DNA of 64,000 nucleotides from Mycobacterium kiyosense (GTDB lineage Bacteria; Actinomycetota; Actinomycetes; Mycobacteriales; Mycobacteriaceae). The translations under genes and the position numbers were made by a program. The DNA lies in the NCBI GenBank assembly GCA_021654635.1, contig AP025179.1:1178001-1242000 (forward strand), given 5' to 3'. Shown here in pieces: positions 1-64,000 of the stretch (its first letter is position 1; each line of letters starts with the position of its first letter). Below the pieces are notes generated by a model. That model saw only the letters and a program-made list of their open reading frames with translations. It did not search any database and was not told the origin of the DNA.

Positions 1-1
1 G

Positions 2-475
2 GTCGGCTGGGGTGGGGCGCTGCATGTCTTGGCCGATGCGCTGGGCGTTGTCGTGGACGACACTCGCCTTGAAGCGGACTTCTATTTAGCCCCAAGCAGT
101 TTCACCACGCCGGCCGGTCTGCCGATCGGGGAGGGCACCATCGGCGCGTTGAGCTGGAAGCTGACCGGACTGGTGGAGGGCGACCCCAAGTTCGTCATCA
201 ACCACATCACACGCGCGACCGCTGACATGGCGCCGGACTGGGAATCGATCGGCGCCGACGGTGGTTACCGCGTCGAGATCGACGGATTCCCGCCATTCCG
301 CGGCGAGTTTCCGATGGGCCTGCCCGGTGGTACCGGTTCCAGTTTCTCGGACGCGATGGCCATGACTGCGGCGCGCTGCGTCAACTCCATCGAGCCAGTG
401 GTCAACGCACCAGCCGGATACCTGACCTTCCTGGCGTTGCCCCCGCTGGGCGGTCGCTACGCCCTGACCAAATAG
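2..475 (+). CDS. Dihydrodipicolinate / 2,4-diaminopentanoate reductase-like protein, C-terminal part
   Basis: The gene is open from the left edge in frame 2 and stops with TAG at 473-475, so the N-terminal NAD-binding domain lies outside the window. The visible 157 residues align closely with the C-terminal domain of the intact protein at 2330-3433. Both share a GGYR-EI segment, a GLPG-x2-GSSF stretch and the AMAMTAARCVN motif. In that fold this part forms the substrate and dimer domain of NAD(P)H-dependent reductases related to DapB and diaminopentanoate dehydrogenase. The substrate is unknown. It lies 38 bp upstream of an SDR gene on the same strand and probably shares its transcript. The family call is firm; the reaction is not known. 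Confidence 0.75.
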   Translation, partial: VGWGGALHVLADALGVVVDDTRLEADFYLAPSSFTTPAGLPIGEGTIGALSWKLTGLVEGDPKFVINHITRATADMAPDWESIGADGGYRVEIDGFPPFRGEFPMGLPGGTGSSFSDAMAMTAARCVNSIEPVVNAPAGYLTFLALPPLGGRYALTK

Positions 476-513
476 ACGACCCACCGAATCGTTCTACACA
501 CGAAAGAGAAGAC

Positions 514-1369
514 ATGAGTGCTGGATTCGAACTCTTCGACCTGACCGGCCGCACCGCACTGGTTACCGGCGGCAGCACCGGCTTGGGCTATCACATGGCC
601 CGTGGTCTGCTTAAGAGCGGCGCCACCGTGGTGATCGCAGCCCGCCGCGAGTCGTTGCTGAAGGAAGCTGCCGACAAGCTTGCCGAGGAAGCCCCGCAGG
701 GCAACGTCGACATCGCGACGATCGACTTGCAGGACCGTTCCAGCATCAGCGATCTCGCTGCCGCGACCATCGACAAGTTCGGCGGCGTCGACATCTTCGT
801 CGGCAACGCCGGCGCGGATCTGTTCGAGCCCGTCGACGCCATCACCGACGAGCGGATGGATCAGATCTTCCAGATCAACGTGATGGCCAACGTCGCACTC
901 ACCCGCGCGTTCCTCCCTCGTATGCGCCAACAGAAGTGGGGCCGCCTCATCTATAGCTCGTCGACGACCAGCGTGCGCGGCTCCGCGCAGGAAGGAATGA
1001 GCCTCTACACGGCCGCCAAGAGCGCGATGAACGCGTTCGCGCGCACCGCGGCCGCCGAGACCGGTCACGACAACATCACCGTCAACACCATCGTGCTCGG
1101 CATGTACTGGACCGACATGCTTCGCGAACACCTCAAACTCGTTGAAGGCGCTGCCGGGCGCGAGGCCGTTCAAGGCTTTGAACTGTCTTTTTGCTGGCAT
1201 GACCGCCGCCGGGCGCCTGGGCGACTGCATCGAAATCGAAGGCGCCGTGCAACTTCTGGCCAGCGACGCCGGCAGCTACATCACCGGCACCAACTTCGCC
1301 GTCGACGGTGGCATGTCGAGCATGCTGCGCCCCAACGCACCCAAAGCCGAGCGCCTGCTCTACAGCTGA
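514..1369 (+). CDS. Short-chain dehydrogenase/reductase, frameshifted
   Basis: This is a classical SDR of about 284 residues after reconstruction. The cofactor motif TGGSTGLG is at residues 18-25, NAG at 98-100, and the catalytic Tyr165-x3-Lys169 pair follows a Ser-rich strand. Reading leaves frame at a run of five T (1188-1192). Removing one T gives an uninterrupted [12 protein letters not shown] join, and the other frame then supplies the standard SDR C-terminus ([13 protein letters not shown]) with a TGA at 1367-1369. AAGAGAAG upstream of the ATG at 514 serves as the ribosome site. It sits between a DapB-like reductase gene and a membrane protein gene, all on one strand. Substrate unknown. 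The single extra base is probably a sequencing error but could be a real mutation. Confidence 0.75.
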
Positions 1370-1390
1370 CCACCACCGAAAGGCACGTCG

Positions 1391-2138
1391 ATGTTGTACG
1401 ACCCCCACCAACTACTGGGCCTCATCGATCAAAACAAATGGTGGATCCTGGGCGGCTTCACGATCGCAATGATTTTTCAGTGGATCTGGCTCATCGAATG
1501 CGTTCGCGTCGCCAAGCGCGACAAGGTCTATTCGATGCCACTGTTTTGTACCTTCTTCTGGTTCGCTCACGACACCGGCTGTGTCGCGCGCTTTTACGAC
1601 TGGTTTGTCGTCTACCACCACTGGTACCTGAAATGCTTCTGGTTCGGGCTGCTCACCGCGGCGATCTTGGAGCTCATCTTTTTCGCCCAGGTCGTAAAAT
1701 ACGGTAAGGACGAACTGATCCCCGGCATCAGTACGCCGGCATTTGTGTTGGGGCTGTTGGCTTTTCAGATCGCGGCGAGCGTCACCTGGGAGTATTTCAA
1801 ATACGTCATGGACGACCCGATCTACCAGTTCACCACCACACCCACGGTCATCTCGTATTCGCTTTTCGGCGCCGCATTGATGTTCCGCCGACGTTCGACG
1901 ATCGGGCAAAACGTCACGATGTGGTGGACCTTCACTGCGATGACGGTGTTCTGGTATGCGACTGCCTGGACGTTCTACGGTGACGCCGCCCGATCGTGGC
2001 AGTGCATCGCGGCCGGGATCGTCGCAGTCACCGGGGGGTGTCATCATGACGGTGGTCATCGGCGGTAGAACACCGTGGTTCAAGCGCCTCCCGTTGAGAA
2101 CAGAGGATCCGCTGCCCGCTGTTCCTACCCCCGTTTGA
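1391..2138 (+). CDS. Seven-helix membrane protein of unknown function, frameshifted near its C-terminus
   Basis: I do not recognise the family. Translation from the ATG at 1391 gives six clear hydrophobic helices rich in Trp, Phe and Tyr, with a Glu in helix 1 (LIECV) and a His-Asp in helix 2 (WFAHDTG). As written the frame ends at 2068 in an abnormal polar tail (GCHHDGGHRR). Removing one G from the six-G run at 2033-2038 instead continues a seventh helix (TGGVIMTVVIGG) and a basic cytoplasmic tail, stopping at 2138. That restores a 7-TM topology, so I give the longer span. It starts 21 bp after the SDR stop and is probably co-transcribed. The size and topology recall integral-membrane terpene cyclases, but I see no motif that proves this. 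Confidence 0.55.
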
Positions 2139-2318
2139 GCGAGTCTCGGTGGCCGGTCTCATTGGACACAGTCGCCGCAGTCCCCACGCCGGTCACCGGA
2201 TATCGCAGAGGAGCCGTTGGCAACGCCCGCCACGGGACCATCCGGACGCGCTGTCGTCTTCGGATGCGGTATTACACACGGTCCGCGCACCCGGCCAGGT
2301 CGGATACGGGGCTCTATC

Positions 2319-2324
2319 AGGAGG
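2319..2324 (+). promoter_or_regulatory. Strong ribosome binding site fixing a TTG start
   Basis: AGGAGG lies five bases before TTG at 2330. It supports starting the following reductase there rather than at upstream in-frame codons from 2075, which would add about 85 residues of arginine-rich, non-homologous sequence. Confidence 0.7.
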
Positions 2325-2329
2325 ATAAA

Positions 2330-3433
2330 TTGACTGGCTACAAGGTCATACAATGGGCGACCGGCTTCACCGGGATGTTCGCACTGAAGTACATCTTGCT
2401 CAATCCGCAGCTGGATCTGGTCGGGTTGCGCTGTTACAGCCCGGCCAAGATCGGTAAGGACGCCGGGGAGATCTGCGGATTGCCGCCGGTAGGTGTCAGC
2501 GCCACCGATTCGGTGGACGACCTCCTGGCCCTTGACGCCGATTGTGTGATTTATACGCCGGGTTTTTACGACTTCCAGGATCCCCTGGTGCCGGGCACGA
2601 ACACTCACGAGATGTTCCGCACGATCATTCAGCTGTTAGAGAACGGCAAGAACGTCGCGACGACCGTCTGCCCGTTCATCGGCACCGAACACTACTCCAG
2701 TGGTGATGAAGTCAAGGCTCAGATCGAAATAGCCTGCCACACAGGCGGTGTCACATTCTTTGCCACTGGATTCGAGCCAGGTTTCATGGGCGACGTCCTG
2801 CCGCTAACACTGGCTAGTACCTGCGGTGTGGTCACCAAACTCACCGCCACGGAGTGCTTGGACTACTCCGACTACTACGTGGCAGCCTACGAGACGTTGC
2901 AAGCGATGGGATTTGGCCGCCGACCCGAGGATCTCAGTGCCGAGGACGCCAACGCGATCCACCTGACATGGGGCAGCGTCCCCTACATGGCAGCGCGGGG
3001 CTTAGGAGTCACGCTCGACACCGTCACCGTCGAAACCGAGATCTTCTTGGCGCCCGAACGTTTCACAGTCGGCGATCGCGTCGTCGACGAAGGCACGATC
3101 GCGGCCATGATCTTCCGAGTCAACGGAGTAATCAATGGCGAACCCCGAATCGTACTTCAGCACGTGAACCGACTGCGCGAAGACATGGCTCCGGAATGGC
3201 CCAACGTGGAGCCCGCTGGCGGCTACCGCATCGAAATCGAGGGGACCAACCCCCTTCGTGGGGATTTCCAACTAGGGCTTCCCGGCAGCGAAGGCAGCAG
3301 CTTCGCCGATGCCATGGCCATGACAGCCGCACGCTGCGTCAACGCAGTCGAAGCTGTCGTCCAGGCTAGCCCAGGGTTCAAAACCTTCCTTGACCTCCCC
3401 ACTCTCACAGGCAAATACACTTTGCACAGTTGA
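2330..3433 (+). CDS. Dihydrodipicolinate / 2,4-diaminopentanoate dehydrogenase-like reductase
   Basis: This 367-residue NAD(P)H-dependent reductase starts at TTG behind an AGGAGG site. The N-terminus (YKVIQWATGFTGMFALKYI) is a Rossmann fold with a G-x2-G turn, followed by the ADCVIYTP strand typical of the DapB-like fold. The C-terminal domain carries GSSFADAMAMTAARCVN, shared with the partial gene at the left edge. Members of this family are numerous in mycobacteria and are often annotated as dihydrodipicolinate reductase, but they lack the true DapB substrate motif, so a lysine-biosynthesis role is unlikely. It is the last gene of the same-strand cassette. The paralogous pair flanking an SDR and a membrane protein suggests one catabolic or modification pathway. 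The substrate is unknown. Confidence 0.75.
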   Translation: MTGYKVIQWATGFTGMFALKYILLNPQLDLVGLRCYSPAKIGKDAGEICGLPPVGVSATDSVDDLLALDADCVIYTPGFYDFQDPLVPGTNTHEMFRTIIQLLENGKNVATTVCPFIGTEHYSSGDEVKAQIEIACHTGGVTFFATGFEPGFMGDVLPLTLASTCGVVTKLTATECLDYSDYYVAAYETLQAMGFGRRPEDLSAEDANAIHLTWGSVPYMAARGLGVTLDTVTVETEIFLAPERFTVGDRVVDEGTIAAMIFRVNGVINGEPRIVLQHVNRLREDMAPEWPNVEPAGGYRIEIEGTNPLRGDFQLGLPGSEGSSFADAMAMTAARCVNAVEAVVQASPGFKTFLDLPTLTGKYTLHS

Positions 3434-3529
3434 CACCGGAGCGCGGACACCAAGGCTTCGATGGTGTGGAGACGTGAAGTTCTCCCGCGTTATGGCCGGG
3501 CAATTCGCCCACCGGTTACTCAGTGCGAA

Positions 3530-4417
3530 TCAGCCGGCCAGTGCGAGCGGCGCGCCGTTGACCACCCGGCTGCGCTGCCCGTGGACGCCGACGGGCACGT
3601 CGCCCATCAAGGTGACCCGGTGCATCAGCCGGTACTGGTCGTCGTAGTCGGCGACCGCGCGGTGCTGGGTGGCGCGGTTGTCCCAGACAGCGACGTCGCC
3701 CGGTGCCCAGTTCCATCGAATAGTGTTCTCGGGCAGAGTAATTCGGCGCTGCAGTAGCTCGAACAGGGCGGCCGACTCGTGGCTGTCCAGGTCGACGAAG
3801 TTGCGGACGAAGTCGCCGGCCACCAGGGTGCGTTCGCCGGTCTCGGGGTGCACCCGCACCACGGGGTGCTCGGTCTGGAAGTCGGGCGCCTCGAACACCT
3901 GCCGGAACGCCTTCTCCGCATCGGTCTTCGGCGTGGTCTGCACGTAGTCGTACCGGTTGCTGTGCAGCGCCCACAGGTTGTCGGCCAGGCCGCGCAGTGG
4001 CTCGGGCAGATCGGTGTACGCGGTGGCGGTGTTGGCCCACAGCGTCGAGCCGCCGTAGCTGGGCAGGGTGACCGCGCGCAGGATCGAGGCCGCCGGGTAG
4101 TTGGCCGCGAAGGTGACGTCGGTGTGCCACCGGTTGGCCTTGCCGTACTCGGAGTTGATCGGGGTGATCACGGGCGCGTCCGCTGACAAGGCGGTGGCCG
4201 CCGGGTGTCCGATCGGGGTGCCCAGCAGCGCACTGAACGCCAGCTGTCGAGCGTCGTCGAGGTGGTGCTGATCCCGGAAGAAGATCACCTTGTGCGTGAG
4301 CAGCGCGGCGCGGATGGCTTCGACGGTTGCTCGGGGGAGCTCGCCGTCCAACCGCACGCCGCTGATCTCGGCGCCGATCCGGCTGCTGAGTTTCTGCACT
4401 GCGAGGGCGTTGGTCAT
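3530..4417 (-). CDS. TauD/TfdA-type Fe(II)/2-oxoglutarate dioxygenase (Rv3406-like alkylsulfatase), copy 1
   Basis: At 295 residues it matches the length and sequence of M. tuberculosis Rv3406, an Fe(II)- and 2-oxoglutarate-dependent enzyme that cleaves alkyl sulfate esters. The metal triad is visible as His98-x-Asp100 (WHTDVTF) and His252 (TQHRAV), and Arg267 (MHRV) would bind 2-oxoglutarate. It is the downstream member of a tandem pair with the gene at 4483-5379. It has its own upstream region holding two GTAGTC-N4-GACTAC operators, the nearer one 27 bases before its ATG, so it is probably controlled separately by the TetR protein at 5442-6011. Expected role is sulfur scavenging in the cytoplasm. 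Confidence 0.88.
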
Positions 4418-4444
4418 GGGGGCGGTCTTTCTGCGTGAACGTCT

Positions 4445-4460
4445 GTAGTCGACTGACTAC
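4445..4460. promoter_or_regulatory. TetR operator, copy A (GTAGTC-N4-GACTAC)
   Basis: This is a perfect 6-4-6 inverted repeat, 27 bases upstream of the start of dioxygenase copy 1. The identical arms occur at 4471-4486 and 5406-5421. The TetR gene at 5442 is the natural binding protein. Confidence 0.75.
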
Positions 4461-4470
4461 ATCGCTCAGT

Positions 4471-4486
4471 GTAGTCAACCGACTAC
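4471..4486. promoter_or_regulatory. TetR operator, copy B (GTAGTC-N4-GACTAC)
   Basis: This is the second perfect inverted repeat, 26 bases from copy A centre to centre. It overlaps the stop codon of dioxygenase copy 2 (4483-4485), so coding sequence and operator share bases. Two sites in tandem may allow cooperative repression of copy 1. Confidence 0.7.
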
Positions 4487-5379
4487 GCCACGGCAAGCAG
4501 GGCTCCGCTGAGCACCCGGCTGCGCTGCCCCGCAGGGTTGACCGGCACGTCGCCCGCCAGCGTCACGCGGTGCAACAGCCGCTGCTGGTTGTCGTAGTCG
4601 TCGATTGCGCGGTGCTGAGTCGCCCGGTTGTCCCAGATGGCCACGTCGCCGGGTGCCCAGTTCCAGCGGATGGTGTTCTCGGGCTGCGTGATTCGCCGCT
4701 GCAGCAATTCGAACAGCACGCTCGATTCGTACGGGTCCAGGCCGACGAAACTGCGGACGAAGCTGCCGGTCAGCAGGGCGCGCTCGCCGGTGTCCGGATG
4801 CACCCGCACGACGGGGTGTTCGGTACGAAAATCAGGCTGCTGGAAGCCCTGCACCATGGCCCGCTGGCCATCGGTCAGCGACTCCAAGTCGGCGTCGCTG
4901 ATGGTGTAGTCGAACTTGTTGGTGTGCACCGCCCACAGGTTCTCGACCAGGTGTCGCAGCGGTGCCGGCAGGTCGGCGTAGGCCGCCGCGGTGTTGGCGA
5001 ACAGCGTCGAGCCGCCGTAGCTGGGCAGCGAGATGGCGCGCAAGAGCGAGGCCGCCGGGTGATTGGCGGCGAAGGTCATGTCGGTGTGCCACTGGGTGGC
5101 CTTGCCCCACTCTGAGTTGATCGGGGTGATGATCGGCCCGTCCGCGCCGAAGGCTTTGGCGGCCGGATGGCCTACCGGCGTGCCCAGCAGGCCGGCGAAC
5201 GCCAGCTGCGTGGCGTCGTCGAGGTGCTGCTGGTCGCGGAAGAAGATCACCTTATGGGTCACCAACGCCTGGTAGATCGCATCGACGGTGGCCGCGTCCA
5301 GCTCGCCGCCCAGTCGCACGCCATAGACCCGGGCACCGATCCGGCTGCCCAGTTTGGTGACCGTCACCGAGTGTGTCAT
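4483..5379 (-). CDS. TauD/TfdA-type Fe(II)/2-oxoglutarate dioxygenase (Rv3406-like), copy 2
   Basis: This is a close paralogue of the neighbouring gene at 3530-4417, 298 residues from the chosen start. The same WHTDMTF metal motif, TQHRAI distal histidine and LHRVTL arginine are present, so it should be catalytically competent. I start at ATG 5379 ([15 protein letters not shown]) rather than the in-frame ATG at 5394. It aligns with copy 1, GAGGA lies eight bases upstream, and the operator then sits at the same distance (26 bases) as in copy 1. It is divergent from the TetR gene, across an operator at 5406-5421. The likely role is alkyl-sulfate hydrolysis, perhaps with a different chain preference from copy 1. 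Confidence 0.87.
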
Positions 5380-5405
5380 CGCCGTAGTCCTCACGCAGAG
5401 CCTTT

Positions 5406-5421
5406 GTAGTCAATCGACTAC
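5406..5421. promoter_or_regulatory. TetR operator, copy C (GTAGTC-N4-GACTAC)
   Basis: This perfect inverted repeat lies between the divergent dioxygenase copy 2 and TetR genes. It covers the place where a -35 element for the TetR promoter (-10 at 5430-5435) would lie, so it could repress both directions. Confidence 0.75.
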
Positions 5422-5429
5422 TACCAGGC

Positions 5430-5435
5430 TACGGT
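5430..5435 (+). promoter_or_regulatory. -10 element of a probable leaderless TetR transcript
   Basis: TACGGT fits TANNNT and ends six bases before the GTG start at 5442. I see no ribosome site between them, so transcription probably begins at the start codon. Confidence 0.5.
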
Positions 5436-5441
5436 AGGCGG

Positions 5442-6011
5442 GTGGCTACCGAATCGTCACGCGTCTCGCGCGACAGGATTCCGAAGGGGCGGGAGGAAGT
5501 GGCGGCCGCGGTGCTGACGGCGGCCGCCGACCTGTTCGCCGAGCGCGGCCCGGCCGCGACGTCCATCCGCGACATCGCCGCGCGGTCAAAGGTCAACCAC
5601 GGCTTGGTTTTCCGGCACTTCGGCACCAAAGAGCAACTGGTCGGTGCCGTGCTCGACTACATAGCCGGCGACCTGGCCGCGTTGCTGCAGTCCGGAGCGG
5701 CGCCGGCAGTGGTCGATCGCGCCATAGACCGACAGATGCGGGTCTGGGCGCGGGCGCGGCTGGACGGCTATCCGACCGAAAAGCTGCAGACCTCGTTCCC
5801 CAATGTCGACCAGTGGCTCGAGCAGGTGCTGCCGCGCTACGGTGATGACACCGCAGCTCGACTGGCCATCGCGAATGCTCTTGCACTGCAACTGGGTTGG
5901 CGGTTGTTCGAACCGATGCTGCGCTCGGCGACCGGGCTGGAAGATCTCGGCGACGCCGAACTGCGATCGGCCGTCGTCGCCGCGGCCGCACGGCTGACGG
6001 AGCCGGACTGA
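5442..6011 (+). CDS. TetR-family repressor (Rv3405c-like)
   Basis: This 189-residue regulator has an N-terminal helix-turn-helix: AAADLFAERG, then SIRDIAARSKVNHGLVFRHFGTK, the standard TetR recognition helix ending in a FRHF variant. The ligand domain is the C-terminal two thirds. It corresponds to Rv3405c, which in M. tuberculosis neighbours Rv3406 and represses it. Here it is divergent from the duplicated dioxygenases, with a shared palindromic operator upstream and two further copies between the paralogues. It starts at GTG and appears leaderless. It ends six bases before the convergent GH65 gene. The inducer is unknown, probably an alkyl sulfate or related amphiphile. Confidence 0.85.
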   Translation: MATESSRVSRDRIPKGREEVAAAVLTAAADLFAERGPAATSIRDIAARSKVNHGLVFRHFGTKEQLVGAVLDYIAGDLAALLQSGAAPAVVDRAIDRQMRVWARARLDGYPTEKLQTSFPNVDQWLEQVLPRYGDDTAARLAIANALALQLGWRLFEPMLRSATGLEDLGDAELRSAVVAAAARLTEPD

Positions 6012-6016
6012 AGCCG

Positions 6017-8383
6017 CTACGTCATCCGGGTCAGCGAGCGGCGGTGCAGCGGCTCGCGGCCGGGCGGTTGGGGTGGTGGCGGCAGCAGCGCCTCGCGTGG
6101 GCGGACCGGGAAGGTGGATTGTTCTTCGGTGCTGAGCGTGACTTTCTCGCCGGCGTGCTGGATGACCAACTCGCCGCCGGGCCCGTCGCGCAGGGTGTAG
6201 GTGACGTTTTCGTGGTCGGCATCGACCGTGATTCGAAAACCCTTCCAGCGCAACCGGAATCGCAGGCGGGAGATGCCGTCGGGCAGTTGCGGGTCCAGGG
6301 ACAGGATGCCTTCGTCGTCGCGCAGGCCGCCGAATCCGTCGACCAGGGCCATCCAGGCCCCGGCCAGTGAGGCCATGTGCAGGCCGTCGCGGGTGTTTTG
6401 GTGCAGATCGCGCAGGTCGATCAGCGCCGCCTCGTAGGCGTAGTCGTGGGCCAGTTCGAGGTGTCCGACCTCGGCGCACATCACCGCCTGGGTGCAGGCC
6501 GACAGCGAGGAGTCGCGCACGGTGCGGCGTTCGTAATAGTCGACGTTGCGGGCTTTCTGCTCGGGGGTGAACTCGTGGCTCTGCCACTGCATGGCCAGCA
6601 CCAGGTCGGCCTGCTTGATCACCTGCGCGGGGTACAGGCGCACGTAGGCCTCGTGCAGCAGCAGCGGATAGGTGGCGTTGTCCTCGAAGTCCCACTCGGC
6701 GAACTTGGTGAACCCTTCGCACTGCTGGTGGACGCCAATCTCCTCGTCGTAGGGGATGTTGACGGCGTCGGCGGCGTGTCGCCAGGTGGCCATCTCCTCG
6801 GTGCTCACCCCCAGCCCGGCCGCCTTGTCGGGATGGCGTTTGGCGGCGTCGGCGGCGATCCGCAGGTTCTGGGCGGCGACCAGGTTGGTGAAGACGTTGT
6901 CGCGCACGATCGCGGTGTATTCGTCGGGCCCGGTGACCCCGTCCAGATGCCAGACACCGTTGCGGTCGTGGTGTCCCAGCGAAATCCACAGCCGCGCGGT
7001 CTCGATCAGCACCGCCAGCCCGCACTCCTCTTCCAGCGAGTCGTCGCCGGTGACGGTGCGGTAGCGCTCGAAGGCCAACGCGATGTCGGCGTTGATGTGC
7101 CAGGCCGCGGTGCCGGCCGGCCAGTAGGCCGAACATTCCTGGCCGCGGATGGTCCGCCAGGGGAACGCCGCGCCGTCCAGGCCGAGTTCGGCGGCCCGCT
7201 CTTTGGCCAGGTCCAGCGTCGAGGCCCGCCAGCGCAGTGCGTCGGCGACCGCGTGCGGCACGGTGTAGGTGAGCACCGGCAGCACGAAAGCCTCGGTGTC
7301 CCAGAAGGCGTGGCCGTCGTAGCCGGTTCCGGTCAGGCCCTTGCTGGGGATGGCGCGGCGCTCGGCGCGGGCGCTGGCCTGCAACAGGTGGAAGAGCCCG
7401 AACCGGACGGCCTGTTGGCTTTCCGGGTCGCCCTCGACCTCCACGTCGGCGGCATCCCAGAACAGGTCGAGATAGGCGCGTTGCCCGTCGACGAGGCCCT
7501 GCCAGCCGCTGTAGCGGGCGCTGGTCAACGCCGCGGCGGCCTGATCGCGCAGCGCCGGCCGCGACCGCAGGCTCGACCAGCCGTAGGCGAGGTATTTGAC
7601 GATGCGCAGTTCCTGGCCCGGCCGCAGCCCGCAGATCACGGTGGTGCGGGCCAGGTCGGCGCGCGCGTCGGTGCTGATCTCGAAGCGCCCCTCGACCTCG
7701 ACCTCGTGATCCATCGCGGCGGCCATCATCAGCGCGCTGCTGCGGGTGCGGTGCATGAGAAGTGCTCTGCCCTCGGTGATTTCATGGTCGACGGCTTCCA
7801 GCGGGTTCTCCAGGATGGCCGAGACCCGCGGGTCGTCGGAGGTTTGCGGCTGGTCCTCGTTGGTGACCAGTTCGGATTGCACGGTGACCCGGGAGAAGTC
7901 GTCGATCGCCTCGACGATGTACTCGATGGCCGCCACACTGCGGTGCACCAGCGACACCAGCCGCGTCGAGGTCACCTTAACCTGCTTGCCGGTGGGCGAG
8001 CGCCACACCGCGCAGCGTCTGAGCGTACCGGCCCGCAGGTCCAGAATCCGTTCGTGGTCCAACAATTCCCCATAGCGCACGTCGAACGGCTCGTCGTCGA
8101 CCATCAACCGGATGATCTTGCCGTTGGTGACGTCGACGACGGTCTGGCCGGCTTCGGGGTAGCCGTAACCGGCCTCGGCATAAGGCAGCGGCCGGATCTC
8201 GTAGAACGAGTTGAGATAGGTGCCCGGCAGACCGTAGGGCTCACCCTCGTCGAGGTTGCCGCGCAACCCGATGTGCCCGTTGGACAACGAGAAAATCGAC
8301 TCCGACTGGGCCAACAGGTTCAAATTGAGCTGGGTCTCGCGGATCTGCCACGGCTCGACCGGAAACGATTCCTGGGAGATCAT
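6017..8383 (-). CDS. Glycoside hydrolase family 65 disaccharide phosphorylase (Rv3401-like)
   Basis: This 788-residue cytosolic enzyme belongs to GH65, which includes maltose, trehalose and kojibiose phosphorylases. The N-terminal beta-sandwich opens with the typical SLSNGHIGLRGN. The (alpha/alpha)6 catalytic domain follows, with HAFWDTEAF and the general-acid motif GVTGPDEYT, whose Glu is catalytic. Its start codon overlaps the stop of the upstream beta-phosphoglucomutase gene (TGATG), so the two are translationally coupled. Together they would split a disaccharide with phosphate to beta-glucose-1-phosphate and isomerise that to glucose-6-phosphate. The substrate, trehalose or another glucoside, cannot be decided from sequence. 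The protein ends with a proline/arginine-rich tail. Confidence 0.88.
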   Translation of the reverse strand: MISQESFPVEPWQIRETQLNLNLLAQSESIFSLSNGHIGLRGNLDEGEPYGLPGTYLNSFYEIRPLPYAEAGYGYPEAGQTVVDVTNGKIIRLMVDDEPFDVRYGELLDHERILDLRAGTLRRCAVWRSPTGKQVKVTSTRLVSLVHRSVAAIEYIVEAIDDFSRVTVQSELVTNEDQPQTSDDPRVSAILENPLEAVDHEITEGRALLMHRTRSSALMMAAAMDHEVEVEGRFEISTDARADLARTTVICGLRPGQELRIVKYLAYGWSSLRSRPALRDQAAAALTSARYSGWQGLVDGQRAYLDLFWDAADVEVEGDPESQQAVRFGLFHLLQASARAERRAIPSKGLTGTGYDGHAFWDTEAFVLPVLTYTVPHAVADALRWRASTLDLAKERAAELGLDGAAFPWRTIRGQECSAYWPAGTAAWHINADIALAFERYRTVTGDDSLEEECGLAVLIETARLWISLGHHDRNGVWHLDGVTGPDEYTAIVRDNVFTNLVAAQNLRIAADAAKRHPDKAAGLGVSTEEMATWRHAADAVNIPYDEEIGVHQQCEGFTKFAEWDFEDNATYPLLLHEAYVRLYPAQVIKQADLVLAMQWQSHEFTPEQKARNVDYYERRTVRDSSLSACTQAVMCAEVGHLELAHDYAYEAALIDLRDLHQNTRDGLHMASLAGAWMALVDGFGGLRDDEGILSLDPQLPDGISRLRFRLRWKGFRITVDADHENVTYTLRDGPGGELVIQHAGEKVTLSTEEQSTFPVRPREALLPPPPQPPGREPLHRRSLTRMT

Positions 8384-9132
8384 CAGTTCTCCTCACCGTC
8401 GAGCAATTCGGCCAGATCGCGGACCACCACGTCGGCGCCGTTGTCGCGCAGCTCCTGGGCCTGCCCCACCCGATCCACCCCCACCACGATCCCGAAATGC
8501 CCGGCCCGCCCGGCCTGCACGCCCGAGATCGCGTCCTCGAATACCGCCGCGGCAGCGGGTTCGACACCCAGCAGCTGCGCCCCCCGCAGATACGGGTCCG
8601 GCGCCGGCTTGCCGGCGATGTTCTCCTCGCGCAACGTCACCCCGTCCACCCGCTGCTGCACGAACCGGTCCAGACCGGTGATCTCCAGCACGTCGCGGGT
8701 GTTGGCGCTCGAGGACACCACCGCGATTGCCAGACCCGCCTGCGCGGCCGCCTCCAGATAGCGGCGCGACCCCTCGAAAACCTCGACGCCGTCCTCATGC
8801 AGCACCTTCTGGAACATGTCGTTCTTGCGGGTGCCCAGGCCATAGACCGTGTCGGCATCGGCCGGATCGTCGGGATCGCCGTCGGGCAACTCGATGCCCC
8901 GGCTGTCCAGAAAAGACCGCACGCCGTCCTCACGCTTCTTGCCGTCCACGTACTTGCGGTAGTCGCTGACCGGGTCGAACGGGACGAACTTGTCCCCGGT
9001 CCGCTCAGCCCGCTCGGACAGAAAGGCGTCGAACATCTGCTTCCAGGCCTTGGTATGCACCCCGGCGGTGTCGGTGAGCACCCCGTCCAGATCGAACAGA
9101 CAGGCATGCACCTGCTCGGGCAGACCCAGCAC
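8383..9132 (-). CDS. Beta-phosphoglucomutase-like HAD-family protein (Rv3400-like)
   Basis: This is a 249-residue HAD-superfamily protein. Motif I is [10 protein letters not shown] with nucleophile Asp14 and acid/base Asp16. Motif II is VVSSSANT, motif III lies around the Lys of GKPAPDPY, and motif IV is [11 protein letters not shown]. The cap insertion and the DGVLTDTAG form match beta-phosphoglucomutase, which interconverts beta-glucose-1-phosphate and glucose-6-phosphate. It starts at GTG 9132 with GAGG seven bases upstream. Its stop overlaps the start of the GH65 phosphorylase, which would supply its substrate. The operon runs away from guaA, leaving about 160 bp between the divergent genes for both promoters. 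Confidence 0.85.
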
Positions 9133-9291
9133 GGGAACCTCACTTTCGCAGGAGTTTGCGCTACCAGTTCACATCCTGCGGTGGAATTCCGGTAGGTGTT
9201 GGCGGTCTCGGCTACCCCGGGTGCCTACCCAACGGCCCTCCAAATCATGCCTGCGGGTGCGGGCTCTGGCCAGACATTAAACTCGGTGCCC

Positions 9292-10846
9292 GTGGAATCA
9301 GCCTCGCCGCGGCCCGTGTTGGTGGTCGACTTCGGTGCACAATATGCCCAGTTGATCGCGCGCCGGATTCGTGAGGCGCGGGTGTTCTCCGAGGTGGTCC
9401 CGCATACCACCGCGATCGAGGAGATCCGGGCCCGCAACCCGCTGGCAGTGGTGCTTTCCGGCGGGCCGGCCAGTGTCTATGTCCAGGGCGCGCCGCAACT
9501 GGATCCGGCGCTGTTCGACCTGGGCCTGCCGGTGTTCGGCATCTGCTACGGGTTTCAGGCCATGGCGCAGGCGCTGGGCGGGACCGTCGCGCACACCGGC
9601 ACCAGCGAGTTCGGTCGTACCGAGCTGAAAGTCCTTGGCGGCACACTACATTCAGACCTGCCACCGGTCCAGCCGGTGTGGATGAGCCACGGCGACGCGG
9701 TCACCGCCGCGCCGGCGGGATTCGAGGTGGTAGCCAGCAGTGCCGGCGCGGCGGTGGCCGCCTTCGAGTCCGTCGAGCGCCGGCTAGCCGGGGTGCAGTA
9801 CCACCCGGAAGTGATGCACACCCCGCACGGCCAGCAGATACTCAGCCGGTTCCTGCACGAAATCGCCGGGATCGGCGCGGAATGGACGCCCGCCAACATC
9901 GCCAACGCGCTGGTGGAGCAGGTGCGGGCGCAGATCGGTGACGGCCATGCGATCTGCGGCCTGTCCGGCGGGGTGGACTCCGCGGTGGCCGCCGCGCTGG
10001 TGCAGCGCGCCATCGGAGACCGGCTGACGTGCGTATTCGTCGACCACGGCCTGCTGCGGGCAGGGGAGCGCGCGCAGGTGGAGCGCGATTTCGTCGCCGC
10101 CACCGGCGCCAACCTGGTCACCGTCGATGCCGCGCAGACGTTCCTGGACGCGCTGGCGGGTGTGGCACAACCCCGAGGGAAAACGCAAGATCATCGGCCG
10201 GCAGTTCATCCGGGCGTTCGAGAGTGCGGTGCGAGATGTGTTGGGCGACAAGCCGGTTGATTACCTGGTGCAGGGCACGCTGTATCCGGACGTGGTGGAG
10301 TCCGGCGGTGGCAGCGGCACCGCGAACATCAAGAGCCACCACAACGTCGGTGGTCTGCCCGGCGACCTGAAGTTCATCCTCGTCGAGCCGTTGCGGCTGC
10401 TGTTCAAAGACGAGGTGCGCGCCGTCGGCCGGGAGCTGGGTCTGCCGGAGGAAATCGTTGCGCGGCAACCGTTTCCGGGCCCGGGGCTGGGCATCCGGAT
10501 CGTCGGCGAGGTCACCGCGCAGCGGTTGGACACGCTGCGCCGCGCCGACTCGATCGTGCGGGAGGAGCTGACCGCGGCGGGACTGGACCAGCAGATCTGG
10601 CAGTGCCCGGTGGTGCTGCTGGGCGACGTCCGCTCGGTGGGCGTACAGGGCGACGGCCGCACCTACGGGCACCCGATCGTGCTGCGCCCGGTGTCCAGCG
10701 AGGACGCGATGACCGCCGACTGGACCCGGGTGCCCTACGAGGTGCTCGAGCGCATCTCGACCCGCATCACCAACGAGGTCCGTGAGGTCAATCGGGTGGT
10801 GCTCGACGTCACCAGCAAGCCACCCGGAACCATCGAGTGGGAGTAG
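9292..10846 (+). CDS. guaA: GMP synthase (glutamine-hydrolysing), frameshifted
   Basis: GuaA makes GMP from XMP, glutamine and ATP. The class I amidotransferase domain has Cys85 (FGICYGFQ) and His171-x-Glu173 (QYHPEV). The ATP pyrophosphatase P-loop is SGGVDS at 225-230, and the C-terminal dimer domain ends in PPGTIEWE. The frame breaks between about 10162 and 10171. One base too many separates [10 protein letters not shown] from the [17 protein letters not shown] that should follow. Removing it restores a full-length protein of about 517 residues. GuaA is normally essential, so a sequencing error is the likeliest cause. I chose GTG 9292 because it precedes the conserved [12 protein letters not shown] by few residues and a TAAACT hexamer lies at 9278-9283; GTG 9286 is also possible. 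Confidence 0.9.
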
Positions 10847-10888
10847 ATTTCCGCTGCTGAAGCGCCCTCGGGGCGGATCACGCTGGGT

Positions 10889-10894
10889 TAGGAT
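10889..10894 (+). promoter_or_regulatory. -10 element of a probable leaderless transcript
   Basis: TAGGAT fits TANNNT and ends six bases before the ATG at 10901. No Shine-Dalgarno sequence is seen in that gap, so the following gene is probably transcribed separately from guaA and leaderless. Confidence 0.55.
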
Positions 10895-10900
10895 GTCGCG

Positions 10901-11809
10901 ATGATCGGTTCGCTTTCGGCTGCTGAGGTGCAGCGGCCCGAGTTCTGGGGCGAGCTGTGCCCGGGCATGTCGATCGAGGGTGGTGCCAGCCCCCGGCCGG
11001 CAGCGGTTGGCGAGGGCGGCGGACTGTTCGTCGACCTCAAGCGGGAAGGCTACGTTCAGGTCCCCGGCGCGCTGCCGGAGACCACTATCGCACCGATCCG
11101 CTACGCGGTGTCGACGCTGTTCCAGCGCGGGATTCCGCTGGCGTTCGCGTTCGTCTACGACGAGTTGTGGCTGGCGTTCCAGAGCCTTTCGGGGTTCCTG
11201 ACGACCGTGCTCGGTGCGGGCTATCGGGCACTGCCCGACTTCTGGGTCTGGCACGTCAACCCCAGCGAGAACTCGGTGGGCTGGGGTCCGCACCGCGACC
11301 GGGTGATCCCGACGCTGGATTCCGACAACTCACCCCAGACGCTGACGGTGTGGCTGCCGTTCACCGACGCCACCCCGCTCAACGGGTGCATGTACGTGTT
11401 GCCCGCCCATCTCGACGACAGGTTCGAGCAGCGCCGGTGGGACGGCGAGGACAACACCACCGTGTACAACCCGCAGGATGTCCGGGCGCTGCCCGCGACC
11501 GCCGGCTCGATGCTGGCCTGGAATCAGGCGGTGCTGCACTGGGGTGGGCGCGGGAGCCAGCTCGGTACGGCGGCGCGGATCAGTGCCGCCTTCGAATTCC
11601 AGCGCGCCGACTGCCCGGCGTTCAACAACCCGCTGCTGGATCCCGCTCGGATGCCGACGTTCGACGAGCGGCTGGGGCTGATCGGCAAGCAGGTGCTGCA
11701 GTATCGCCACATGTACCCGCTGTCCGATGAGGTTGCGGCCGTTGCTGATTCACTCGTCCAGCGATTCATGCCGACCGCCCCGATCGAGATCGGCGCCGCC
11801 GCGGTCTGA
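10901..11809 (+). CDS. PhyH-like Fe(II)/2-oxoglutarate dioxygenase
   Basis: This 302-residue protein resembles the phytanoyl-CoA dioxygenase superfamily. The iron site appears as His131-x-Asp133 (WGPHRDR) and His213 (VLHWGG) on a jelly-roll core. A strand with LTVWLPFTDATPLNGCMYVLP precedes the distal histidine, as in this family. The substrate is unknown; characterised relatives hydroxylate small acids, lipids or natural products. It begins 54 bp after guaA on the same strand but appears to have its own leaderless promoter. The next gene is convergent. Confidence 0.75.
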   Translation: MIGSLSAAEVQRPEFWGELCPGMSIEGGASPRPAAVGEGGGLFVDLKREGYVQVPGALPETTIAPIRYAVSTLFQRGIPLAFAFVYDELWLAFQSLSGFLTTVLGAGYRALPDFWVWHVNPSENSVGWGPHRDRVIPTLDSDNSPQTLTVWLPFTDATPLNGCMYVLPAHLDDRFEQRRWDGEDNTTVYNPQDVRALPATAGSMLAWNQAVLHWGGRGSQLGTAARISAAFEFQRADCPAFNNPLLDPARMPTFDERLGLIGKQVLQYRHMYPLSDEVAAVADSLVQRFMPTAPIEIGAAAV

Positions 11810-11835
11810 GGAGTCCGCGGGTCGAGTCGCGCTAA

Positions 11836-12819
11836 TCAGGACACCACATCGGCGGGAGGTTTGCCCTCCAGATATCTCAGGACGTTCGATGCCGCGGCAA
11901 TGGCGATGCGTATCAAGGTTTCTCGCGTGACCCCGCCGACGTGGGGTGAGAGAACGACATTCGGTGCACGCAGCAGGCGTAGCGCGCTGGTCGGCGGCTC
12001 GGGGTCGAACACGTCGACACCGGCGCCGGCGATTCGGCCGGCCACCAGCGCGTCGGCGAGTGCATCCTGGTCGATGATCGCGCCCCGTGCCGTGTTGACG
12101 ATGAACGCGGTGGGCTTGACGAGCGCCAATCTCTCGGCGTCGATCAGATGTCGGGTGGCATCGGTGAGCGGGGCGAGCACCACGATGTAGTCGCTGCTGC
12201 GCAGCAGGTCGTCGAGCTCCGCGCGGCGCGCGCCCAGTCGGTCGGCAGCTTCGGTCACGGCCGGGGACGGATCGGTGTAGACGATTTCCATATCGAACGC
12301 GGCCCCGCGCCGGGCGACTTGCTGCCCGATGTGGCCGAGTCCGATGATGCCCAGGACCTTGCCGTGCAGTTCGGTAATGGAGTGCTGCAACCTGGGTAAC
12401 GCCCAGTCTGCCTGCGTGAGGGCGATGTGCCCGGGGACGAGTTGCTTGGCGAGGGCAAGCATCAGGGCGAAGGTCTGCTCGGCGACGTCCTGCAGTTCGG
12501 CGTCGCTGGACCCGATGTTGCATACCGTGATGTCGCGGGCGCGGGCGGCGGCAAGGTCGATGTAGTCGAAGCCGTGGCTGGCGCACTGGATGAGCTCCAG
12601 GTTGGCGGCAGCGGCGATCTGTTCGGCTGTCACACGTCCGAGGCCGGTCAAAATGACACTGGCCCGGTTCAGGGCAGCCATGTCCTCGTCGGTGGTCTCC
12701 ACCACGGTGACCGGAAACCCGGTACCGACCAGACTCGCCAGTTGGGAACCCACGGCACGTCCGCCGGCTTCGGCCGGAATGACGGCGAGAATCTGCTTGG
12801 CGTCGGCGGGGGCGGTCAT
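11836..12819 (-). CDS. D-isomer-specific 2-hydroxyacid dehydrogenase
   Basis: This 327-residue NAD-dependent oxidoreductase has the family layout: a split catalytic domain around a Rossmann domain. The cofactor motif is GLGHIG at 160-165, the substrate arginine lies in NTARG, the DVFDPEPP acidic segment follows, and the catalytic histidine is in LSPHVGG. It resembles D-3-phosphoglycerate dehydrogenases but lacks the regulatory ACT domain, so it is probably another 2-hydroxyacid dehydrogenase such as a glyoxylate or hydroxypyruvate reductase. It is divergent from the imuA' locus. The roughly 220 bp between them contains the SOS box of imuA'. Confidence 0.8.
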   Translation of the reverse strand: MTAPADAKQILAVIPAEAGGRAVGSQLASLVGTGFPVTVVETTDEDMAALNRASVILTGLGRVTAEQIAAAANLELIQCASHGFDYIDLAAARARDITVCNIGSSDAELQDVAEQTFALMLALAKQLVPGHIALTQADWALPRLQHSITELHGKVLGIIGLGHIGQQVARRGAAFDMEIVYTDPSPAVTEAADRLGARRAELDDLLRSSDYIVVLAPLTDATRHLIDAERLALVKPTAFIVNTARGAIIDQDALADALVAGRIAGAGVDVFDPEPPTSALRLLRAPNVVLSPHVGGVTRETLIRIAIAAASNVLRYLEGKPPADVVS

Positions 12820-12997
12820 TCGGTGAATCCTATGCGGGGCGTGGGAACACCCGCCCTCTGCCGTTAGCCGTTCGGGACTCGCCGGGGCGGTAGTTGTCCA
12901 CCCTCAAACGCACCAGGAACCACATCAGCATCGGGTGTATGAGCAGCCCCTTGGGTTGCTTGACGCTTGTCAGAGGGCGGGTGTTTACTCAACTCAA

Positions 12998-13013
12998 TCG
13001 AACAAACTTTCGA
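12998..13013. promoter_or_regulatory. LexA/SOS box upstream of imuA'-imuB
   Basis: TCGAAC-AAAC-TTTCGA matches the mycobacterial SOS box TCGAAC-N4-GTTCGA with one mismatch (T for G). It is centred about 33 bp before the imuA' ATG, a fitting place for LexA repression of damage-induced transcription. Confidence 0.85.
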
Positions 13014-13038
13014 TTCCTTGACGCTGGGGAGGCTGGTC

Positions 13039-13666
13039 ATGACTGCGGCTTTCGCGTCCGATCAACGCCAGGAAAATCGCTCTGAACAGCTGAAACAGCT
13101 GCGTCAGAAGATTGCTGCGTTGTCCGGCAAGGAAGTCGCGTATGCCGCTGAGCCGGCGCCGGCGGAGCGGTCGTTGGTGCCGCGGGGGGCGGTGGCGGTG
13201 TTGTCGGGCGCGCGGTCGCTGCTGCTGCGCATGGTGGCCACGGTGACGGCGGAGGGGCAATGCCGTCATCGTCGGTCAGCCCGATATCGGGTTGCTGGCC
13301 GCGGTGGAGATGGGGGCGGACCTGAGCCGGCTCGCGGTGATCCCAGATCCTGGCAGCGATCCGGTGGAGGTGGCCGCGGTGCTCATCGACGGCATGGATC
13401 TGGTGGTCCTCGGCCTGGGTGGGCGCCGGGTGACGCGGACCCGGGCGCGGGCGGTGGTGGCCCGTGCCCGCAGCAAGGGATGCACCGTGCTGGTCACCGA
13501 CGGGGAGTGGGAAGGGGCCTCGACGCGGCTGGAGGCGCGGGTCTGCGGCTTCGAGATCACTCCGGCTCGCGGGGGTGCGCCCGCCCCGGGGTTCGGACGC
13601 ATCAGCGGGGTGCGACTGCAGGTGTGCGCCAATGGGCGGACGGTCGGTCGATCGCGGACCGGGTGA
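13039..13666 (+). CDS. imuA': ImuA' mutasome accessory protein, frameshifted
   Basis: ImuA' is a RecA-like accessory protein that works with ImuB and DnaE2 in SOS-induced translesion synthesis. The ATG at 13039 is preceded by GGGGAGG with six bases spacing. The first 72 codons (from [11 protein letters not shown]) read normally; then a run of four G (13254-13257) throws the frame off. With three G the reading continues as [23 protein letters not shown], through the [17 protein letters not shown] block, to TGA at 13664-13666. That gives about 208 residues. The stop overlaps the imuB start (GTGA), indicating coupled translation. The break may be an assembly error, but imuB and dnaE2 are also broken. 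Confidence 0.85.
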
Positions 13667-15244
13667 GTCCGGTGGTTGCTTCTCGGGTGCTGGCGATCTG
13701 GTGCATGGACTGGCCCGCGGTCGCGGCCGCCGCAGCCGCGGGCCAGTCCGCGACGGCCCCGGTCGCGGTCACCTTGGCCAACCGGGTGATCGCCTGCTCG
13801 GCGACGGCCCGGGCCGCCGGGGTGCGGCGGGGGTTACGGCGTCGGGAGGCGGCGGCCCGGTGTCCGCAACTGCACATCGCCGCCGCCGACACCGACCGCG
13901 ATGCCCGGTTCTTCGAGGGGGTGATCGCCGCGGTGGACGATCTGGTGCCCCGGGCCGAGGTGTTGCGGCCGGGGTTATTGGTGCTGCCGGTGCGCGGGGC
14001 GGCCCGGTTCTTCGGGTCCGAGCAGCAGGTGGCCGAGAAGTTGATCGACGCCGTGGCAGCGGCCGGTGCCGAGTGTCAGGTGGGGATCGCCGACGGGTTG
14101 TCCACCGCGGTCTTCGCGGCGCGGGCGGGCCGCGTCGTGGACCCGGGCGGCGACGCGCGGTTCTTGTCGGCGCTGTCCATCCGGCAGTTGGCCACCGAGC
14201 CGAGCCTATCCGGTCCGGGACGCGACGAGTTGGCAGATCTGTTGTGGCGAATGGGAATTCGCACTATCGGGCAGTTCGCCGCCCTGTCGCGAACCGATGT
14301 CGCCTCCCGGTTCGGGGCCGACGCGGTGACTGCGCACCGGTTTGCTCGTGGCGAGCCGGAACGTGGTCCTTCCGGTCGTGAGCCGGCCGCGGAACTCGAC
14401 GCCGTGTTGGACTGCGACCCACCGATCGACCGGGTCGACGCCGCGGCGTTCGCCAGCCGCTCGCTGGCCGCGACGCTGCATCAGGCGTTGCTGGGCGCCG
14501 GAGTGGGTTGCACCCGGCTGGCCATCCACGCCGTCACCGCCACCGGCGAAGAGATGGAACGGGTGTGGCGGTGTGCCGAGCCGTTGACCGAGGAAGCCAC
14601 CGCCGACCGGGTGCGCTGGCAGTTGGACGGCTGGCTGAGCCATCGGATCGCGCGCGGGCGACCCCTCGATGCGCCGGTCACGTCGTTACGGCTGCAGGCC
14701 GTCGAGGTGGTCTCCGCCGAGGCGCTGCAATTGCCGCTGTGGGGCGGGTTGGGCGAGGAGGACCGGCTCCGGGCCCGCCGGGCGCTGGTGCGGGTGCAGG
14801 GCCTGCTCGGTCCGGAGGCGGTGCAGGTGCCGGTGCTGTCCGGCGGCCGGGGGCCGGCCGAGCGCATCACCTTGACCCCGCTGGGGGACGAGCCGGTTCC
14901 CCAAGCCGATCCCCGTCAACCCTGGCCCGGCCAGCTGCCCGAGCCCTCGCCGTCGGTGCTGCTCGACGATCCGGTGGAACTGCTTGACGCCCAGCGGAAT
15001 CCGATCCGGGTGACCGGCCGGGGGAATGTTCTCCGGGGACCCGGTTCGGCTGGTCCTGCGCGGCCGGGACGAGCGGGTGCGCTGGTGGGCCGGACCGTGG
15101 CCGGTCGACGAGCGATGGTGGGACGACCGGCCCGGCCAAGGGGGCAGCCGCGTCGCCCGTGTCCAGGTGCTGCTGGAGAGCGAGCGCGCGCTGTTGCTGT
15201 GTTACCGGCAAAGGAGGTGGTACATGGAGGGAATCTACGAGTGA
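13663..15244 (+). CDS. imuB: ImuB, Y-family polymerase-like mutasome hub, frameshifted near the C-terminus
   Basis: ImuB resembles Y-family polymerases but lacks the catalytic acidic residues; here the first active-site aspartate position is a Cys (IWCMDWP). It tethers the mutasome to the sliding clamp through the QLPLWG motif, present at residues 356-361. It starts at GTG, overlapping the imuA' stop. A run of five G at 15020-15024 shifts the frame at about codon 453. With four G the protein continues as [18 protein letters not shown] and ends in WYMEGIYE at 15244, about 526 residues. As written, the clamp motif survives but the last 74 residues, in the region linked to ImuA' and DnaE2 binding, are lost. 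The unshifted frame would run on to 15348. Confidence 0.88.
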
Positions 15245-15379
15245 CCTTCGGACGGCAGTGGTCAGGCCGGGTCCGCGAGGATCATCCTGATTCGTTGTGG
15301 TGCAGTGGAATTCACCGACGCACACCGACGCGGGGCAGATCGCTGTAACAGAAAAGTAATAATGAACGTCGGGTGAACG

Positions 15380-15718
15380 TTATCCAGCGGAACGTTTCCG
15401 GCGCTTGTCCAGGAAGGTCGACCAGGACACCACGTCGGGGTTCTCCTTGAGCAAGGCGCGACGCTGCCGCTCGGTCATGCCGCCCCAGATGCCGAACTCG
15501 ACCTTGTTGTCGAGTGCATCGGCGCCGCACTGCCGCAGTACGGGGCAGTGCCGGCAGAAGTTGGCGGCCTTGCGTTGGGCGGCCCCGGTTACGAAGAGTT
15601 CGTCGGGATCTGTGTTCCTGCACAAGGCTTTCGAGACCCACGCGCGTTCCCCAGCGTCCTGGGCACTGCTAACTGCGACAAGGTTCAGCGGCCGGGCGGC
15701 CGGGCGTGATCCTGACAC
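15380..15718 (-). CDS. WhiB-family iron-sulfur regulator, WhiB4-like
   Basis: This 112-residue protein carries the four cluster cysteines (Cys33, Cys55, Cys58, Cys64), the WhiB turn GIWGG at 76-80 and a basic C-terminal DNA-binding tail (DKRRKRS). The stretch CRNTDPDELFVTGAAQRKAA and the tail WGGMTERQRRALL match WhiB4 rather than WhiB1, 2, 3 or 7. WhiB4 senses oxygen and redox state through its 4Fe-4S cluster. I start at GTG 15718 because it yields VSGSRPAARPLNL, aligned with the WhiB4 N-terminus, and GAGGGG lies a few bases upstream. In M. tuberculosis whiB4 (Rv3681c) is far from imuB, so this copy is either relocated or a second paralogue. Confidence 0.85.
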   Translation of the reverse strand: MSGSRPAARPLNLVAVSSAQDAGERAWVSKALCRNTDPDELFVTGAAQRKAANFCRHCPVLRQCGADALDNKVEFGIWGGMTERQRRALLKENPDVVSWSTFLDKRRKRSAG

Positions 15719-16219
15719 GAACGTTCCCCTCGATATCCTGGCCGCATTGCGACCGCCTCCCCGCGGTGCGAACCACCTGTGGCCGATGCTGCGCTGCCCT
15801 GTCGCGCCACACGTGACCGGAATCTCACCGTGGTTCAAAGGTAAAGGCCACATGCCAATTGCGCAACAGTTCAACACGACTTTCTGGGACGAATGTGCCA
15901 TCTTTTCGGTATGAAATCGGGCCCGAGAGCTTGACTGTCGGTTTGTTGGAACTGGGGCCGGTCGCGGTGCGAAAACCGCAGGTTGACGCGTTTTTCCTGG
16001 CAGCTCAGTATTGGAAAGCATTGCGGCATAACGCCTTTACCGGAGGACCGGTCACCGCCACCAGGGTGGGATCGGGCAGAAATTGAGGCCCAGCGGCCAC
16101 GGCGGCCACGGCGGCCACGGCGGCCAGGCGGCCATCGGTGCCACACTGCCCGCCACCAGCACCGCGCTTGCCAAACCCATGGTCAGACTTCGCGAGGATG
16201 CTTGCGACGAAGCCCGCGC
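15719..16219. other. Intergenic region of about 500 bp between the whiB4-like gene and iunH
   Basis: I find no convincing gene here on either strand. It includes the WhiB promoter region at its left end, a short AT-richer stretch around 15840-16060, and four 9-bp repeats at 16093-16128. iunH ends at its right edge. Confidence 0.5.
16093..16128. repeat. Four tandem copies of a 9-bp unit (GCGGCCACG)
   Basis: Three units are identical and the fourth differs by one base. A frame across it reads Gly-His-Gly repeats, but it belongs to no credible gene. Copy number could vary between strains. Confidence 0.6.
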
Positions 16220-17152
16220 TCAGCCCAGTCGATGCGCAAACGAGGCCACGCGGTCGACGAGCCGATCGAAGAACATCGCCGAATCGGCGGCGACGCCTAT
16301 CTGCGCGTTGGGTTTTCGGCTACCCGACCAATCGGCCACCGCCACACCCCGAGTCGTTTCGACTTGCACCGTCGCAGCCCGCGTCGACACCAGCGTCGGA
16401 TCCAGAGCAACGGCGGCGGCCAGCGGATCGTGCATGAATGCCAGGTAACCGTCGCCGCGGTCGCGATGCACCTCGAAATAGAACCGCAGCGCGTCGTCGA
16501 TGAAGCCGATCAGCGGCCCGGACGTTCCCGAGCCGCGCAACCGGGCCAAGATCTGCGGGGTGATCGCCACCTGGCGGGTCAGGTTCAGGCCACACACCAC
16601 CGCAGGCCGCTCGGCCCGCGCGAAAGCGCCGAACACCTCAGCCGCCGCCCGGGCATCCACCCGGATGTTCCATTCGGGCACCGGCGGGTCGCCGAACGCC
16701 CCGCCCATGATGACCAACCGGCGCAGCAGCGCCGGCAACTCCGGTTCGGCGCGCAGCGCCAGCGCCAGGTTGGTCAGGGGTGCGGTGGCCAGACCGATCA
16801 GCTCTCCCGGATAGGCGCGCGCCGCGCGCACCCACGCCGTCGCGGAATCGTAGTCGCTGAGCTGCCGGGTGCTCGGCGGCAGCGTGGCATACCCTAAGCC
16901 GTTGGGGCCGTGTGGGTTTCCGCGATCGGGCAGCTTCGCGGTCAACGGCCCGTCGGCGCCGCGCGCCACCGGAACCTCGGCGGCCCCGCACAATTCGAGC
17001 AACCCGAGGTTGTTCGCACACACCTGGTCGACCCCGACGTTGCCGGCGGTCGAGCCGATCCCCACCAGTTCGGCGCCCGGGCTGGCCAACAGGTAGATCA
17101 GGGCGACCGCGTCGTCGATGCCGGTGTCGACGTCGGCGAAGACGGGCTCCAT
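16220..17152 (-). CDS. iunH: Inosine-uridine preferring nucleoside hydrolase
   Basis: This 310-residue enzyme hydrolyses nucleosides to ribose and free base. The calcium-binding N-terminal signature is present ([14 protein letters not shown], the D-x-D-x4-DD pattern), as are the active-site GSTAGNVG and [18 protein letters not shown] segments and a late [12 protein letters not shown] block with the final metal-binding Asp. The start is ATG 17152 ([11 protein letters not shown]); longer readings upstream run into the divergent cmaA1 gene. Only 33 bp separate the two start codons, and each has a TANNNT hexamer at leaderless distance. The gene sits opposite cmaA1 as Rv3393 does opposite Rv3392c. 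Confidence 0.9.
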
Positions 17153-17159
17153 TACGGCA

Positions 17160-17165
17160 ACCCTA
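17160..17165 (-). promoter_or_regulatory. -10 element of a probable leaderless iunH transcript
   Basis: On the minus strand TAGGGT ends seven bases before the iunH ATG, and no ribosome site fits in between. Confidence 0.5.
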
Positions 17166-17173
17166 CCGACCGT

Positions 17174-17179
17174 TACGCT
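17174..17179 (+). promoter_or_regulatory. -10 element of a probable leaderless cmaA1 transcript
   Basis: TACGCT ends six bases before the cmaA1 ATG. It lies within the 33-bp gap, so its -35 region must fall inside the iunH coding sequence. Confidence 0.5.
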
Positions 17180-17185
17180 GGCCTG

Positions 17186-18049
17186 ATGCCCGATGATCTG
17201 AAGCCGCATTTCGAAGATGTCCAGGCGCACTACGACCTGTCCGACGACTTCTTCCGGCTCTTCCTCGACCCCACCCAGACCTACAGCTGCGCCTACTTCG
17301 AACGCGAGGACATGACGCTGGAACAGGCGCAGCTCGCCAAGATCGACCTCGCGTTGGGCAAGCTCGGACTCGAACCGGGTATGACGCTGCTCGACGTCGG
17401 CTGCGGCTGGGGCGCCACCATGATGCGGGCGGTGGAGCGCTACGACGTCAACGTCGTCGGACTGACGCTGAGCAAGAACCAGGCGCAGCACGTCGAGCAA
17501 CTCTTCGCGCAATCCGGCAGCTCGCGCTCCAAACGCGTTCTGCTGCAAGGCTGGGAGCAGTTCGACCAACCGGTCGACCGCATCGTCAGCATCGGGGCAT
17601 TCGAGCATTTCGGCCACGAGCGTTACGACGCGTTCTTCACCCTCGCGCACCGCCTGCTGCCGCGGGACGGAATCATGCTGCTGCACACCATCACCGGGTT
17701 GCACCCGATGGAGATGAAGGAACGCGGCATGCCGTTGTCCTTCGAGTTCGCCCGATTCGTCAAATTCATTGTCACCGAGATCTTTCCGGGCGGGCGACTG
17801 CCGTCGATACCGATGGTGCAGCAGCGTGCCGCCGCCAACGGTTTCACGGTGAGCCGGGTTCAGTCGCTGCAGCCGCACTACGCCAAGACTCTGGACATCT
17901 GGGCCGCCGCGCTACAAGAGCACCGGGATCAGGCCATCGCGCTGCAGTCCGAGGAAGTGTACGAGCGGTACATGAAGTACCTGACCGGCTGCGCGAAGAT
18001 GTTCCGGATCGGCTACATCGACGTCAACCAATTCACCTGCGAGGCTTGA
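17186..18049 (+). CDS. cmaA1: Cyclopropane mycolic acid synthase
   Basis: This 287-residue SAM-dependent methyltransferase introduces cyclopropane rings into meromycolate chains of the cell envelope. The SAM-binding motif is LLDVGCGWG (residues 68-76). The active-site blocks [25 protein letters not shown] and [15 protein letters not shown] match CmaA1 almost residue for residue, including the [29 protein letters not shown] ending. A related paralogue such as MmaA2 or PcaA cannot be excluded on reading alone, but its place next to iunH and an AcrA1-like gene matches Rv3392c. The stop is overlapped by the convergent reductase gene as written. Confidence 0.9.
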
Positions 18050-20085
18050 CTCACCAGTGCACCCCGGGGCACCAGCCGCACCGCCCGCCGGAGCGGGCGC
18101 GGTGCGGTGACCGTCCGCAGCGCGCGCACCGGCCGCTTCGGGCGGCGTCGCGGTGCCGGCGGGGACGCCGGGGTTGCTGGAACAGGTTGTGCGACAGGGG
18201 TTTGCACCTCGGTCGCCCCGCGGGCAGCTGCCGAGTCGGGGTAGCCCAGATAGAGCTGATGCAGGATCCGCCGCGAAATCCGGGGCACGAAGTAGTTACC
18301 CGCTTCGGCCAGGGTGCCCATCGGGGTGTCGATCCGTCGGGGCTTGTCCACCAACCCGCGCACCACCATCGCGGCCGCACGTTCGGGGCTGATCGCCGGC
18401 ACCGGGTTGAGCCGCTTGGACGGCGCGATCATCGGGGTGCGCACCAGCGGCATATGGATGTTGGTGAACGTGATGTGGTCGGACAGCGTCTCGGTGGACA
18501 CCACGTCGGCGAACGCATCCAGGGCCGCCTTGGTGGGCAGATACGAGCTGTACTTCGGGTTGCGTGCCTGCACGCCGGCGCTGGAGACGTTGACGACGTG
18601 GCCGAACCGGCGATCCCGCCAATGCGGGAGCAGCGCCAGCACCATCCGCACCGCGCCGAAGTAGTTGACCGCCATCACCCGTTCGTAATCGTGCAGGCGC
18701 TCGGTGGAGTTGACCACCGAACGGCGGATCGACCGGCCGGCGTTGTTCACCAGATAGTCGACGTGGCCGAAGCGGCCCAGGATGTCTTTGACGGTGTGCT
18801 CGACCGATGCGGAGTCGGTGACGTCGCAGGTGAAGGCGTATGCCTGGCCTCCGTCGGCGCGGATCTCGGCGACCAGCTGGTCGAGGGCCTCGGCGTTGCG
18901 GGCCAGCGCGAACACGGTTGCACCGCGGGCGGCGACCGCGATGGCCGACGCCCGGCCGATCCCACTGGACGCACCGGTGATGATGACGTGCCGCCCCACC
19001 AGGGCACCGCGCGGATCGTCGCGGCGGGCCCGGTCGGGATCGAGGTGCTCGGCCCAGTACCGCCACAACTTCGGCGCGTACGAGGCGAACTCGGGCACCG
19101 CAATCCCGGTGTCCTGCAATGCTTTTTGTGTCTCGTCGCTGACGAAGGTGGGTGCCAGGTCGACGACGTCGAGCACCTCGGCGGGAATCCCCAGCTGGGT
19201 GGCCGCCATGTTGCGCACCACCTTGGCGCGCCCGCTGGCCTTGAGCACCGAGGTGGCCATCGAGCGCGGCAGCGCGCCACGCAGCGCCGGCAGCCCGGCT
19301 TCGCGCGCGATCCCGCGGTAGATGCCGCGCAGGCCGATGGTCTTGGGTGCGGTCAGATGGAAGGTGCGCTGATCCAGGCCGTCGGTATGGATGAGCGCGA
19401 CCATCGCGTCGGCCACGTAGTCGACCGGGACGACGTTGGTTCGCCCGGTGTCGGGCAGCAGCATCGGCGTGAACCGCGGCAACACCGCCAGCTTCGCCAG
19501 CAGCCCGAAGAAGTAGTACGGCCCGTCGATCTTGTCCATTTCGCCGGTGCGCGAGTCCCCGACCACCACGGCCGGGCGGTAGATGCGGTACCGCAGCCCC
19601 TGGGCGGCCCTGACCAGGGCCTCGGCCTCGAACTTCGTCCGGTGATACGGCGTCGGCAGGTGCTGGTCGACGTCGAAGTCGTCCTCGGTGTACTCGCCGC
19701 GGTAGTCGCCGGCCACCGCGATTGACGACACATGGTGCAAGGTGGCGTCGAGTCGCTGTGCCAGCGCGATGACGGCGCGGGTGCCGTCGACGTTCGCGGC
19801 CCGCTGCGCCGCCTCGGCGGCGGTGATGTCGTAGATCGCCGCACAGTGCACAACGTGGTCGACGTGACCCAGCTCGGCTACCCTCTGCTCGCTCAGATCC
19901 AGCGCGGGCAGCTCGCCGACCAGCGGCTTCACCCGGTCGTCCCAGTCCAGCGAAAGGCGCTCGAAGCGGCCCAGCGACGCGCGCCGCACCAGCACCCACA
20001 CCTGTGCCTGGGGATCGGACTCCAACAGACGGGCAACCACTCGGCGACCAATAAACCCGGTACCGCCGGTAACGACATACCGCAT
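18013..20085 (-). CDS. acrA1: AcrA1-like multidomain fatty acyl-CoA reductase
   Basis: This large cytosolic protein of about 690 residues has two reductase domains. The N-terminal extended-SDR domain opens with [14 protein letters not shown] and has a YHRTKFEAE catalytic stretch. The second, classical SDR domain has [10 protein letters not shown] and [11 protein letters not shown]. This is the layout of Rv3391 (AcrA1) and of fatty acyl-CoA reductases that make fatty aldehydes or alcohols. I start at ATG 20085 (MRYVVTGG); ATG 20094 is in frame three codons earlier. As written the last residues overlap the convergent cmaA1 by 37 bp. One base fewer in the CCCC/GGGG run at 18062-18069 would instead end the protein in PGVHW or PRVHW at 18051, just past cmaA1. 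Confidence 0.85.
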
Positions 20086-20147
20086 GCCGCCCATCGTGGC
20101 GGCATCACACCGCCCGCGTCAACCCCCGTGTAATCAAGTAATCAAGG

Positions 20148-20861
20148 TCAGCTGAAGCTGCGCACGCCGTCCCACTCCACCATCGTCCACCCGGTGGTCG
20201 GGCTTCCGGTGACCACCACGCGTCCGACGTTGGGCAACGGATGGGTGCTCAGCAGACCGGTTTTGGGATTCTTGACGTTCATCAGCGTCCACACCATGAT
20301 CGCGTTCCCCTGCGAGAACACCACGGGCTTGTGGTGGCCGCTGTCGTAGATCTTGCGGATCGCGGCGGAGAACTGCGAGTTGAAGTCGGAGCCGTTGATC
20401 GAGCCGGGGATGGCATTCTGCACGTCGCCGTCCACCACCCAGTGGGTGGGCGCCAGCATGTAGGTGCTGTTCGACATCGACTCCGGCTTGCCGTTGAACC
20501 AGCCGGCGTTGATCGACCGCAGGCCCTGCACCACCTCGGCCTGCCTGCCGATGCTGCCGGCCAGCGGGGCCGCGGTCTGCTGATCGGCGGCCATCGGCGA
20601 GGTGTAGACGCTGTCGAAGTCGTTGTGCCCTTGGTGGGCGAGCTGCTGGGCCTGGCCCTGTCCGTCGGGGGTGAGCCCGGGGCCGGGCTCGGCGGTGTCG
20701 ATGATCCCGTCGGCGTTGGCCTGGGACTGCGCGTTGCGGATGAAGGTCAACGTGATGCTGCGTGCCTGCGGGCTGCCGCCACCGCAGGCGCCGACCAGGA
20801 CGGCGGCGACCAGCACGGTCAAGACTTTGGGAGCCGTCCGGATCATGCTGCGCATCACCAT
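20148..20861 (-). CDS. lpqD: LpqD-like lipoprotein, degenerate phosphoglycerate-mutase fold
   Basis: This 237-residue protein has a lipoprotein signal: a basic start, a hydrophobic stretch and lipobox LVGAC with Cys26. It should be anchored outside the cytoplasmic membrane. The rest resembles the histidine phosphatase (phosphoglycerate mutase) fold: TLTFIRNAQSQANADGIIDT, LTPDGQGQAQQL, DSVYTSPMAADQQTA. The defining RHG is replaced by Arg42-Asn43-Ala44 and the second His region reads VFSQGNA, so both catalytic histidines seem absent. It is therefore probably not a phosphatase, as in M. tuberculosis LpqD. ATG 20855 is an alternative start. It is divergent from htdY. Confidence 0.85.
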   Translation of the reverse strand: MVMRSMIRTAPKVLTVLVAAVLVGACGGGSPQARSITLTFIRNAQSQANADGIIDTAEPGPGLTPDGQGQAQQLAHQGHNDFDSVYTSPMAADQQTAAPLAGSIGRQAEVVQGLRSINAGWFNGKPESMSNSTYMLAPTHWVVDGDVQNAIPGSINGSDFNSQFSAAIRKIYDSGHHKPVVFSQGNAIMVWTLMNVKNPKTGLLSTHPLPNVGRVVVTGSPTTGWTMVEWDGVRSFS

Positions 20862-20974
20862 GGCGATAGCCTGCCCTGCCGATGCCGTCGGTGGGAAGGG
20901 TTTGCGAGGCTTAGGTCACACAAATGACGTGATTTAGTGATTTCGGGACCCGTCCAGCAACCAAGGAGACCTGC

Positions 20975-21844
20975 ATGGCGATCGACCCCAAGGCCGTCGG
21001 CGCGACCACCGAACCGCAGCTGTTCGAGTGGACCGACCGGGACACCCTGCTGTACGCGATCGGAGTCGGCGCCGGGCTCGACGAATTGGCTTTCACCACC
21101 GAGAACAGTCACGACATCCCGCAGCAGGTGTTGCCGACCTACGCGGTGATCTGCTGCCCCGCGTTCGCGGCGGCCGGCAAGGTCGGATCGTTCAACTGGG
21201 CCATGCTGCTGCACGGTTCGCAGACCGTCCGGCTACACGCGCCGCTGCCGCCGGCGGGGAAGCTGTCGGTGGCGACCGAGGTCGTCGACATCCAGGACAA
21301 AGGCGAAGGCAAGAACGCCGTGCTGATGCTGCGCGGTGTCGGTACCGACCCGGACACCGGGACGGTGGTGGCCGAGACACTGACCAACCTGGTGATCCGG
21401 GGCGAGGGCGGGTTCGGCGGCGAGAAGGGCGAACGGGCCGCCGCACCGGAATTCCCCGACCGCGAACCCGACACGCGGGTCGACCTGCCCACCCGCGAGG
21501 ACCAGGCCCTGATCTACCGGCTGTCCGGGGACCGCAACCCCCTGCACAGCGACCCCTGGTTCGCCACCAACCTGGCCGGCTTCCCCCGGCCGATCCTGCA
21601 CGGCCTGTGCACCTACGGCGTGGCGGGCCGCGCCCTGGTCGCCGAGTTGGGCAACGGCGTCGCCGCCAACATCACCTCGATCGCCGCCCGGTTCACCAAG
21701 CCGGTGTTCCCCGGCGAGACATTGTCCACCTCGATCTGGAAGACCGAGCCGGGCAAGGCCCTGTTTCGCACCGAAGCCTCGGGTGCCGAAGGTCTGGGCG
21801 CGCGCGTGGTGCTCGACGACGGTGAGGTGGAGTACAGCGATTAG
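20975..21844 (+). CDS. htdY: (R)-specific enoyl-CoA hydratase / 3-hydroxyacyl-thioester dehydratase, MaoC type
   Basis: This 289-residue double hot-dog protein matches Rv3389c (HtdY). The hydratase-2 motif in the C-terminal half has the catalytic Asp and His (YRLSGDRNPLHSDPWFA), followed by FPRPILHGLCTYG. The N-terminal half is the degenerate hot dog typical of eukaryote-like MaoC dehydratases. It hydrates or dehydrates trans-2-enoyl and (R)-3-hydroxyacyl thioesters, probably in beta-oxidation or fatty-acid modification. AAGGAG precedes the ATG at 20975. It is divergent from lpqD, and its stop overlaps by four bases the end of the convergent permease gene. Confidence 0.88.
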   Translation: MAIDPKAVGATTEPQLFEWTDRDTLLYAIGVGAGLDELAFTTENSHDIPQQVLPTYAVICCPAFAAAGKVGSFNWAMLLHGSQTVRLHAPLPPAGKLSVATEVVDIQDKGEGKNAVLMLRGVGTDPDTGTVVAETLTNLVIRGEGGFGGEKGERAAAPEFPDREPDTRVDLPTREDQALIYRLSGDRNPLHSDPWFATNLAGFPRPILHGLCTYGVAGRALVAELGNGVAANITSIAARFTKPVFPGETLSTSIWKTEPGKALFRTEASGAEGLGARVVLDDGEVEYSD

Positions 21845-23223
21845 CTCGACTCGGTCCGGTCCGCGGATCGGTAGTAGTGCACGTAGGCCGCGGCGGGCAC
21901 CGCCACGAAGGTGAGCGCGAGCAGCACGATCGAGAAATAGTTCGCACCGCCCTGCGGCGTGAGCACCAGCGTGCGGTAGTCGAACGACACCGCCAGCGCG
22001 CCCGAGATGAGTACCGCCGCCACCGGTAAAACCTTGTCGGTGAACAGGTTTCGCCGGACATCGGCGTGATCGGCGGACGGGCTGCGCGCCAGTTCCATCA
22101 ACGCGATCGGCACGATGATGAATTGGATGAACCGGGCGATCACGGCCAGCCCGATCAGGTTGTCGTTGTCGAAACGCAGCGCCAGCGGAAACGCCAGCGC
22201 CAGCGCCGCGGTAACGCCGAACGCCGCCATCGGAACCCCGAACCGGTTCTTGCGGGAAAGTCGCACCGGCAGCGTCCCGGTGTCCGACAATGCCGACCAC
22301 AGCCGTGGCGCGCCGAACGAGGCGGCCACGTTGATGCCGAACATCGACACCAGGGCGCCCAGCACGACGATGGTGCGCAACGCGTCGTTTTCGATCGCAG
22401 CGGCCAGTTTCACGGTGTCGCGCGACCCGACGATCTTGTCCGAGCCCAGCAGCATCGCCACCGTCACCGCGAGCACGTAGACGGTCCCGACGGCGGCGAT
22501 CGCCAGCGGGATGGCCCGGGGCAGGGTGCGTTCGGGCTGGTGCATCTCTTCGGCGGCGTTGGCGATCGACTCGAAACCGGTGAAGGCGTACAGCGCCGCC
22601 ACCGTGGCCAGGACCAGGCCGCTCACCGTGCTCTGGCCCAGTTCGACGAAACCCAGCAGCGCGTACGGGGCGGGGCGATAGACATCCGGGGCGCTCGCGT
22701 CGGCGTAGTTGTTCACGTGCTGGGCCGCCACGATCCACAGGCCGCCCAGGATGAACACCGACAGCGCGAAAACCTTTCCCAGTGTGGATATTCCGTTGGC
22801 CCACCGGATGACCCGGTTGCCGAACAGGTTGATGGTCAACAACACCGCGACGAAGCCCAGGAAGGTCAGCGTCTTGACACTGAACAACTCTGTATCTTCA
22901 GACCAATGTCGCTGTGGAAAAACGACTTTCAACAGCGTCGAGACGAACAGCGACGCCAGCACACCCCACGCGATCGAGGCGATCACCGCGTGCGTGACGC
23001 CGACGTAGATGGCCAGGCGCTGCCCGAACGCGGCATTGGTGTAGGCGTAGGAGGCGCCGTTGGTCCGGACGTATCGGGCGGCCGTGGCGAAGACCATGGC
23101 CATGATGCCGGCGAACAACCCGGCCAGGACGTAGGCCAGCGGCGCCAGGGGACCGGCGAGCTTGATCACCGCGCCGGGAGTCAGGAAGATGCCCGCTCCG
23201 ATGATCGCGTTGATCCCGAGCAT
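21841..23223 (-). CDS. APC-superfamily amino acid permease, start uncertain
   Basis: This integral membrane transporter has about twelve hydrophobic segments and the APC helix-1 motif GINAIIGAGIFLTPG, followed by the YAFTGFESIANAAEEM helix-6 signature. It should exchange or symport amino acids or amines. The ATG at 23223 falls inside helix 1 and would drop its basic cap (IRKLGFRSVV). An AAGGAGG site lies just upstream of the in-frame ATC at 23253, and an in-frame TGA follows about 12 codons further up, so translation may begin at ATC 23253 or a base may be missing. It is convergent with htdY, overlapping by four bases. The substrate is unknown. Confidence 0.82.
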   Translation of the reverse strand: MLGINAIIGAGIFLTPGAVIKLAGPLAPLAYVLAGLFAGIMAMVFATAARYVRTNGASYAYTNAAFGQRLAIYVGVTHAVIASIAWGVLASLFVSTLLKVVFPQRHWSEDTELFSVKTLTFLGFVAVLLTINLFGNRVIRWANGISTLGKVFALSVFILGGLWIVAAQHVNNYADASAPDVYRPAPYALLGFVELGQSTVSGLVLATVAALYAFTGFESIANAAEEMHQPERTLPRAIPLAIAAVGTVYVLAVTVAMLLGSDKIVGSRDTVKLAAAIENDALRTIVVLGALVSMFGINVAASFGAPRLWSALSDTGTLPVRLSRKNRFGVPMAAFGVTAALALAFPLALRFDNDNLIGLAVIARFIQFIIVPIALMELARSPSADHADVRRNLFTDKVLPVAAVLISGALAVSFDYRTLVLTPQGGANYFSIVLLALTFVAVPAAAYVHYYRSADRTESS

Positions 23224-23445
23224 GACGACGCTGCGGAAGCCGAGCTTGCGGATCGCGTGCCCTCCTTGACCGTTGCCGGCCCGGGGTCAGGGCTGGTCGA
23301 CTCCGTTCGTACCACGCGTGTGGAACTGTGCCGCGAGATGCCCGCCGACGGCTGGCCCGCGCAGGCCATTCTTGGCGCGTGCGGCCCAGGCCTTGCGGGG
23401 AGTACAGCGCCGATACTCGGGTTGAGCGGCGAATCTGGAGGAGCC

Positions 23446-23652
23446 ATGCACGTTACCGTCGACTACAACCTGTGCGAAGGCCACGGTCAGTGCCTGCTCG
23501 CGGCGCCCGACGTCTTCGACCTGCCCGACGGCTCCGACCAGGTGGTGATCCTCGACCCCGATCCACCCGAGAGTGAGTACGACGCTGTGGTGCGTGCCGC
23601 GGCCATGTGTCCGGCCCAGGCGTTGCGTATCGATCGGCCTGGCACCGGATAG
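23446..23652 (+). CDS. Small 3Fe-4S ferredoxin of the P450-partner type
   Basis: This 68-residue ferredoxin has the pattern Cys-x5-Cys (CEGHGQC) and a later CP (AAMCPAQAL), the three-cysteine arrangement of mycobacterial 3Fe-4S ferredoxins that deliver electrons to cytochromes P450. It starts at ATG 23446 behind GGAGGA. A P450 gene lies about 2.2 kb downstream on the same strand, beyond the two-component genes, and is the obvious candidate partner. It ends 11 bp before the convergent response regulator gene. Confidence 0.88.
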   Translation: MHVTVDYNLCEGHGQCLLAAPDVFDLPDGSDQVVILDPDPPESEYDAVVRAAAMCPAQALRIDRPGTG

Positions 23653-23663
23653 TTCAGTGGTGC

Positions 23664-24326
23664 CTATCCGGCCGCTGGGTCGTCGAGGATGCCGCACTGC
23701 CCGGCCAGGGCGGCAGCGGCGATCCGGGTTCCGACGCCGAGTTTGTGCAGCAGCGAGGCCACCATCCGCTTGGCGGTGCGCTCCGAGACCACCATCCGGG
23801 TGGCGATGTCTGCCATTTCCATCCCACTCGACACCAGCGTCCACAGTTTGACCTCCGCCGGTGTCAGCGAATCCAATAGCGCCGCAGCGGGTTTGCGGGT
23901 GTGTGACAGCAACGAGTCCAGCAGCATCGGATCGAGCACCCGCAACCCCGACGCGATCGTCTGCAGGGGGCCGACCAGTGCCTCGGGGCGGAGCGTCTTC
24001 GACAGGAATCCGTCGGCACCGGCACGCAGTGCGTCCTCGGCCAACTGCGGGTCACCGGTGCCGGACAGGGCCAGAATCCTGGTCCGGGGATGGCGGGCCT
24101 TGATGTGGCGGATGGCCGCCACGCCGCCCAGTGGCGGCATCGACAGGTCGACGATCGCGATATCGGCGTGGCAGGACCCGACGAGATCGGACGCTTCCTC
24201 GACGAAGGTGGTGCGCCCGCCGATGACGAATTGCTCGCCCCAGTCCCGGGTCAACAGCAGCTGCAAACCTTCGGCGAACAGTTCGTGGTCGTCGACGATC
24301 ACCACCACCAGCGGCTTGTGGTTCAC
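23664..24326 (-). CDS. NarL/LuxR-family response regulator
   Basis: This 220-residue two-component regulator has an N-terminal receiver domain with the acidic pair Asp12-Asp13 (VDDHE), phospho-acceptor Asp60 (AIVDLSMPP) and Lys in SKTLRPE. The C-terminal LuxR helix-turn-helix (LTPAEVKLWTLVSSGMEM, VVSERTAKRMVASLLHKLGV) binds DNA. It is divergent from the histidine kinase gene at 24402, with about 75 bp between the starts, so the pair is probably cognate. The neighbouring ferredoxin, P450 and alcohol dehydrogenase genes are plausible targets, but no shared operator was found. Confidence 0.88.
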   Translation of the reverse strand: MNHKPLVVVIVDDHELFAEGLQLLLTRDWGEQFVIGGRTTFVEEASDLVGSCHADIAIVDLSMPPLGGVAAIRHIKARHPRTRILALSGTGDPQLAEDALRAGADGFLSKTLRPEALVGPLQTIASGLRVLDPMLLDSLLSHTRKPAAALLDSLTPAEVKLWTLVSSGMEMADIATRMVVSERTAKRMVASLLHKLGVGTRIAAAALAGQCGILDDPAAG

Positions 24327-24388
24327 CCGCCGGATCGTAGCTCCACCGAGCGGCGAGGTGAGCTATATCGGTGCCTGGCGACGCTGGC

Positions 24389-24394
24389 TAGGGT
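24389..24394 (+). promoter_or_regulatory. -10 element of a probable leaderless sensor-kinase transcript
   Basis: TAGGGT ends seven bases before the GTG start at 24402, with no ribosome site between. Confidence 0.5.
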
Positions 24395-24401
24395 CGTGCC
24401 G

Positions 24402-25706
24402 GTGACCACCTTGCGACGAATGGGCGCGCTGCTGGTCCCCGCCGGGGACACCGACGGGTACGGGTTGGCCCGCGTGGTGGTGGCGGTGCGGGTGGCGGTG
24501 GTGGTGTCCATCGGCATCCTGGTCGCGGTCGGGCCGGACTGGATGCGCCGGTACGTAGTCGTACTGGCCGTGGCGCTGACCGTGGCACTGTGCTACGCCG
24601 CCGTGCTGATGGCCCACCCCCGCGCCGAGGTCCGTCGCACCCGCTTTGGCTGGCTGGTGTCGGCGCTGGACGCGGTACTCACCTTGGCGCTGATCTGGTT
24701 GACCGGCGGCGGGGCCAGCCCGGTCGCCCTGGTCCTGGTGCTGGTGGTGATCGCCTCCGCGGCGCGGCTGAGATTTCTTGAATGCCTTTGTCTTTCGGTG
24801 GTTTTGGGGATGGCTTACCTGGTCGTGGTGCTGCTGCCGGCGCCGACGGGACCGACGGCACTGTCCGGGCTCGTCCAAGGGATGTGGTGGGCGCTGTACG
24901 TGGTGTTCGTCGCGGTGCTCAGCGGCGGGCTGTCGGTATTGGCCGAACGCGAACACCGGTCGCGGGTGCGTGCCCTGGTGGAAGCCGAGGCCGAGCACGC
25001 CGCGGCGGAGGAAGAACGGGACCTGCGCGCCCGGCTGCTGCGCTCCTATGCGGCCCAGCGCGAAGGTCTGCAGGTGGTGCTGCACGAGTTCCGCACGCCG
25101 GTCGCTTCGCTGGACGCGCTGGCGGGTGCGCTGACCGACTCGACGCCGATGTCGCCGGCGGACCGTGACGCCGCGATTCGACTCGCCGGCCGGCATGCCC
25201 GACATCTGTCCGACATGCTCGACGCGTTGTCGGATGTGAACCTCAGCAGGCAGCCGGCGTTCTCGTCGGGCCGGGTGCGGCGGGTGGATCTACGTGATCT
25301 GGTCGCCGAAGCCGGTGACGCGGCCGGAGTCCGGCCGCCGCGACTGCAGGTCAGCACGATCGGCGAGATACCGCCCATCCAGGTGGACGCCCAGGGCCTG
25401 CGCCGGGTGTTGACGAACCTGCTGGAGAACGCGGCCCGGCACGGCCGCGAACGCCCCATCGACGTGGAGTGCGAATGTCGCGGCGGTCAGTTGCGGGTGT
25501 CGGTGCTCGACCGCGGACCCGGCGTGCCGCAAGAGGATCTGAAGGCCATGACCGATAAGTTCGTCAGCCTCTCGGACCGCCGCGGCACCGCCGGTCTGGG
25601 GTTGTGGATCGTTACCCAGATCGTGGAAGCCCTCGGCGGCACAGTGCAATTCGCCACCCGCGCCGAAGGCGGCCTGACGGCGTCCATCGCCATTCCGGTG
25701 AGCTGA
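24402..25706 (+). CDS. Membrane sensor histidine kinase
   Basis: The protein has 434 residues. Its N-terminal half holds about five hydrophobic helices and no large extracytoplasmic domain. A charged coiled segment (AEREHRSRVRALVEAEAEHAAAEEE) follows, then the H-box with His228 (LHEFRTPVASL), the N-box LTNLLENAARHG, and G-boxes DRGPGVP and GTAGLGLWIV. It is an ordinary HisKA/HATPase_c kinase that would phosphorylate the divergent response regulator. The lack of a periplasmic domain suggests it senses a membrane or intramembrane signal. The start is GTG 24402; longer upstream readings run through the regulator's promoter and gene. Confidence 0.88.
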   Translation: MTTLRRMGALLVPAGDTDGYGLARVVVAVRVAVVVSIGILVAVGPDWMRRYVVVLAVALTVALCYAAVLMAHPRAEVRRTRFGWLVSALDAVLTLALIWLTGGGASPVALVLVLVVIASAARLRFLECLCLSVVLGMAYLVVVLLPAPTGPTALSGLVQGMWWALYVVFVAVLSGGLSVLAEREHRSRVRALVEAEAEHAAAEEERDLRARLLRSYAAQREGLQVVLHEFRTPVASLDALAGALTDSTPMSPADRDAAIRLAGRHARHLSDMLDALSDVNLSRQPAFSSGRVRRVDLRDLVAEAGDAAGVRPPRLQVSTIGEIPPIQVDAQGLRRVLTNLLENAARHGRERPIDVECECRGGQLRVSVLDRGPGVPQEDLKAMTDKFVSLSDRRGTAGLGLWIVTQIVEALGGTVQFATRAEGGLTASIAIPVS

Positions 25707-25818
25707 GCCGCATCCAGGCGCCGACAACGTGGCCCGTGCGGGCCGTGGGTTGGCCCGCAGGGCTCCACTTTCGCGCGGCCCGGTGACCAAGACTGGCCAC
25801 AGCCTGAAAGGACCCGCA

Positions 25819-27087
25819 ATGACGACCGCCACCCCGACCTACCGAAACATCGACCTGAGCGACAAGGACTTCTGGGCGCGCCCGCACGAGGAGCGTGACG
25901 AAGCCTTCGCGGTGTTGCGCCGGGAGAACCCCGTGCCGTGGAGCCGGCCCGCCGACTCCGACCTGCTGCCGGCCGAACAGAACACCAAGGGTTTCTGGTC
26001 GCTGACAAAGCAGGAGGACATCCGCTTCGCCAGCCGTCATCCGGAGATCTTTTCCTCCGCCCAGGGCATCACCATGGAGGATTTCCCGCCGGAGATGATC
26101 CACATCGCGCAGTCCTTCATCGCGATGGATGCACCGCGGCACACCCAGCTGCGTGGCATCACCATGGATGCATTCAAACCGCGCAACCTGCGTCGGCTGC
26201 AGGGCTGGATCCAGGGTCACGCCCGCGACTTGATCTCCGAGATGTCCCACCTGGGCGAAGGCGATTTCGTGGAACTGGTGTCGGTCAAGCTGCCCGCCCG
26301 CATCTTCGCCAGCTTCTTCGGGCTGCCGCCCGGCGAGGTCCACGAGAAGACGATCAGCGCCGCGCAACGGCTGCTCGGCTGGACCGACCCCGAGGTGCGC
26401 GGCGACCGCACCGCTCTGGAATTGTTCGCCGGCGCGGTGCTGGACCTGCACGAGACCGCATCGGTGCTGATTCCCGAACGGCGGGCACACCCGGCCGACG
26501 ACCTGGTCAGCTGGATGGTGCAGGCCGAATTCGACGGCGAGAAAATGAGCGACGACGAGCTCAAGGCTTTCTTCACCCTGCTCGCCGTGGCCGCCAACGA
26601 CACCACCCGGCACGCCTCCGCCCAGGCGATCCACGCCTTCTCCAAGTTCCCCGAACAGCGCGACCTGCTGGTCGCCGACGTCGAGGGCCGGGTGGACCTG
26701 GCCGTCGAGGAAGTCCTGCGGTGGGCTTCGCCCCTGCTGCACATGCGGCGCACCGCCACCCGGGACATCACCCTGCGCGGCTCGGACATCAAAGCCGGCG
26801 ACAAGGTGGTGCTCTGGTACATCTCGGGTAACCGTGACGAGGACGTCTTCCACAACCCGTTCGAATTCGACATCTTCCGCAACCCCAACCCGCACATCGC
26901 GTTCGGTGGCGGCGGCCCGCACTTCTGCCTGGGCGCGGCACTGGCGCGCACCATGCTGCGCTCACTGCTGACCGAGGTCTACACCCGCATCCCCGACATT
27001 TCCGCGCCCGAGCCGCATTTCCAGGTGGCCAACTTCATCAACGGCATCAACAGCCTGCCCGCCACCTGGACACCCGAGCAGCGCTGA
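25819..27087 (+). CDS. Cytochrome P450
   Basis: This soluble bacterial P450 of 422 residues has the I-helix oxygen-activation motif AANDTTRH, ExxR in EEVLR, and the heme-ligand loop FGGGGPHFCLG with Cys370. AAAGGA precedes the ATG. The ATRDITLRGSDIKAGDKVVLWYISGNRDEDVF segment resembles mycobacterial CYPs acting on steroids or fatty acids, but I cannot assign a CYP number. The alcohol dehydrogenase gene follows 17 bp later, so the two probably form an operon for hydroxylation and then oxidation of one substrate. The 3Fe-4S ferredoxin at 23446 is the likely electron donor. Confidence 0.92.
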   Translation: MTTATPTYRNIDLSDKDFWARPHEERDEAFAVLRRENPVPWSRPADSDLLPAEQNTKGFWSLTKQEDIRFASRHPEIFSSAQGITMEDFPPEMIHIAQSFIAMDAPRHTQLRGITMDAFKPRNLRRLQGWIQGHARDLISEMSHLGEGDFVELVSVKLPARIFASFFGLPPGEVHEKTISAAQRLLGWTDPEVRGDRTALELFAGAVLDLHETASVLIPERRAHPADDLVSWMVQAEFDGEKMSDDELKAFFTLLAVAANDTTRHASAQAIHAFSKFPEQRDLLVADVEGRVDLAVEEVLRWASPLLHMRRTATRDITLRGSDIKAGDKVVLWYISGNRDEDVFHNPFEFDIFRNPNPHIAFGGGGPHFCLGAALARTMLRSLLTEVYTRIPDISAPEPHFQVANFINGINSLPATWTPEQR

Positions 27088-27104
27088 GCTGGAAGGAAGA
27101 TCGC

Positions 27105-28211
27105 ATGAGAACCAAAGCCGCTGTCCTGTGGGGACTGCACCAGAAGTGGGAAGTCGAAGAGCTCGAACTCGACGGGCCCAAGGAACGCGAAGTGCTGGTC
27201 AAACTCGTGGCCAGCGGACTGTGCCACTCCGACGATCACCTGGTCACCGGGGACATGCCGATGAACCTGCCGGTGGTCGGCGGGCACGAGGGCGCCGGCG
27301 TCGTCGTCGAGGTGGGGCCGGGAGTCAGCGAGGTCGAGGCGGGTGACCACGTGGTGCTCAGCTTCATCCCGGCCTGCGGGCGCTGCCGCGCCTGCGCCAA
27401 GGGCATGGCCAACTTGTGTGAGTACGGGGCCGCCATCATGGCCGGCCCGCAACTCGACGGCACCTTCCGATTCCACGGCCGCGGGCATGACATCGGCCAA
27501 ATGTGCGTGCTGGGAACGTTTTCCGAGTACACCGTGGTGCCGATCGCCTCGGTGGTCAAGGTGGACAAGGACATTCCGCTGGACAAGGCGGCCCTGGTCG
27601 GTTGTGGTGTCACGACCGGCTACGGAGCCGCGGTGCGCACCGGCGAGGTGCGCGACGGTGAGACGGTGGTGGTGATGGGAGTCGGTGGCCTGGGCATCAA
27701 CGCGGTGCAGGGCGCGTCGATCGCCGGCGCGCGTTACGTGGTCGCGCTGGACCCGGTGGCGTTCAAGCGGGAGCAGTCGCTGCGGTTCGGTGCGACACAT
27801 GTCACGGCCGACGTCGCCGAGGCGCAGGCGCTCGTCGCCGAGATGACCCGCGGTGAGATGGCCGATGTTTGTGTGGTCACCACCGACAGCGCCGAGGGCG
27901 CCTACGTCGCGCAGGCACTGAGCCTGGTCGGCAAACGGGGGCGGGTGGTGATGACCGCCATCCCGCACCCGACGGATACCGTCGTTGACATGTCGCTGTT
28001 CGACCTCACCCTGTACGAAAAGCAGGTTCGCGGTTGCCTATTCGGCTCCTCGAGTCCCCGCGTCGACATCTACCGGATGCTGGAGCTGTATCGAGCCGGC
28101 CGGCTCAAACTCGACGAGCTGATCACCCGTGAGTACCAGCTCGACGAGCTCAACCAGGGTTACGAGGATCTGCACAGCGGCCGCAACCTGCGGGGGTTGA
28201 TCAGGTTCTAG
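27105..28211 (+). CDS. Zinc-dependent, NDMA-type alcohol dehydrogenase
   Basis: This 368-residue medium-chain dehydrogenase has catalytic zinc ligands in GLCHSDDH and GGHEGAG, and a structural zinc lobe CGRCRACAKGMANLC with four cysteines. The cofactor motif is GVGGLG, in a Rossmann domain ending in the ALDPVAFKREQ region. The sequence is characteristic of the actinobacterial NDMA-dependent (nicotinoprotein) alcohol dehydrogenases, in which NAD(H) stays bound. It begins 17 bp after the P450 gene with GGAAGGAAGA as ribosome site. Its last 11 bases overlap the convergent otsB. It probably oxidises the alcohol made by the P450. Confidence 0.9.
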   Translation: MRTKAAVLWGLHQKWEVEELELDGPKEREVLVKLVASGLCHSDDHLVTGDMPMNLPVVGGHEGAGVVVEVGPGVSEVEAGDHVVLSFIPACGRCRACAKGMANLCEYGAAIMAGPQLDGTFRFHGRGHDIGQMCVLGTFSEYTVVPIASVVKVDKDIPLDKAALVGCGVTTGYGAAVRTGEVRDGETVVVMGVGGLGINAVQGASIAGARYVVALDPVAFKREQSLRFGATHVTADVAEAQALVAEMTRGEMADVCVVTTDSAEGAYVAQALSLVGKRGRVVMTAIPHPTDTVVDMSLFDLTLYEKQVRGCLFGSSSPRVDIYRMLELYRAGRLKLDELITREYQLDELNQGYEDLHSGRNLRGLIRF

Positions 28212-29337
28212 AAACGCTGCCCGGTGTCGAGCTGGTTTCGAGTTGACCTGCCAGTCTGAGGATGAACTCGGCGACAGCGGCCGGGTTTTCCAAGGCGTAT
28301 TCGGCGGCGGTGGCACGGTCGCCGTCATCGTTGTGGCGCACCATGATCGGCACGCCGTCAGCGCGGACCGCATCGAAGGCGTCCTCGTCGGTGATGTCGT
28401 CACCGAGGTAGATCGGCACCAACGGACCCTTTCCCGATCCCAGGTGCTCCATTACCCAGCGCAGGGTTTTTCCCTTGTCCCAATCCAGATCTGGGCGTAG
28501 CTCGATGACTTCGCGCCCCGTCGTCACCCGCAGCGCGTCGCGCCGGCCGGCGGTACGCACCGCCGCGGACACCTCACCGACCCGATCCCGCGCGGCGTTG
28601 CGGTAGTGCACCGCCACACCGAACCGTTTGTGCTCCACCACAACCCCCGGTATGGGGCCGAGTTGTTCGCGGAGTTCGGCGGCGGCCTGCTCCAGTACCG
28701 GTACGGCGGCCGCAGCTTCGTCGTTCTGGTGGTGGGTGCCGTCCGGCGCAGTGAGCTCGAAGCCGTGACTGCCGGCGTACCAGATGCCCGGCAGGCCAAC
28801 GCGTTTGGACACGTCGGCAAGGTCGCGACCGCTGAGGATCGCCACCGGGCAGCGCGCCGCCAGCCGTTGCAGCGCGTCGGAAACCCCGGGGGCGGGCCTG
28901 GCCGCGTCGGGGTCGTTCACGATCTCCGACAGGGTGCCGTCGAAGTCGAAGAACACCGCCGGTGAACCGCTGACCCGGCCCAGTGTGCGCAGCGCATCGG
29001 GCAGCTCGGAGATGCGCTTGTCCCCGGTGCGGACGCCGATGTCGCCGGGATCGGTGACCGCCGCGTCCGCGCCGCCGGAGTCGCCGCCGACCCGGATCAC
29101 CAACGCGAATCCGGCTGCGCGGGCGGCGTCGGCACCGGAGGCGTCTGCCGCGACGACGGCGCAGCGCCCCGCGCGCACACCCAACTGTTCGGCTATCTCG
29201 AGGGCGGGGTCATCGGAGGTGAACTGGGCGGTTTGGACGCGGATCTCGCGCAGCCGCTCCTCGATCGTCTCGGTGGGCTTTAGCGCCGCGTCGAACAGGA
29301 CTGCGTCGATTCGTCGCGGATCGATGGTGACCGACAT
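28201..29337 (-). CDS. otsB: Trehalose-6-phosphate phosphatase
   Basis: This 378-residue protein corresponds to Rv3372 (OtsB2). It removes phosphate from trehalose-6-phosphate in the OtsA-OtsB route, feeding trehalose to mycolate glycolipids. The C-terminal HAD domain has motif I FFDFDGTLSEI with two Asp, motif II LSGRD, and the metal-binding YLGDDITDEDAF near the end. The N-terminal 120 residues are the pseudo-HAD extension found in mycobacterial OtsB2 (VLFDAALKPTET). ATG 29337 is the start. The 3' end overlaps the convergent alcohol dehydrogenase gene by 11 bp. Confidence 0.92.
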   Translation of the reverse strand: MSVTIDPRRIDAVLFDAALKPTETIEERLREIRVQTAQFTSDDPALEIAEQLGVRAGRCAVVAADASGADAARAAGFALVIRVGGDSGGADAAVTDPGDIGVRTGDKRISELPDALRTLGRVSGSPAVFFDFDGTLSEIVNDPDAARPAPGVSDALQRLAARCPVAILSGRDLADVSKRVGLPGIWYAGSHGFELTAPDGTHHQNDEAAAAVPVLEQAAAELREQLGPIPGVVVEHKRFGVAVHYRNAARDRVGEVSAAVRTAGRRDALRVTTGREVIELRPDLDWDKGKTLRWVMEHLGSGKGPLVPIYLGDDITDEDAFDAVRADGVPIMVRHNDDGDRATAAEYALENPAAVAEFILRLAGQLETSSTPGSVSRT

Positions 29338-29340
29338 GGA

Positions 29341-29359
29341 CCCACCCTCTCACGGTGGG
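29341..29359. terminator. Small hairpin between WS/DGAT and otsB
   Basis: CCCACC and GGTGGG form a six-pair stem with a seven-base loop, between the end of the acyltransferase gene and the otsB start on the minus strand. There is no U-tract; it may be a weak intrinsic terminator or part of the otsB leader. Confidence 0.3.
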
Positions 29360-29371
29360 CCAGCTTCGGGC

Positions 29372-30644
29372 TCAGGGGCGGCGCGCTCGCACCGGCTGCG
29401 CCGACGGCCGCCACCGGGCCGCGCCGTTGGACAGGGGCCGGGCGGGCCGCCTGCGCCGTCGTTCGAACAGTACGACCGAGTCCTGGGTGAGTGCCGCCAG
29501 ATGGGCGATACCCGCTTCGATGCCCGTGGCGAGTTGCTCCAGCACGGCTGCGCCGTCGTAGTCGGCGGTCAGGCCGAACACCAACTCGTCGCCGTAGCCG
29601 AGCACCGCGACCCCGGTGCTGAGCTCGGGGGCGGTCGGCGGGATCGGCAGCAACTCTGCGACCTGCCTGCCCATCAGCGTCAGCGGTTGCCGCGGCCCCC
29701 GCCCATGGGTGGCCAGTGTCACCACATCGTTGCGTGACGTGCCGGTGAATGCCTGAATCACTTTATTGCACAAGGCAAGTGGAGAGTATTCGGCTGGCGC
29801 CGGGAGGCCTTGCGTGGTGGCATGGTGAACCGCCCGCAGTTGCATGACGGGGTCGTGAAGATGCACCGGCAGCTGCGACAGTGCGGATCCCACAGTGCGC
29901 AGTGAATCGGCTCGCGGCTGCTCGCCGCGGTCTGCGAGTACGGTTCGGAAGCCCTCGGTGACCGCTGCCAGCGCGACGTCGTCGAGACCGACCCCGAGCT
30001 TGCGGGCCACGCTTTCGGCGGTGGTGCGGGAGACCCGGACCGTGCGGTAATGCCGCAGCGTGTTCTGCGAGCCGACCGGCGAGGTCAACGTCGCCAGGGT
30101 GCCGACCGCGGCGGCGAGTCCGCTCGTCGCGTCGCTGACGGCCCGGGCCGCGGCCTTGGCGACGTTCAACGGAGCGCGCAGCAGGGTACTGGGCCAGCTT
30201 TCCCGGGCCAACGGTGAAACCTGTTTCAGGGCAACGGCATTGGTAAAAGCATCGTCGCCACTACCGTCGCAGAGCTGGGCGAGTAGACGGGCGGCCGGCG
30301 TCATGCCGTGGTGGGCTTTGATCAAGATCGCCCAGCGATTGCCCCGCAGTCCCTCGATGATCCAGCACTCCCACAACGGGCGGGCCGGGTCGAGGGGGCG
30401 CTCAAGGCGTGGGCGATGGCGCGGAACAAGTCGGCGTCGTCGCCGGGTTGCGGCAGCGCCACCCGCTGCACATGCCGGGCCGGTTCGAATCCCGGCTCAA
30501 AGCGTTCGGCCAGCAAAGTCGCGATTCGGTCGTTGCCGGGAGCCGGCCCCGCGACGACGGCGGCGGCTCCCATCGCCATGCTCGCGTGCCGGTCTGGTCC
30601 GGGATTCCCCAGGGTCCCGCGTCCGTCGTCGTCAGTTGCGCCAT
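29372..30644 (-). CDS. Wax ester synthase/diacylglycerol acyltransferase (Rv3371-like), two frame breaks
   Basis: This is a WS/DGAT-family protein that would make triacylglycerol or wax esters. Reconstruction starts at ATG 30644 (MAQLTTTDAG). One base is missing near 30612-30614, after which reading continues as LGNPGPDRHASMAMGAAAVV to AIAHAL. A second is missing near 30401-30405, after which ERPLDPARPLWECWIIEGLRGNRW follows. The acyltransferase motif appears as KAHHGMTPA: the two histidines are kept but the usual DG is not, as in Rv3371. The C-terminal IPPTAPELSTGVAVLGYGDELVFGLTADYD is typical. The gene is divergent from dnaE2. Two deletions in one gene suggest poor sequence here rather than decay. 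Confidence 0.82.
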
Positions 30645-30883
30645 GCCCTGCCCCGGCCCTCGCCCCCGGCCCCGCCTGCTTTTTCAAGTTGTACCAGTAT
30701 CGGTCTGGGGCGGCCGCATCGGTAGGCCTGGCAGGTTAACAGTGTGTTTTCTGGATAAAGATGCGTTTAACTGCGCAGATGGCTTACCGAGAGCTGTTGT
30801 TCGCAAATTGTTTCGGCAACGTTCAAAAGATGTTCCGGCCGCGGGTCCCCGGCAGCAGGCGGGAGCGGGCGGCCATTCGACAG

Positions 30884-30899
30884 TCGAACAAATGTTCGA
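30884..30899. promoter_or_regulatory. LexA/SOS box upstream of dnaE2
   Basis: TCGAAC-AAAT-GTTCGA is a perfect match to the mycobacterial SOS consensus and ends 12 bases before the dnaE2 ATG. LexA bound here would block the start region directly. Confidence 0.93.
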
Positions 30900-30911
30900 T
30901 AACATCGGGTC

Positions 30912-33900
30912 ATGGGTTGGTATCACGGTCCGCCGAGTTGGGCGGAAATGGAGCGGGTTCTCGACAGCAAGCCGCGCCATGCCGGCGGGCCGGCACCTAC
31001 CGGACCGCCCGATCCGTCCCTGGATGGGCCGCTGTCACACACACGCGGCTCATATAAAGCAAAACCGGACGGGCAACGGGTCCGCTCCGCCGTCGCATAC
31101 GCCGAATTGCATGCGCATTCGGCGTACAGCTTCCTCGACGGGGCCAGTACGCCGGAGGAACTGGTCGAGGAGGCCGCCCGGCTGGATCTGCGTGCGCTGG
31201 CGCTGACCGATCACGACGGCCTGTACGGGGCGGTGCGGTTCGCCGAAGCCGCCATTGAACTGGATGTACGCACGGTGTTCGGTGCCGAACTCTCGTTGAG
31301 CTGCCAGGCCCGCACCGAACAGCCGGACCCGCCGGGCCCGCATCTGTTGGTGCTGGCTCGCGGCCCGGAAGGGTACCGACGGTTGTCCCGGCAGCTGGCT
31401 GCGGCGCATCTTGCCGGGGGTCAGAAGGGCACGCTGCGCTACGACCTCGACGCGCTGACCGAAGCTGCCGGCGGCCACTGGCACATTCTCACCGGATGCC
31501 GGAAAGGTGCTGTGCGCCAAGCGCTTTACGATGGCGGGCCCGACGCGGCGCGCCGTGCCCTGGCCAACCTGGTGGACCGGTTCGGCGCGCAACGGGTGAG
31601 TGTCGAACTGACCCACCACGGCCAGCCGCTCGACGACGAGCGCAACGCGATGCTGGCCGGGTTGGCCCCGCAGTTCGGGGTCGGTGTCGTGGCCACCACC
31701 GGTGCGCACTTCGCCCATCCGTCGCGCCGCCGGCTGGCCATGGCGATGGGTGCGATCAGGGCCCGCCAATCCCTGGATGCCGCCGCCGGATGGCTGGCCC
31801 CGCTGGGCGGGTCGCATCTGCGCTCCGGGCAGGAGATGGCCCGGCTGTTCGCGCAGCACCCCGAAGCGGTGACCGCGGCCGCCGAACTCGGTGAGCAGTG
31901 CGCGTTCGGCCTGGCGCTCATCGCGCCGCAGCTGCCGCCGTTCGACGTACCCGACGGGTATACCGAGGACAGCTGGCTGCGGGCGCTGACCATGAGAGGT
32001 GCCGCCGACCGCTACGGGCCTGTTGAGCGGGCACGCAAGGCGTACATCCAGATCGAGCACGAGTTGAAAGTCATTGCCCAACTGCAATTTCCGGGCTACT
32101 TCTTGGTGGTGCACGACATCACCCGGTTCTGTCGCGACAACGACATCCTGTGCCAGGGCAGGGGATCGGCCGCCAACTCCGCGGTCTGCTACGCCCTGGG
32201 TGTCACCGCCGTCGACCCGATCGCCAACGACTTGCTGTTCGAGCGATTTCTGTCGCCCGCCCGCGACGGGCCACCCGACATCGACATCGACATCGAGTCC
32301 GATCAGCGCGAGAAGGTGATCCAATACGTCTACGACAAGTACGGTCGCGACTACGCCGCCCAGGTCGCCAACGTCATCACCTACCGCGCCCGCAGCGCGG
32401 TGCGCGACATGGCCCGAGCCCTGGGTTTTTCGCAAGGGCAGCAGGATGCGTGGAGTAAGCAGATCAACCATTGGTCGGGGCAGCCTTCCGATATCGAAGG
32501 CATCCCCGAGCAGGTGGTGGATTTGGCGAATCAGATCCGGAATCTGCCGCGGCACATGGGCATTCATTCCGGGGGCATGGTTATCTGCGACCGTCCGATC
32601 GCCGACGTGTGCCCGGTGGAATGGGCCCGCATGGAGAACCGCAGTGTCCTGCAATGGGACAAAGACGACTGCGCCGCAATCGGTTTGGTGAAGTTCGACC
32701 TGCTGGGCCTGGGCATGCTGTCGGCGCTGCACTATGCGCGGGACCTGGTCGCCGAGCACAAGGGTATCGAGGTGGACTTCGCCCGGCTCGACCTGTCCGA
32801 ACCCGCGGTGTACGAGATGCTGCAGCGGGCCGATTCGGTCGGGGTGTTCCAGGTGGAGTCGCGCGCGCAGATGGCCACCCTGCCGCGGCTGCGGCCCCGG
32901 GTCTTCTACGACCTGGTGGTGGAGGTGGCGCTGATCCGGCCCGGGCCCATCCAGGGCGGGTCGGTGCACCCCTACATCCGGCGGCGCAACGGACTGGATC
33001 CCGTCGCATACGACCATCCGTCGATGGAGTCGGCGCTGCAGAAGACGTTGGGGGTGCCGCTTTTCCAGGAACAACTGATGCAACTCGCGGTCGACTGCGC
33101 CGGCTTCTCCGCGGCCGAGGCCGACCAGCTGCGCCGTGCCATGGGGTCCAAGCGCTCGACCGAACGTATGCAACGACTGCGCGGCCGATTCTACGAAGGC
33201 ATGCGCACTCTGCACGGCGCCCCTGACGAGGTGATCGACCGGATCTACGAGAAGCTGCATGCGTTCGCCAACTTCGGTTTCCCCGAGAGCCACGCGCTGT
33301 CGTTCGCATCGCTGGTGTTCTACTCGTCGTGGTTCAAGCTGCACCACCCCGCGGCGTTCTGCGCTGCCTTGTTGCGTGCCCAGCCGATGGGCTTCTATTC
33401 GCCGCAATCGCTGGTCGCCGACGCGCGCCGGCACGGCGTGCTGGTGCACGGCCCATGCGTGAACGCCAGCCTGGCTTCCGCGACGCTGGAGAACGCCGGG
33501 ACCGAGGTGCGCCTCGGCCTGGGCGCGGTGCGCCATATCGGCGACGACCTGGCCGAGGAACTGGTCGAGGAGCGAAAAGTCAACGGCCCGTTCGTTTCTC
33601 TGCTGGACCTGACGACCCGCCTGCAGCTCTCCGTGCCGCAGACCGAGGCGTTGGCGACGGCCGGGGCGCTGGGCTGTTTTCAGATGTCGCGGCGGCAGGC
33701 GCTGTGGGCGGCCGGGGCGGCGGCCACCCAACGGCCGGACCGGCTACCGGGGTGGGGTCGTCGTCGCACATCCCGGTGCTGCCGGGGATGAGCGAGCTGG
33801 AACTGGCCGCCGCCGACGTGTGGGCCACCGGGGTCTCCCCGGACAGCTATCCGACGCAGTTCCTGCGGGCAGACCTGGACGCGCTGGGGGTGATACCGGC

Positions 33901-34201
33901 GGCGGAGCTGGGGTCGGTGCCCGATGGGGACCGGGTGTTGGTCGCGGGGGCCGTGACGCACCGGCAACGGCCCGCCACCGCCCAGGGAGTGACGTTCGTC
34001 AACCTCGAAGACGAGACCGGCATGGTCAACGTGCTCTGCACGCCGGGAGTGTGGATGCGGCACCGCAAACTGGCGCAGACTTCGCCGGCGCTGCTGATTC
34101 GCGGTCAGGTCCAAAACGCCAGTGGTGCAATCACGGTCGTGGCCGAACGGTTGGGTCGCATCAGTCTTTCCGTCGGCTCGAAGTCCCGGGACTTCCGCTA
34201 G
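30912..34201 (+). CDS. dnaE2: Error-prone DNA polymerase DnaE2, frameshifted near the C-terminus
   Basis: DnaE2 is the C-family polymerase of the damage-induced mutasome with ImuA' and ImuB. The PHP domain opens with AELHAHSAYSFLDGASTPEELVEEA and LTDHDGLYGAVRF. The catalytic palm aspartates are in PDIDIDIES near residues 455-461, followed by GRGSAANSAVCYALGVT-type and FPESHALSFASLVFYSSWFKLHHPAAFC blocks. At 33749-33752 a run of four G should have five. Adding one joins TQRPDRLPG to VGSSSHIPVLPGMSELELA and continues to SLSVGSKSRDFR at 34201, about 1096 residues. As written, translation stops at 33791 and loses the C-terminal OB-fold region. ATG 30912 matches the MGW-x3-PPSWAEMERVL start of orthologues. 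Confidence 0.92.
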
Positions 34202-34334
34202 CGTGCGGTGTTGTACAGGGGGCGTTCGGCCCTACCCGGCATTCGGTGACGGTGCGAACGTGTAGTCAACGAGTTCCGCTCAAGCGTCAGCGTCGCCGGA
34301 CGGGCGGTCAGGATTTGCCCAGGTAGGAGTCGCG

Positions 34335-36755
34335 GTGCCGGAACCCCCCGACAGATTCATCGACCTGCCGCTGGCGCAGGCGCTGGCCGAACTGAACAGC
34401 TCCCCATCAGGTCTGACAACCGCCGAAGCGCAGCAACGGCTGCAGCGGTTCGGTCCCAACGAGATCGCCGAGCGCCATCGCAACAAGGTGCTGGAGTTTC
34501 TCGGATATTTCTGGGCGCCGATCCCGTGGATGATCGAGGTGGCGTTGGTGTTGTCGCTGGCCGCCCAGCACTGGGTCGACGCGGCGATCATCGGCGTGTT
34601 GCTGGCGATGAACGGGCTGGTGGCCTACTTCGAGGAACACCAGGCGGCCAATGCCATCGCGGCGCTCAAGCAGCGGCTGGCTTCCTCGGCGCGGGTGTTG
34701 CGTGATGGTGCTTGGGTGACGGTGGCGGTACGCGAGTTGGTGCCCGGTGACGTGGTGCGGGTGCGGCTCGGTGACGTGGTGCCTGCCGACCTGCGAGTGC
34801 TCGACGACGTCAGGCTCGAGGTGGACCAGTCCGCGCTCACCGGCGAGTCACTGGCCGTGAGCCGCGGACAGGGCGACAGCCTGTATTCCGGATCGGTGCT
34901 GGCACGCGGCGAAGCCGACGCGCTGGTGTGTACCACGGGTGCCTCGTCGTTCATGGGCAAGACCACCGCGCTGGTGCAGAGCGCGGGGACCGTCAGCCAC
35001 TTCCAGCGCGCGGTGTTGCGAATCGCCAACTATCTGATCGCGATCGCGGTGGTGTTGGTGACGCTGGTGGTGGTGGTCTCGCTGATTCGCGGGAACCCGG
35101 TGCTGGAGACCCTCGAGTTCGCGCTGGTGGTCACGATCGCTTCCATTCCGGTAGCGCTACCCGCGGTGTTGTCGGTGACGATGGCCATCGGCGCTCGGCA
35201 GCTGGCACGGCAGCAGGCCGTGGTGAGCCATCTGCCCGCAGTCGAGGAACTCGGCGGCATCGACATCCTGTGTTCGGACAAAACCGGCACGCTGACCCAG
35301 AACCGGTTGGCCGTCGCCGCCAGCTGGACCGCCCATGGTGTATCCGAGGTCGAGCTGCTCGAGGGCGCCGCACTGGCCTCGCGCGCCGAAGACAATGACC
35401 TGATCGACCTGGCCGTGATCGCGGCGGCGGGCCGGCGACGGCCGGTAACGGTGGATCAGTTCATTCCATTCGACCCGGTCAGCAAGCGGACCGAGGCGTC
35501 GGTGCAGCAGGACGGCGGTCCGGCATTTCGCGTCAGCAAGGGCGCACCGCAAGTCATCACAGCGCTGTGCGACGGCGATGGCGCCACCGACCGCGTCGGT
35601 GAAGTGGTCGAAGGCTTCGCGCGCCACGGGCACCGCTCCCTGGCCGTGGCGAAAACCGGCGAAGACGGTTCCTGGCGGCTGCTGGGGGTGCTGGCGCTGG
35701 CCGACCCGCCCCGCACGGACTCCGCGGACACCATCGCCGCTGCCAGAGAACTCGGCATCGACGTCAAGATGGTCACCGGCGACCAGGTCGCCATCGGACG
35801 CGAGATCGCCCGCCAGGTCGGTCTCGGCGACCAGATCATGGATGCCGAGGCCTTCGACACGACCGCCGACGACGAATTGGGCGCCCGAATGGAAGCGACC
35901 GACGGGTTCGCGCAGGTTTTCCCGGAGCACAAGTACCGCATCGTGAAGCTGCTGCAGTCTCGTGGGCACATCGTCGGGATGACCGGCGACGGGGTGAACG
36001 ACGCGCCCGCGCTCAAGCAGGCCGACGCCGGTATCGCGGTGGACGGGGCCACCGACGCCGCCCGCGCGGCCGCCGACGTGGTCCTGCTGGCACCCGGGCT
36101 GTCGGTGATCGTGTCGGCGGTCGGGCTGGCCCGCGAGATCTTCGCGCGGCTGACCAGCTACGCCACCTACCGCATCACCGAGACCATCCGGGTGCTGCTG
36201 CTGATCACCCTGGCGGTGGTGTTGATGAATTTCTTCCCGGTCACCGCGGCAATGATCGTATTTCTGGCGGTGCTCAACGACGGTGCGATCCTGTCCATCG
36301 CCTACGACAACGTGCGCGGCTCATCCACGCCGGTCAAGTGGGACATGCGCGTGGTGCTGACCATCGCGACGGTGCTGGGCGCGATAGGCGTGGTGGCGAC
36401 ATTCGTGCTTTTCTTCCTGGCCACCACGGTCTTCGGGTGCAGCCACGACCTGATCCGGACCATGATCTATCTCAAGTTGTCGGTGGCCGGCCAACTCACC
36501 ATCTTCCTCACCCGCACCCGCGGTCCGTTCTGGTCCCGACCCGCACCCTCGCGGTTGTTGCTGGGCGCCGTCGTCGCAGCGCAAACCATCGCCACCTTGA
36601 TCGCCGTGTACGGGGTCGCGATGACTCCACTCGGGTGGCGCTGGGCCGGACTCGTGTGGGCCTATGCGGTGTCGTGGTTCTTCGTCAACGACCGGATCAA
36701 GCTCGCCGCCTACAGGTGGCTGGACCACCATCCCCGCCGCGCACAAGTGCGTTAG
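34335..36755 (+). CDS. P-type ATPase of the plasma-membrane H+-efflux type
   Basis: This 806-residue ion pump has the actuator motif LTGESLAV, phosphorylation site DKTGTLT with Asp315, nucleotide-domain KGAPQVI and the hinge MTGDGVNDAPALKQADAGIAV. Ten hydrophobic segments are visible. The helix-4 sequence IASIPVALPAVLSVTMAIGARQLA and the VFPEHKYRIVKLLQ segment are typical of P3A proton ATPases rather than heavy-metal or calcium pumps. It starts at GTG with AGGAG five bases upstream. To my memory M. tuberculosis has no such gene beside dnaE2, so it looks like an insertion into a conserved neighbourhood. It may export protons or help pH homeostasis. Confidence 0.9.
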   Translation: MPEPPDRFIDLPLAQALAELNSSPSGLTTAEAQQRLQRFGPNEIAERHRNKVLEFLGYFWAPIPWMIEVALVLSLAAQHWVDAAIIGVLLAMNGLVAYFEEHQAANAIAALKQRLASSARVLRDGAWVTVAVRELVPGDVVRVRLGDVVPADLRVLDDVRLEVDQSALTGESLAVSRGQGDSLYSGSVLARGEADALVCTTGASSFMGKTTALVQSAGTVSHFQRAVLRIANYLIAIAVVLVTLVVVVSLIRGNPVLETLEFALVVTIASIPVALPAVLSVTMAIGARQLARQQAVVSHLPAVEELGGIDILCSDKTGTLTQNRLAVAASWTAHGVSEVELLEGAALASRAEDNDLIDLAVIAAAGRRRPVTVDQFIPFDPVSKRTEASVQQDGGPAFRVSKGAPQVITALCDGDGATDRVGEVVEGFARHGHRSLAVAKTGEDGSWRLLGVLALADPPRTDSADTIAAARELGIDVKMVTGDQVAIGREIARQVGLGDQIMDAEAFDTTADDELGARMEATDGFAQVFPEHKYRIVKLLQSRGHIVGMTGDGVNDAPALKQADAGIAVDGATDAARAAADVVLLAPGLSVIVSAVGLAREIFARLTSYATYRITETIRVLLLITLAVVLMNFFPVTAAMIVFLAVLNDGAILSIAYDNVRGSSTPVKWDMRVVLTIATVLGAIGVVATFVLFFLATTVFGCSHDLIRTMIYLKLSVAGQLTIFLTRTRGPFWSRPAPSRLLLGAVVAAQTIATLIAVYGVAMTPLGWRWAGLVWAYAVSWFFVNDRIKLAAYRWLDHHPRRAQVR

Positions 36756-36758
36756 CGG

Positions 36759-37169
36759 TCAGGTCGTGGGGGTGGTCCAGAACTTGGTCGGGGTGATGCG
36801 CAGCCGGGTGCTGAAGTTGCCCATCATGTCGGTCAGGCCTTCGGCGTCGGAGTCCTCGCGGTACTTCGCCCAGTAGGGTCCGTCGTCACGGCAGTCGACG
36901 CCCTCGGCGTCGATGGCTGCCGTGCCGCCGATGACGACGACTCCGCCGCCGTTGCCGTCGGAGTCCAGGTTCAGGCTGACGTGCGGGCGCGCCTTGATGT
37001 GAGCCACCTTGGCGGCGCTGGGCATGCTGTACACGGTCAGGTCGGTGCCGTCGAAGTAGAACCAGACCAGTCGCGGCACCGGCTGACCGGATTTGGCGAC
37101 GGTGGTCAGCCAGCCGCAGTGGTCGGAGCTGAGTCTGCTGGAAATCTCTTCGGGGAGTTCGACGCTCAT
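36759..37169 (-). CDS. PNPOx-like flavin/F420-binding protein (Rv3369-like)
   Basis: This 136-residue split-barrel protein of the pyridoxamine-phosphate oxidase-like family starts MSVELPEEISSRLSSDHCGWLTTV. It has the WFYFDGTDLTVYSMPSAAKVAHIKARPHVSLNLD strand pattern of FMN- or F420-binding oxidoreductases. It matches Rv3369 in length and sequence. The specific reaction is unknown; relatives are F420-dependent reductases or heme-degrading and regulatory flavoproteins. The start at ATG 37169 is only 24 bp from the divergent nitroreductase start, and their -10 elements overlap. It is convergent with the P-type ATPase gene, three bases apart. Confidence 0.82.
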   Translation of the reverse strand: MSVELPEEISSRLSSDHCGWLTTVAKSGQPVPRLVWFYFDGTDLTVYSMPSAAKVAHIKARPHVSLNLDSDGNGGGVVVIGGTAAIDAEGVDCRDDGPYWAKYREDSDAEGLTDMMGNFSTRLRITPTKFWTTPTT

Positions 37170-37176
37170 GACCGCA

Positions 37177-37186
37177 ACGGTAGCCT
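37177..37186. promoter_or_regulatory. Overlapping divergent -10 elements (PNPOx-like and nitroreductase genes)
   Basis: On the plus strand TAGCCT (37181-37186) ends seven bases before the nitroreductase ATG. On the minus strand TACCGT (37177-37182) ends seven bases before the PNPOx ATG. The hexamers share two base pairs, so RNA polymerase could probably serve only one direction at a time. Confidence 0.5.
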
Positions 37187-37193
37187 CCACAGC

Positions 37194-37838
37194 ATGACTC
37201 TGAACCTGACCGTCGACGAAGTTCTCAGCACCACCCGCTCGGTGCGCAAGCGCTTGGATTTCGACAAGCCGGTGCCGCGCGAGGTGTTGATGGAATGTCT
37301 CGAACTTGCCCTGCAGGCGCCGACCGGATCCAATTCGCAAGGCTGGCAATGGGTTTTCGTCGAGGACGGGGAGAAGAAGAAAGCCATCGGCGACGTCTAC
37401 CTGGCCAATGCGCGCGCCTATCTCAGCTCACCCGCGGCTAATTACCCCGAAGGTGACACCCGGGGTGAGCGAATGGGCAAGGTCCGCGACTCGGCCACCT
37501 ACCTCGCCGAGCACATGCACGAGGCGCCGGTGCTGCTGATCCCGTGCATCGAAGGCCGGGAGGACAGGTCGCCGCTGGGCGGTGTCTCGTTCTGGGCGTC
37601 GCTGTTCCCGGCGGTGTGGAGCTTCTGTCTGGCGCTGCGCTCGCGGGGGCTGGGCTCGTGCTGGACGACGCTGCACCTGCTCGACGACGGCGAGCGCAAG
37701 GTGGCCGACATCGTGGGCATCCCCTACGACCAGTACAGCCAGGGCGGGCTGTTCCCGATCGCCTACACCAAAGGCACCGACTTCCGGCCGGCCAAGCGGT
37801 TACCGGCGGAGAGTCTGACGCATTGGAACAGTTGGTAA
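37194..37838 (+). CDS. FMN-dependent nitroreductase-family oxidoreductase (Rv3368c-like)
   Basis: This 214-residue flavoprotein has the family start RSVRKRLDFDKPVPREVLMECLELALQAPTGSNSQGWQW, where the Arg-Ser-x-Arg and the SNSQ loop contact FMN, and a late GLGSCWTT-x2-LL segment. It matches Rv3368c in length. It should be a homodimeric NAD(P)H-dependent reductase of unknown natural substrate. It is divergent from the PNPOx-like gene, with both ATGs within 24 bp and overlapping -10 hexamers, so it is probably leaderless and co-regulated by exclusion. It is convergent with the tRNA methyltransferase gene. Confidence 0.88.
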   Translation: MTLNLTVDEVLSTTRSVRKRLDFDKPVPREVLMECLELALQAPTGSNSQGWQWVFVEDGEKKKAIGDVYLANARAYLSSPAANYPEGDTRGERMGKVRDSATYLAEHMHEAPVLLIPCIEGREDRSPLGGVSFWASLFPAVWSFCLALRSRGLGSCWTTLHLLDDGERKVADIVGIPYDQYSQGGLFPIAYTKGTDFRPAKRLPAESLTHWNSW

Positions 37839-37851
37839 CCGGACGCCGGTT

Positions 37852-38316
37852 TCAGAGCGCCCCCGAGTAGCCCTGTTGCCGCCAGGCTTCATACACGGCG
37901 ACGGCCGCGGCGTTGGAGAGATTCAGGGAACGTCGCCCGGCCAGCATCGGGATCCGCACCTGTTGGGTGATGTGTGGGTCGGCCAGGGTCTGCGCATCCA
38001 GCCCGGTGGGCTCGGGCCCGAACATCAACACGTCGCCGGGCCGGTAGTCGACATCGGCGAAGGCTGATGTGGCCTGGGCGGTGAAGGCGAACACCCGCGC
38101 CGGCGACAGCGCCGCCCAGGCGCGCTCGAGCGACGCGTGCACCGTCACCGAAGCCAGGTCGTGGTAGTCCAGCCCGGCCCGGCGCAGTTTCGGCTCGGCG
38201 AGATCGAAGCCGAGTGGTTCGACGAGGTGCAGTTCGCAGCCGGTGGCGGCCGCAGTCCGGATGGCGTTGCCGGTGTTCGGCGCGATCCGGGGGGAGAAGA
38301 ACAGCAGCCGGAACAT
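37852..38316 (-). CDS. trmL: TrmL-type SPOUT tRNA 2'-O-methyltransferase
   Basis: This 154-residue knotted SPOUT methyltransferase corresponds to Rv3366 (spoU). Its short length without an RNA-binding extension, the start LLFFSPRIAPNTGNAIRTAAATGCELHLVEPLGF, and the motif-3 MLAGRRSLNLSNAAAVAVYEAWRQ indicate TrmL, which methylates the wobble ribose of tRNA-Leu isoacceptors. FGPEPTGL forms the SAM-binding knot. I start at ATG 38316; the upstream codons to 38370 have no homology. It is convergent with the nitroreductase gene. Confidence 0.88.
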   Translation of the reverse strand: MFRLLFFSPRIAPNTGNAIRTAAATGCELHLVEPLGFDLAEPKLRRAGLDYHDLASVTVHASLERAWAALSPARVFAFTAQATSAFADVDYRPGDVLMFGPEPTGLDAQTLADPHITQQVRIPMLAGRRSLNLSNAAAVAVYEAWRQQGYSGAL

Positions 38317-38421
38317 CCGTCGATCATGGCAAAGTTCGGCGGCGCCGGTGGCACAGAAGTGGGTACACAACGCGATAGCTGGGCGTCAGGAACCAGGTTT
38401 CTAGTCGAAAGGCGGCATGGC

Positions 38422-38802
38422 ATGGCTCCGCACGAAGGTGGCCGGTGGGACGTCGGAACCAAGGACGACGAGGTTTACCTCGGGCGTGTCTCGGAGGACG
38501 ACGAGAAGTTGTTCGAGGATTTGCTGTCACCTGATGCGGCCCGTGATCTGGCCGGGTTGCTGACGAAGTACGCAGACAAGGCCGACGAGTACGAGCTGTC
38601 CGAGGCCGATCACGACGAAGAAGGCAAAGACGAAGACAAGAAAGACAAGAAAGACAAGAGCGAGAAGAAGGACAAGCACGACAAGCACGACAAGCACGAC
38701 AAGCACGACAAGCACGACAAGAAAAACAAGAAGCACAAGAAAGACGACCAGGACGACGACGAGGACGACGAGGAAGACAAGGACGACGACAAGTCCGATT
38801 AG
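38422..38802 (+). CDS. Small protein with a Lys/Asp/His-rich repetitive tail
   Basis: I do not recognise this 126-residue protein. The first 65 residues look like an ordinary acidic helical domain (MAPHEGGRWDVG, LSPDAARDLAGLLTKYADK). The last 60 are nearly all Lys, Asp, Glu and His, including five Asp-Lys-His units, ending in an Asp-rich acidic stretch. The tail is encoded by 9-bp tandem repeats at 38671-38715. It should be unstructured and could bind metal ions, nucleic acid or a cationic partner. It stands alone on the plus strand between the tRNA methyltransferase and an alpha/beta hydrolase. AAAGG lies upstream of the ATG. No membrane segment or signal peptide is seen. Confidence 0.72.
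   Translation: MAPHEGGRWDVGTKDDEVYLGRVSEDDEKLFEDLLSPDAARDLAGLLTKYADKADEYELSEADHDEEGKDEDKKDKKDKSEKKDKHDKHDKHDKHDKHDKKNKKHKKDDQDDDEDDEEDKDDDKSD
38671..38715 (+). repeat. Five tandem copies of GACAAGCAC encoding Asp-Lys-His
   Basis: Five perfect 9-bp units lie inside the coding region at 38422-38802, flanked by degenerate GACAAG-type units. Slippage would change tail length in frame, three residues per unit. Confidence 0.85.
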
Positions 38803-38911
38803 TCGACGGTGCCGGGCGACGGTAGCGCCGCCCGTCGCCTTTTAGAACTCTCCAAGGGCGTTGCCGGAATCTCTGTTCCAAGCAAGTGCGAATGCGAACA
38901 GGGGAGCAGAG

Positions 38912-40684
38912 ATGAGCGTCGAGTCAGTCCAGGTGACCAACACCTACCCGCACGCCGACAGCCGCTACGAGAACGTCGAGGCCACCGTCCGCTTCGCCGT
39001 CGACCCCGAGTACCTGGCCAACGAATCCATCGCCGACCTGAAGCTCGCGCCGCGCGACGCCGACGGGCTGGTCCGCTTCGACGCCGACCTGCGCCTGACC
39101 CGCCCGGTCGGCGGCGGCAACGGCAAGCTGCTGTTCGTGGTGCCCAACCGCGGCGTTCCCACCAACGCCCCCTGGCTCAAAGGCGGCTTCCTGCTCGACC
39201 GCGGCTGGACAATCGCCTCGTGCGGCTGGCAGTGGGACGTGCAGCGCGGGCCGGCGATCCTGGGACTCACCGCCCCCCGAGCTGACGTCGAGCCCGGCTT
39301 CCTGCGCTTGGAGTGGCGGTCGGACGCCGCCCACGCCGAGCACCGGCTCAGCTTCTCCGCCCCCGAGATCGAGTCCATCCCCGGCGCCGACGTGCTGTTC
39401 AACTTCACCGACTACCCGACCGTCGACGTCGACGACCCGCAGGCAGTGCTGACCGTGCGCACCGCACCCGACGCCGAGCCCACCACCATCCCCCGCGACA
39501 CCTGGCGCTTCACCGACCAGACCCACGTCGCCCTGGACGGTGGATTCCAGCCGTTCCACTGGTACGAGCTGGTCTACCGCACCGCCCTGGCACCGGTCGC
39601 CGGCTGCGGCCTGCTGGCTGTCCGCGACATTGTCAGCCACCTGCGGGCCGGGGGCATCGAGCACACCTTCGCCTACGGCGTCTCGCAGGCCGGCCGGTTG
39701 CTGCGCCAGTTCCTTTCCGACGGCCTCAATGTCGACGAGGCCGGGATGCAGGTTTTCGACGGCGTGTTCAGCGACTTCGCCGGCGCCGCCCGCGGCGAGT
39801 TCAACCACCGCTACGCGCAGCCGTCGGTCGCCGGCGTCAACGGCTTCGCGACCCGCGGCAAGTACGGCAACGCCGACCTGCTGGCCCGGCAGCGCGAGCT
39901 CGGCGGCGTGCCCAAGACGATCTTCACCAACAGCTCCACCGAGTACTGGCAGGGTGACGGCGCGCTGGTGCACGTCGACCCGCACACCGGCCAGGACCTG
40001 CCCGAGGACCCCGACGTGCGCACCTATCTGCTGGCCGGCACCGACCACTTCGGCAGCAGCAAGATCAAGGACGCGCTGCCCGCCGCCAACCCGGTGCACC
40101 ACCTGGACGTCACCCCGGTCACCCGCGCCCTGCTGATCGCCCTGGAGAACTGGGTCGTCGACGGCGTCGAGCCCCCCGCCAGCCGGGTGCCGCGGACCGC
40201 CGACGGCACCGCCATCGCCCGCAAGGACGTGCTGTCCACCTTCGCCTACGCGAACACGCCGTCTCCCGCCTGGCTTCCGGTGTCGCGCCGGGTCGACCTC
40301 GGCCCCGAGGCGGACCGCGGCATCGGCACCTGGCCCGCCAAGCTGGGGGAGTCGCACGTCGACCTGGTCTCGGCGGTCGACGCGGACGGCAACGAGGTGG
40401 CGGGGATCCGCCTGCCTGCTGTCGCCGCACCGCTGGCCGCCTACACCGGCTGGAACGCCCGCCGCTACGTAGCCGAGTTGCCCGACGTGATGTACGAGCG
40501 CATCGGCAGCAAGCTGGACTTCGCGCCGGGCCGGCCCTCGGTCGCCGAGCGATACGCGACCCGTGAGCACTACACCGCCGCGGTCCGCGCCGCCGCCGAA
40601 GGGCTGGTCGCCGAGCGGTTCCTGCTGGCCGGTGAGGTCGAGTCGGTGGTCAAGAAGGCCGTCGCCGACTATCCGGCCGCCTAG
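38912..40684 (+). CDS. Large alpha/beta-hydrolase-domain protein
   Basis: This 590-residue protein of the alpha/beta hydrolase domain family (Abhydrolase_10-like) has its nucleophile elbow in YGVSQAGRLLRQFL, with Ser258. A possible catalytic acid is in the YLLAGTDHFG region, and the histidine in that segment or in HHLDVTP. AGGGGAG precedes the ATG at 38912. No secretion signal is seen, so it should be cytosolic. The substrate is unknown; relatives are annotated as putative esterases. It is not a neighbour I recall in M. tuberculosis. About 250 bp separate it from the next full gene. Confidence 0.75.
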   Translation: MSVESVQVTNTYPHADSRYENVEATVRFAVDPEYLANESIADLKLAPRDADGLVRFDADLRLTRPVGGGNGKLLFVVPNRGVPTNAPWLKGGFLLDRGWTIASCGWQWDVQRGPAILGLTAPRADVEPGFLRLEWRSDAAHAEHRLSFSAPEIESIPGADVLFNFTDYPTVDVDDPQAVLTVRTAPDAEPTTIPRDTWRFTDQTHVALDGGFQPFHWYELVYRTALAPVAGCGLLAVRDIVSHLRAGGIEHTFAYGVSQAGRLLRQFLSDGLNVDEAGMQVFDGVFSDFAGAARGEFNHRYAQPSVAGVNGFATRGKYGNADLLARQRELGGVPKTIFTNSSTEYWQGDGALVHVDPHTGQDLPEDPDVRTYLLAGTDHFGSSKIKDALPAANPVHHLDVTPVTRALLIALENWVVDGVEPPASRVPRTADGTAIARKDVLSTFAYANTPSPAWLPVSRRVDLGPEADRGIGTWPAKLGESHVDLVSAVDADGNEVAGIRLPAVAAPLAAYTGWNARRYVAELPDVMYERIGSKLDFAPGRPSVAERYATREHYTAAVRAAAEGLVAERFLLAGEVESVVKKAVADYPAA

Positions 40685-40936
40685 ACCCTGCGGCCATCGC
40701 ACCGGGCCCGCAATTCCGGGCCCGGAAACCGCCGTGGATTCAGTTTCAGGGCCGGGGCACAAGCCCGCGCTGCGGGCGTGCCAGGCCCAGGTAAGGCCCA
40801 GGTACCGGCGACTTTATCTACTGCGTAACAATTGAGGAGAGCTCGGCTTTTCCCGCGAGGGGGCTGGCATACTCGTCGGATTGCCAGGCATTACGTTCGC
40901 GGCTATCTGCCGGCGAATAGAGCAGCAGGAAGTTCC

Positions 40937-40996
40937 ATGAGCCTCTCGTTCCATGCGACGCCACCGGAAGAAGCGGCCCCGGCCGCGACGCCGTGA
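40937..40996 (+). CDS. Short upstream reading frame coupled to the kinase gene
   Basis: An ATG at 40937, preceded by AGCAGGAAG, opens a 19-codon frame ([19 protein letters not shown]) whose TGA overlaps the GTG start of the following kinase gene. It may be a translational coupling leader rather than a functional peptide. The evidence is the overlap and ribosome site only. Confidence 0.35.
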   Translation: MSLSFHATPPEEAAPAATP

Positions 40997-43692
40997 CCAT
41001 GTTCGCCCGCCCGGCCAACCCGGCCGCGGCGGTTCCGCCCGAGTTTGCACCCTCGCCCACTGCCGCCCCCGCGAAGGCGAAACGGCCGCCGTCCTGGTCG
41101 CTGGGCAACTGGCCGGTCCGATGGAAAGTCTTCGCCATCGCACTGGTTCCGCTGGTGTTGGCGACGGTGTTCGGGGCGCTTCGGATTCACGCAGAGCTGG
41201 CCAATTCCAGCGCGCTGCGCCTGGCCGCCGCGCGGGCCGGCGTGATCCCCGCGATCACCAAATACATGTCGGCACTGGATGTGGCGTTGCTGGCCAGCTC
41301 CACCGGCCACGACGTGGAGGGCGCGAAAGCGAACTTCGGCGCCCGTAAGTACGAGCTGCAGGCCCGGCTGGCGGACACCGACGTGATCGCCGACGTCCGG
41401 TCGGGGGGTAACACGCTGCTCAACGGCGGGCAGGCGCTGCTGGACAAGGCCCTGGACAACAGGCTCGGCTTGCGCGACCGGATCACCAGCTACGCCCCCC
41501 TGCTGCTGACCGCCGAAGACGCGATCGACGCCTCGGTGCGGGTGGACAGCGAACAGATCCGCTCCCAGGTGCAGGGCCTGAGCCGGGCCGTCGGCGCCCG
41601 CGGCCAGATGACGCTGCAGCAGATCCTGGTGAGCCGCGGCGCTGAGCTGCCCGAGCCGCAACTTCGCACGTCGATGATCACGCTGGCCGGCACCGAACCG
41701 TCGACGTTGTTCGGCATGAGCGAGGTGCTCGGGGTCGGCTCCCCCGACGCCAAGAACCTGCAGCAGCAGATGGTCACCCGGATGGCGATCATGTCCGATC
41801 CCGACAGTGTGCTCGTCGATAACGCCGACCTGCTGCGTTCCATCCGGACCACCAAGGACATCGCCGAGCAGATCATCGACAACACCACAACCCAGGTGAC
41901 CAAGGCGGTGCAGGCCCAGGCCGACGACCGCCGTTCGGCCGCCGTCCGCGACACCGTGCTGGTGCTGGCGGCGATCGCGGTCGCGCTGCTGATCGTGTTG
42001 CTGATGGCGCGCGCGCTGGTCAAGCCGCTGCGGATGCTGCGCGACGGCGCGCTGAAAGTGGCCCACACCGACCTGGAAGGGGAGATCGACCGGGTGCGCG
42101 CCGGGGCCGAGCCGGTCCCCGAGCCGTTGGCCGTCTACACCACCGAGGAGATCGGGCAGGTCGCCCACGCCGTCGACGAACTGCACACGCAGGCGTTGCT
42201 GCTGGCCGGTGACGAAGCAAGGCTGCGCCTGCTGGTCAACGACATGTTCGAGACCATGTCGCGGCGCAGCCGTTCCCTGGTCGACCAGCAACTGGCCCTC
42301 ATCGACCGGCTGGAACGCGACGAAGAGGACCCCGAGCGGCTGGACAACCTGTTCCGGCTCGACCACCTGGCCGCGCGGCTGCGCCGCACCAGCGCCAACC
42401 TGCTGGTGCTCGCCGACGCGCAGATCGGTCGCGACCAGCGCGATCCGGTGCCGCTGGCCACGGTGATCAACGCCGCGGTCTCCGAGGTCGAGGACTACCG
42501 CCGGGTGGAAACCGGTGCGATACCCGACTGCACGGTGCTCGGCAGCGCCGCCGGCGGCGTCATCCACCTGCTCGCCGAACTGATCGACAACGCGCTGCGC
42601 TACTCGCCGCCGAACACCAAGGTCAAGGTGTCGGCCGTGCGGGGCAGCGAGGGCGGAGTGCTGTTGCGCATCGCCGACTCGGGCCTGGGCATGACCGACT
42701 CCGACCGGCGGATGGCCAACATGCGGTTGCAGCCCGGCGGCACCCCCGACCCGACACCGGAGAATGCGCGGCACATGGGCCTGTTCGTGGTGGGCCGGCT
42801 GGCGTCCAGGTACGGCCTGCGGGTGGGGCTGCGCGGGCCGTCGACCGGCGAATCGGGCACCGGCACCACCGCCGAGGTGTACCTGCCGCTGGCGACCCTG
42901 GTCGAAGGGCAGCAGCAGCGCGCACCGGCACCGCCTCCGCAGCGGCAGTTCTTCAAGGTCACTCCGCCCGCCGCCCCGGAGGGCTCCGCCGGACTGGCGG
43001 CCGCGCCAGGACAGACCGGCGGGCTGTCCGTCACGTCGCTGCCGCGCCGCAGTCCCGGTTCCAGCGGCATCACCGCCGAGCCGGGCGGGCCTGCCCCGGC
43101 CGCGCAGCAGCGGGAGCCGGAGCAGTCCAAGCAGAAGCGCCCGCTACCGACACCGTGGTGGGAGAAGGGATCCCAGTCGCAGCCGCCGCCGGCGCCGCCG
43201 CAGCAGCCGGCCAAGACCGCGTCGGACACGTCGGCCTTCTTCGCGCGGCGCCCGTCACCGAAGGCACCCAAGCCGGCCGCGAAGCCGGTGCCGGCCGCCA
43301 AGCCCGCCGAACCGCCGGACCTCAAGCCGTCGGGTCCCGACGACGACGACGTCATCTACCAGCGGATGCTGTCGGAAATCATGGGCGACCCGCACGACTT
43401 GGTGCAAAGCCCGGACCTGGACTGGAAAACGGTGTGGGACCGCGGCTGGACGGCCGCCGCCGAAGCCGAGGAACGGCCCGTCGAGGCACACACCGAACAC
43501 GGCCTGCCGATGCGCACCCCCGGAGCGCGGCTGGTGCCGGGCGCGGCGGAGGCAGCCGAGAAACCGGCCAACGGCGGATTCCATCCCGATCCCGACGCCG
43601 TCCGTGCCTCCATCGGGAGCCATTTCAGCGGTGTGCGCTCCGGGCGGTCGCAGGCCCGGCACAGCAGCGAGCAGGGGGCCGAGCAGCAGTGA
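40993..43692 (+). CDS. Conservon-type membrane sensor kinase (Rv3365c-like, CvnA)
   Basis: This 899-residue membrane protein has helix 1 near residues 47-65 ([18 protein letters not shown]), a helical extracytoplasmic sensor domain and helix 2 near 318-336. A HAMP-like linker follows, then a HATPase domain with N-box [16 protein letters not shown] and G-box DSGLGMTD. There is no normal H-box. The C-terminal 270 residues are proline- and alanine-rich and disordered. It heads an operon with roadblock, DUF742 and GTPase genes, the conserved actinobacterial conservon module in which the kinase-like protein acts through the roadblock protein on the small GTPase. Starts at GTG 40993 and ATG 40999 are both possible. 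Its stop overlaps the next start (GTGA). Confidence 0.88.
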
Positions 43693-44120
43693 CCGTCCAA
43701 TCCTCCTACAGCCCGCTGGACTGGCTGGTGTCGAAATTCGTGCGCGAGGTCCCCGGTGTGGCGCACGCGCTGCTGGTGTCGGTCGACGGGTTGCCGGTCG
43801 CGGCCAGCGAGCACCTGCCGCGCGAGCGGGCCGACCAGCTGGCCGCGGTGGCCTCCGGGCTGGCCAGCCTGGCCACCGGCGCCGCGCAACTGTTCGAGGG
43901 CGGGCAGGTGCTGCAGTCGGTGGTCGAGATGCAGAACGGCTTCCTGCTGCTGATGCGCGTGGGTGACGGCTCGCACCTGGCCACGCTGGCGATGCCGTCG
44001 TGCGACATCGGCCAGATCGGCTACGAGATGGCCATCCTGGTAGAACAGGTGGGCAATGTGGTGCAGTCGTCCCGCCGCGCCGAACCCGAGCCGCGATGGA
44101 CCGACGCGACGCACCGCTGA
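43689..44120 (+). CDS. Roadblock/LC7-domain protein (Rv3364c-like, CvnB)
   Basis: This 143-residue protein is a single roadblock/LC7 domain: [37 protein letters not shown], then ALLVS and [30 protein letters not shown]. In conservons it bridges the sensor kinase and the Ras-like GTPase and probably acts as a GTPase regulator. It starts at GTG inside the stop of the kinase gene and overlaps the following DUF742 gene by 25 bp, so all are translated together. Confidence 0.9.
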
Positions 44121-44455
44121 CGCCGCCGAACCTGGTGCGCCCGTACACTTTGACGGCCGGGCGCACCGGCACCGACGTCGACCTGCCGTTGGAGGCGCCG
44201 GTGCAGGCGCTGCGGGCCGGGCCGTGGCCGGCCAGCGACATGCGGGGCAGGATCACCGAGCTGTGTACGAGCAGCCCGTCGGTTGCCGAGATTGCGGCCC
44301 GGCTGGATTTACCGGTCGGTGTTGCGCGCGTCCTGATCGGTGATCTGGTCACGGCCGGTTACCTTCGGGTGCACAGGACCTTGACCGACCGTTCGACCCG
44401 CGACGAGCGGTACGAACTCATAGGAAGGACCCTGCGTGGTCTCAGGGCACTCTGA
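44096..44455 (+). CDS. DUF742 protein (Rv3363c-like, CvnC)
   Basis: This 119-residue protein starts [27 protein letters not shown], a DUF742 signature, and contains a winged-helix-like segment ([31 protein letters not shown]). It is the third conservon component; its biochemical role is not settled. The ATG at 44096 lies within the roadblock gene, and the 3' end overlaps the GTPase start by 20 bp. Confidence 0.88.
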
Positions 44456-45020
44456 GGTGCGCCCCGACGGGCACGACACCGCGTCGACGAAAATCGTCAT
44501 CGCGGGCGGCTTCGGTGCGGGCAAGACGACCTTTGTGGGTGCGGTGTCGGAGATCATGCCGCTGCGCACCGAGGCGATGGTCACCGACGCCTCGGCCGGT
44601 CTCGACATGATCGAGGCGACCCCCGACAAGCGGACCACCACCGTCGCGATGGATTTCGGCCGCCTCACCCTGGCCGACGACCTGGTGCTCTACCTGTTCG
44701 GCACGCCGGGCCAGCGCCGGTTCTGGTTCATGTGGGACGACCTGGTGCGCGGCGCGATCGGGGCGATCGTGCTGGTCGATCTGCGGCGCCTGCAGGACAG
44801 CTTCGCCGCCGTGGACTTCTTCGAACACCGCCGGTTGCCGTTCCTGGTTGCCGTGAACCAATTCGACGGCGCGCCAAGGTATCCGGTCGAAGAGGTGCGC
44901 AAGGCGCTGACCCTGCCCGACTACATTCCGGTGATCAGCGTCGATGCCCGCGACCGGCGCTCGGCCACCGACGCGCTGATCGCGGTGAGCGAGTACGCGC
45001 TGGCCAGCCTGAGCAACTGA
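44436..45020 (+). CDS. Ras-like small GTPase of the conservon (Rv3362c-like, CvnD)
   Basis: This 194-residue GTPase has its P-loop at 24-31 (GGFGAGKT). The switch region LFGTPGQRRFWFMW contains G3, and the base-specificity motif is VNQFDG in place of NKxD, as is usual for this MglA-like bacterial group. It starts at GTG 44436 within the DUF742 gene. It probably cycles between GTP and GDP under the roadblock and kinase proteins at the membrane. The mfpA gene follows after one base. Confidence 0.9.
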   Translation: MVSGHSEVRPDGHDTASTKIVIAGGFGAGKTTFVGAVSEIMPLRTEAMVTDASAGLDMIEATPDKRTTTVAMDFGRLTLADDLVLYLFGTPGQRRFWFMWDDLVRGAIGAIVLVDLRRLQDSFAAVDFFEHRRLPFLVAVNQFDGAPRYPVEEVRKALTLPDYIPVISVDARDRRSATDALIAVSEYALASLSN

Positions 45021-45021
45021 G

Positions 45022-45600
45022 TTGCCGGAATGGACTGACCGGGAATTCACCGGCGAGGATTTCCGCGACTGCGATCTGAATCGGCTGCAGACCGAACGCG
45101 TGGTGTTCACCGAGTGCGATTTCAGCGGCGTCGACCTGGCCGAATCGCAACACCGCGGGTCGGCCTTCCGCAACTGCACTTTCACCCGAACCACGTTGTG
45201 GCACAGCACATTTGCCGGTTGCAGCATGTTGGGCTCGGTGTTCTCGCAGTGCCGGCTGCGGCCCGTGACGTTCGACGAGGTCGATTTCACGCTGGCCGTG
45301 CTCGGCGGCAACGACCTGCGCGGGGTGGATCTGAGCGGGTGCCGGTTGCGCGAGACCAGCCTGGTGCAGACCGACCTGCGCAAGGCCGTGCTGCGGGGCG
45401 CGGATCTGCGCGGCGCGCGGACGATCGGCACCCGGCTGGACGAGGCCGACCTGCGCGGCGCTGCCGTCGACCCGTCGCTGTGGACGACGGCGTCGCTGAC
45501 CGGCGCGCGCGTGGACGTGCCGCAGGCGATGGCATTCGCGCTGGCCCACGGGTTGCGATTGGACGGGAGTTCAGACGAGGTCCGCCCTGGATCGCGGTAG
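45022..45600 (+). CDS. mfpA: Pentapeptide-repeat DNA-gyrase-binding protein
   Basis: MfpA is a right-handed beta-helix that mimics B-form DNA, binds gyrase and lowers fluoroquinolone susceptibility in mycobacteria. This 192-residue copy shows about 30 A(D/N)LXX-type pentapeptides (ADLRG, CDFSG, VDLAE) and the MfpA-specific blocks AESQHRGSAFRNC and LGGNDLRGVDLSGCRLRETSL. The start is TTG 45022, since LPEWTDREFTG aligns with the known N-terminus. It follows the conservon GTPase gene by one base, as Rv3361c follows Rv3362c. It lacks extra C-terminal residues beyond a short polar tail. Confidence 0.92.
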   Translation: MPEWTDREFTGEDFRDCDLNRLQTERVVFTECDFSGVDLAESQHRGSAFRNCTFTRTTLWHSTFAGCSMLGSVFSQCRLRPVTFDEVDFTLAVLGGNDLRGVDLSGCRLRETSLVQTDLRKAVLRGADLRGARTIGTRLDEADLRGAAVDPSLWTTASLTGARVDVPQAMAFALAHGLRLDGSSDEVRPGSR

Positions 45601-45739
45601 GGGCCGCGCGAGTGACATTCGCGGTTCGATTGGGTACGTGATTGAGTAATCACCGTCACGCGGCAGATCGCGACTACACAGGAATGTTGGCCGCACAACA
45701 ATTCAAGGCTAGCGCAGGTAATTCATCGGGGAGCAATAA

Positions 45740-46141
45740 ATGAGTTCGGTCCGAATACTACTGGTAATCAGCATAACCGCATTAATCACATCACTTATTC
45801 TGGGGTTCTCGTCAATTTCGCTCGCGCCGTCGAGGGGGGTTAGTTGCGGGTCCGCATTCGGCGGGGGCACTGGCACGCTGAACACTGATGTGGAGGTGAG
45901 TTGTGCTCCAATTCTGGCCGAGCGGGACAGTTGGGCTACCACCCTGTTTTTTCTCGGTATCGGAATGGCGATTAGTGCTGTTCTCGTTGCCGCGGGCCCC
46001 CGACTGATGGCAATCCGCACGCCATCCCTACCGGCGCCTAAGCCGACTCAACCGCCCGGCTATCCGCAAGCCTGGCCGCCCGGACCGCCGACATCGCAGC
46101 CGCCACCTTTTCCTCCCGGCGGCGGATATCGCACCTCCTAG
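45740..46141 (+). CDS. Small two-helix membrane protein with proline-rich tail, AT-rich gene
   Basis: I do not recognise this 133-residue protein. It has an N-terminal helix (ILLVISITALITSLILGF) and an external loop with two Cys (VSCGSAF, VSCAPIL) that could form a disulfide. A second helix (TTLFFLGIGMAISAVLVAAG) leads into a cytoplasmic proline-rich tail. GGGGAG precedes the ATG. Its first half uses ATA, TTA, ACA and ATT codons rare in this window, so base composition differs from neighbours, hinting at recent acquisition or low expression. It lies alone between mfpA and the convergent FHA-ABC transporter. Confidence 0.65.
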   Translation: MSSVRILLVISITALITSLILGFSSISLAPSRGVSCGSAFGGGTGTLNTDVEVSCAPILAERDSWATTLFFLGIGMAISAVLVAAGPRLMAIRTPSLPAPKPTQPPGYPQAWPPGPPTSQPPPFPPGGGYRTS

Positions 46142-46288
46142 GTAAATCACATCTAATTACATCGCTTTTATCGCGAATTCGCTTTGGGCCAGCGCGTGCC
46201 ATGTATGAACGCCCATTATTGGTGTGCATATCACCGCTTCAGCCCGATCCGCCACCCACGAGTCCCCGGAATAGACCGGCACTCCGAA

Positions 46289-48967
46289 CTAGCGCCGTTT
46301 GAGCCGGATCCTCCACCACACGATGAAGCTGTAGATGATGCACAGCACTGCCAGCATGCCCATGTCGAACAGCCACGCGCTCGCGGTGTGGTTCCAGTGC
46401 TGATCCTTGGGATCGGTCGGCCCCGGCGTGAGCCGGTGCGTGTCGATCGTCGACGACGCCGCCGCGTAACCCCACCGCGCCGGGGTGGCCCAGGACAACT
46501 GGTCCAGGCCGGTGCGGTTGGTCACCCAGATCATGCCGCCGGAGAACACCAGCTGCGACATGATCGCGGTCACCAGCAGGGGCATGATCTGATCCTGCGA
46601 CTTGGCGATCGCCGAGAGCGCCATGCCGAGAATCGCCGAGGTCACACAGGTCGCCGCGACCGTGACGAACAGCTCGAAGCGCACGTCGCCCAGCAGCACA
46701 GCATCCGAGAGCGGCTTGCCCCAGCCGACCACCGCGATGGTGGTGGCGATGGCGGCCTGCATGGTCGCGAACGCGCAGAACACCACGATCTTGGCGGCCA
46801 GATACGCCCCGGTGGACAGGCCGACGGCCTGCTCGCGTTTGAAGATGGGACGCTCGCCGACCAAGTCGCGGATGGTCAGCGCGGTCCCCATGAACACCGC
46901 GCCGACGTTGAGCATCACCAAAATCTGTCCGGGCTGGTTCGGTGCGCTGCTGAGCGGATCGGCCATCCCGAACCCGGTCTTGCCGCGCACCGTCAGGGTC
47001 AGCACACCGATGAGGAAGGGCAACAGCGCCAGGAACACCGTGTAGCCGCGGTCGGAGATGACCAGCCGGACCTGGCGCCTGGCGATGGTGGAGAACTGTC
47101 GGAACCCGCTGTTGTGCACCGGTTCGCCCAGGTCGGCCGCCGGACTGGCTTCCGACGGGCGTTCGGGCTGCCGGTGGCCTTCCCGGAAGCGACGGTTGGC
47201 CTCGTCGGGATCGGCGCCCACCTTGGTGAAGATGTCGGCCCAGTTGGTGGTGCCCATCGCCGCGCCGATCTGGTCGGGCGGCCCCAGGAACGCGGTCTTG
47301 CCGCCGGGGGCGAGCAGCAGGATCTGGTCACAGACGTCGAGGTAGGACACCGAGTGGGTGACCACCAGCACCACGCGGCCGGCGTCGGCGAGCTGGCGCA
47401 GCATCATCATCACCTGCCGGTCCAGGGCCGGGTCCAGACCGGAGGTCGGCTCGTCGAGGATCAGCAGCGACGGGCCGGTGAGCAGCTCCAGGGCCACCGA
47501 CGCACGCTTGCGCTGACCGCCGGAGAGCTTGTCCACCCGGGTGTCGGCGTGCTTGGTCAGCTCGAGTTCCTCGAGGACTTGGGCCACCACCTGCGCGCGG
47601 TCCGCCTTGCTGGTGTCGGGCGGCAGCCGCAGTTCGGCGGCGTAGCCCAGCGCCTGGTTCACGGTCAGCTGGCGGTGCACGACGTCGTCCTGGGGCACCA
47701 TGCCGACCCGGCTGCGCAACGAGGCGTACTCGGCGTGGATGTCGTGGCCCTCGAAGGTCACGTTGCCGGTGCTGGGGCTGGTGTATCCGGCGATCAGCCG
47801 CGACAGCGTGGACTTGCCGGCACCGGATCCGCCGATGATCGCGGTCAGGGTGCCCGGGCGCGCGGTCAGCGAGATGTGGTCGAGCAGCTGCTTTCCACCC
47901 TCGACGGTGAACGTGACCGAGTTGACCTCCAGCCCGCCGGTGCGGGTGGCCGCCGCGGTGCGCCGCACCAGCGTGCCGCCGGTGAACACCAGGTCGACGT
48001 TGCCGATGGTGACCAGGTCACCTTCGGAAAGGATCGCCGAGCCCACCCGGACACCGTTGACGAAGGTGCCGTTGACGCTGTTGTTGTCGCGGATCTCCGC
48101 ACCCAGCGGCGTCAGCTGCAGCGAGGCGTGGTGTCGCGAGGCCAGCACGTCCTGGATGACGATGTCGTTGTCGGTGGACCGCCCGAGCGTGACCGAGCCG
48201 ACCGGGATCTCCTGCGACCCGGTCCGGGTCAGCAGCGCCTGGAACATCTTGGTGGCGATGTTGCCGCCTTCGGGTGGCTTGGCGCCGACCGGCGGCCCGG
48301 GCCGCGGCGGTGCCGGCCGCGCGGGCGGGGGTGGCGGCTGCGGATAGTTCGGCGGCGGCGGTCCACTCACCGGGTAGCCGGGTGGCGCCCAGCCCGGCGT
48401 GGCGCTGCTCGGGTACATGGGTTGCCCCGGTGGCGCGGCAGGTGGGCCGGAAATCGGTCGAGACGGGGGTGGGCCGGCGTAGTTGGCCTGCCGCCCGCTC
48501 GGCGGTGGTCCCTGCGGTCCGGACGGTCCCAGCGGTCCGGACGGGCCGGGCGGTCCGGGGGGTGCCGGCGCCGGCCAAGCGCCCGACGGCCCCGCCCCGA
48601 CCGACAGCCGCATCGCCTCGGTCTGCGGCGGGCGCCCCGCTCTGCCCTGATGGCGGCCCACCTCGAAGGTCAGTAGCGGCCCGTCGGGATTGCCGATGTT
48701 GACGCTCTGGCCGTCGCGGATGTCGACGACCGGCACCCGGCGACCGTTGGCGTAGGTGCCGTTGAGGGAATTGTTGTCGATGGCCAGCCAGCGGCCCTGC
48801 TCGAAGCGCAGCAGTAGATGAGCGCGCGAAATCAGCGGATGAGTGATGCGCATGTCGGCGCGCAGGTCGCGCCCCACCACCACATCATGGCCCGGAGCGA
48901 ACGTGCGCTCCGACCCGTCGTAGCGAACGGTCAGCGCAGGCGGCGCGGGCGGAGACATCGCAGACAA
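46289..48967 (-). CDS. FHA-domain ABC exporter (Rv1747-like)
   Basis: This 892-residue half-transporter combines two phosphothreonine-binding FHA domains (about 10-95 and 255-335, each with GRD/GRS, SRxH and NG elements) with an ABC domain and six C-terminal helices. A proline/glycine-rich linker of about 130 residues joins the FHA domains. The ABC domain has Walker A GGSGAGKST, signature LSGGQRKRAS and Walker B LLILDEPTSGLD. The order matches Rv1747, which exports lipooligosaccharides or PIMs under control of the kinase PknF. No kinase gene is adjacent here, so this is probably a second paralogue; it is not Rv3360 or Rv3359 of M. tuberculosis. ATG 48958 is an alternative start. Confidence 0.9.
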   Translation of the reverse strand: MSAMSPPAPPALTVRYDGSERTFAPGHDVVVGRDLRADMRITHPLISRAHLLLRFEQGRWLAIDNNSLNGTYANGRRVPVVDIRDGQSVNIGNPDGPLLTFEVGRHQGRAGRPPQTEAMRLSVGAGPSGAWPAPAPPGPPGPSGPLGPSGPQGPPPSGRQANYAGPPPSRPISGPPAAPPGQPMYPSSATPGWAPPGYPVSGPPPPNYPQPPPPPARPAPPRPGPPVGAKPPEGGNIATKMFQALLTRTGSQEIPVGSVTLGRSTDNDIVIQDVLASRHHASLQLTPLGAEIRDNNSVNGTFVNGVRVGSAILSEGDLVTIGNVDLVFTGGTLVRRTAAATRTGGLEVNSVTFTVEGGKQLLDHISLTARPGTLTAIIGGSGAGKSTLSRLIAGYTSPSTGNVTFEGHDIHAEYASLRSRVGMVPQDDVVHRQLTVNQALGYAAELRLPPDTSKADRAQVVAQVLEELELTKHADTRVDKLSGGQRKRASVALELLTGPSLLILDEPTSGLDPALDRQVMMMLRQLADAGRVVLVVTHSVSYLDVCDQILLLAPGGKTAFLGPPDQIGAAMGTTNWADIFTKVGADPDEANRRFREGHRQPERPSEASPAADLGEPVHNSGFRQFSTIARRQVRLVISDRGYTVFLALLPFLIGVLTLTVRGKTGFGMADPLSSAPNQPGQILVMLNVGAVFMGTALTIRDLVGERPIFKREQAVGLSTGAYLAAKIVVFCAFATMQAAIATTIAVVGWGKPLSDAVLLGDVRFELFVTVAATCVTSAILGMALSAIAKSQDQIMPLLVTAIMSQLVFSGGMIWVTNRTGLDQLSWATPARWGYAAASSTIDTHRLTPGPTDPKDQHWNHTASAWLFDMGMLAVLCIIYSFIVWWRIRLKRR

Positions 48968-48988
48968 CTGTAGCCGTTGGCCCTGGGT

Positions 48989-50197
48989 TCACCGCTTGTC
49001 AGGCGCGCCGGTCACCACGCAGTGCGTGCGACTGTAAATGGTGGGCATGCACTGGTTACAGTGCGTGCACGCCGACCGCACCTGCGCACCGTCGGCTTTG
49101 ATCCGGTTGATCAGGTCCGGCTCGGCCAGCAGCGCGCGGGCCATCGCGACGAACTCGAATCCCTCGGCCATCGCCAGATCCATCGTCTCGCGATTGGTGA
49201 TGCCGCCCAGCAGGATCAGCGGCAGCTTGAGTTCGGCGCGGAACAGCTTGGCTTCGCGCAGCAGATAGGCCTCGCGATAAGGGTATTCGCGCAGGAACTT
49301 CTTGCCGGTCATGCGCATGCCCCAGCGCAGCGGCGGCTTAAAGGCGCCGGCGAACTGCTTGATCGGCGCGTCGCCGCGGAACAGGTACATCGGATTGACC
49401 AGCGAGCTGCCGGCGGTGAGTTCGATGGCGTCCAGGCCGCCGTCCTCCTCCAGCCATTTGGCGGTGATCAGCGATTCCTCGGTGGTGATGCCGGCGCGCA
49501 CCCCGTCGGCCATGTTCAGCTTGGCCGTGACCGCGATCTGGCGCGGGCCCTGGTCGACGGCGCGGCGCACCGCCATCACCAGCCCGCGGGCCACCTTGGC
49601 CCGGTTGGCCAGCGACCCGCCGAACTCGTCGTCGCGCCGGTTGATCAGCGGCGAGAGGAACGAACTGGCCAGATAGTTGTGGCCCAGGTGGATCTCGACC
49701 GCGTCGAAGCCGGCCTCCACCGCGAATCGGGCGGCCTGCGCATGGTCGGCCAGCACGTCGTCGATGTCGTCGCGGTCGGCCTTGCGGGCGAACCGCATGC
49801 CGATCGGGTTGAACAACCGCACCGGTGCCAGCGCGGTGGCTTTGTTGGAGCGGGCGTCGGCCACCGGTCCCGCGTGACCGATCTGGGCGCTCACCGCCAC
49901 GCCCTCGGCGTGGATGGCGTCGGTGAGCCGGCGCAGTCCGGGCACCGCCTCCGGGCGCATCCACAACCCGTCGCCGCCGGTGCGGCCGCCGGGGGAGACC
50001 GCGCAGTAGGCGACGGTGGTCATGCCGACTCCGCCGGCCGCCGGCTGGCGGTGGTACTCGATCAGGTCGTCGGACACCAGTGCGTTGGGCGTGCGGTGCT
50101 CGAATGTCGCGGCCTTGATGACGCGGTTGCGCAGGGTCAGCGGGCCGAGTTTGGCCGGGCTGAAAACATCTGGCGGGCCTGGGCTGAGACTTGCCAT
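48989..50197 (-). CDS. NADH:flavin oxidoreductase / old yellow enzyme family (Rv3359-like)
   Basis: This 402-residue FMN-binding TIM barrel has family blocks [37 protein letters not shown] and [30 protein letters not shown]. Its terminal Cys-rich segment ([17 protein letters not shown]) recalls the 4Fe-4S site of 2,4-dienoyl-CoA-reductase-like members, although no large C-terminal domain follows. It would reduce activated double bonds; the substrate is unknown. It is divergent from folD, with 39 bp between the starts, and appears leaderless. Confidence 0.87.
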
Positions 50198-50203
50198 ATC
50201 GGG

Positions 50204-50209
50204 AGCCTA
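50204..50209 (-). promoter_or_regulatory. -10 element of a probable leaderless OYE-family transcript
   Basis: On the minus strand TAGGCT ends six bases before the ATG at 50197; no ribosome site is seen between. Confidence 0.5.
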
Positions 50210-50236
50210 CTTCGCCGTCATGCCAGACTGTCTGGC

Positions 50237-51082
50237 GTGGGAGCAATCACGCTGGACGGCAAGGCCACCCGGGACGAGATCTTCGTCGACCTGACCAAAC
50301 GTGTGGCGGCGCTGACCGAATCGGGCCGTACCCCCGGGTTGGGCACCATCCTGGTCGGCGACGACCCCGGCTCGCAGGCGTACGTCCGCGGCAAGCACGC
50401 CGACTGCGCCAAGGTGGGCATCACTTCGATCCGCCGCGACCTGCCCGCCGACATCGACACCGCCACCCTCAACGCCGCCATCGACGAGCTCAACGCCAAC
50501 CCCGAGTGCACCGGCTACATCGTGCAGTTGCCGCTGCCCAAGCAGCTCGACGAGAACGCGGCGCTGCAGCGCGTCGACCCGGACAAGGACGCCGACGGGC
50601 TGCACCCCACCAACCTGGGCCGGCTGGTGCTCAACGATCCGGCTCCGCTGCCGTGCACGCCGCGCGGCATCGTGCACCTGCTGCGCCGCTACGACGTGCC
50701 GATCGCCGGCGCGCACGTGGTGGTCATCGGCCGCGGCGTCACCGTAGGCCGGCCGCTGGGTCTGCTGCTCACCCGGCGCTCGGAGAATGCCACAGTTACG
50801 TTGTGCCACACCGGGACTCGTGATCTGCCCGCGCTGACCAGACAGGCCGACATCATCGTGGCCGCGGTTGGGGTGCCGCACCTGCTGACCGCGGACATGG
50901 TGCGCCCCGGCGCGGCCGTCGTCGACGTCGGCGTCAGCCGGGTGGACGGCAAGCTCACCGGCGACGTGCACCCCGACGTCTGGCAGGTCGCCGGTCACGT
51001 GTCACCCAACCCCGGCGGCGTGGGTCCGCTGACCCGCGCCTTCCTGCTCACCAACGTCGTCGAGCGAGCCGAGCAGCGATGA
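50237..51082 (+). CDS. folD: Bifunctional methylenetetrahydrofolate dehydrogenase/cyclohydrolase
   Basis: FolD interconverts 5,10-methylene- and 10-formyl-tetrahydrofolate using NADP. This 281-residue copy has the substrate motif [17 protein letters not shown], with the catalytic Lys in GKH, then [28 protein letters not shown] and the cofactor loop [17 protein letters not shown], ending in [19 protein letters not shown]. It starts at GTG 50237. A CAGACT hexamer seven bases upstream may be a leaderless -10. Its stop overlaps the start of the next gene (ATGA). Confidence 0.95.
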
Positions 51083-51372
51083 CCACCGGGGCCATCCTGG
51101 GGCGCGCGGTCCGTGCCCAATGGCCGATCCTGCTCGTCGGGCTGATCTTCCTGGTGGCGTTCGTGCTGGCCGGGGCCAACTTCTGGCGTCGCGGCGCGCT
51201 GCTGATCGGCATCGGGGTAGGGGTAGCCGCGGTGCTGCGGCTCGCCCTGCCCGACGAGCGGGCCGGTCTGTTGGTGGTGCGCAGCCGGGGAACCGACTTT
51301 TTGACCACGTTGTCGGTCGGGGCGGCGATGGTCTACGTCGCGTGGACCATCGACCCCCTCGGCACCGGGTAA
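51079..51372 (+). CDS. DUF3017 three-helix membrane protein (Rv3355c-like)
   Basis: This 97-residue protein has three hydrophobic helices ([52 protein letters not shown]). The start [19 protein letters not shown] between helices two and three is the DUF3017 signature. It is translationally coupled to folD through an ATGA overlap, as in M. tuberculosis. Function unknown. Confidence 0.85.
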
Positions 51373-51379
51373 CTCGGCG

Positions 51380-51808
51380 CTAGTGCGGAAGTCCCGGGAT
51401 GGACTGCATACCCGGGATGGACTGCATTCCCGGGATCTGTTGCAGGGCCCCCGGCATCTGGCCGCTGGCGACGTCGGCCATCACCGACGGGCAGTACATC
51501 TGGATCGCGATGGTGGCGAACATACTGGCCATCTGCGGCGACATGCCGTTGCTGCCGCGAATCTGCGAAGCGGCGGCGGCGAGGTTGCCGCCCGGCTTGG
51601 CGAGCATGGGGCACACCGACTGGCCCAGTGCCACCGCGCTGCCCGGGTCGCCGTAATTGATGCCGGCGTTGGACAGCGCACTGGTGAACGCGTCGTCGAT
51701 CGGGCTCGCCTCGGCGGGGGCACTGGTGAAAGCCGCAACCGCCGCGAGCACCCCCGCGCCTCCCGCGAGCAGCCGGATGGTCAACGGTTGATGGCGCCAT
51801 CGGTTCAT
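51380..51808 (-). CDS. Secreted DUF732 protein (Rv3354-like)
   Basis: This 142-residue protein has a Sec signal peptide (basic start, LLAGGAGVLAAVAAFT, cleavage near AEA-SP). The DUF732 core follows (DDAFTSALSNAGINYGDPGSAVALGQSVC, later MYCP), with two Cys likely forming a disulfide. The C-terminus has an IPGMQS repeat encoded by near-identical 18-bp units. AGGGAG precedes ATG 51808; reading from 51856 would add codons lacking homology. It is convergent with folD-DUF3017. Exported, function unknown. Confidence 0.85.
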   Translation of the reverse strand: MNRWRHQPLTIRLLAGGAGVLAAVAAFTSAPAEASPIDDAFTSALSNAGINYGDPGSAVALGQSVCPMLAKPGGNLAAAASQIRGSNGMSPQMASMFATIAIQMYCPSVMADVASGQMPGALQQIPGMQSIPGMQSIPGLPH

Positions 51809-52055
51809 GTGAGCTCCCTCTTCAGGTTTTTGGAGAGCACCAAGGTCCGGTGGCACTCAAACGACGCTACGAACCTTTCTCCGCCGCGGTCTCATTCAGG
51901 ACACGATGGCGTAAAGGTTTGGCCCGCCTTGCGTTTTGTCGGGTGTCGGTCGTGCCGCCATCGAGTACCGGGGTCGCGGCCCAACGACACGATCGCATCA
52001 CGCTGCCTGGCGACACGTTGCACGACAACTTGTTTGGCGGCCGGGGCGGTTAACA

Positions 52056-53492
52056 ATGCGACCCATGATCTCTCGTCAGGCCTTCCTGCGCGGTGCCGCC
52101 GGAGCGCTGGCCACCTCGGCGCTGTTCGGGACGACGAAGGTACGGGCTGAGCCGGCCGGCGGCTGGAGCACGCTGGCGTCCTCGATCAGCGGCAAGGTGC
52201 TGCTGCCGTCCGACGCGAACTTCGCCACCGGTAAGCAGGTGTTCAACTCGCTGTATAACGGGTCCAGTCCGGCCGCGGTGGTAGTGGTGACCTCGCCGGC
52301 AGACGTCCAGAAGGCGGTCGCGTTCGCCGTGGCCAACAAGCTCAAGATCGCGCCGCGCGGCGGCGGGCATTCCTACGTCGGCGCGTCGAGCGCCAACGGC
52401 ACCCTGGTGCTCGATCTGCGCGGCCTGACCGGTGGGGTGAACGTCGATCCCGTCGCGGGCACCGTCACGGTTCCGGCCGGCACGAATCTGTATGCGGTAC
52501 AACAGGCTTTGGCCGGCGCGGGCCGCGCCATCCCCACCGGCAGTTGCCCGACGGTGGGCGCGGTCGGGCTGACGCTGGGCGGCGGGATGGGGGCCGACTC
52601 CCGCCACGCCGGTCTGGCTTGTGACGCGCTGCGGTCGGCGACGGTGGTGCTGCCCAGCGGAGAACTCGTCACCGCTTCCGAACAGGACCATCCCGATCTG
52701 TTCTGGGCGTTGCGCGGCGGCGGGGGCGGCAACTTCGGGGTCACGACGTCGTTGACGTTCAACACCTTTCCCACCGCCGACTCCGACGTGGTGCGCGTCG
52801 ATTTCGCACCCACGGCAGGCGCGCAGGTGCTCACCGGTTGGCAGTCCTGGCTCGCCGGAGCCGACCGCAACACTTGGGGCCTGGTCGACCTGTCCGTCAA
52901 CGGATCCCAGGGCGCCTGCCATGTGCTGGCCACCTGCCCGGCCGGCTCTGGCGCCGCGGTGGCCGACGCGATCAAGTCCGCGGTCGGTGTGGCGCCGACG
53001 GCGACCGAGCACAAGACCCTGAGCCGCATGGAGCTGGTGACCTATCTGGCGGGCGGCAGCTCCACGAGTTCCCCGCGCGCGTTCGTAGCCGGGTCCGATG
53101 TCATCGGCACCATGAATTCGGCTGCGGCACAAGCGATTGTCGGGGCCATCGGCAAGTGGCCGCCGGAGGGCGGGCGCGCCTCGGTGATCGTCGACACGCT
53201 CAGCGGCGCGGTCGGTGACGTCGATTCGGCCGGCACTGCGTTCCCGTGGCGCCAGTCCGCGGCCGTCGCGCAGTGGTACGTGGAGACCGGCAGCGGGTCC
53301 ACCTCCACGGCGAGCACCTGGGTGGCCACCGCGCATCAAACGGTCAAGCAGTACTCGGTGGGCGGCTACGTCAACTACCTGGAGGCCAACACTTCGGCGT
53401 CGCGGTACTTCGGGTCGAACCTGGCGCGGCTGACCTCGGTGCGCCAGCAGTTGGACCCTGGTCGGGTGATGTTCTCCGGGCTCGATTTCTGA
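52056..53492 (+). CDS. Secreted FAD-linked (berberine-bridge-like) oxidase
   Basis: The protein has 478 residues. A twin-arginine-like leader appears at the start (ISRQAFLRGAAGALATSALFG), but with Arg-Gln instead of Arg-Arg, so export may be Tat or Sec. The FAD domain follows with GGGHSYVG, whose His is the usual covalent flavin link, then GTNLYAVQQALAGAGRAIPTGSCPTVGAVGLTLGGG and the berberine-bridge C-terminal YVNYLEANTSASRYFGSNLARL-x-VRQQLDPGRVM. It should oxidise sugars or other alcohols with oxygen. An in-frame ATG at 52065 is an alternative start. Confidence 0.85.
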   Translation: MRPMISRQAFLRGAAGALATSALFGTTKVRAEPAGGWSTLASSISGKVLLPSDANFATGKQVFNSLYNGSSPAAVVVVTSPADVQKAVAFAVANKLKIAPRGGGHSYVGASSANGTLVLDLRGLTGGVNVDPVAGTVTVPAGTNLYAVQQALAGAGRAIPTGSCPTVGAVGLTLGGGMGADSRHAGLACDALRSATVVLPSGELVTASEQDHPDLFWALRGGGGGNFGVTTSLTFNTFPTADSDVVRVDFAPTAGAQVLTGWQSWLAGADRNTWGLVDLSVNGSQGACHVLATCPAGSGAAVADAIKSAVGVAPTATEHKTLSRMELVTYLAGGSSTSSPRAFVAGSDVIGTMNSAAAQAIVGAIGKWPPEGGRASVIVDTLSGAVGDVDSAGTAFPWRQSAAVAQWYVETGSGSTSTASTWVATAHQTVKQYSVGGYVNYLEANTSASRYFGSNLARLTSVRQQLDPGRVMFSGLDF

Positions 53493-53546
53493 ATTTCCGC
53501 GCAGAATGCACTGTCGACACGGTTGGGCGCCAACGAGAGGGAACCC

Positions 53547-53858
53547 GTGACGATGACCGACATCAGCCCATTGCACCGCGCGCTTGTCGCCCGAATCCGG
53601 GACAACGATGCGACGGCGCCGCGCCGTCTGCGCCGCGCCGCATTCGACAACGCGGACCTCGACGAACCCGTGCGCACCCTGGTCGAGAAGGTGGCGCTCC
53701 GCTCCCACCAGGTGACCGACGAGGACGTCGCGGCGGTGCGCGCCAGCGGACTAACTGAGGACCAGATTTTCGAGATCGTGGTCTGCGCCGCCGTCGGGCA
53801 GGCAAGCCGCCAGTACGACAACGCGCTCGCCGCCCTTGCCGAGGCGGCGGGGCTATGA
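53547..53858 (+). CDS. Small helical protein related to carboxymuconolactone decarboxylase-like proteins
   Basis: This 103-residue protein of helices (LHRALVARIRDND, VRTLVEKVALRSHQVTDEDVAAVRASGLTEDQIFEIVVCAAVGQASRQYDNALAAL) resembles the AhpD/CMD helical fold but has only one Cys. It starts at GTG 53547 behind GAGAGGG, and its end overlaps the ATG of the following CMD gene by four bases. The two probably act as a pair; this one may be the non-catalytic subunit. Confidence 0.72.
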   Translation: MTMTDISPLHRALVARIRDNDATAPRRLRRAAFDNADLDEPVRTLVEKVALRSHQVTDEDVAAVRASGLTEDQIFEIVVCAAVGQASRQYDNALAALAEAAGL

Positions 53859-54430
53859 GGCTCGGGATCCTGGACCGCGGCCACCGGTTGCCGACGAAGG
53901 CGCTGTTCACCGTGATCGGGCTGGTCTCCGGTCACCCGGTGGTCGACGCGGTCAAGTTGGCCTTCTACCGCCGCGAGTTCTTCGGGGCCGGAGCGCTGAC
54001 CCACGAGGCTATGCGCGGCCCTTCGGAGTGGTCGGTCGGTGAGCGCGAACTGATGGCGGCCTACGTCTCCCAGGTCAACACGTGCCCGTTCTGCGTCGCC
54101 GCGCACTCGGCCACCTCGGGCCAGTGGTATGCCGACCCGGCGAAGGTTGCCGCAACCCTTACCGATGTGGCGGCCGCGCCCATCGGGGAACAGCTGCGAG
54201 CGACGCTGCTGCTGCTCGGCAAACTCGCCGGCGAGCATCGTATCGACCCTGACGATATCCGGGCCGTACTGGCCAAAGGTGTTTCCGCGCAACAGATCCG
54301 CGATGCCCTGGCGGTCGCGTTGGCCTTCGACATCACCAACCGGCTGGCCAACGCGTTCGACTTCGCCGTCGCCGGTTCCGACGCGATGAGTGCCGGCGCA
54401 AAGCACCTGCTGAAACGCGGCTATCGGTGA
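53855..54430 (+). CDS. Carboxymuconolactone decarboxylase / AhpD-like peroxidase
   Basis: This 191-residue protein has the AhpD-type redox centre: CPFC in VNTCPFCVAAHSATSG, with the downstream His four residues after the second Cys. Relatives reduce peroxides using lipoyl partners. Its ATG overlaps the stop of the small helical gene before it. It ends 87 bp before the convergent DUF4267 gene. Confidence 0.82.
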   Translation: MRLGILDRGHRLPTKALFTVIGLVSGHPVVDAVKLAFYRREFFGAGALTHEAMRGPSEWSVGERELMAAYVSQVNTCPFCVAAHSATSGQWYADPAKVAATLTDVAAAPIGEQLRATLLLLGKLAGEHRIDPDDIRAVLAKGVSAQQIRDALAVALAFDITNRLANAFDFAVAGSDAMSAGAKHLLKRGYR

Positions 54431-54517
54431 CGCTCAGGCCGGCGGACGGGAAGAGGCTGCGGAGTTGAGATCCGATAGCGGTGCACGTCGGTCCGGCACG
54501 GACAGATGCTGAGCTCC

Positions 54518-54895
54518 TCAGGTCATAAGCAGCAGGGCAGAAGTCAGCAGCATGACGGCGGCGGTGAGGCCGTGGATTCCCAGTGCGATCGACTTACGGC
54601 CACCGTTGCCTAGCACAATGATCGCGTCGGCGATCGGAATGATCGTGGCGGCCAGCACTACGCAGCCGAGCAGTTGGGTTGCGCCGGCGGCCATCAGGAT
54701 CAATACGACTACCCCGGATGCGATGTCGCGGACACCCTTGACGCTCAGGTAGGCCCTGGCCGATCGCCGGCCGAGATCTGGTTGCACACCGTAGCCGGCG
54801 GCGGCGGCCCCCGGCGCGACGATGAATCGTGCACCGATGAAGATGATGCCGCCGGCAATCAGTCCGGCGAGGGCATAGGCCACGGTAACGGTCAT
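54518..54895 (-). CDS. DUF4267 four-helix membrane protein
   Basis: This 125-residue protein has four helices (AYALAGLIAGGIIFIGARFIV, IASGVVVLILMAAGATQLLG, VVLAATIIPIADAIIVLG, HGLTAAVMLLTSALLL) and a GVQPDLGRRSARAYLSVKGVRDIASG loop typical of DUF4267. It is translationally coupled to the upstream DUF1772 gene by ATGA overlap and is under the same TetR-type control region. Function unknown. Confidence 0.78.
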   Translation of the reverse strand: MTVTVAYALAGLIAGGIIFIGARFIVAPGAAAAGYGVQPDLGRRSARAYLSVKGVRDIASGVVVLILMAAGATQLLGCVVLAATIIPIADAIIVLGNGGRKSIALGIHGLTAAVMLLTSALLLMT

Positions 54896-55365
54896 GTGCT
54901 CAGCACCACGCACAGTGCAGCGACGGCCAGACCCTGCAGCACTGCGCGGGCGCCGATGATTCGATCCCACTTCGCTTGCAACACACGCCCGTTCGGCAGT
55001 GCTTGCCCGGCGTCGGCCGCCTCGGTCAATTGACGGTTGATGGGTGCGCTCACCCGGGCGTAGAGCAGGAGCCAGATCGACAGTATGAGCACGGCGGCGC
55101 CCGCCGCGATCGCCTGCGTCCAATGTCTGGTTGCCGCCGCCAGCGCCGCACTCGCCATGGCGGCGACAAAGCCCAGCACCCCGGGCACCGGCATGCGCCG
55201 GTCGCCGTAACGGTGCACGCTTCCCATCACCGCGACCAAGGCTTTGTCGTCGACCGAGGACAAAGCCGGTCGCATCACGACCGCACAGAAGACGTCGGTG
55301 CCGTAGACCACCGCAGTGCCCAGTAGCGCGACCAGCGCGGCGATTCGGCCGAGTTCGATGGCCAT
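54892..55365 (-). CDS. DUF1772 membrane protein
   Basis: This 157-residue, four-helix protein (IAALVALLGTAVVYGTDVFCAVVMRPAL, VPGVLGFVAAMASAALAAA, IAAGAAVLILSIWLLLYARVSAPINRQLTEAA, VLQGLAVAALCVVL) has the DUF1772/anthrone-oxygenase-like NRQLTEA and WDRIIGARA elements. AAAGGAG precedes ATG 55365. It is the first gene of the operon with DUF4267, divergent from a TetR gene across three TAGC-N3-GCTA-type sites. The enzymatic role is unproven. Confidence 0.78.
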   Translation of the reverse strand: MAIELGRIAALVALLGTAVVYGTDVFCAVVMRPALSSVDDKALVAVMGSVHRYGDRRMPVPGVLGFVAAMASAALAAATRHWTQAIAAGAAVLILSIWLLLYARVSAPINRQLTEAADAGQALPNGRVLQAKWDRIIGARAVLQGLAVAALCVVLST

Positions 55366-55391
55366 CCGTGACTCCTTTCGGTCCCTTTCGC

Positions 55392-55402
55392 TAGCAACGC
55401 TA
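55392..55402. promoter_or_regulatory. Probable TetR operator (TAGC-N3-GCTA), copy 1
   Basis: TAGCAACGCTA is a perfect short palindrome 26 bases upstream of the DUF1772 start. Two related sites lie at 55435-55454 on the TetR side. Confidence 0.55.
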
Positions 55403-55434
55403 ACCCTGGCGGTGGATTGACGCAATAGCGGCGC

Positions 55435-55454
55435 TAGTAATGCTAGCGATGCTA
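55435..55454. promoter_or_regulatory. Probable TetR operator, copies 2 and 3 (overlapping TAGC-N3-GCTA sites)
   Basis: TAGTAATGCTA (one mismatch) and TAGCGATGCTA (perfect) overlap by two bases, just before the TetR ATG at 55464. They suggest autoregulation and argue against starting TetR at 55440, which would place the sites inside the gene. Confidence 0.55.
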
Positions 55455-55463
55455 AAGTCAACT

Positions 55464-56039
55464 ATGGTCAATTCAGATCGGCGCGAACGCGAGCGGGCCG
55501 CCCGCCGACAGCTGATCATCGGCACCGCCCGCAAGTTGGCCGAAACCGAGGGCTGGGATGCCGTCACCACACGGCGGTTGTCCACCGAGATCGAGTACAG
55601 CCAACCCGTGCTGTACAAGCACTTTGCCGGCATGGAGCGAATCGCTGAGGCGGTTGCGCTCGACGGCTTCGCCGAACTCGCCGCGGTGTGTGCCGCCGCA
55701 GGCTCAGGCGGTGGTAGCGGCAGCGAAGCTTTGACGCGAATTGCCCGCGCCTATCTGGATTTCGCCCGCGACAACCCGGCCGTGTACGACGCCATGTTCA
55801 CCCGCGCCACCACTCTGCGTTTCGCCGCGGACGACACGCCACCTCAGCTGGAGGCGGCTTTCGCCGGGCTCCGTCAAGCGGTGAGCGCGGCGGCCAACCA
55901 TAGCGACGCCGACACTGCGGCCGAAGTATTCTGGGCGGCGCTGCACGGACTCGTCACCCTCAACCGGACCGGACGGCTACGCGCGGGATTCGACTCGGAA
56001 CGTCTTGCACTGCTCGTCGAACAGTTCACCGGTGGCTGA
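55464..56039 (+). CDS. TetR-family repressor of the DUF1772-DUF4267 operon
   Basis: This 191-residue regulator has a helix-turn-helix in GTARKLAETEGWDAVTTRRLSTEIEYSQPVLYKHFAGME, the standard TetR pattern ending in LYKHF. A small C-terminal domain (TetR_C_33-like, AYLDFARDNPAVYDAMFTRA) follows. I start at ATG 55464 because the palindromes lie before it; ATG 55440 and 55449 are in frame. It is divergent from the DUF1772 gene and convergent with the methyltransferase gene. The inducer is unknown. Confidence 0.85.
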   Translation: MVNSDRRERERAARRQLIIGTARKLAETEGWDAVTTRRLSTEIEYSQPVLYKHFAGMERIAEAVALDGFAELAAVCAAAGSGGGSGSEALTRIARAYLDFARDNPAVYDAMFTRATTLRFAADDTPPQLEAAFAGLRQAVSAAANHSDADTAAEVFWAALHGLVTLNRTGRLRAGFDSERLALLVEQFTGG

Positions 56040-56044
56040 CGGGA

Positions 56045-56785
56045 TCAGGACAACGTCGCCCGTACGCAGACCGTCACGTACGGCAGCGCCAATCCGGCGG
56101 AGTTCGCCAGCGCCGGGTGGGTGGCCAGCAGTTCGCGGACCCGGTCCAGCGTCTTGGCGCGCACCTCGGTCGGTGAGGTGATGCAGTAGGTGCGTGACGC
56201 TACCAGATCGATAAGCGCTTGCGGCGTAAGGTAATTCGTCCACTCCACCTGATGGCGCTCCAGGTCGGTGAACGGCTCGGGCAGGGTCACCAGGTTGTTC
56301 ACCGGGTCGGCGTCCCGCCCGATGATGTCGCCCAGCTCGCGTACCCAGCCCAGCCGCTCGTCGCGGGTGTTCCACACCAGGCCCAGCCGCCCGCCGGGCC
56401 GTAACACCCGCGCCACCTCCGGCACCGCACGGGTCGGGTCGACCCAGTGCCACGCTTGGGCGACCAGCACCGCATCGACGCTGTTGTCCTGCAACGGAAT
56501 CTCTTCCGCGGTACCCAGCAGGGCCACCGTCTTGGGCAGCGAAGACCTGAGCACCTCGAGCATCTCCGGCACCGGGTCCACGGCCACCACGTCCAGGCCG
56601 CGTTCGACCAGGCGGGTGGTCAGCTTGCCCGTCCCCGCACCCAGGTCGAGCACCTTGCGCGCCCCGGCCGGCAGCAACCAGTCGATCGCCTCGGGCGGGT
56701 AGGTCGGGCGGCCCCGCTCGTAGGCGGCGGCCGCCGAACCGAACGACAGCGAGCGATCATGCCGGGAGCGGGTCACCGCGGACAC
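56045..56785 (-). CDS. SAM-dependent methyltransferase (Rv3342-like)
   Basis: This 246-residue class I methyltransferase has motif [13 protein letters not shown], the acidic end [10 protein letters not shown], and motif [11 protein letters not shown]. It matches Rv3342, which follows metX in M. tuberculosis; the role is unknown. It starts at GTG 56785, 13 bp inside the end of metX, so it is translated with the methionine genes. Co-transcription with metX and metZ suggests a link to SAM supply, but that is inference. Confidence 0.87.
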
Positions 56786-57906
56786 TCGCCGTCAGCCAAA
56801 GCCAGTGTCTCGCGGATCAATTCACCAACGGCTTCGGTCTCGACCAGGAACCCGTCGTGCCCGCAGACCGAACTGACCACCCGCACGTCGTCGCAACCGG
56901 GCAGCAGTTCGGCTAGCTCGTCCTGCAGCCGCAGCGGATAGAGCCGGTCGGAGGTGATGCCGCCGACCACCACCGGAACCGGGCAGCTGGTCAATGCCGC
57001 GTGTACCCCGCCGCGTCCGCGCCCGACGTCGTGGCTGTTGAGCGATTCGGTCAGGATCACATAGCTGCCGGCGTCGAACCGGGACACCAGCTTCTCGCCC
57101 TGATGCTCCAGATAACTCTGCACGGCGTACCGACCGCCGGCGGCCGGGTCTTCATCGGCCTGAGCTTTGTTGGCGAAGCGGGTGTCCAGTTCGAGTTCGC
57201 CCCGGTAGGTCAGATGGGCGATCCGGCGGGCGAGCTTCAGGCCGTCGTCGGGCCCGCGGCCGGATTCGTGGTAGTCGCCGCCCTGCCAGTTCGGGTCGGC
57301 CTTGATGGCCGCGATCTGGGTGGTCTGCGTGCCGAGCTGGTCGCCGGTCGCGCGGGCACCGACCGCCAGCAGCAGCCCGGCCCGCACCCGGTCGGGGTGA
57401 CCGACGATCCATTCCAACGCCCGGGCTCCGCCCATGGACCCGCCAACGACGGCGGCCACTTCGGTTATTCCCAGAGCCTCCAGCGCGGCGATGTCAGCTT
57501 CCACCTGGTCGCGAATGGTGATCAGCGGAAACCTTGAGCCGTAAGGCTTTCCGTCGCGGGCCAGCGAACTCGGGCCGGTCGAACCGCGGCAGCCGCCCAG
57601 CACATTGGTGGACACCGCGCACCAGCGGTCGGTGTCGATGGGCGCGCCCGGTCCGACCACGCCGTCCCACCACCCGGGGGTGGGATGCCCGGCCCCGGCC
57701 GGGCCGGTGACGTGCGAATCACCGGTCAGTGCATGCAGCACCATCACCACGTTGTCGCGCGTGGGGGACAACTCGCCCCAGCGCTGCACGGCGATGTGGA
57801 CGTCGTCGATGACCGCGCCGCTCTCCAGCTGCAGCGAGCCGATGTCGACGACACCGATCTCGCCTTCGGCGGGCAACGTCTGGGTGGGTACGTCGGAGAT
57901 CGTCAT
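56773..57906 (-). CDS. metX: Homoserine O-acetyltransferase
   Basis: MetX (annotated metA in M. tuberculosis, Rv3341) acetylates L-homoserine with acetyl-CoA, the first step towards methionine. This 377-residue alpha/beta hydrolase has nucleophile Ser157 in [14 protein letters not shown], the early [21 protein letters not shown], and catalytic Asp and His in the C-terminal [12 protein letters not shown] and [10 protein letters not shown] segments. It is 21 bp downstream of metZ and overlaps the methyltransferase gene. Expression should follow the SAM-IV riboswitch before metZ. Confidence 0.94.
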
Positions 57907-57927
57907 GTCATTTCTCTCGCGCGTCCC

Positions 57928-59292
57928 TCAGAATGCCGCCACGGTCTGCGGGTCGCTGCCGTTGGCCGCGTATACCCCGGCTGCGGCGAAACCAAGCTCC
58001 AGGTCGGCCAGGATGTCGTCGATGCCTTCGATGCCCACGGCTAACCGCACCAGGCCGGGGGTGACGCCGGTGGCCAACTGCTCGGCGGGGCTGAGCTGGG
58101 CGTGGGTGGTGGACGCCGGGTGGATCACCAGCGAGCGCACGTCACCGATGTTGGCGACGTGACTGTGCAACCGCAGCGCGTCGACGAACGCTTTGCCGGC
58201 CTCGACACCGCCGGCCAGCTCGAAGGCCAGTACCGCACCAGTTCCCTTGGTTCCCTTGGGCGCCAACTTCTTTGCCCGCTCGTGCCAGGGCGAACCGGGC
58301 AGTCCGGCATAGTTGACCGACAGCACGTCGTCGCGGGCAGCCAGGAACTCCGCGACCCGCTGCGCATTGGCGACGTGCCGCTCCATCCGCAGGCTCAGCG
58401 TCTCCAGGCCCTGAGCCACCAGGAACGCGTTGAACGGTGAGGCCGCCGAACCGAGGTCACGCAGCAACTGCACCCGGGCCTTGAGCGCGAACGCCGGCGG
58501 CCCCAGTTCGGCGTAGACCACGCCGTGGTAGCTGGGGTCGGGCGCGGTGAAGCCGGGGAAGCGGCCCTGGGTCCAGTCGAAGGCGCCGCCGTCGACGATC
58601 ACACCGGCGATCGCGGAGCCGTGCCCGCCCAGATACTTGGTCGCCGAGTGGACCACCACGTCGGCGCCGTGGGCCAGCGGCTGGATCAGGTAGGGAGTGG
58701 CGATGGTGTTGTCGACGATCAACGGCACCCCGTTGCGGTGCGCCACCTCGGCTACCCCGGGGATGTCCAGGATGTCGATCTGCGGGTTGGAGATGGTCTC
58801 GCCGAAGAACGCCTTGGTGTTGGGTCGCACGGCCTGCTGCCAGGAGTCCAGATTGTCCGGGTCGTCGACGAAGCTGACCTCGATGCCGAGCTTGGCCAGC
58901 GAGTAGTGGAACAGGTTGTAGGTGCCGCCGTAGAGCCGGGGACTGGACACGATGTGATCACCGGCGCCGGCCAGGTTCAGGATGGCAAACGTCTCGGCGG
59001 CCTGCCCGGAGGACAGGAACAGCGCGGCCACCCCGCCCTCGAGGGCGGCGATGCGCTGCTCGACGACGTCGGTGGTCGGGTTGCCGATGCGGGTGTAGAT
59101 GTTGCCCGGCTCGGCCAGCCCGAACAGGGCGGCGGCGTGCGCGACACTGTTGAAGGTGTAGGACGTGGTCTGGTAGATCGGCAGCGCGCGGGCGTTGGTG
59201 GTCGGGTCCGGGTGCTGGCCGGCGTGGATCTGCTTGGTTTCGAACGACCAGTTCGCCGTCGGGTCGGCGGCTGCGGTGCTGTCGTTGGTCAC
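57928..59292 (-). CDS. metZ: O-acetylhomoserine sulfhydrylase
   Basis: This 454-residue PLP enzyme (Rv3340, metC/metZ/metY) makes homocysteine from O-acetylhomoserine and sulfide. Family blocks are YTRIGNPTTDVVEQRIAALEGG, LFHYSLAKLGIEVSFVDDPD, and the PLP-lysine loop VVHSATKYLGGHGSAIAG. It starts at GTG 59292 with AGGGGAAG upstream. It is the first gene of metZ-metX-methyltransferase and lies behind a SAM-IV riboswitch, so high SAM should lower its expression. Confidence 0.93.
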   Translation of the reverse strand: MTNDSTAAADPTANWSFETKQIHAGQHPDPTTNARALPIYQTTSYTFNSVAHAAALFGLAEPGNIYTRIGNPTTDVVEQRIAALEGGVAALFLSSGQAAETFAILNLAGAGDHIVSSPRLYGGTYNLFHYSLAKLGIEVSFVDDPDNLDSWQQAVRPNTKAFFGETISNPQIDILDIPGVAEVAHRNGVPLIVDNTIATPYLIQPLAHGADVVVHSATKYLGGHGSAIAGVIVDGGAFDWTQGRFPGFTAPDPSYHGVVYAELGPPAFALKARVQLLRDLGSAASPFNAFLVAQGLETLSLRMERHVANAQRVAEFLAARDDVLSVNYAGLPGSPWHERAKKLAPKGTKGTGAVLAFELAGGVEAGKAFVDALRLHSHVANIGDVRSLVIHPASTTHAQLSPAEQLATGVTPGLVRLAVGIEGIDDILADLELGFAAAGVYAANGSDPQTVAAF

Positions 59293-59355
59293 GAGAATCT
59301 TCCCCTGTCTGGCTCAGGGGCCCGTTCATGGCGGACCCGCGCTTGCCGGATAGCC

Positions 59356-59452
59356 GGTTGGGCTACTCAACCTGGTCATCACCCGGGGCACCCCACCGCG
59401 GTTGGAGGGTTGCCGGCCAGCAAGCCGGGGCTTGACGCTGGCGCTCATGACC
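59356..59452 (-). ncRNA. SAM-IV riboswitch controlling metZ-metX
   Basis: The minus strand begins GGTCATGAGCGCCAGCGTCA and continues through the conserved CCGGCAACCCTCC core and GCGGTGGGGTGCC stem to GTGATGACC. GGTCAT and ATGACC form the closing helix. A downstream hairpin (GGTTGAGTAGCCCAACC) fits the extra stem and pseudoknot of SAM-IV. This class is found mainly in Actinobacteria, and in mycobacteria before this gene. About 60 bases of leader lie between the hairpin and the GTG. A covariance search with the SAM-IV model should hit. Confidence 0.9.
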
Positions 59453-59529
59453 GAAAAGAAGCGTATCGCATGGCGGCGCCGCGCTGCCAATTGCGCAGCA
59501 ACCGCGGGGTGTGTGTCCAGCTGCCCTGG

Positions 59530-60402
59530 TCAGGCAGTGGCTGGCGGCTCGACCTGTCGCGCCGACGACACGCACTCGTCGATGAATTGGGTGATCACCT
59601 CGGTGACCCGGCCCGGCGCCTCGAACATCGGCACATGCCCGACGTTTTCCAGCACGGTGAAGAGGTGGTCGTCGGGCAGGTGTTCGCGGAAGTGCTTGCT
59701 GAACCTGGGGGAGGGGACGATGCGGTCCTTGGTGCAGATCACCAGGTGCGCCGGGACGGCGTTCTCGGCGAGTTCCTCCAGGCCCGGCATCAGCAGCGCC
59801 TTGAGCAGCAGCTGGAAGTAGGCGGGGCAGTGCGCGACGTCGTCGATGATGGTGCTCAGTTCGCGTTCGCTGACCCCGTCAGGGGAGGCGCTGATCGCGT
59901 AGGTGGCCAGCGGCCGGCTGAACGGGACGCGCAGCACCCGCGGGCCGAGCAGCCAGGCGAACACCAGTAGCGGGATGCCCAGGATGAACTTGGCAATCAC
60001 CTCGAACTTGGCCGGGCTCCATCGTGTCCACCCGCCGGCCGGGGCGATTCCGGTGACGCTGCGGGCGCGGCCGCGTCGTTCCAGCTCGAACGCGACCCAG
60101 CCGCCCAGCGAGTTGCCGACGATGTGCGCGGTGTCCCAGCCCAGTTCGTCCATCTGACGTTCGACGTGATCGGCCAGCACCTGCGAGGACAGGAACCAGG
60201 TGCCGGCGCGGGGGCCGCCGTTGTGGCTGGCCATGGTGGGCGCGAACACCTCGTAACGGCCGGTGTCGGCCAGTTGCTGGGCGACCACTTCCCATACCGT
60301 CTGAGACATCAGGAACGGGTGCAGCAGCAGGACGGGTTCGGCCGAACCATCGGTGGGGCCCAGGTGAATCGGGGTACGAATAGCTGAAGCTTGGCGTCCC
60401 AT
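59530..60402 (-). CDS. Alpha/beta hydrolase (Rv3337/Rv3338-like, intact)
   Basis: This 290-residue hydrolase has the oxyanion segment LLLHPFLMSQTVW, nucleophile elbow VGNSLGGWVAFELE, the catalytic Asp near ICTKDRIVPSP and His in LENVGHVPMFEAPG. A hydrophobic stretch (FILGIPLLVFAWLLG) in the cap may associate with membrane or lipid substrate. M. tuberculosis has this gene split into Rv3337 and Rv3338; here it is one frame. ATG 60402 is the start; upstream in-frame sequence runs into the repeat region. Confidence 0.85.
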   Translation of the reverse strand: MGRQASAIRTPIHLGPTDGSAEPVLLLHPFLMSQTVWEVVAQQLADTGRYEVFAPTMASHNGGPRAGTWFLSSQVLADHVERQMDELGWDTAHIVGNSLGGWVAFELERRGRARSVTGIAPAGGWTRWSPAKFEVIAKFILGIPLLVFAWLLGPRVLRVPFSRPLATYAISASPDGVSERELSTIIDDVAHCPAYFQLLLKALLMPGLEELAENAVPAHLVICTKDRIVPSPRFSKHFREHLPDDHLFTVLENVGHVPMFEAPGRVTEVITQFIDECVSSARQVEPPATA

Positions 60403-60467
60403 AAATCGACAGTAAATGCGGTACCGCCGGTACCGCAACCTGGGTTGGGCCCGCCGAGCGTCGCGCC

Positions 60468-60643
60468 GTGTGGCGCCGGGCGCTGGGCTGGCGTGACGCT
60501 CGAGGTCGGCTGATGCGCTGGCGTGACGCTCGCCGAGAAGGGCTGGGCTGGGCGCGTGTGGCGCCGGGCGCTGCGCTGGCGTGACGCTCGAGGTCGGCTG
60601 ATGCGCTGGCGTGACGCTCGCCGACAAGGGCTGGGTGACGCTC
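60468..60643. repeat. Two tandem 88-bp repeats upstream of trpS
   Basis: Copies at 60468-60555 and 60556-60643 share the first 75 or so bases with two mismatches, then diverge. Within each, GCGTGACGCTCG occurs twice, so the unit is itself built from shorter repeats. No gene crosses it. Confidence 0.8.
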
Positions 60644-60650
60644 GCCGAGA

Positions 60651-60690
60651 AGGGCTGGGCAGGGCTGGGCAGGGCTGGGCAGGGCTGGGC
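60651..60690. repeat. Four perfect copies of AGGGCTGGGC
   Basis: This decamer array directly follows the 88-bp repeats and ends 26 bp before the trpS ATG. It is a candidate variable-number locus and may lie in the trpS promoter. Confidence 0.85.
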
Positions 60691-60701
60691 TGGGCTCGTG
60701 A

Positions 60702-61736
<1,035 letters not shown>

Positions 61737-61743
61737 GTGATCC

Positions 61744-62781
61744 ATGAACGAGGAGGCCGCGGAGGCCGAGCCGGGGATCCTCGATCGGCTGCGGAGCCGG
61801 CACGCGTGGCTCGACCACGTCATGCGCGCCTATCAACGCTTCAGTGAGCAAAATGGCGGGTTCTTCGCCGGCGGCCTGACCTACTACACGATCTTCGCGT
61901 TGTTCCCGTTGCTGATGGTCGGCTTCGCCTCGGTCGGGTACCTGCTGTCGCGCCGGCCGGGATGGCTCAAGACGATCGACGACAAGATCACCGCGTCGGT
62001 GTCCGGCCCGATGGCCAAAGAGTTGGTGGAACTGATGAATTCGGCGATCGACGCGCGGACTTCGGTGGGCATCATCGGTTTGGCCACCGCGACCTGGGCC
62101 GGCCTGGGCTGGATTTCGCATCTGCGGGCCGCGATCAGCGCGATGTGGGCGCAAACCCCGAACGGCGACGGCTACGTGCGCACCAAGCTATCCGACCTGC
62201 TGGCGATGCTCGGCACGTTCGCGGTGACCGTGCTGAGTCTGGCGCTCAGTGCGCTCGGCCACACCGGGCCGATGCGCGCGGTGCTGAGATGGCTTCACAT
62301 ACCTGAGTTTTCGATCTTCGACCCGATGTTCCGGGTCGCTTCCATACTGGTTTCGCTGCTGGTGACCTGGCTGCTGTTCACCTGGATGATCGCCCGGCTG
62401 CCGCGGGAGAAGGTCCGGTTGGTGACCTCGATGCGGGCCGGCCTGCTGGCGGCGGTGGCCTTCGAGTTGTTCAAGCAGGTGGCGTCGATCTACCTGCGTG
62501 TCGTGCTGCGCAGCCCCGCCGGTGCGACGTTCGGGCCGGTTTTGGGGCTGATGGTGTTCGCCAACGTGACCGCCTATCTGGTGCTGTTCGCGACGGCGTG
62601 GGCGGCCACCACGCATCCCGAAGACCCGCGCGACACGCAGATCGACCCCCGCCGCCCGCGGTCATCAGCCCGCGCGTGCTGGTCGACGAGGGTCTCAGCG
62701 CCCGTCAGACCGCCGCCGCGCTGGCTGCGGGCGCCGTTGGCGCGCTGACTCTTTCGAGGTTCCTGCGAAAAAAAGCGCTAG
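61744..62781 (+). CDS. YihY/BrkB-family membrane protein, C-terminus frameshifted
   Basis: The protein has about six helices (GGLTYYTIFALFPLLMVGFASVGYLL, GIIGLATATWAGLGWISHLR, FAVTVLSLALSALG, ILVSLLVTWLLFTWMIA, GLLAAVAFELFKQVASIYL, GLMVFANVTAYLVLFATAWAAT) and the FF-GGLTYYTIF signature of YihY, once miscalled RNase BN. As written the end (PRRPRSSARACWSTR, to 62748) is abnormal. One more C in the run at 62646-62650 restores VISPRVLVDEGLSARQTAAALAAGAVGALTLSRFLRKK. One fewer A in the run at 62768-62774 then gives a stop at 62781. Function unknown. Confidence 0.82.
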
Positions 62782-63170
62782 TGCGGCCCCGCCAATTCGG
62801 CGCGCATCCGCGAGGCGAAGGCGGTGACGGCTTTGAGCGGTCGCATCATGACGGTGATCTCATCGATGAGCCCCGCCTCGCCGGTGTGGACGAAATCGCA
62901 GCCCCAGAGTTCCAGCCCATCTACCGTGGCGGTGAACCGGAAAGCGTGATCGGTTGTCCCGCACACAGATTCGGTTCCGGGTAGCTCCTTGACGAAATGA
63001 AAGTCGTCGAGGATCTTCGCTACCGTCCCGACGATGAGCGCGATGGCGTCGCGGCCCCGGTACGGCCGGTGCGTGATCGGGCTGTGCACCACGGCGTCTT
63101 CGGCGAAAATCTCGCCGATGGTGTCGAATCGGCCGGCTTCGACGGCTGCGCGGAAGGGGTGGGTGCTCAC
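62778..63170 (-). CDS. SnoaL/NTF2-like protein
   Basis: This 130-residue protein is a single NTF2-like alpha+beta cone: FRAAVEAGRFDTIGEIFAEDAVVHSPITHRPYRGRDAI, then VEL and HAFRFTATVDGLELWGCDFVHTGEAGLIDEITVMMRP. Members bind or isomerise small hydrophobic ligands. It starts at GTG 63170, overlapping the DoxX stop (GTGA), so the two are coupled. It ends where the convergent yihY is thought to end. Confidence 0.82.
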   Translation of the reverse strand: MSTHPFRAAVEAGRFDTIGEIFAEDAVVHSPITHRPYRGRDAIALIVGTVAKILDDFHFVKELPGTESVCGTTDHAFRFTATVDGLELWGCDFVHTGEAGLIDEITVMMRPLKAVTAFASRMRAELAGPH

Positions 63171-63535
63171 AGCGCCAGCCCCCGTCCCACTGCGACGAAC
63201 ACCGCGGCCGCGAAGATCAGCGCGGTCAGCGCGACGTTGCGCGGCTCGCGCAGATACGCGTGCGAGCCGACGGCACCGATCATCACCACGGCGAAGCCGG
63301 CAGCGGCCAGCGGGGTGAGGTATCTGTCGACACCGACCAGCCACGGCAGCAGAATTCCGACGGCGCCCAACAATTCGCAGAACGCGGTGACGCGAACCAC
63401 CGGCAGCGGAAAGGGGGCCACTCCCGTTTGGCCCATGGCGATCAGTCGCTCTTTGGGCTGACTGATCTTCGCCACCCCCGATACCGCGAAGATTGCGGCA
63501 AGAGTCGCCTGCAATGTCCACAGCAGTGCATTCAT
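63167..63535 (-). CDS. DoxX-family membrane protein
   Basis: This 122-residue, four-helix DoxX-like protein has LQATLAAIFAVSGVAKISQPKERLI, with the signature AKI/L segment after helix 1, then VVRVTAFCELLGAVGILLPWLVG. GGAGG precedes ATG 63535. It forms an operon with the SnoaL-like gene. DoxX proteins are linked to redox or thiol homeostasis in mycobacteria; the specific role here is unknown. Confidence 0.85.
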   Translation of the reverse strand: MNALLWTLQATLAAIFAVSGVAKISQPKERLIAMGQTGVAPFPLPVVRVTAFCELLGAVGILLPWLVGVDRYLTPLAAAGFAVVMIGAVGSHAYLREPRNVALTALIFAAAVFVAVGRGLAL

Positions 63536-63605
63536 TTCGACCTCCGATGTAGATAGGCGTGCACAGATCAGACGGCGCAGCCGCACCGGATGTGACAGTC
63601 GGAGT

Positions 63606-63920
63606 TCAGCCGACGAGTTTGAGGCCGACGATGGAGCCGATCACCCCTGCGATGAGCAGCATCTTCACCGGCGAGGCCGGTTCGGCGCCGGTCAGCATCG
63701 CGTAGCCGACCGTGAGCACGGCGCCGATGCCGACCCACACCGCGTAGCTGGTCCCGGTGGGCAGGCTGCGCATCGCGATCGCCAGCCCGGACATCGACGC
63801 CACCAGCGCGACGAAGAAAACGGCGGTGGGGGCGAGTCGCGAGAAGCCGTCGGACTTCGCCAGCGCGGTGGCCCAGACGGCCTCCAGGGTCCCCGACACG
63901 ATCAATACCAGCCAGGCCAT
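63606..63920 (-). CDS. sugE: SMR-family guanidinium exporter (SugE/Gdx type)
   Basis: This 104-residue, four-helix small multidrug resistance protein has Glu13 in helix 1 (SGTLEAVWATALAKSDGFSRL), the pattern of the Gdx/SugE branch rather than EmrE. LPTGTSYAVWVGIGAVLTVGYAML and VGLKLVG complete the family match. Gdx proteins exchange guanidinium for protons as an antiparallel dimer. The ATG at 63920 has GGAGG seven bases upstream, right after a guanidine-III riboswitch, strong independent support for guanidinium as substrate. Confidence 0.9.
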   Translation of the reverse strand: MAWLVLIVSGTLEAVWATALAKSDGFSRLAPTAVFFVALVASMSGLAIAMRSLPTGTSYAVWVGIGAVLTVGYAMLTGAEPASPVKMLLIAGVIGSIVGLKLVG

Positions 63921-63934
63921 CACGCACCTCCACA

Positions 63935-63976
63935 GCGCCGTCTTTTCGCTGGCCGGGTACGGTGCGCCTCGTCCGG
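63935..63976 (-). ncRNA. Guanidine-III riboswitch (ykkC-III) before sugE
   Basis: The minus strand begins CCGGACGAGGCGCACCG, continues TACCCGGCCAG and ends AAGACGGCGC, 42 nt in all. This matches what I recall of the guanidine-III aptamer of Thermobifida with few changes. 5' CCGG pairs with CCGG of ACCCGG, and GCG-CCGT pairs with the 3' ACGG-GC to form the H-type pseudoknot. The GGAGG site of sugE lies five bases beyond its 3' end, so guanidinium binding should control translation. Confidence 0.88.
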
Positions 63977-64000
63977 TGTCAGATGTTGACCCGCTCGATG

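Follow-up and report, generated by a model that had tools for sequence, protein, structure and literature searches.

Introduction

Guanidine is a toxic compound, and in Actinobacteria the ykkC-III RNA, the guanidine-III riboswitch (Rfam RF01763), is already described in the literature upstream of emrE-type genes. The ACGA of this RNA is called perfectly conserved in the relevant text of PMC2864571, while the relevant text of PMC12186494 describes the class as acting on both translation and mRNA stability and reports its protection from RNase E. A range of about 60–200 µM is given for guanidine riboswitches in PMC9574504. Closely comparable units are found in Actinobacteria, Mycolicibacterium among them, in the neighbourhood of arr; according to the part of PMC8492726 that concerns them, some of these ykkC-III elements adjoin SMR genes. 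These units combine the same RNA with the same gene family in related genomes; the focus of that source is the nearby arr, and the promoter, the losses and the divergent guanidine-I pair treated below are absent from its relevant text. On the protein side, W62, S42 and W16 hold E13 in Gdx-Clo; of these, W16 is a conserved residue of Gdx proteins where the Qac subtype has Gly or Ala (PMC7695847, relevant text). Given the ykkC-III/emrE-type literature and PMC8492726, both the kind of RNA and its pairing with an SMR gene are already known.

The locus described here lies in a window of 64,000 nucleotides (the whole stretch of DNA that was analysed) from Mycobacterium kiyosense. An earlier note on this DNA had proposed a guanidine-III riboswitch paired with a SugE/Gdx exporter on the minus strand. 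Very probably, the exporter gene has a short transcript of its own, and a guanidine-III riboswitch at the 5′ end of that RNA turns on this Gdx-type exporter when free guanidinium accumulates.

Anatomy of the aptamer

A search with the ykkC-III covariance model, suggested in the earlier note, returned a clear match of 60.4 bits against a cut-off of 36, covering model positions 1–67 of 67, with an E-value of 5.3e-10 as computed for 64 kb against 4227 Rfam families. In the genome of 6,346,450 bases (6.35 Mb) this is the sole RF01763 match at E ≤ 0.001. As in the guanidine-III class at large, the pseudoknot, P1, P2 and ACGA are all found in the window copy (Table 1), which likewise lies directly 5′ of a ribosome-binding site and an emrE-type SMR gene. 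It differs from the class by one A–C mismatch in P2, the other six of whose seven pairs are standard as read from the sequences. The copy also carries GAAAAG, shared with 7 of the other 149 genus loci listed, where GACAAG is found in 139 of the 150.

The 42-nt minus-strand element of the earlier note is real and equals positions 63976–63935, reaching from the first strand of the pseudoknot through P2. These 42 nt are a part of the aptamer; the full RF01763 match is longer and includes P1, which had been missed. The distance from the element to the ribosome site, given there as five bases, is three, counted between P2 and GGAGGT, and 11 bases separate the aptamer from the gdx start codon (63920). 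Our analysis confirms the element as a genuine, typical guanidine-III/Gdx unit, for which guanidine binding would be expected from the family.

Table 1. Features of the gdx locus, with positions in the window.
Feature	Position	Strand	Basis
3′ half (CAT) of the −10 hexamer TAGCAT of TGCTAGCAT (candidate)	63998..64000	minus	enrichment of motif TGNTANNNT in exporter loci
Guanidine-III (ykkC-III) riboswitch aptamer	63932..63995	minus	Rfam RF01763, 60.4 bits, full length
P1 hairpin (GUCA / UGAC)	63978..63990	minus	probable 5′ end of RNA at P1; −10 box distance in relatives
Pseudoknot 5′ strand CCGG	63973..63976	minus	sequence; genus comparison
ACGA, conserved, ligand pocket	63969..63972	minus	sequence; in 149/150 genus loci listed
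P2 5′ strand	63959..63965	minus	sequence; pairing above permuted partners, clearest for pairs 5 and 7
Pseudoknot 3′ strand CCGG	63953..63956	minus	sequence; genus comparison
P2 3′ strand	63935..63941	minus	sequence
Ribosome-binding site GGAGGT	63926..63931	minus	sequence
gdx (sugE), predicted SMR guanidinium exporter, 104 aa	63606..63920	minus	PF00893; 6wk5; signature residues

The structure was compared across the genus in 150 RF01763 matches listed from 297 same-genus genomes, all of them fetched and placed by Infernal coordinates. In 148 of these loci the pseudoknot strands read CCGG/CCGG, in one they are a compensated CCCG/CGGG, and a single locus lacks ACGA and is hence unanchored in this count. 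Pairs 1–3 of P2 are invariant. The remaining pairs were set against permuted partners, a comparison that ignores kinship among the loci: among the matches listed, pair 4 is formed in 146 of 150 against 140.1, pair 5 in 106 against 82.0, pair 7 in 132 against 94.8 and pair 8 in 88 against 72.1, with pair 6 (116 against 112.7) showing an excess of less than two standard deviations.

Probable promoter and 5′ end of the RNA

Immediately upstream, at window positions 64006–63998 and mostly beyond the window edge, TGCTAGCAT is a candidate extended −10 promoter. The first three bases of its TAGCAT hexamer double as the stop codon of the gene that precedes it, read by eye as nagA, which ends five bases before the aptamer; a nagA-like gene occupies this upstream place in 17 of the 87 exporter loci listed. 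Among the matches listed, 62 of the 87 contain the motif TGNTANNNT, where base-shuffled 28-base stretches would give 1.6, and in 58 exporter loci it sits 27–29 bases before CGGACGA. It is found in none of the 60 guanidinase-like loci listed, so this type of promoter is not general to the riboswitch class. Of the 63 exporter loci having both, 50 place the first paired base of P1 5–7 bases past the hexamer. Judged by comparison, TGCTAGCAT is the probable extended −10 promoter of the gdx transcript, and since the spacing from hexamer to P1 is 5–7 bases in most of these loci, the transcript probably begins close to the base of P1.

Proposed mode of action

In the proposed mechanism, accumulating free guanidinium would stabilise the pseudoknot fold and the Gdx pump would lower cytoplasmic guanidinium, as the families of the RNA and the protein suggest. 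In between, the bound aptamer would raise gdx expression, the ON direction being that of the published class, from which the step linking binding to expression is likewise taken: the ribosome site may be freed, the RNA may be protected from RNases, or both.

A ribosome-site sequestration switch (GGAGGT/GUACC) was considered as a specific form of this step. In the predicted minimum-energy fold of the window leader, GGAGGT is buried by pairing with the conserved GUACC, which resembled a neat switch. Over the 87 loci, the accessibility of the ribosome site modelled for the unbound RNA has a median of 0.44 for native leaders, 0.41 with shuffled aptamers and 0.32 for the downstream part alone; in 43 of the 87 it is lower than the mean of the shuffles and in one it lies within the lowest 5% of them, and the corresponding values for the window's own leader are 0.34, 0.37 and 0.41. 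Permutations of anti-Shine-Dalgarno pairing in 17 divergent leaders, uncorrected, gave p = 0.02 for the 3′ side of P1 with the pseudoknot strand, 0.11 for the P2 5′ strand, 0.27 for the P2 3′ strand and 0.39 for GUACCCGG. Predicted accessibility is no lower in native leaders than with shuffled aptamers, so this control lends the switch no support; the permutation signals being weak as well, the idea was set aside.

A possible, though rather doubtful, alternative is that the aptamer is genuine and acts mainly on mRNA lifetime, with the bound knot at the 5′ terminus blocking 5′-end-dependent RNases and exposure of the ribosome site being secondary. The predicted start of the RNA at about P1, leaving almost no single-stranded 5′ tail, would suit such a role, as would sequestration no better than in shuffles and the RNase E protection reported for the class in the relevant text of PMC12186494. 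However, in the 87 exporter loci listed the aptamer lies just 9–14 bases from the start codon, which is the arrangement to be expected of translational control.

The exporter

The gene that this riboswitch would control is as described in the earlier note, with an ATG start and the extent given in Table 1. Its product matches Pfam PF00893 (Multi_Drug_Res) at 68 bits against a cut-off of 23.7, and its best matches in the PDB are 6wk5 (E 2.9e-18, the alignment spanning residues 1–102) and 8vxu (E 1e-17), followed by EmrE entries at 6.8e-8 and weaker. Both 6wk5 and 8vxu bear the title 'Multidrug resistance protein, SMR family', and we take them to be Gdx-Clo. The signature residues E13, W16, S42, Y59 and W62 are common to Gdx-Clo (6wk5) and the window protein, and all five are kept in each of the 87 riboswitch-linked exporters among the matches listed, with G10 in 85 of them. 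With 89.7 bits the protein stays under the cut-off of 126 for the NCBIfam SugE equivalog NF008512, and is therefore assigned to the Gdx subtype from its residues rather than to NF008512; in this it differs from the Gdx-Clo type, and its role as an exporter is a predicted one. One further SMR match in the same genome is distant, at 32% identity.

The pump probably expels guanidine, as its subtype suggests. That it is instead a multidrug (Qac/EmrE-type) SMR pump, with guanidine just the inducer, is most improbable: Pfam and NCBIfam do place the protein in the SMR efflux family and its score lies under the SugE equivalog cut-off, yet 6wk5 and 8vxu outscore the EmrE entries, the five signature residues are present and the gene is linked to a guanidine sensor.

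An operon of gdx with the genes for DoxX (63167–63535) and SnoaL (62778–63167) was also considered and dropped, as neither neighbour is kept; same-strand downstream copies were found by tblastn (E ≤ 1e-6, about 1.4 kb) in none of the other 86 exporter loci.

Elsewhere in the window, Rfam identifies a SAM-IV riboswitch at 59334–59452 on the minus strand (116.5 bits), preceding a 454-aa open reading frame (57928–59292) that resembles O-acetylhomoserine sulfhydrylase and then a metX-like one, both named by eye. Overlapping tandem repeats with units of 88, 30, 24, 10 and 5 bases are present at 60467–60696, just before trpS, and overlap an opposite-strand open reading frame that by eye is alpha/beta-hydrolase-like.

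Distribution of the riboswitch–exporter pair

Across the 297 same-genus genomes, RF01763 matches 170, with 166 of these over the cut-off. Downstream of the 150 riboswitches listed, tblastn finds an exporter in 87 cases, an arginase-family guanidinase-like gene in 60 and an MBL-fold gene in 3; the family was checked on five proteins, by Pfam for two of the 60 arginase-family members and for all three MBL-fold ones. Counted from the side of the exporter, 136 Gdx-like rows of at least 90 bits among the matches listed, minus 15 second genes of tandem pairs and excluding SMR matches under 90 bits, leave 121 heads of transcription units. RF01763 lies over cut-off upstream of 107 of these heads, a figure made up of 87, 8 and 12 from three scans; among the other 14, three have a match below the cut-off of 36 (L262 with 35.5, L245 with 34.5 and L242 with 30.3 bits) and 11 have no match at E ≤ 1.

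From the named loci, the best 80 of 558 were fetched and the first 40 of those scanned for RF01763. The riboswitch is directly upstream in 39, and Gordonia, Rhodococcus, Arthrobacter, Cellulomonas and Microbacterium are among the genera represented; L175, with 36.1 bits, is a borderline case against the cut-off of 36, and L163 is the single scanned locus without an upstream riboswitch. The pairing is common among relatives, and the arrangement in the window is therefore ordinary. The riboswitch–Gdx unit of the earlier note is thus supported by the covariance match, by the Gdx signature and by a pair kept across most of the genus and of the scanned actinobacterial loci; for this species we infer guanidine binding by the RNA, regulation, and export by the pump.

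Tandem Gdx-like SMR pairs, which possibly form two-subunit exporters, occur at L249, L250 and L253–L265 and are headed by weaker guanidine-III matches (35.5–45.2 bits). A mutual exclusion of exporter and guanidinase within a genome was considered, both being present in just 4 genomes among the matches listed, yet it was dropped because the riboswitches of tandem SMR pairs sit in genomes that also have a guanidinase-like gene, for example G204 and G139.

Guanidinase-like loci and divergent guanidine-I riboswitches

The guanidinase-like protein of L017 matches PDB 9fek at E 6.1e-152 and 7esr/7oi1 at E 2.4e-148. The latter are titled 'Probable agmatinase 2', and 7oi1 is presumably the guanidine hydrolase GdmH. 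Genes resembling that of the 7esr/7oi1 enzyme are the ones lying, by tblastn, downstream of 60 of the 150 genus riboswitches listed, the two proteins checked being of the arginase family. The genome of the window has no guanidinase-like homologue at E ≤ 0.001.

Guanidine-I and guanidine-III are unrelated riboswitch classes that are paired back to back in 32 relatives. Over cut-off, 41 guanidine-I matches are listed in the genus, and 32 of them are divergent from a listed guanidine-III riboswitch at a distance of 113–227 bases, with a guanidinase-like gene on the guanidine-III side in all 32; 28 of the 60 guanidinase-like loci listed have no guanidine-I partner over cut-off. At L009, guanidine-I (1291–1387, minus strand) stands back to back with guanidine-III (1501–1564, plus strand), an arrangement similar in 31 further genus loci, and the gene on the guanidine-I side of this one examined locus is a sodium:solute symporter.

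Other arrangements are seen at individual loci. In L138, L139 and L148 guanidine-III lies directly before an MBL-fold gene, a target unseen in the other 147 loci listed, the protein of L139 being glyoxalase-II-like. In L114, L142, L144, L145, L150 and similar loci the aptamer lies roughly 90–120 bases before the guanidinase-like start. The loci of this subgroup carry GGCGCGCC at the front of the aptamer and again shortly behind it; the two copies could pair, which hints that the expression platform differs here.

Exporters without a riboswitch

Intact exporters without a working-looking riboswitch recur within the genus. A nagA-like gene leads directly into gdx with no aptamer between them in L233, L234 and L235, and gdx also follows a nagA-like gene with no aptamer in L238 and L243. 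L252 retains a promoter-like motif and the ribosome site, the aptamer being absent. In L239 and L240 the promoter-like motif stops seven bases before the start codon, so these genes may be leaderless. L246, L248 and the second copy in G292 have no RF01763 match upstream at E ≤ 1, while L242 and L245 are without the part of the core that contains ACGA. The five signature residues are intact in all 12 loci checked, namely ten without an RF01763 match together with L242 and L245.

The history of these cases was followed on a protein tree of 108 rows and 105 columns, which holds 108 of the 121 heads, including 4 of the 15 tandem heads and neither G292 copy, and in which 54 of 103 inner branches are open. 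A minimum of 9 changes between presence and absence of the riboswitch is required on it; several are split by supported forks, the exact number being unsure. From the wide presence of the riboswitch/gdx pair we infer loss rather than gain. Of the ten riboswitch-less genomes that were rescanned, seven have RF01763 over cut-off nowhere, and the other three (G103, G137 and G132) have it elsewhere in the genome. The same three are those with guanidine-I over cut-off among 13 genomes checked; G007, G232 and G246 have guanidine-I matches below cut-off (51.5–55.1 bits), so other guanidine control may exist there.

Such cases, with the nagA-like gene stopping five bases ahead of the window aptamer and running straight into intact gdx in L233–L235, might suggest that most gdx transcription comes through from the nagA-like gene and that the riboswitch is a relic, but this is very hard to credit for the window copy, which retains the conserved aptamer elements and the promoter motif at its common position. 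For a riboswitch that starts its own transcript, the chances seem evenly balanced that in mycobacteria it is a self-contained module from the transcription start, disposable, and lost or broken independently several times with the exporter left intact. The routes in that even-handed proposal would be placement of gdx directly after nagA, disappearance of the aptamer behind a promoter-like motif, possibly leaving a leaderless gene, and shortening of the core.

Concluding remarks

The window adds one well-supported instance of predicted guanidine sensing and export in mycobacteria, and the comparative observations are the useful part of the analysis. If the riboswitch is indeed a disposable module, the genus would hold a natural series in which exporters blind to guanidine stand next to sensing ones. 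The intact exporters without a riboswitch, together with the paired guanidine riboswitches, offer ready-made strains for questions of guanidine exposure and of the need for regulated export.
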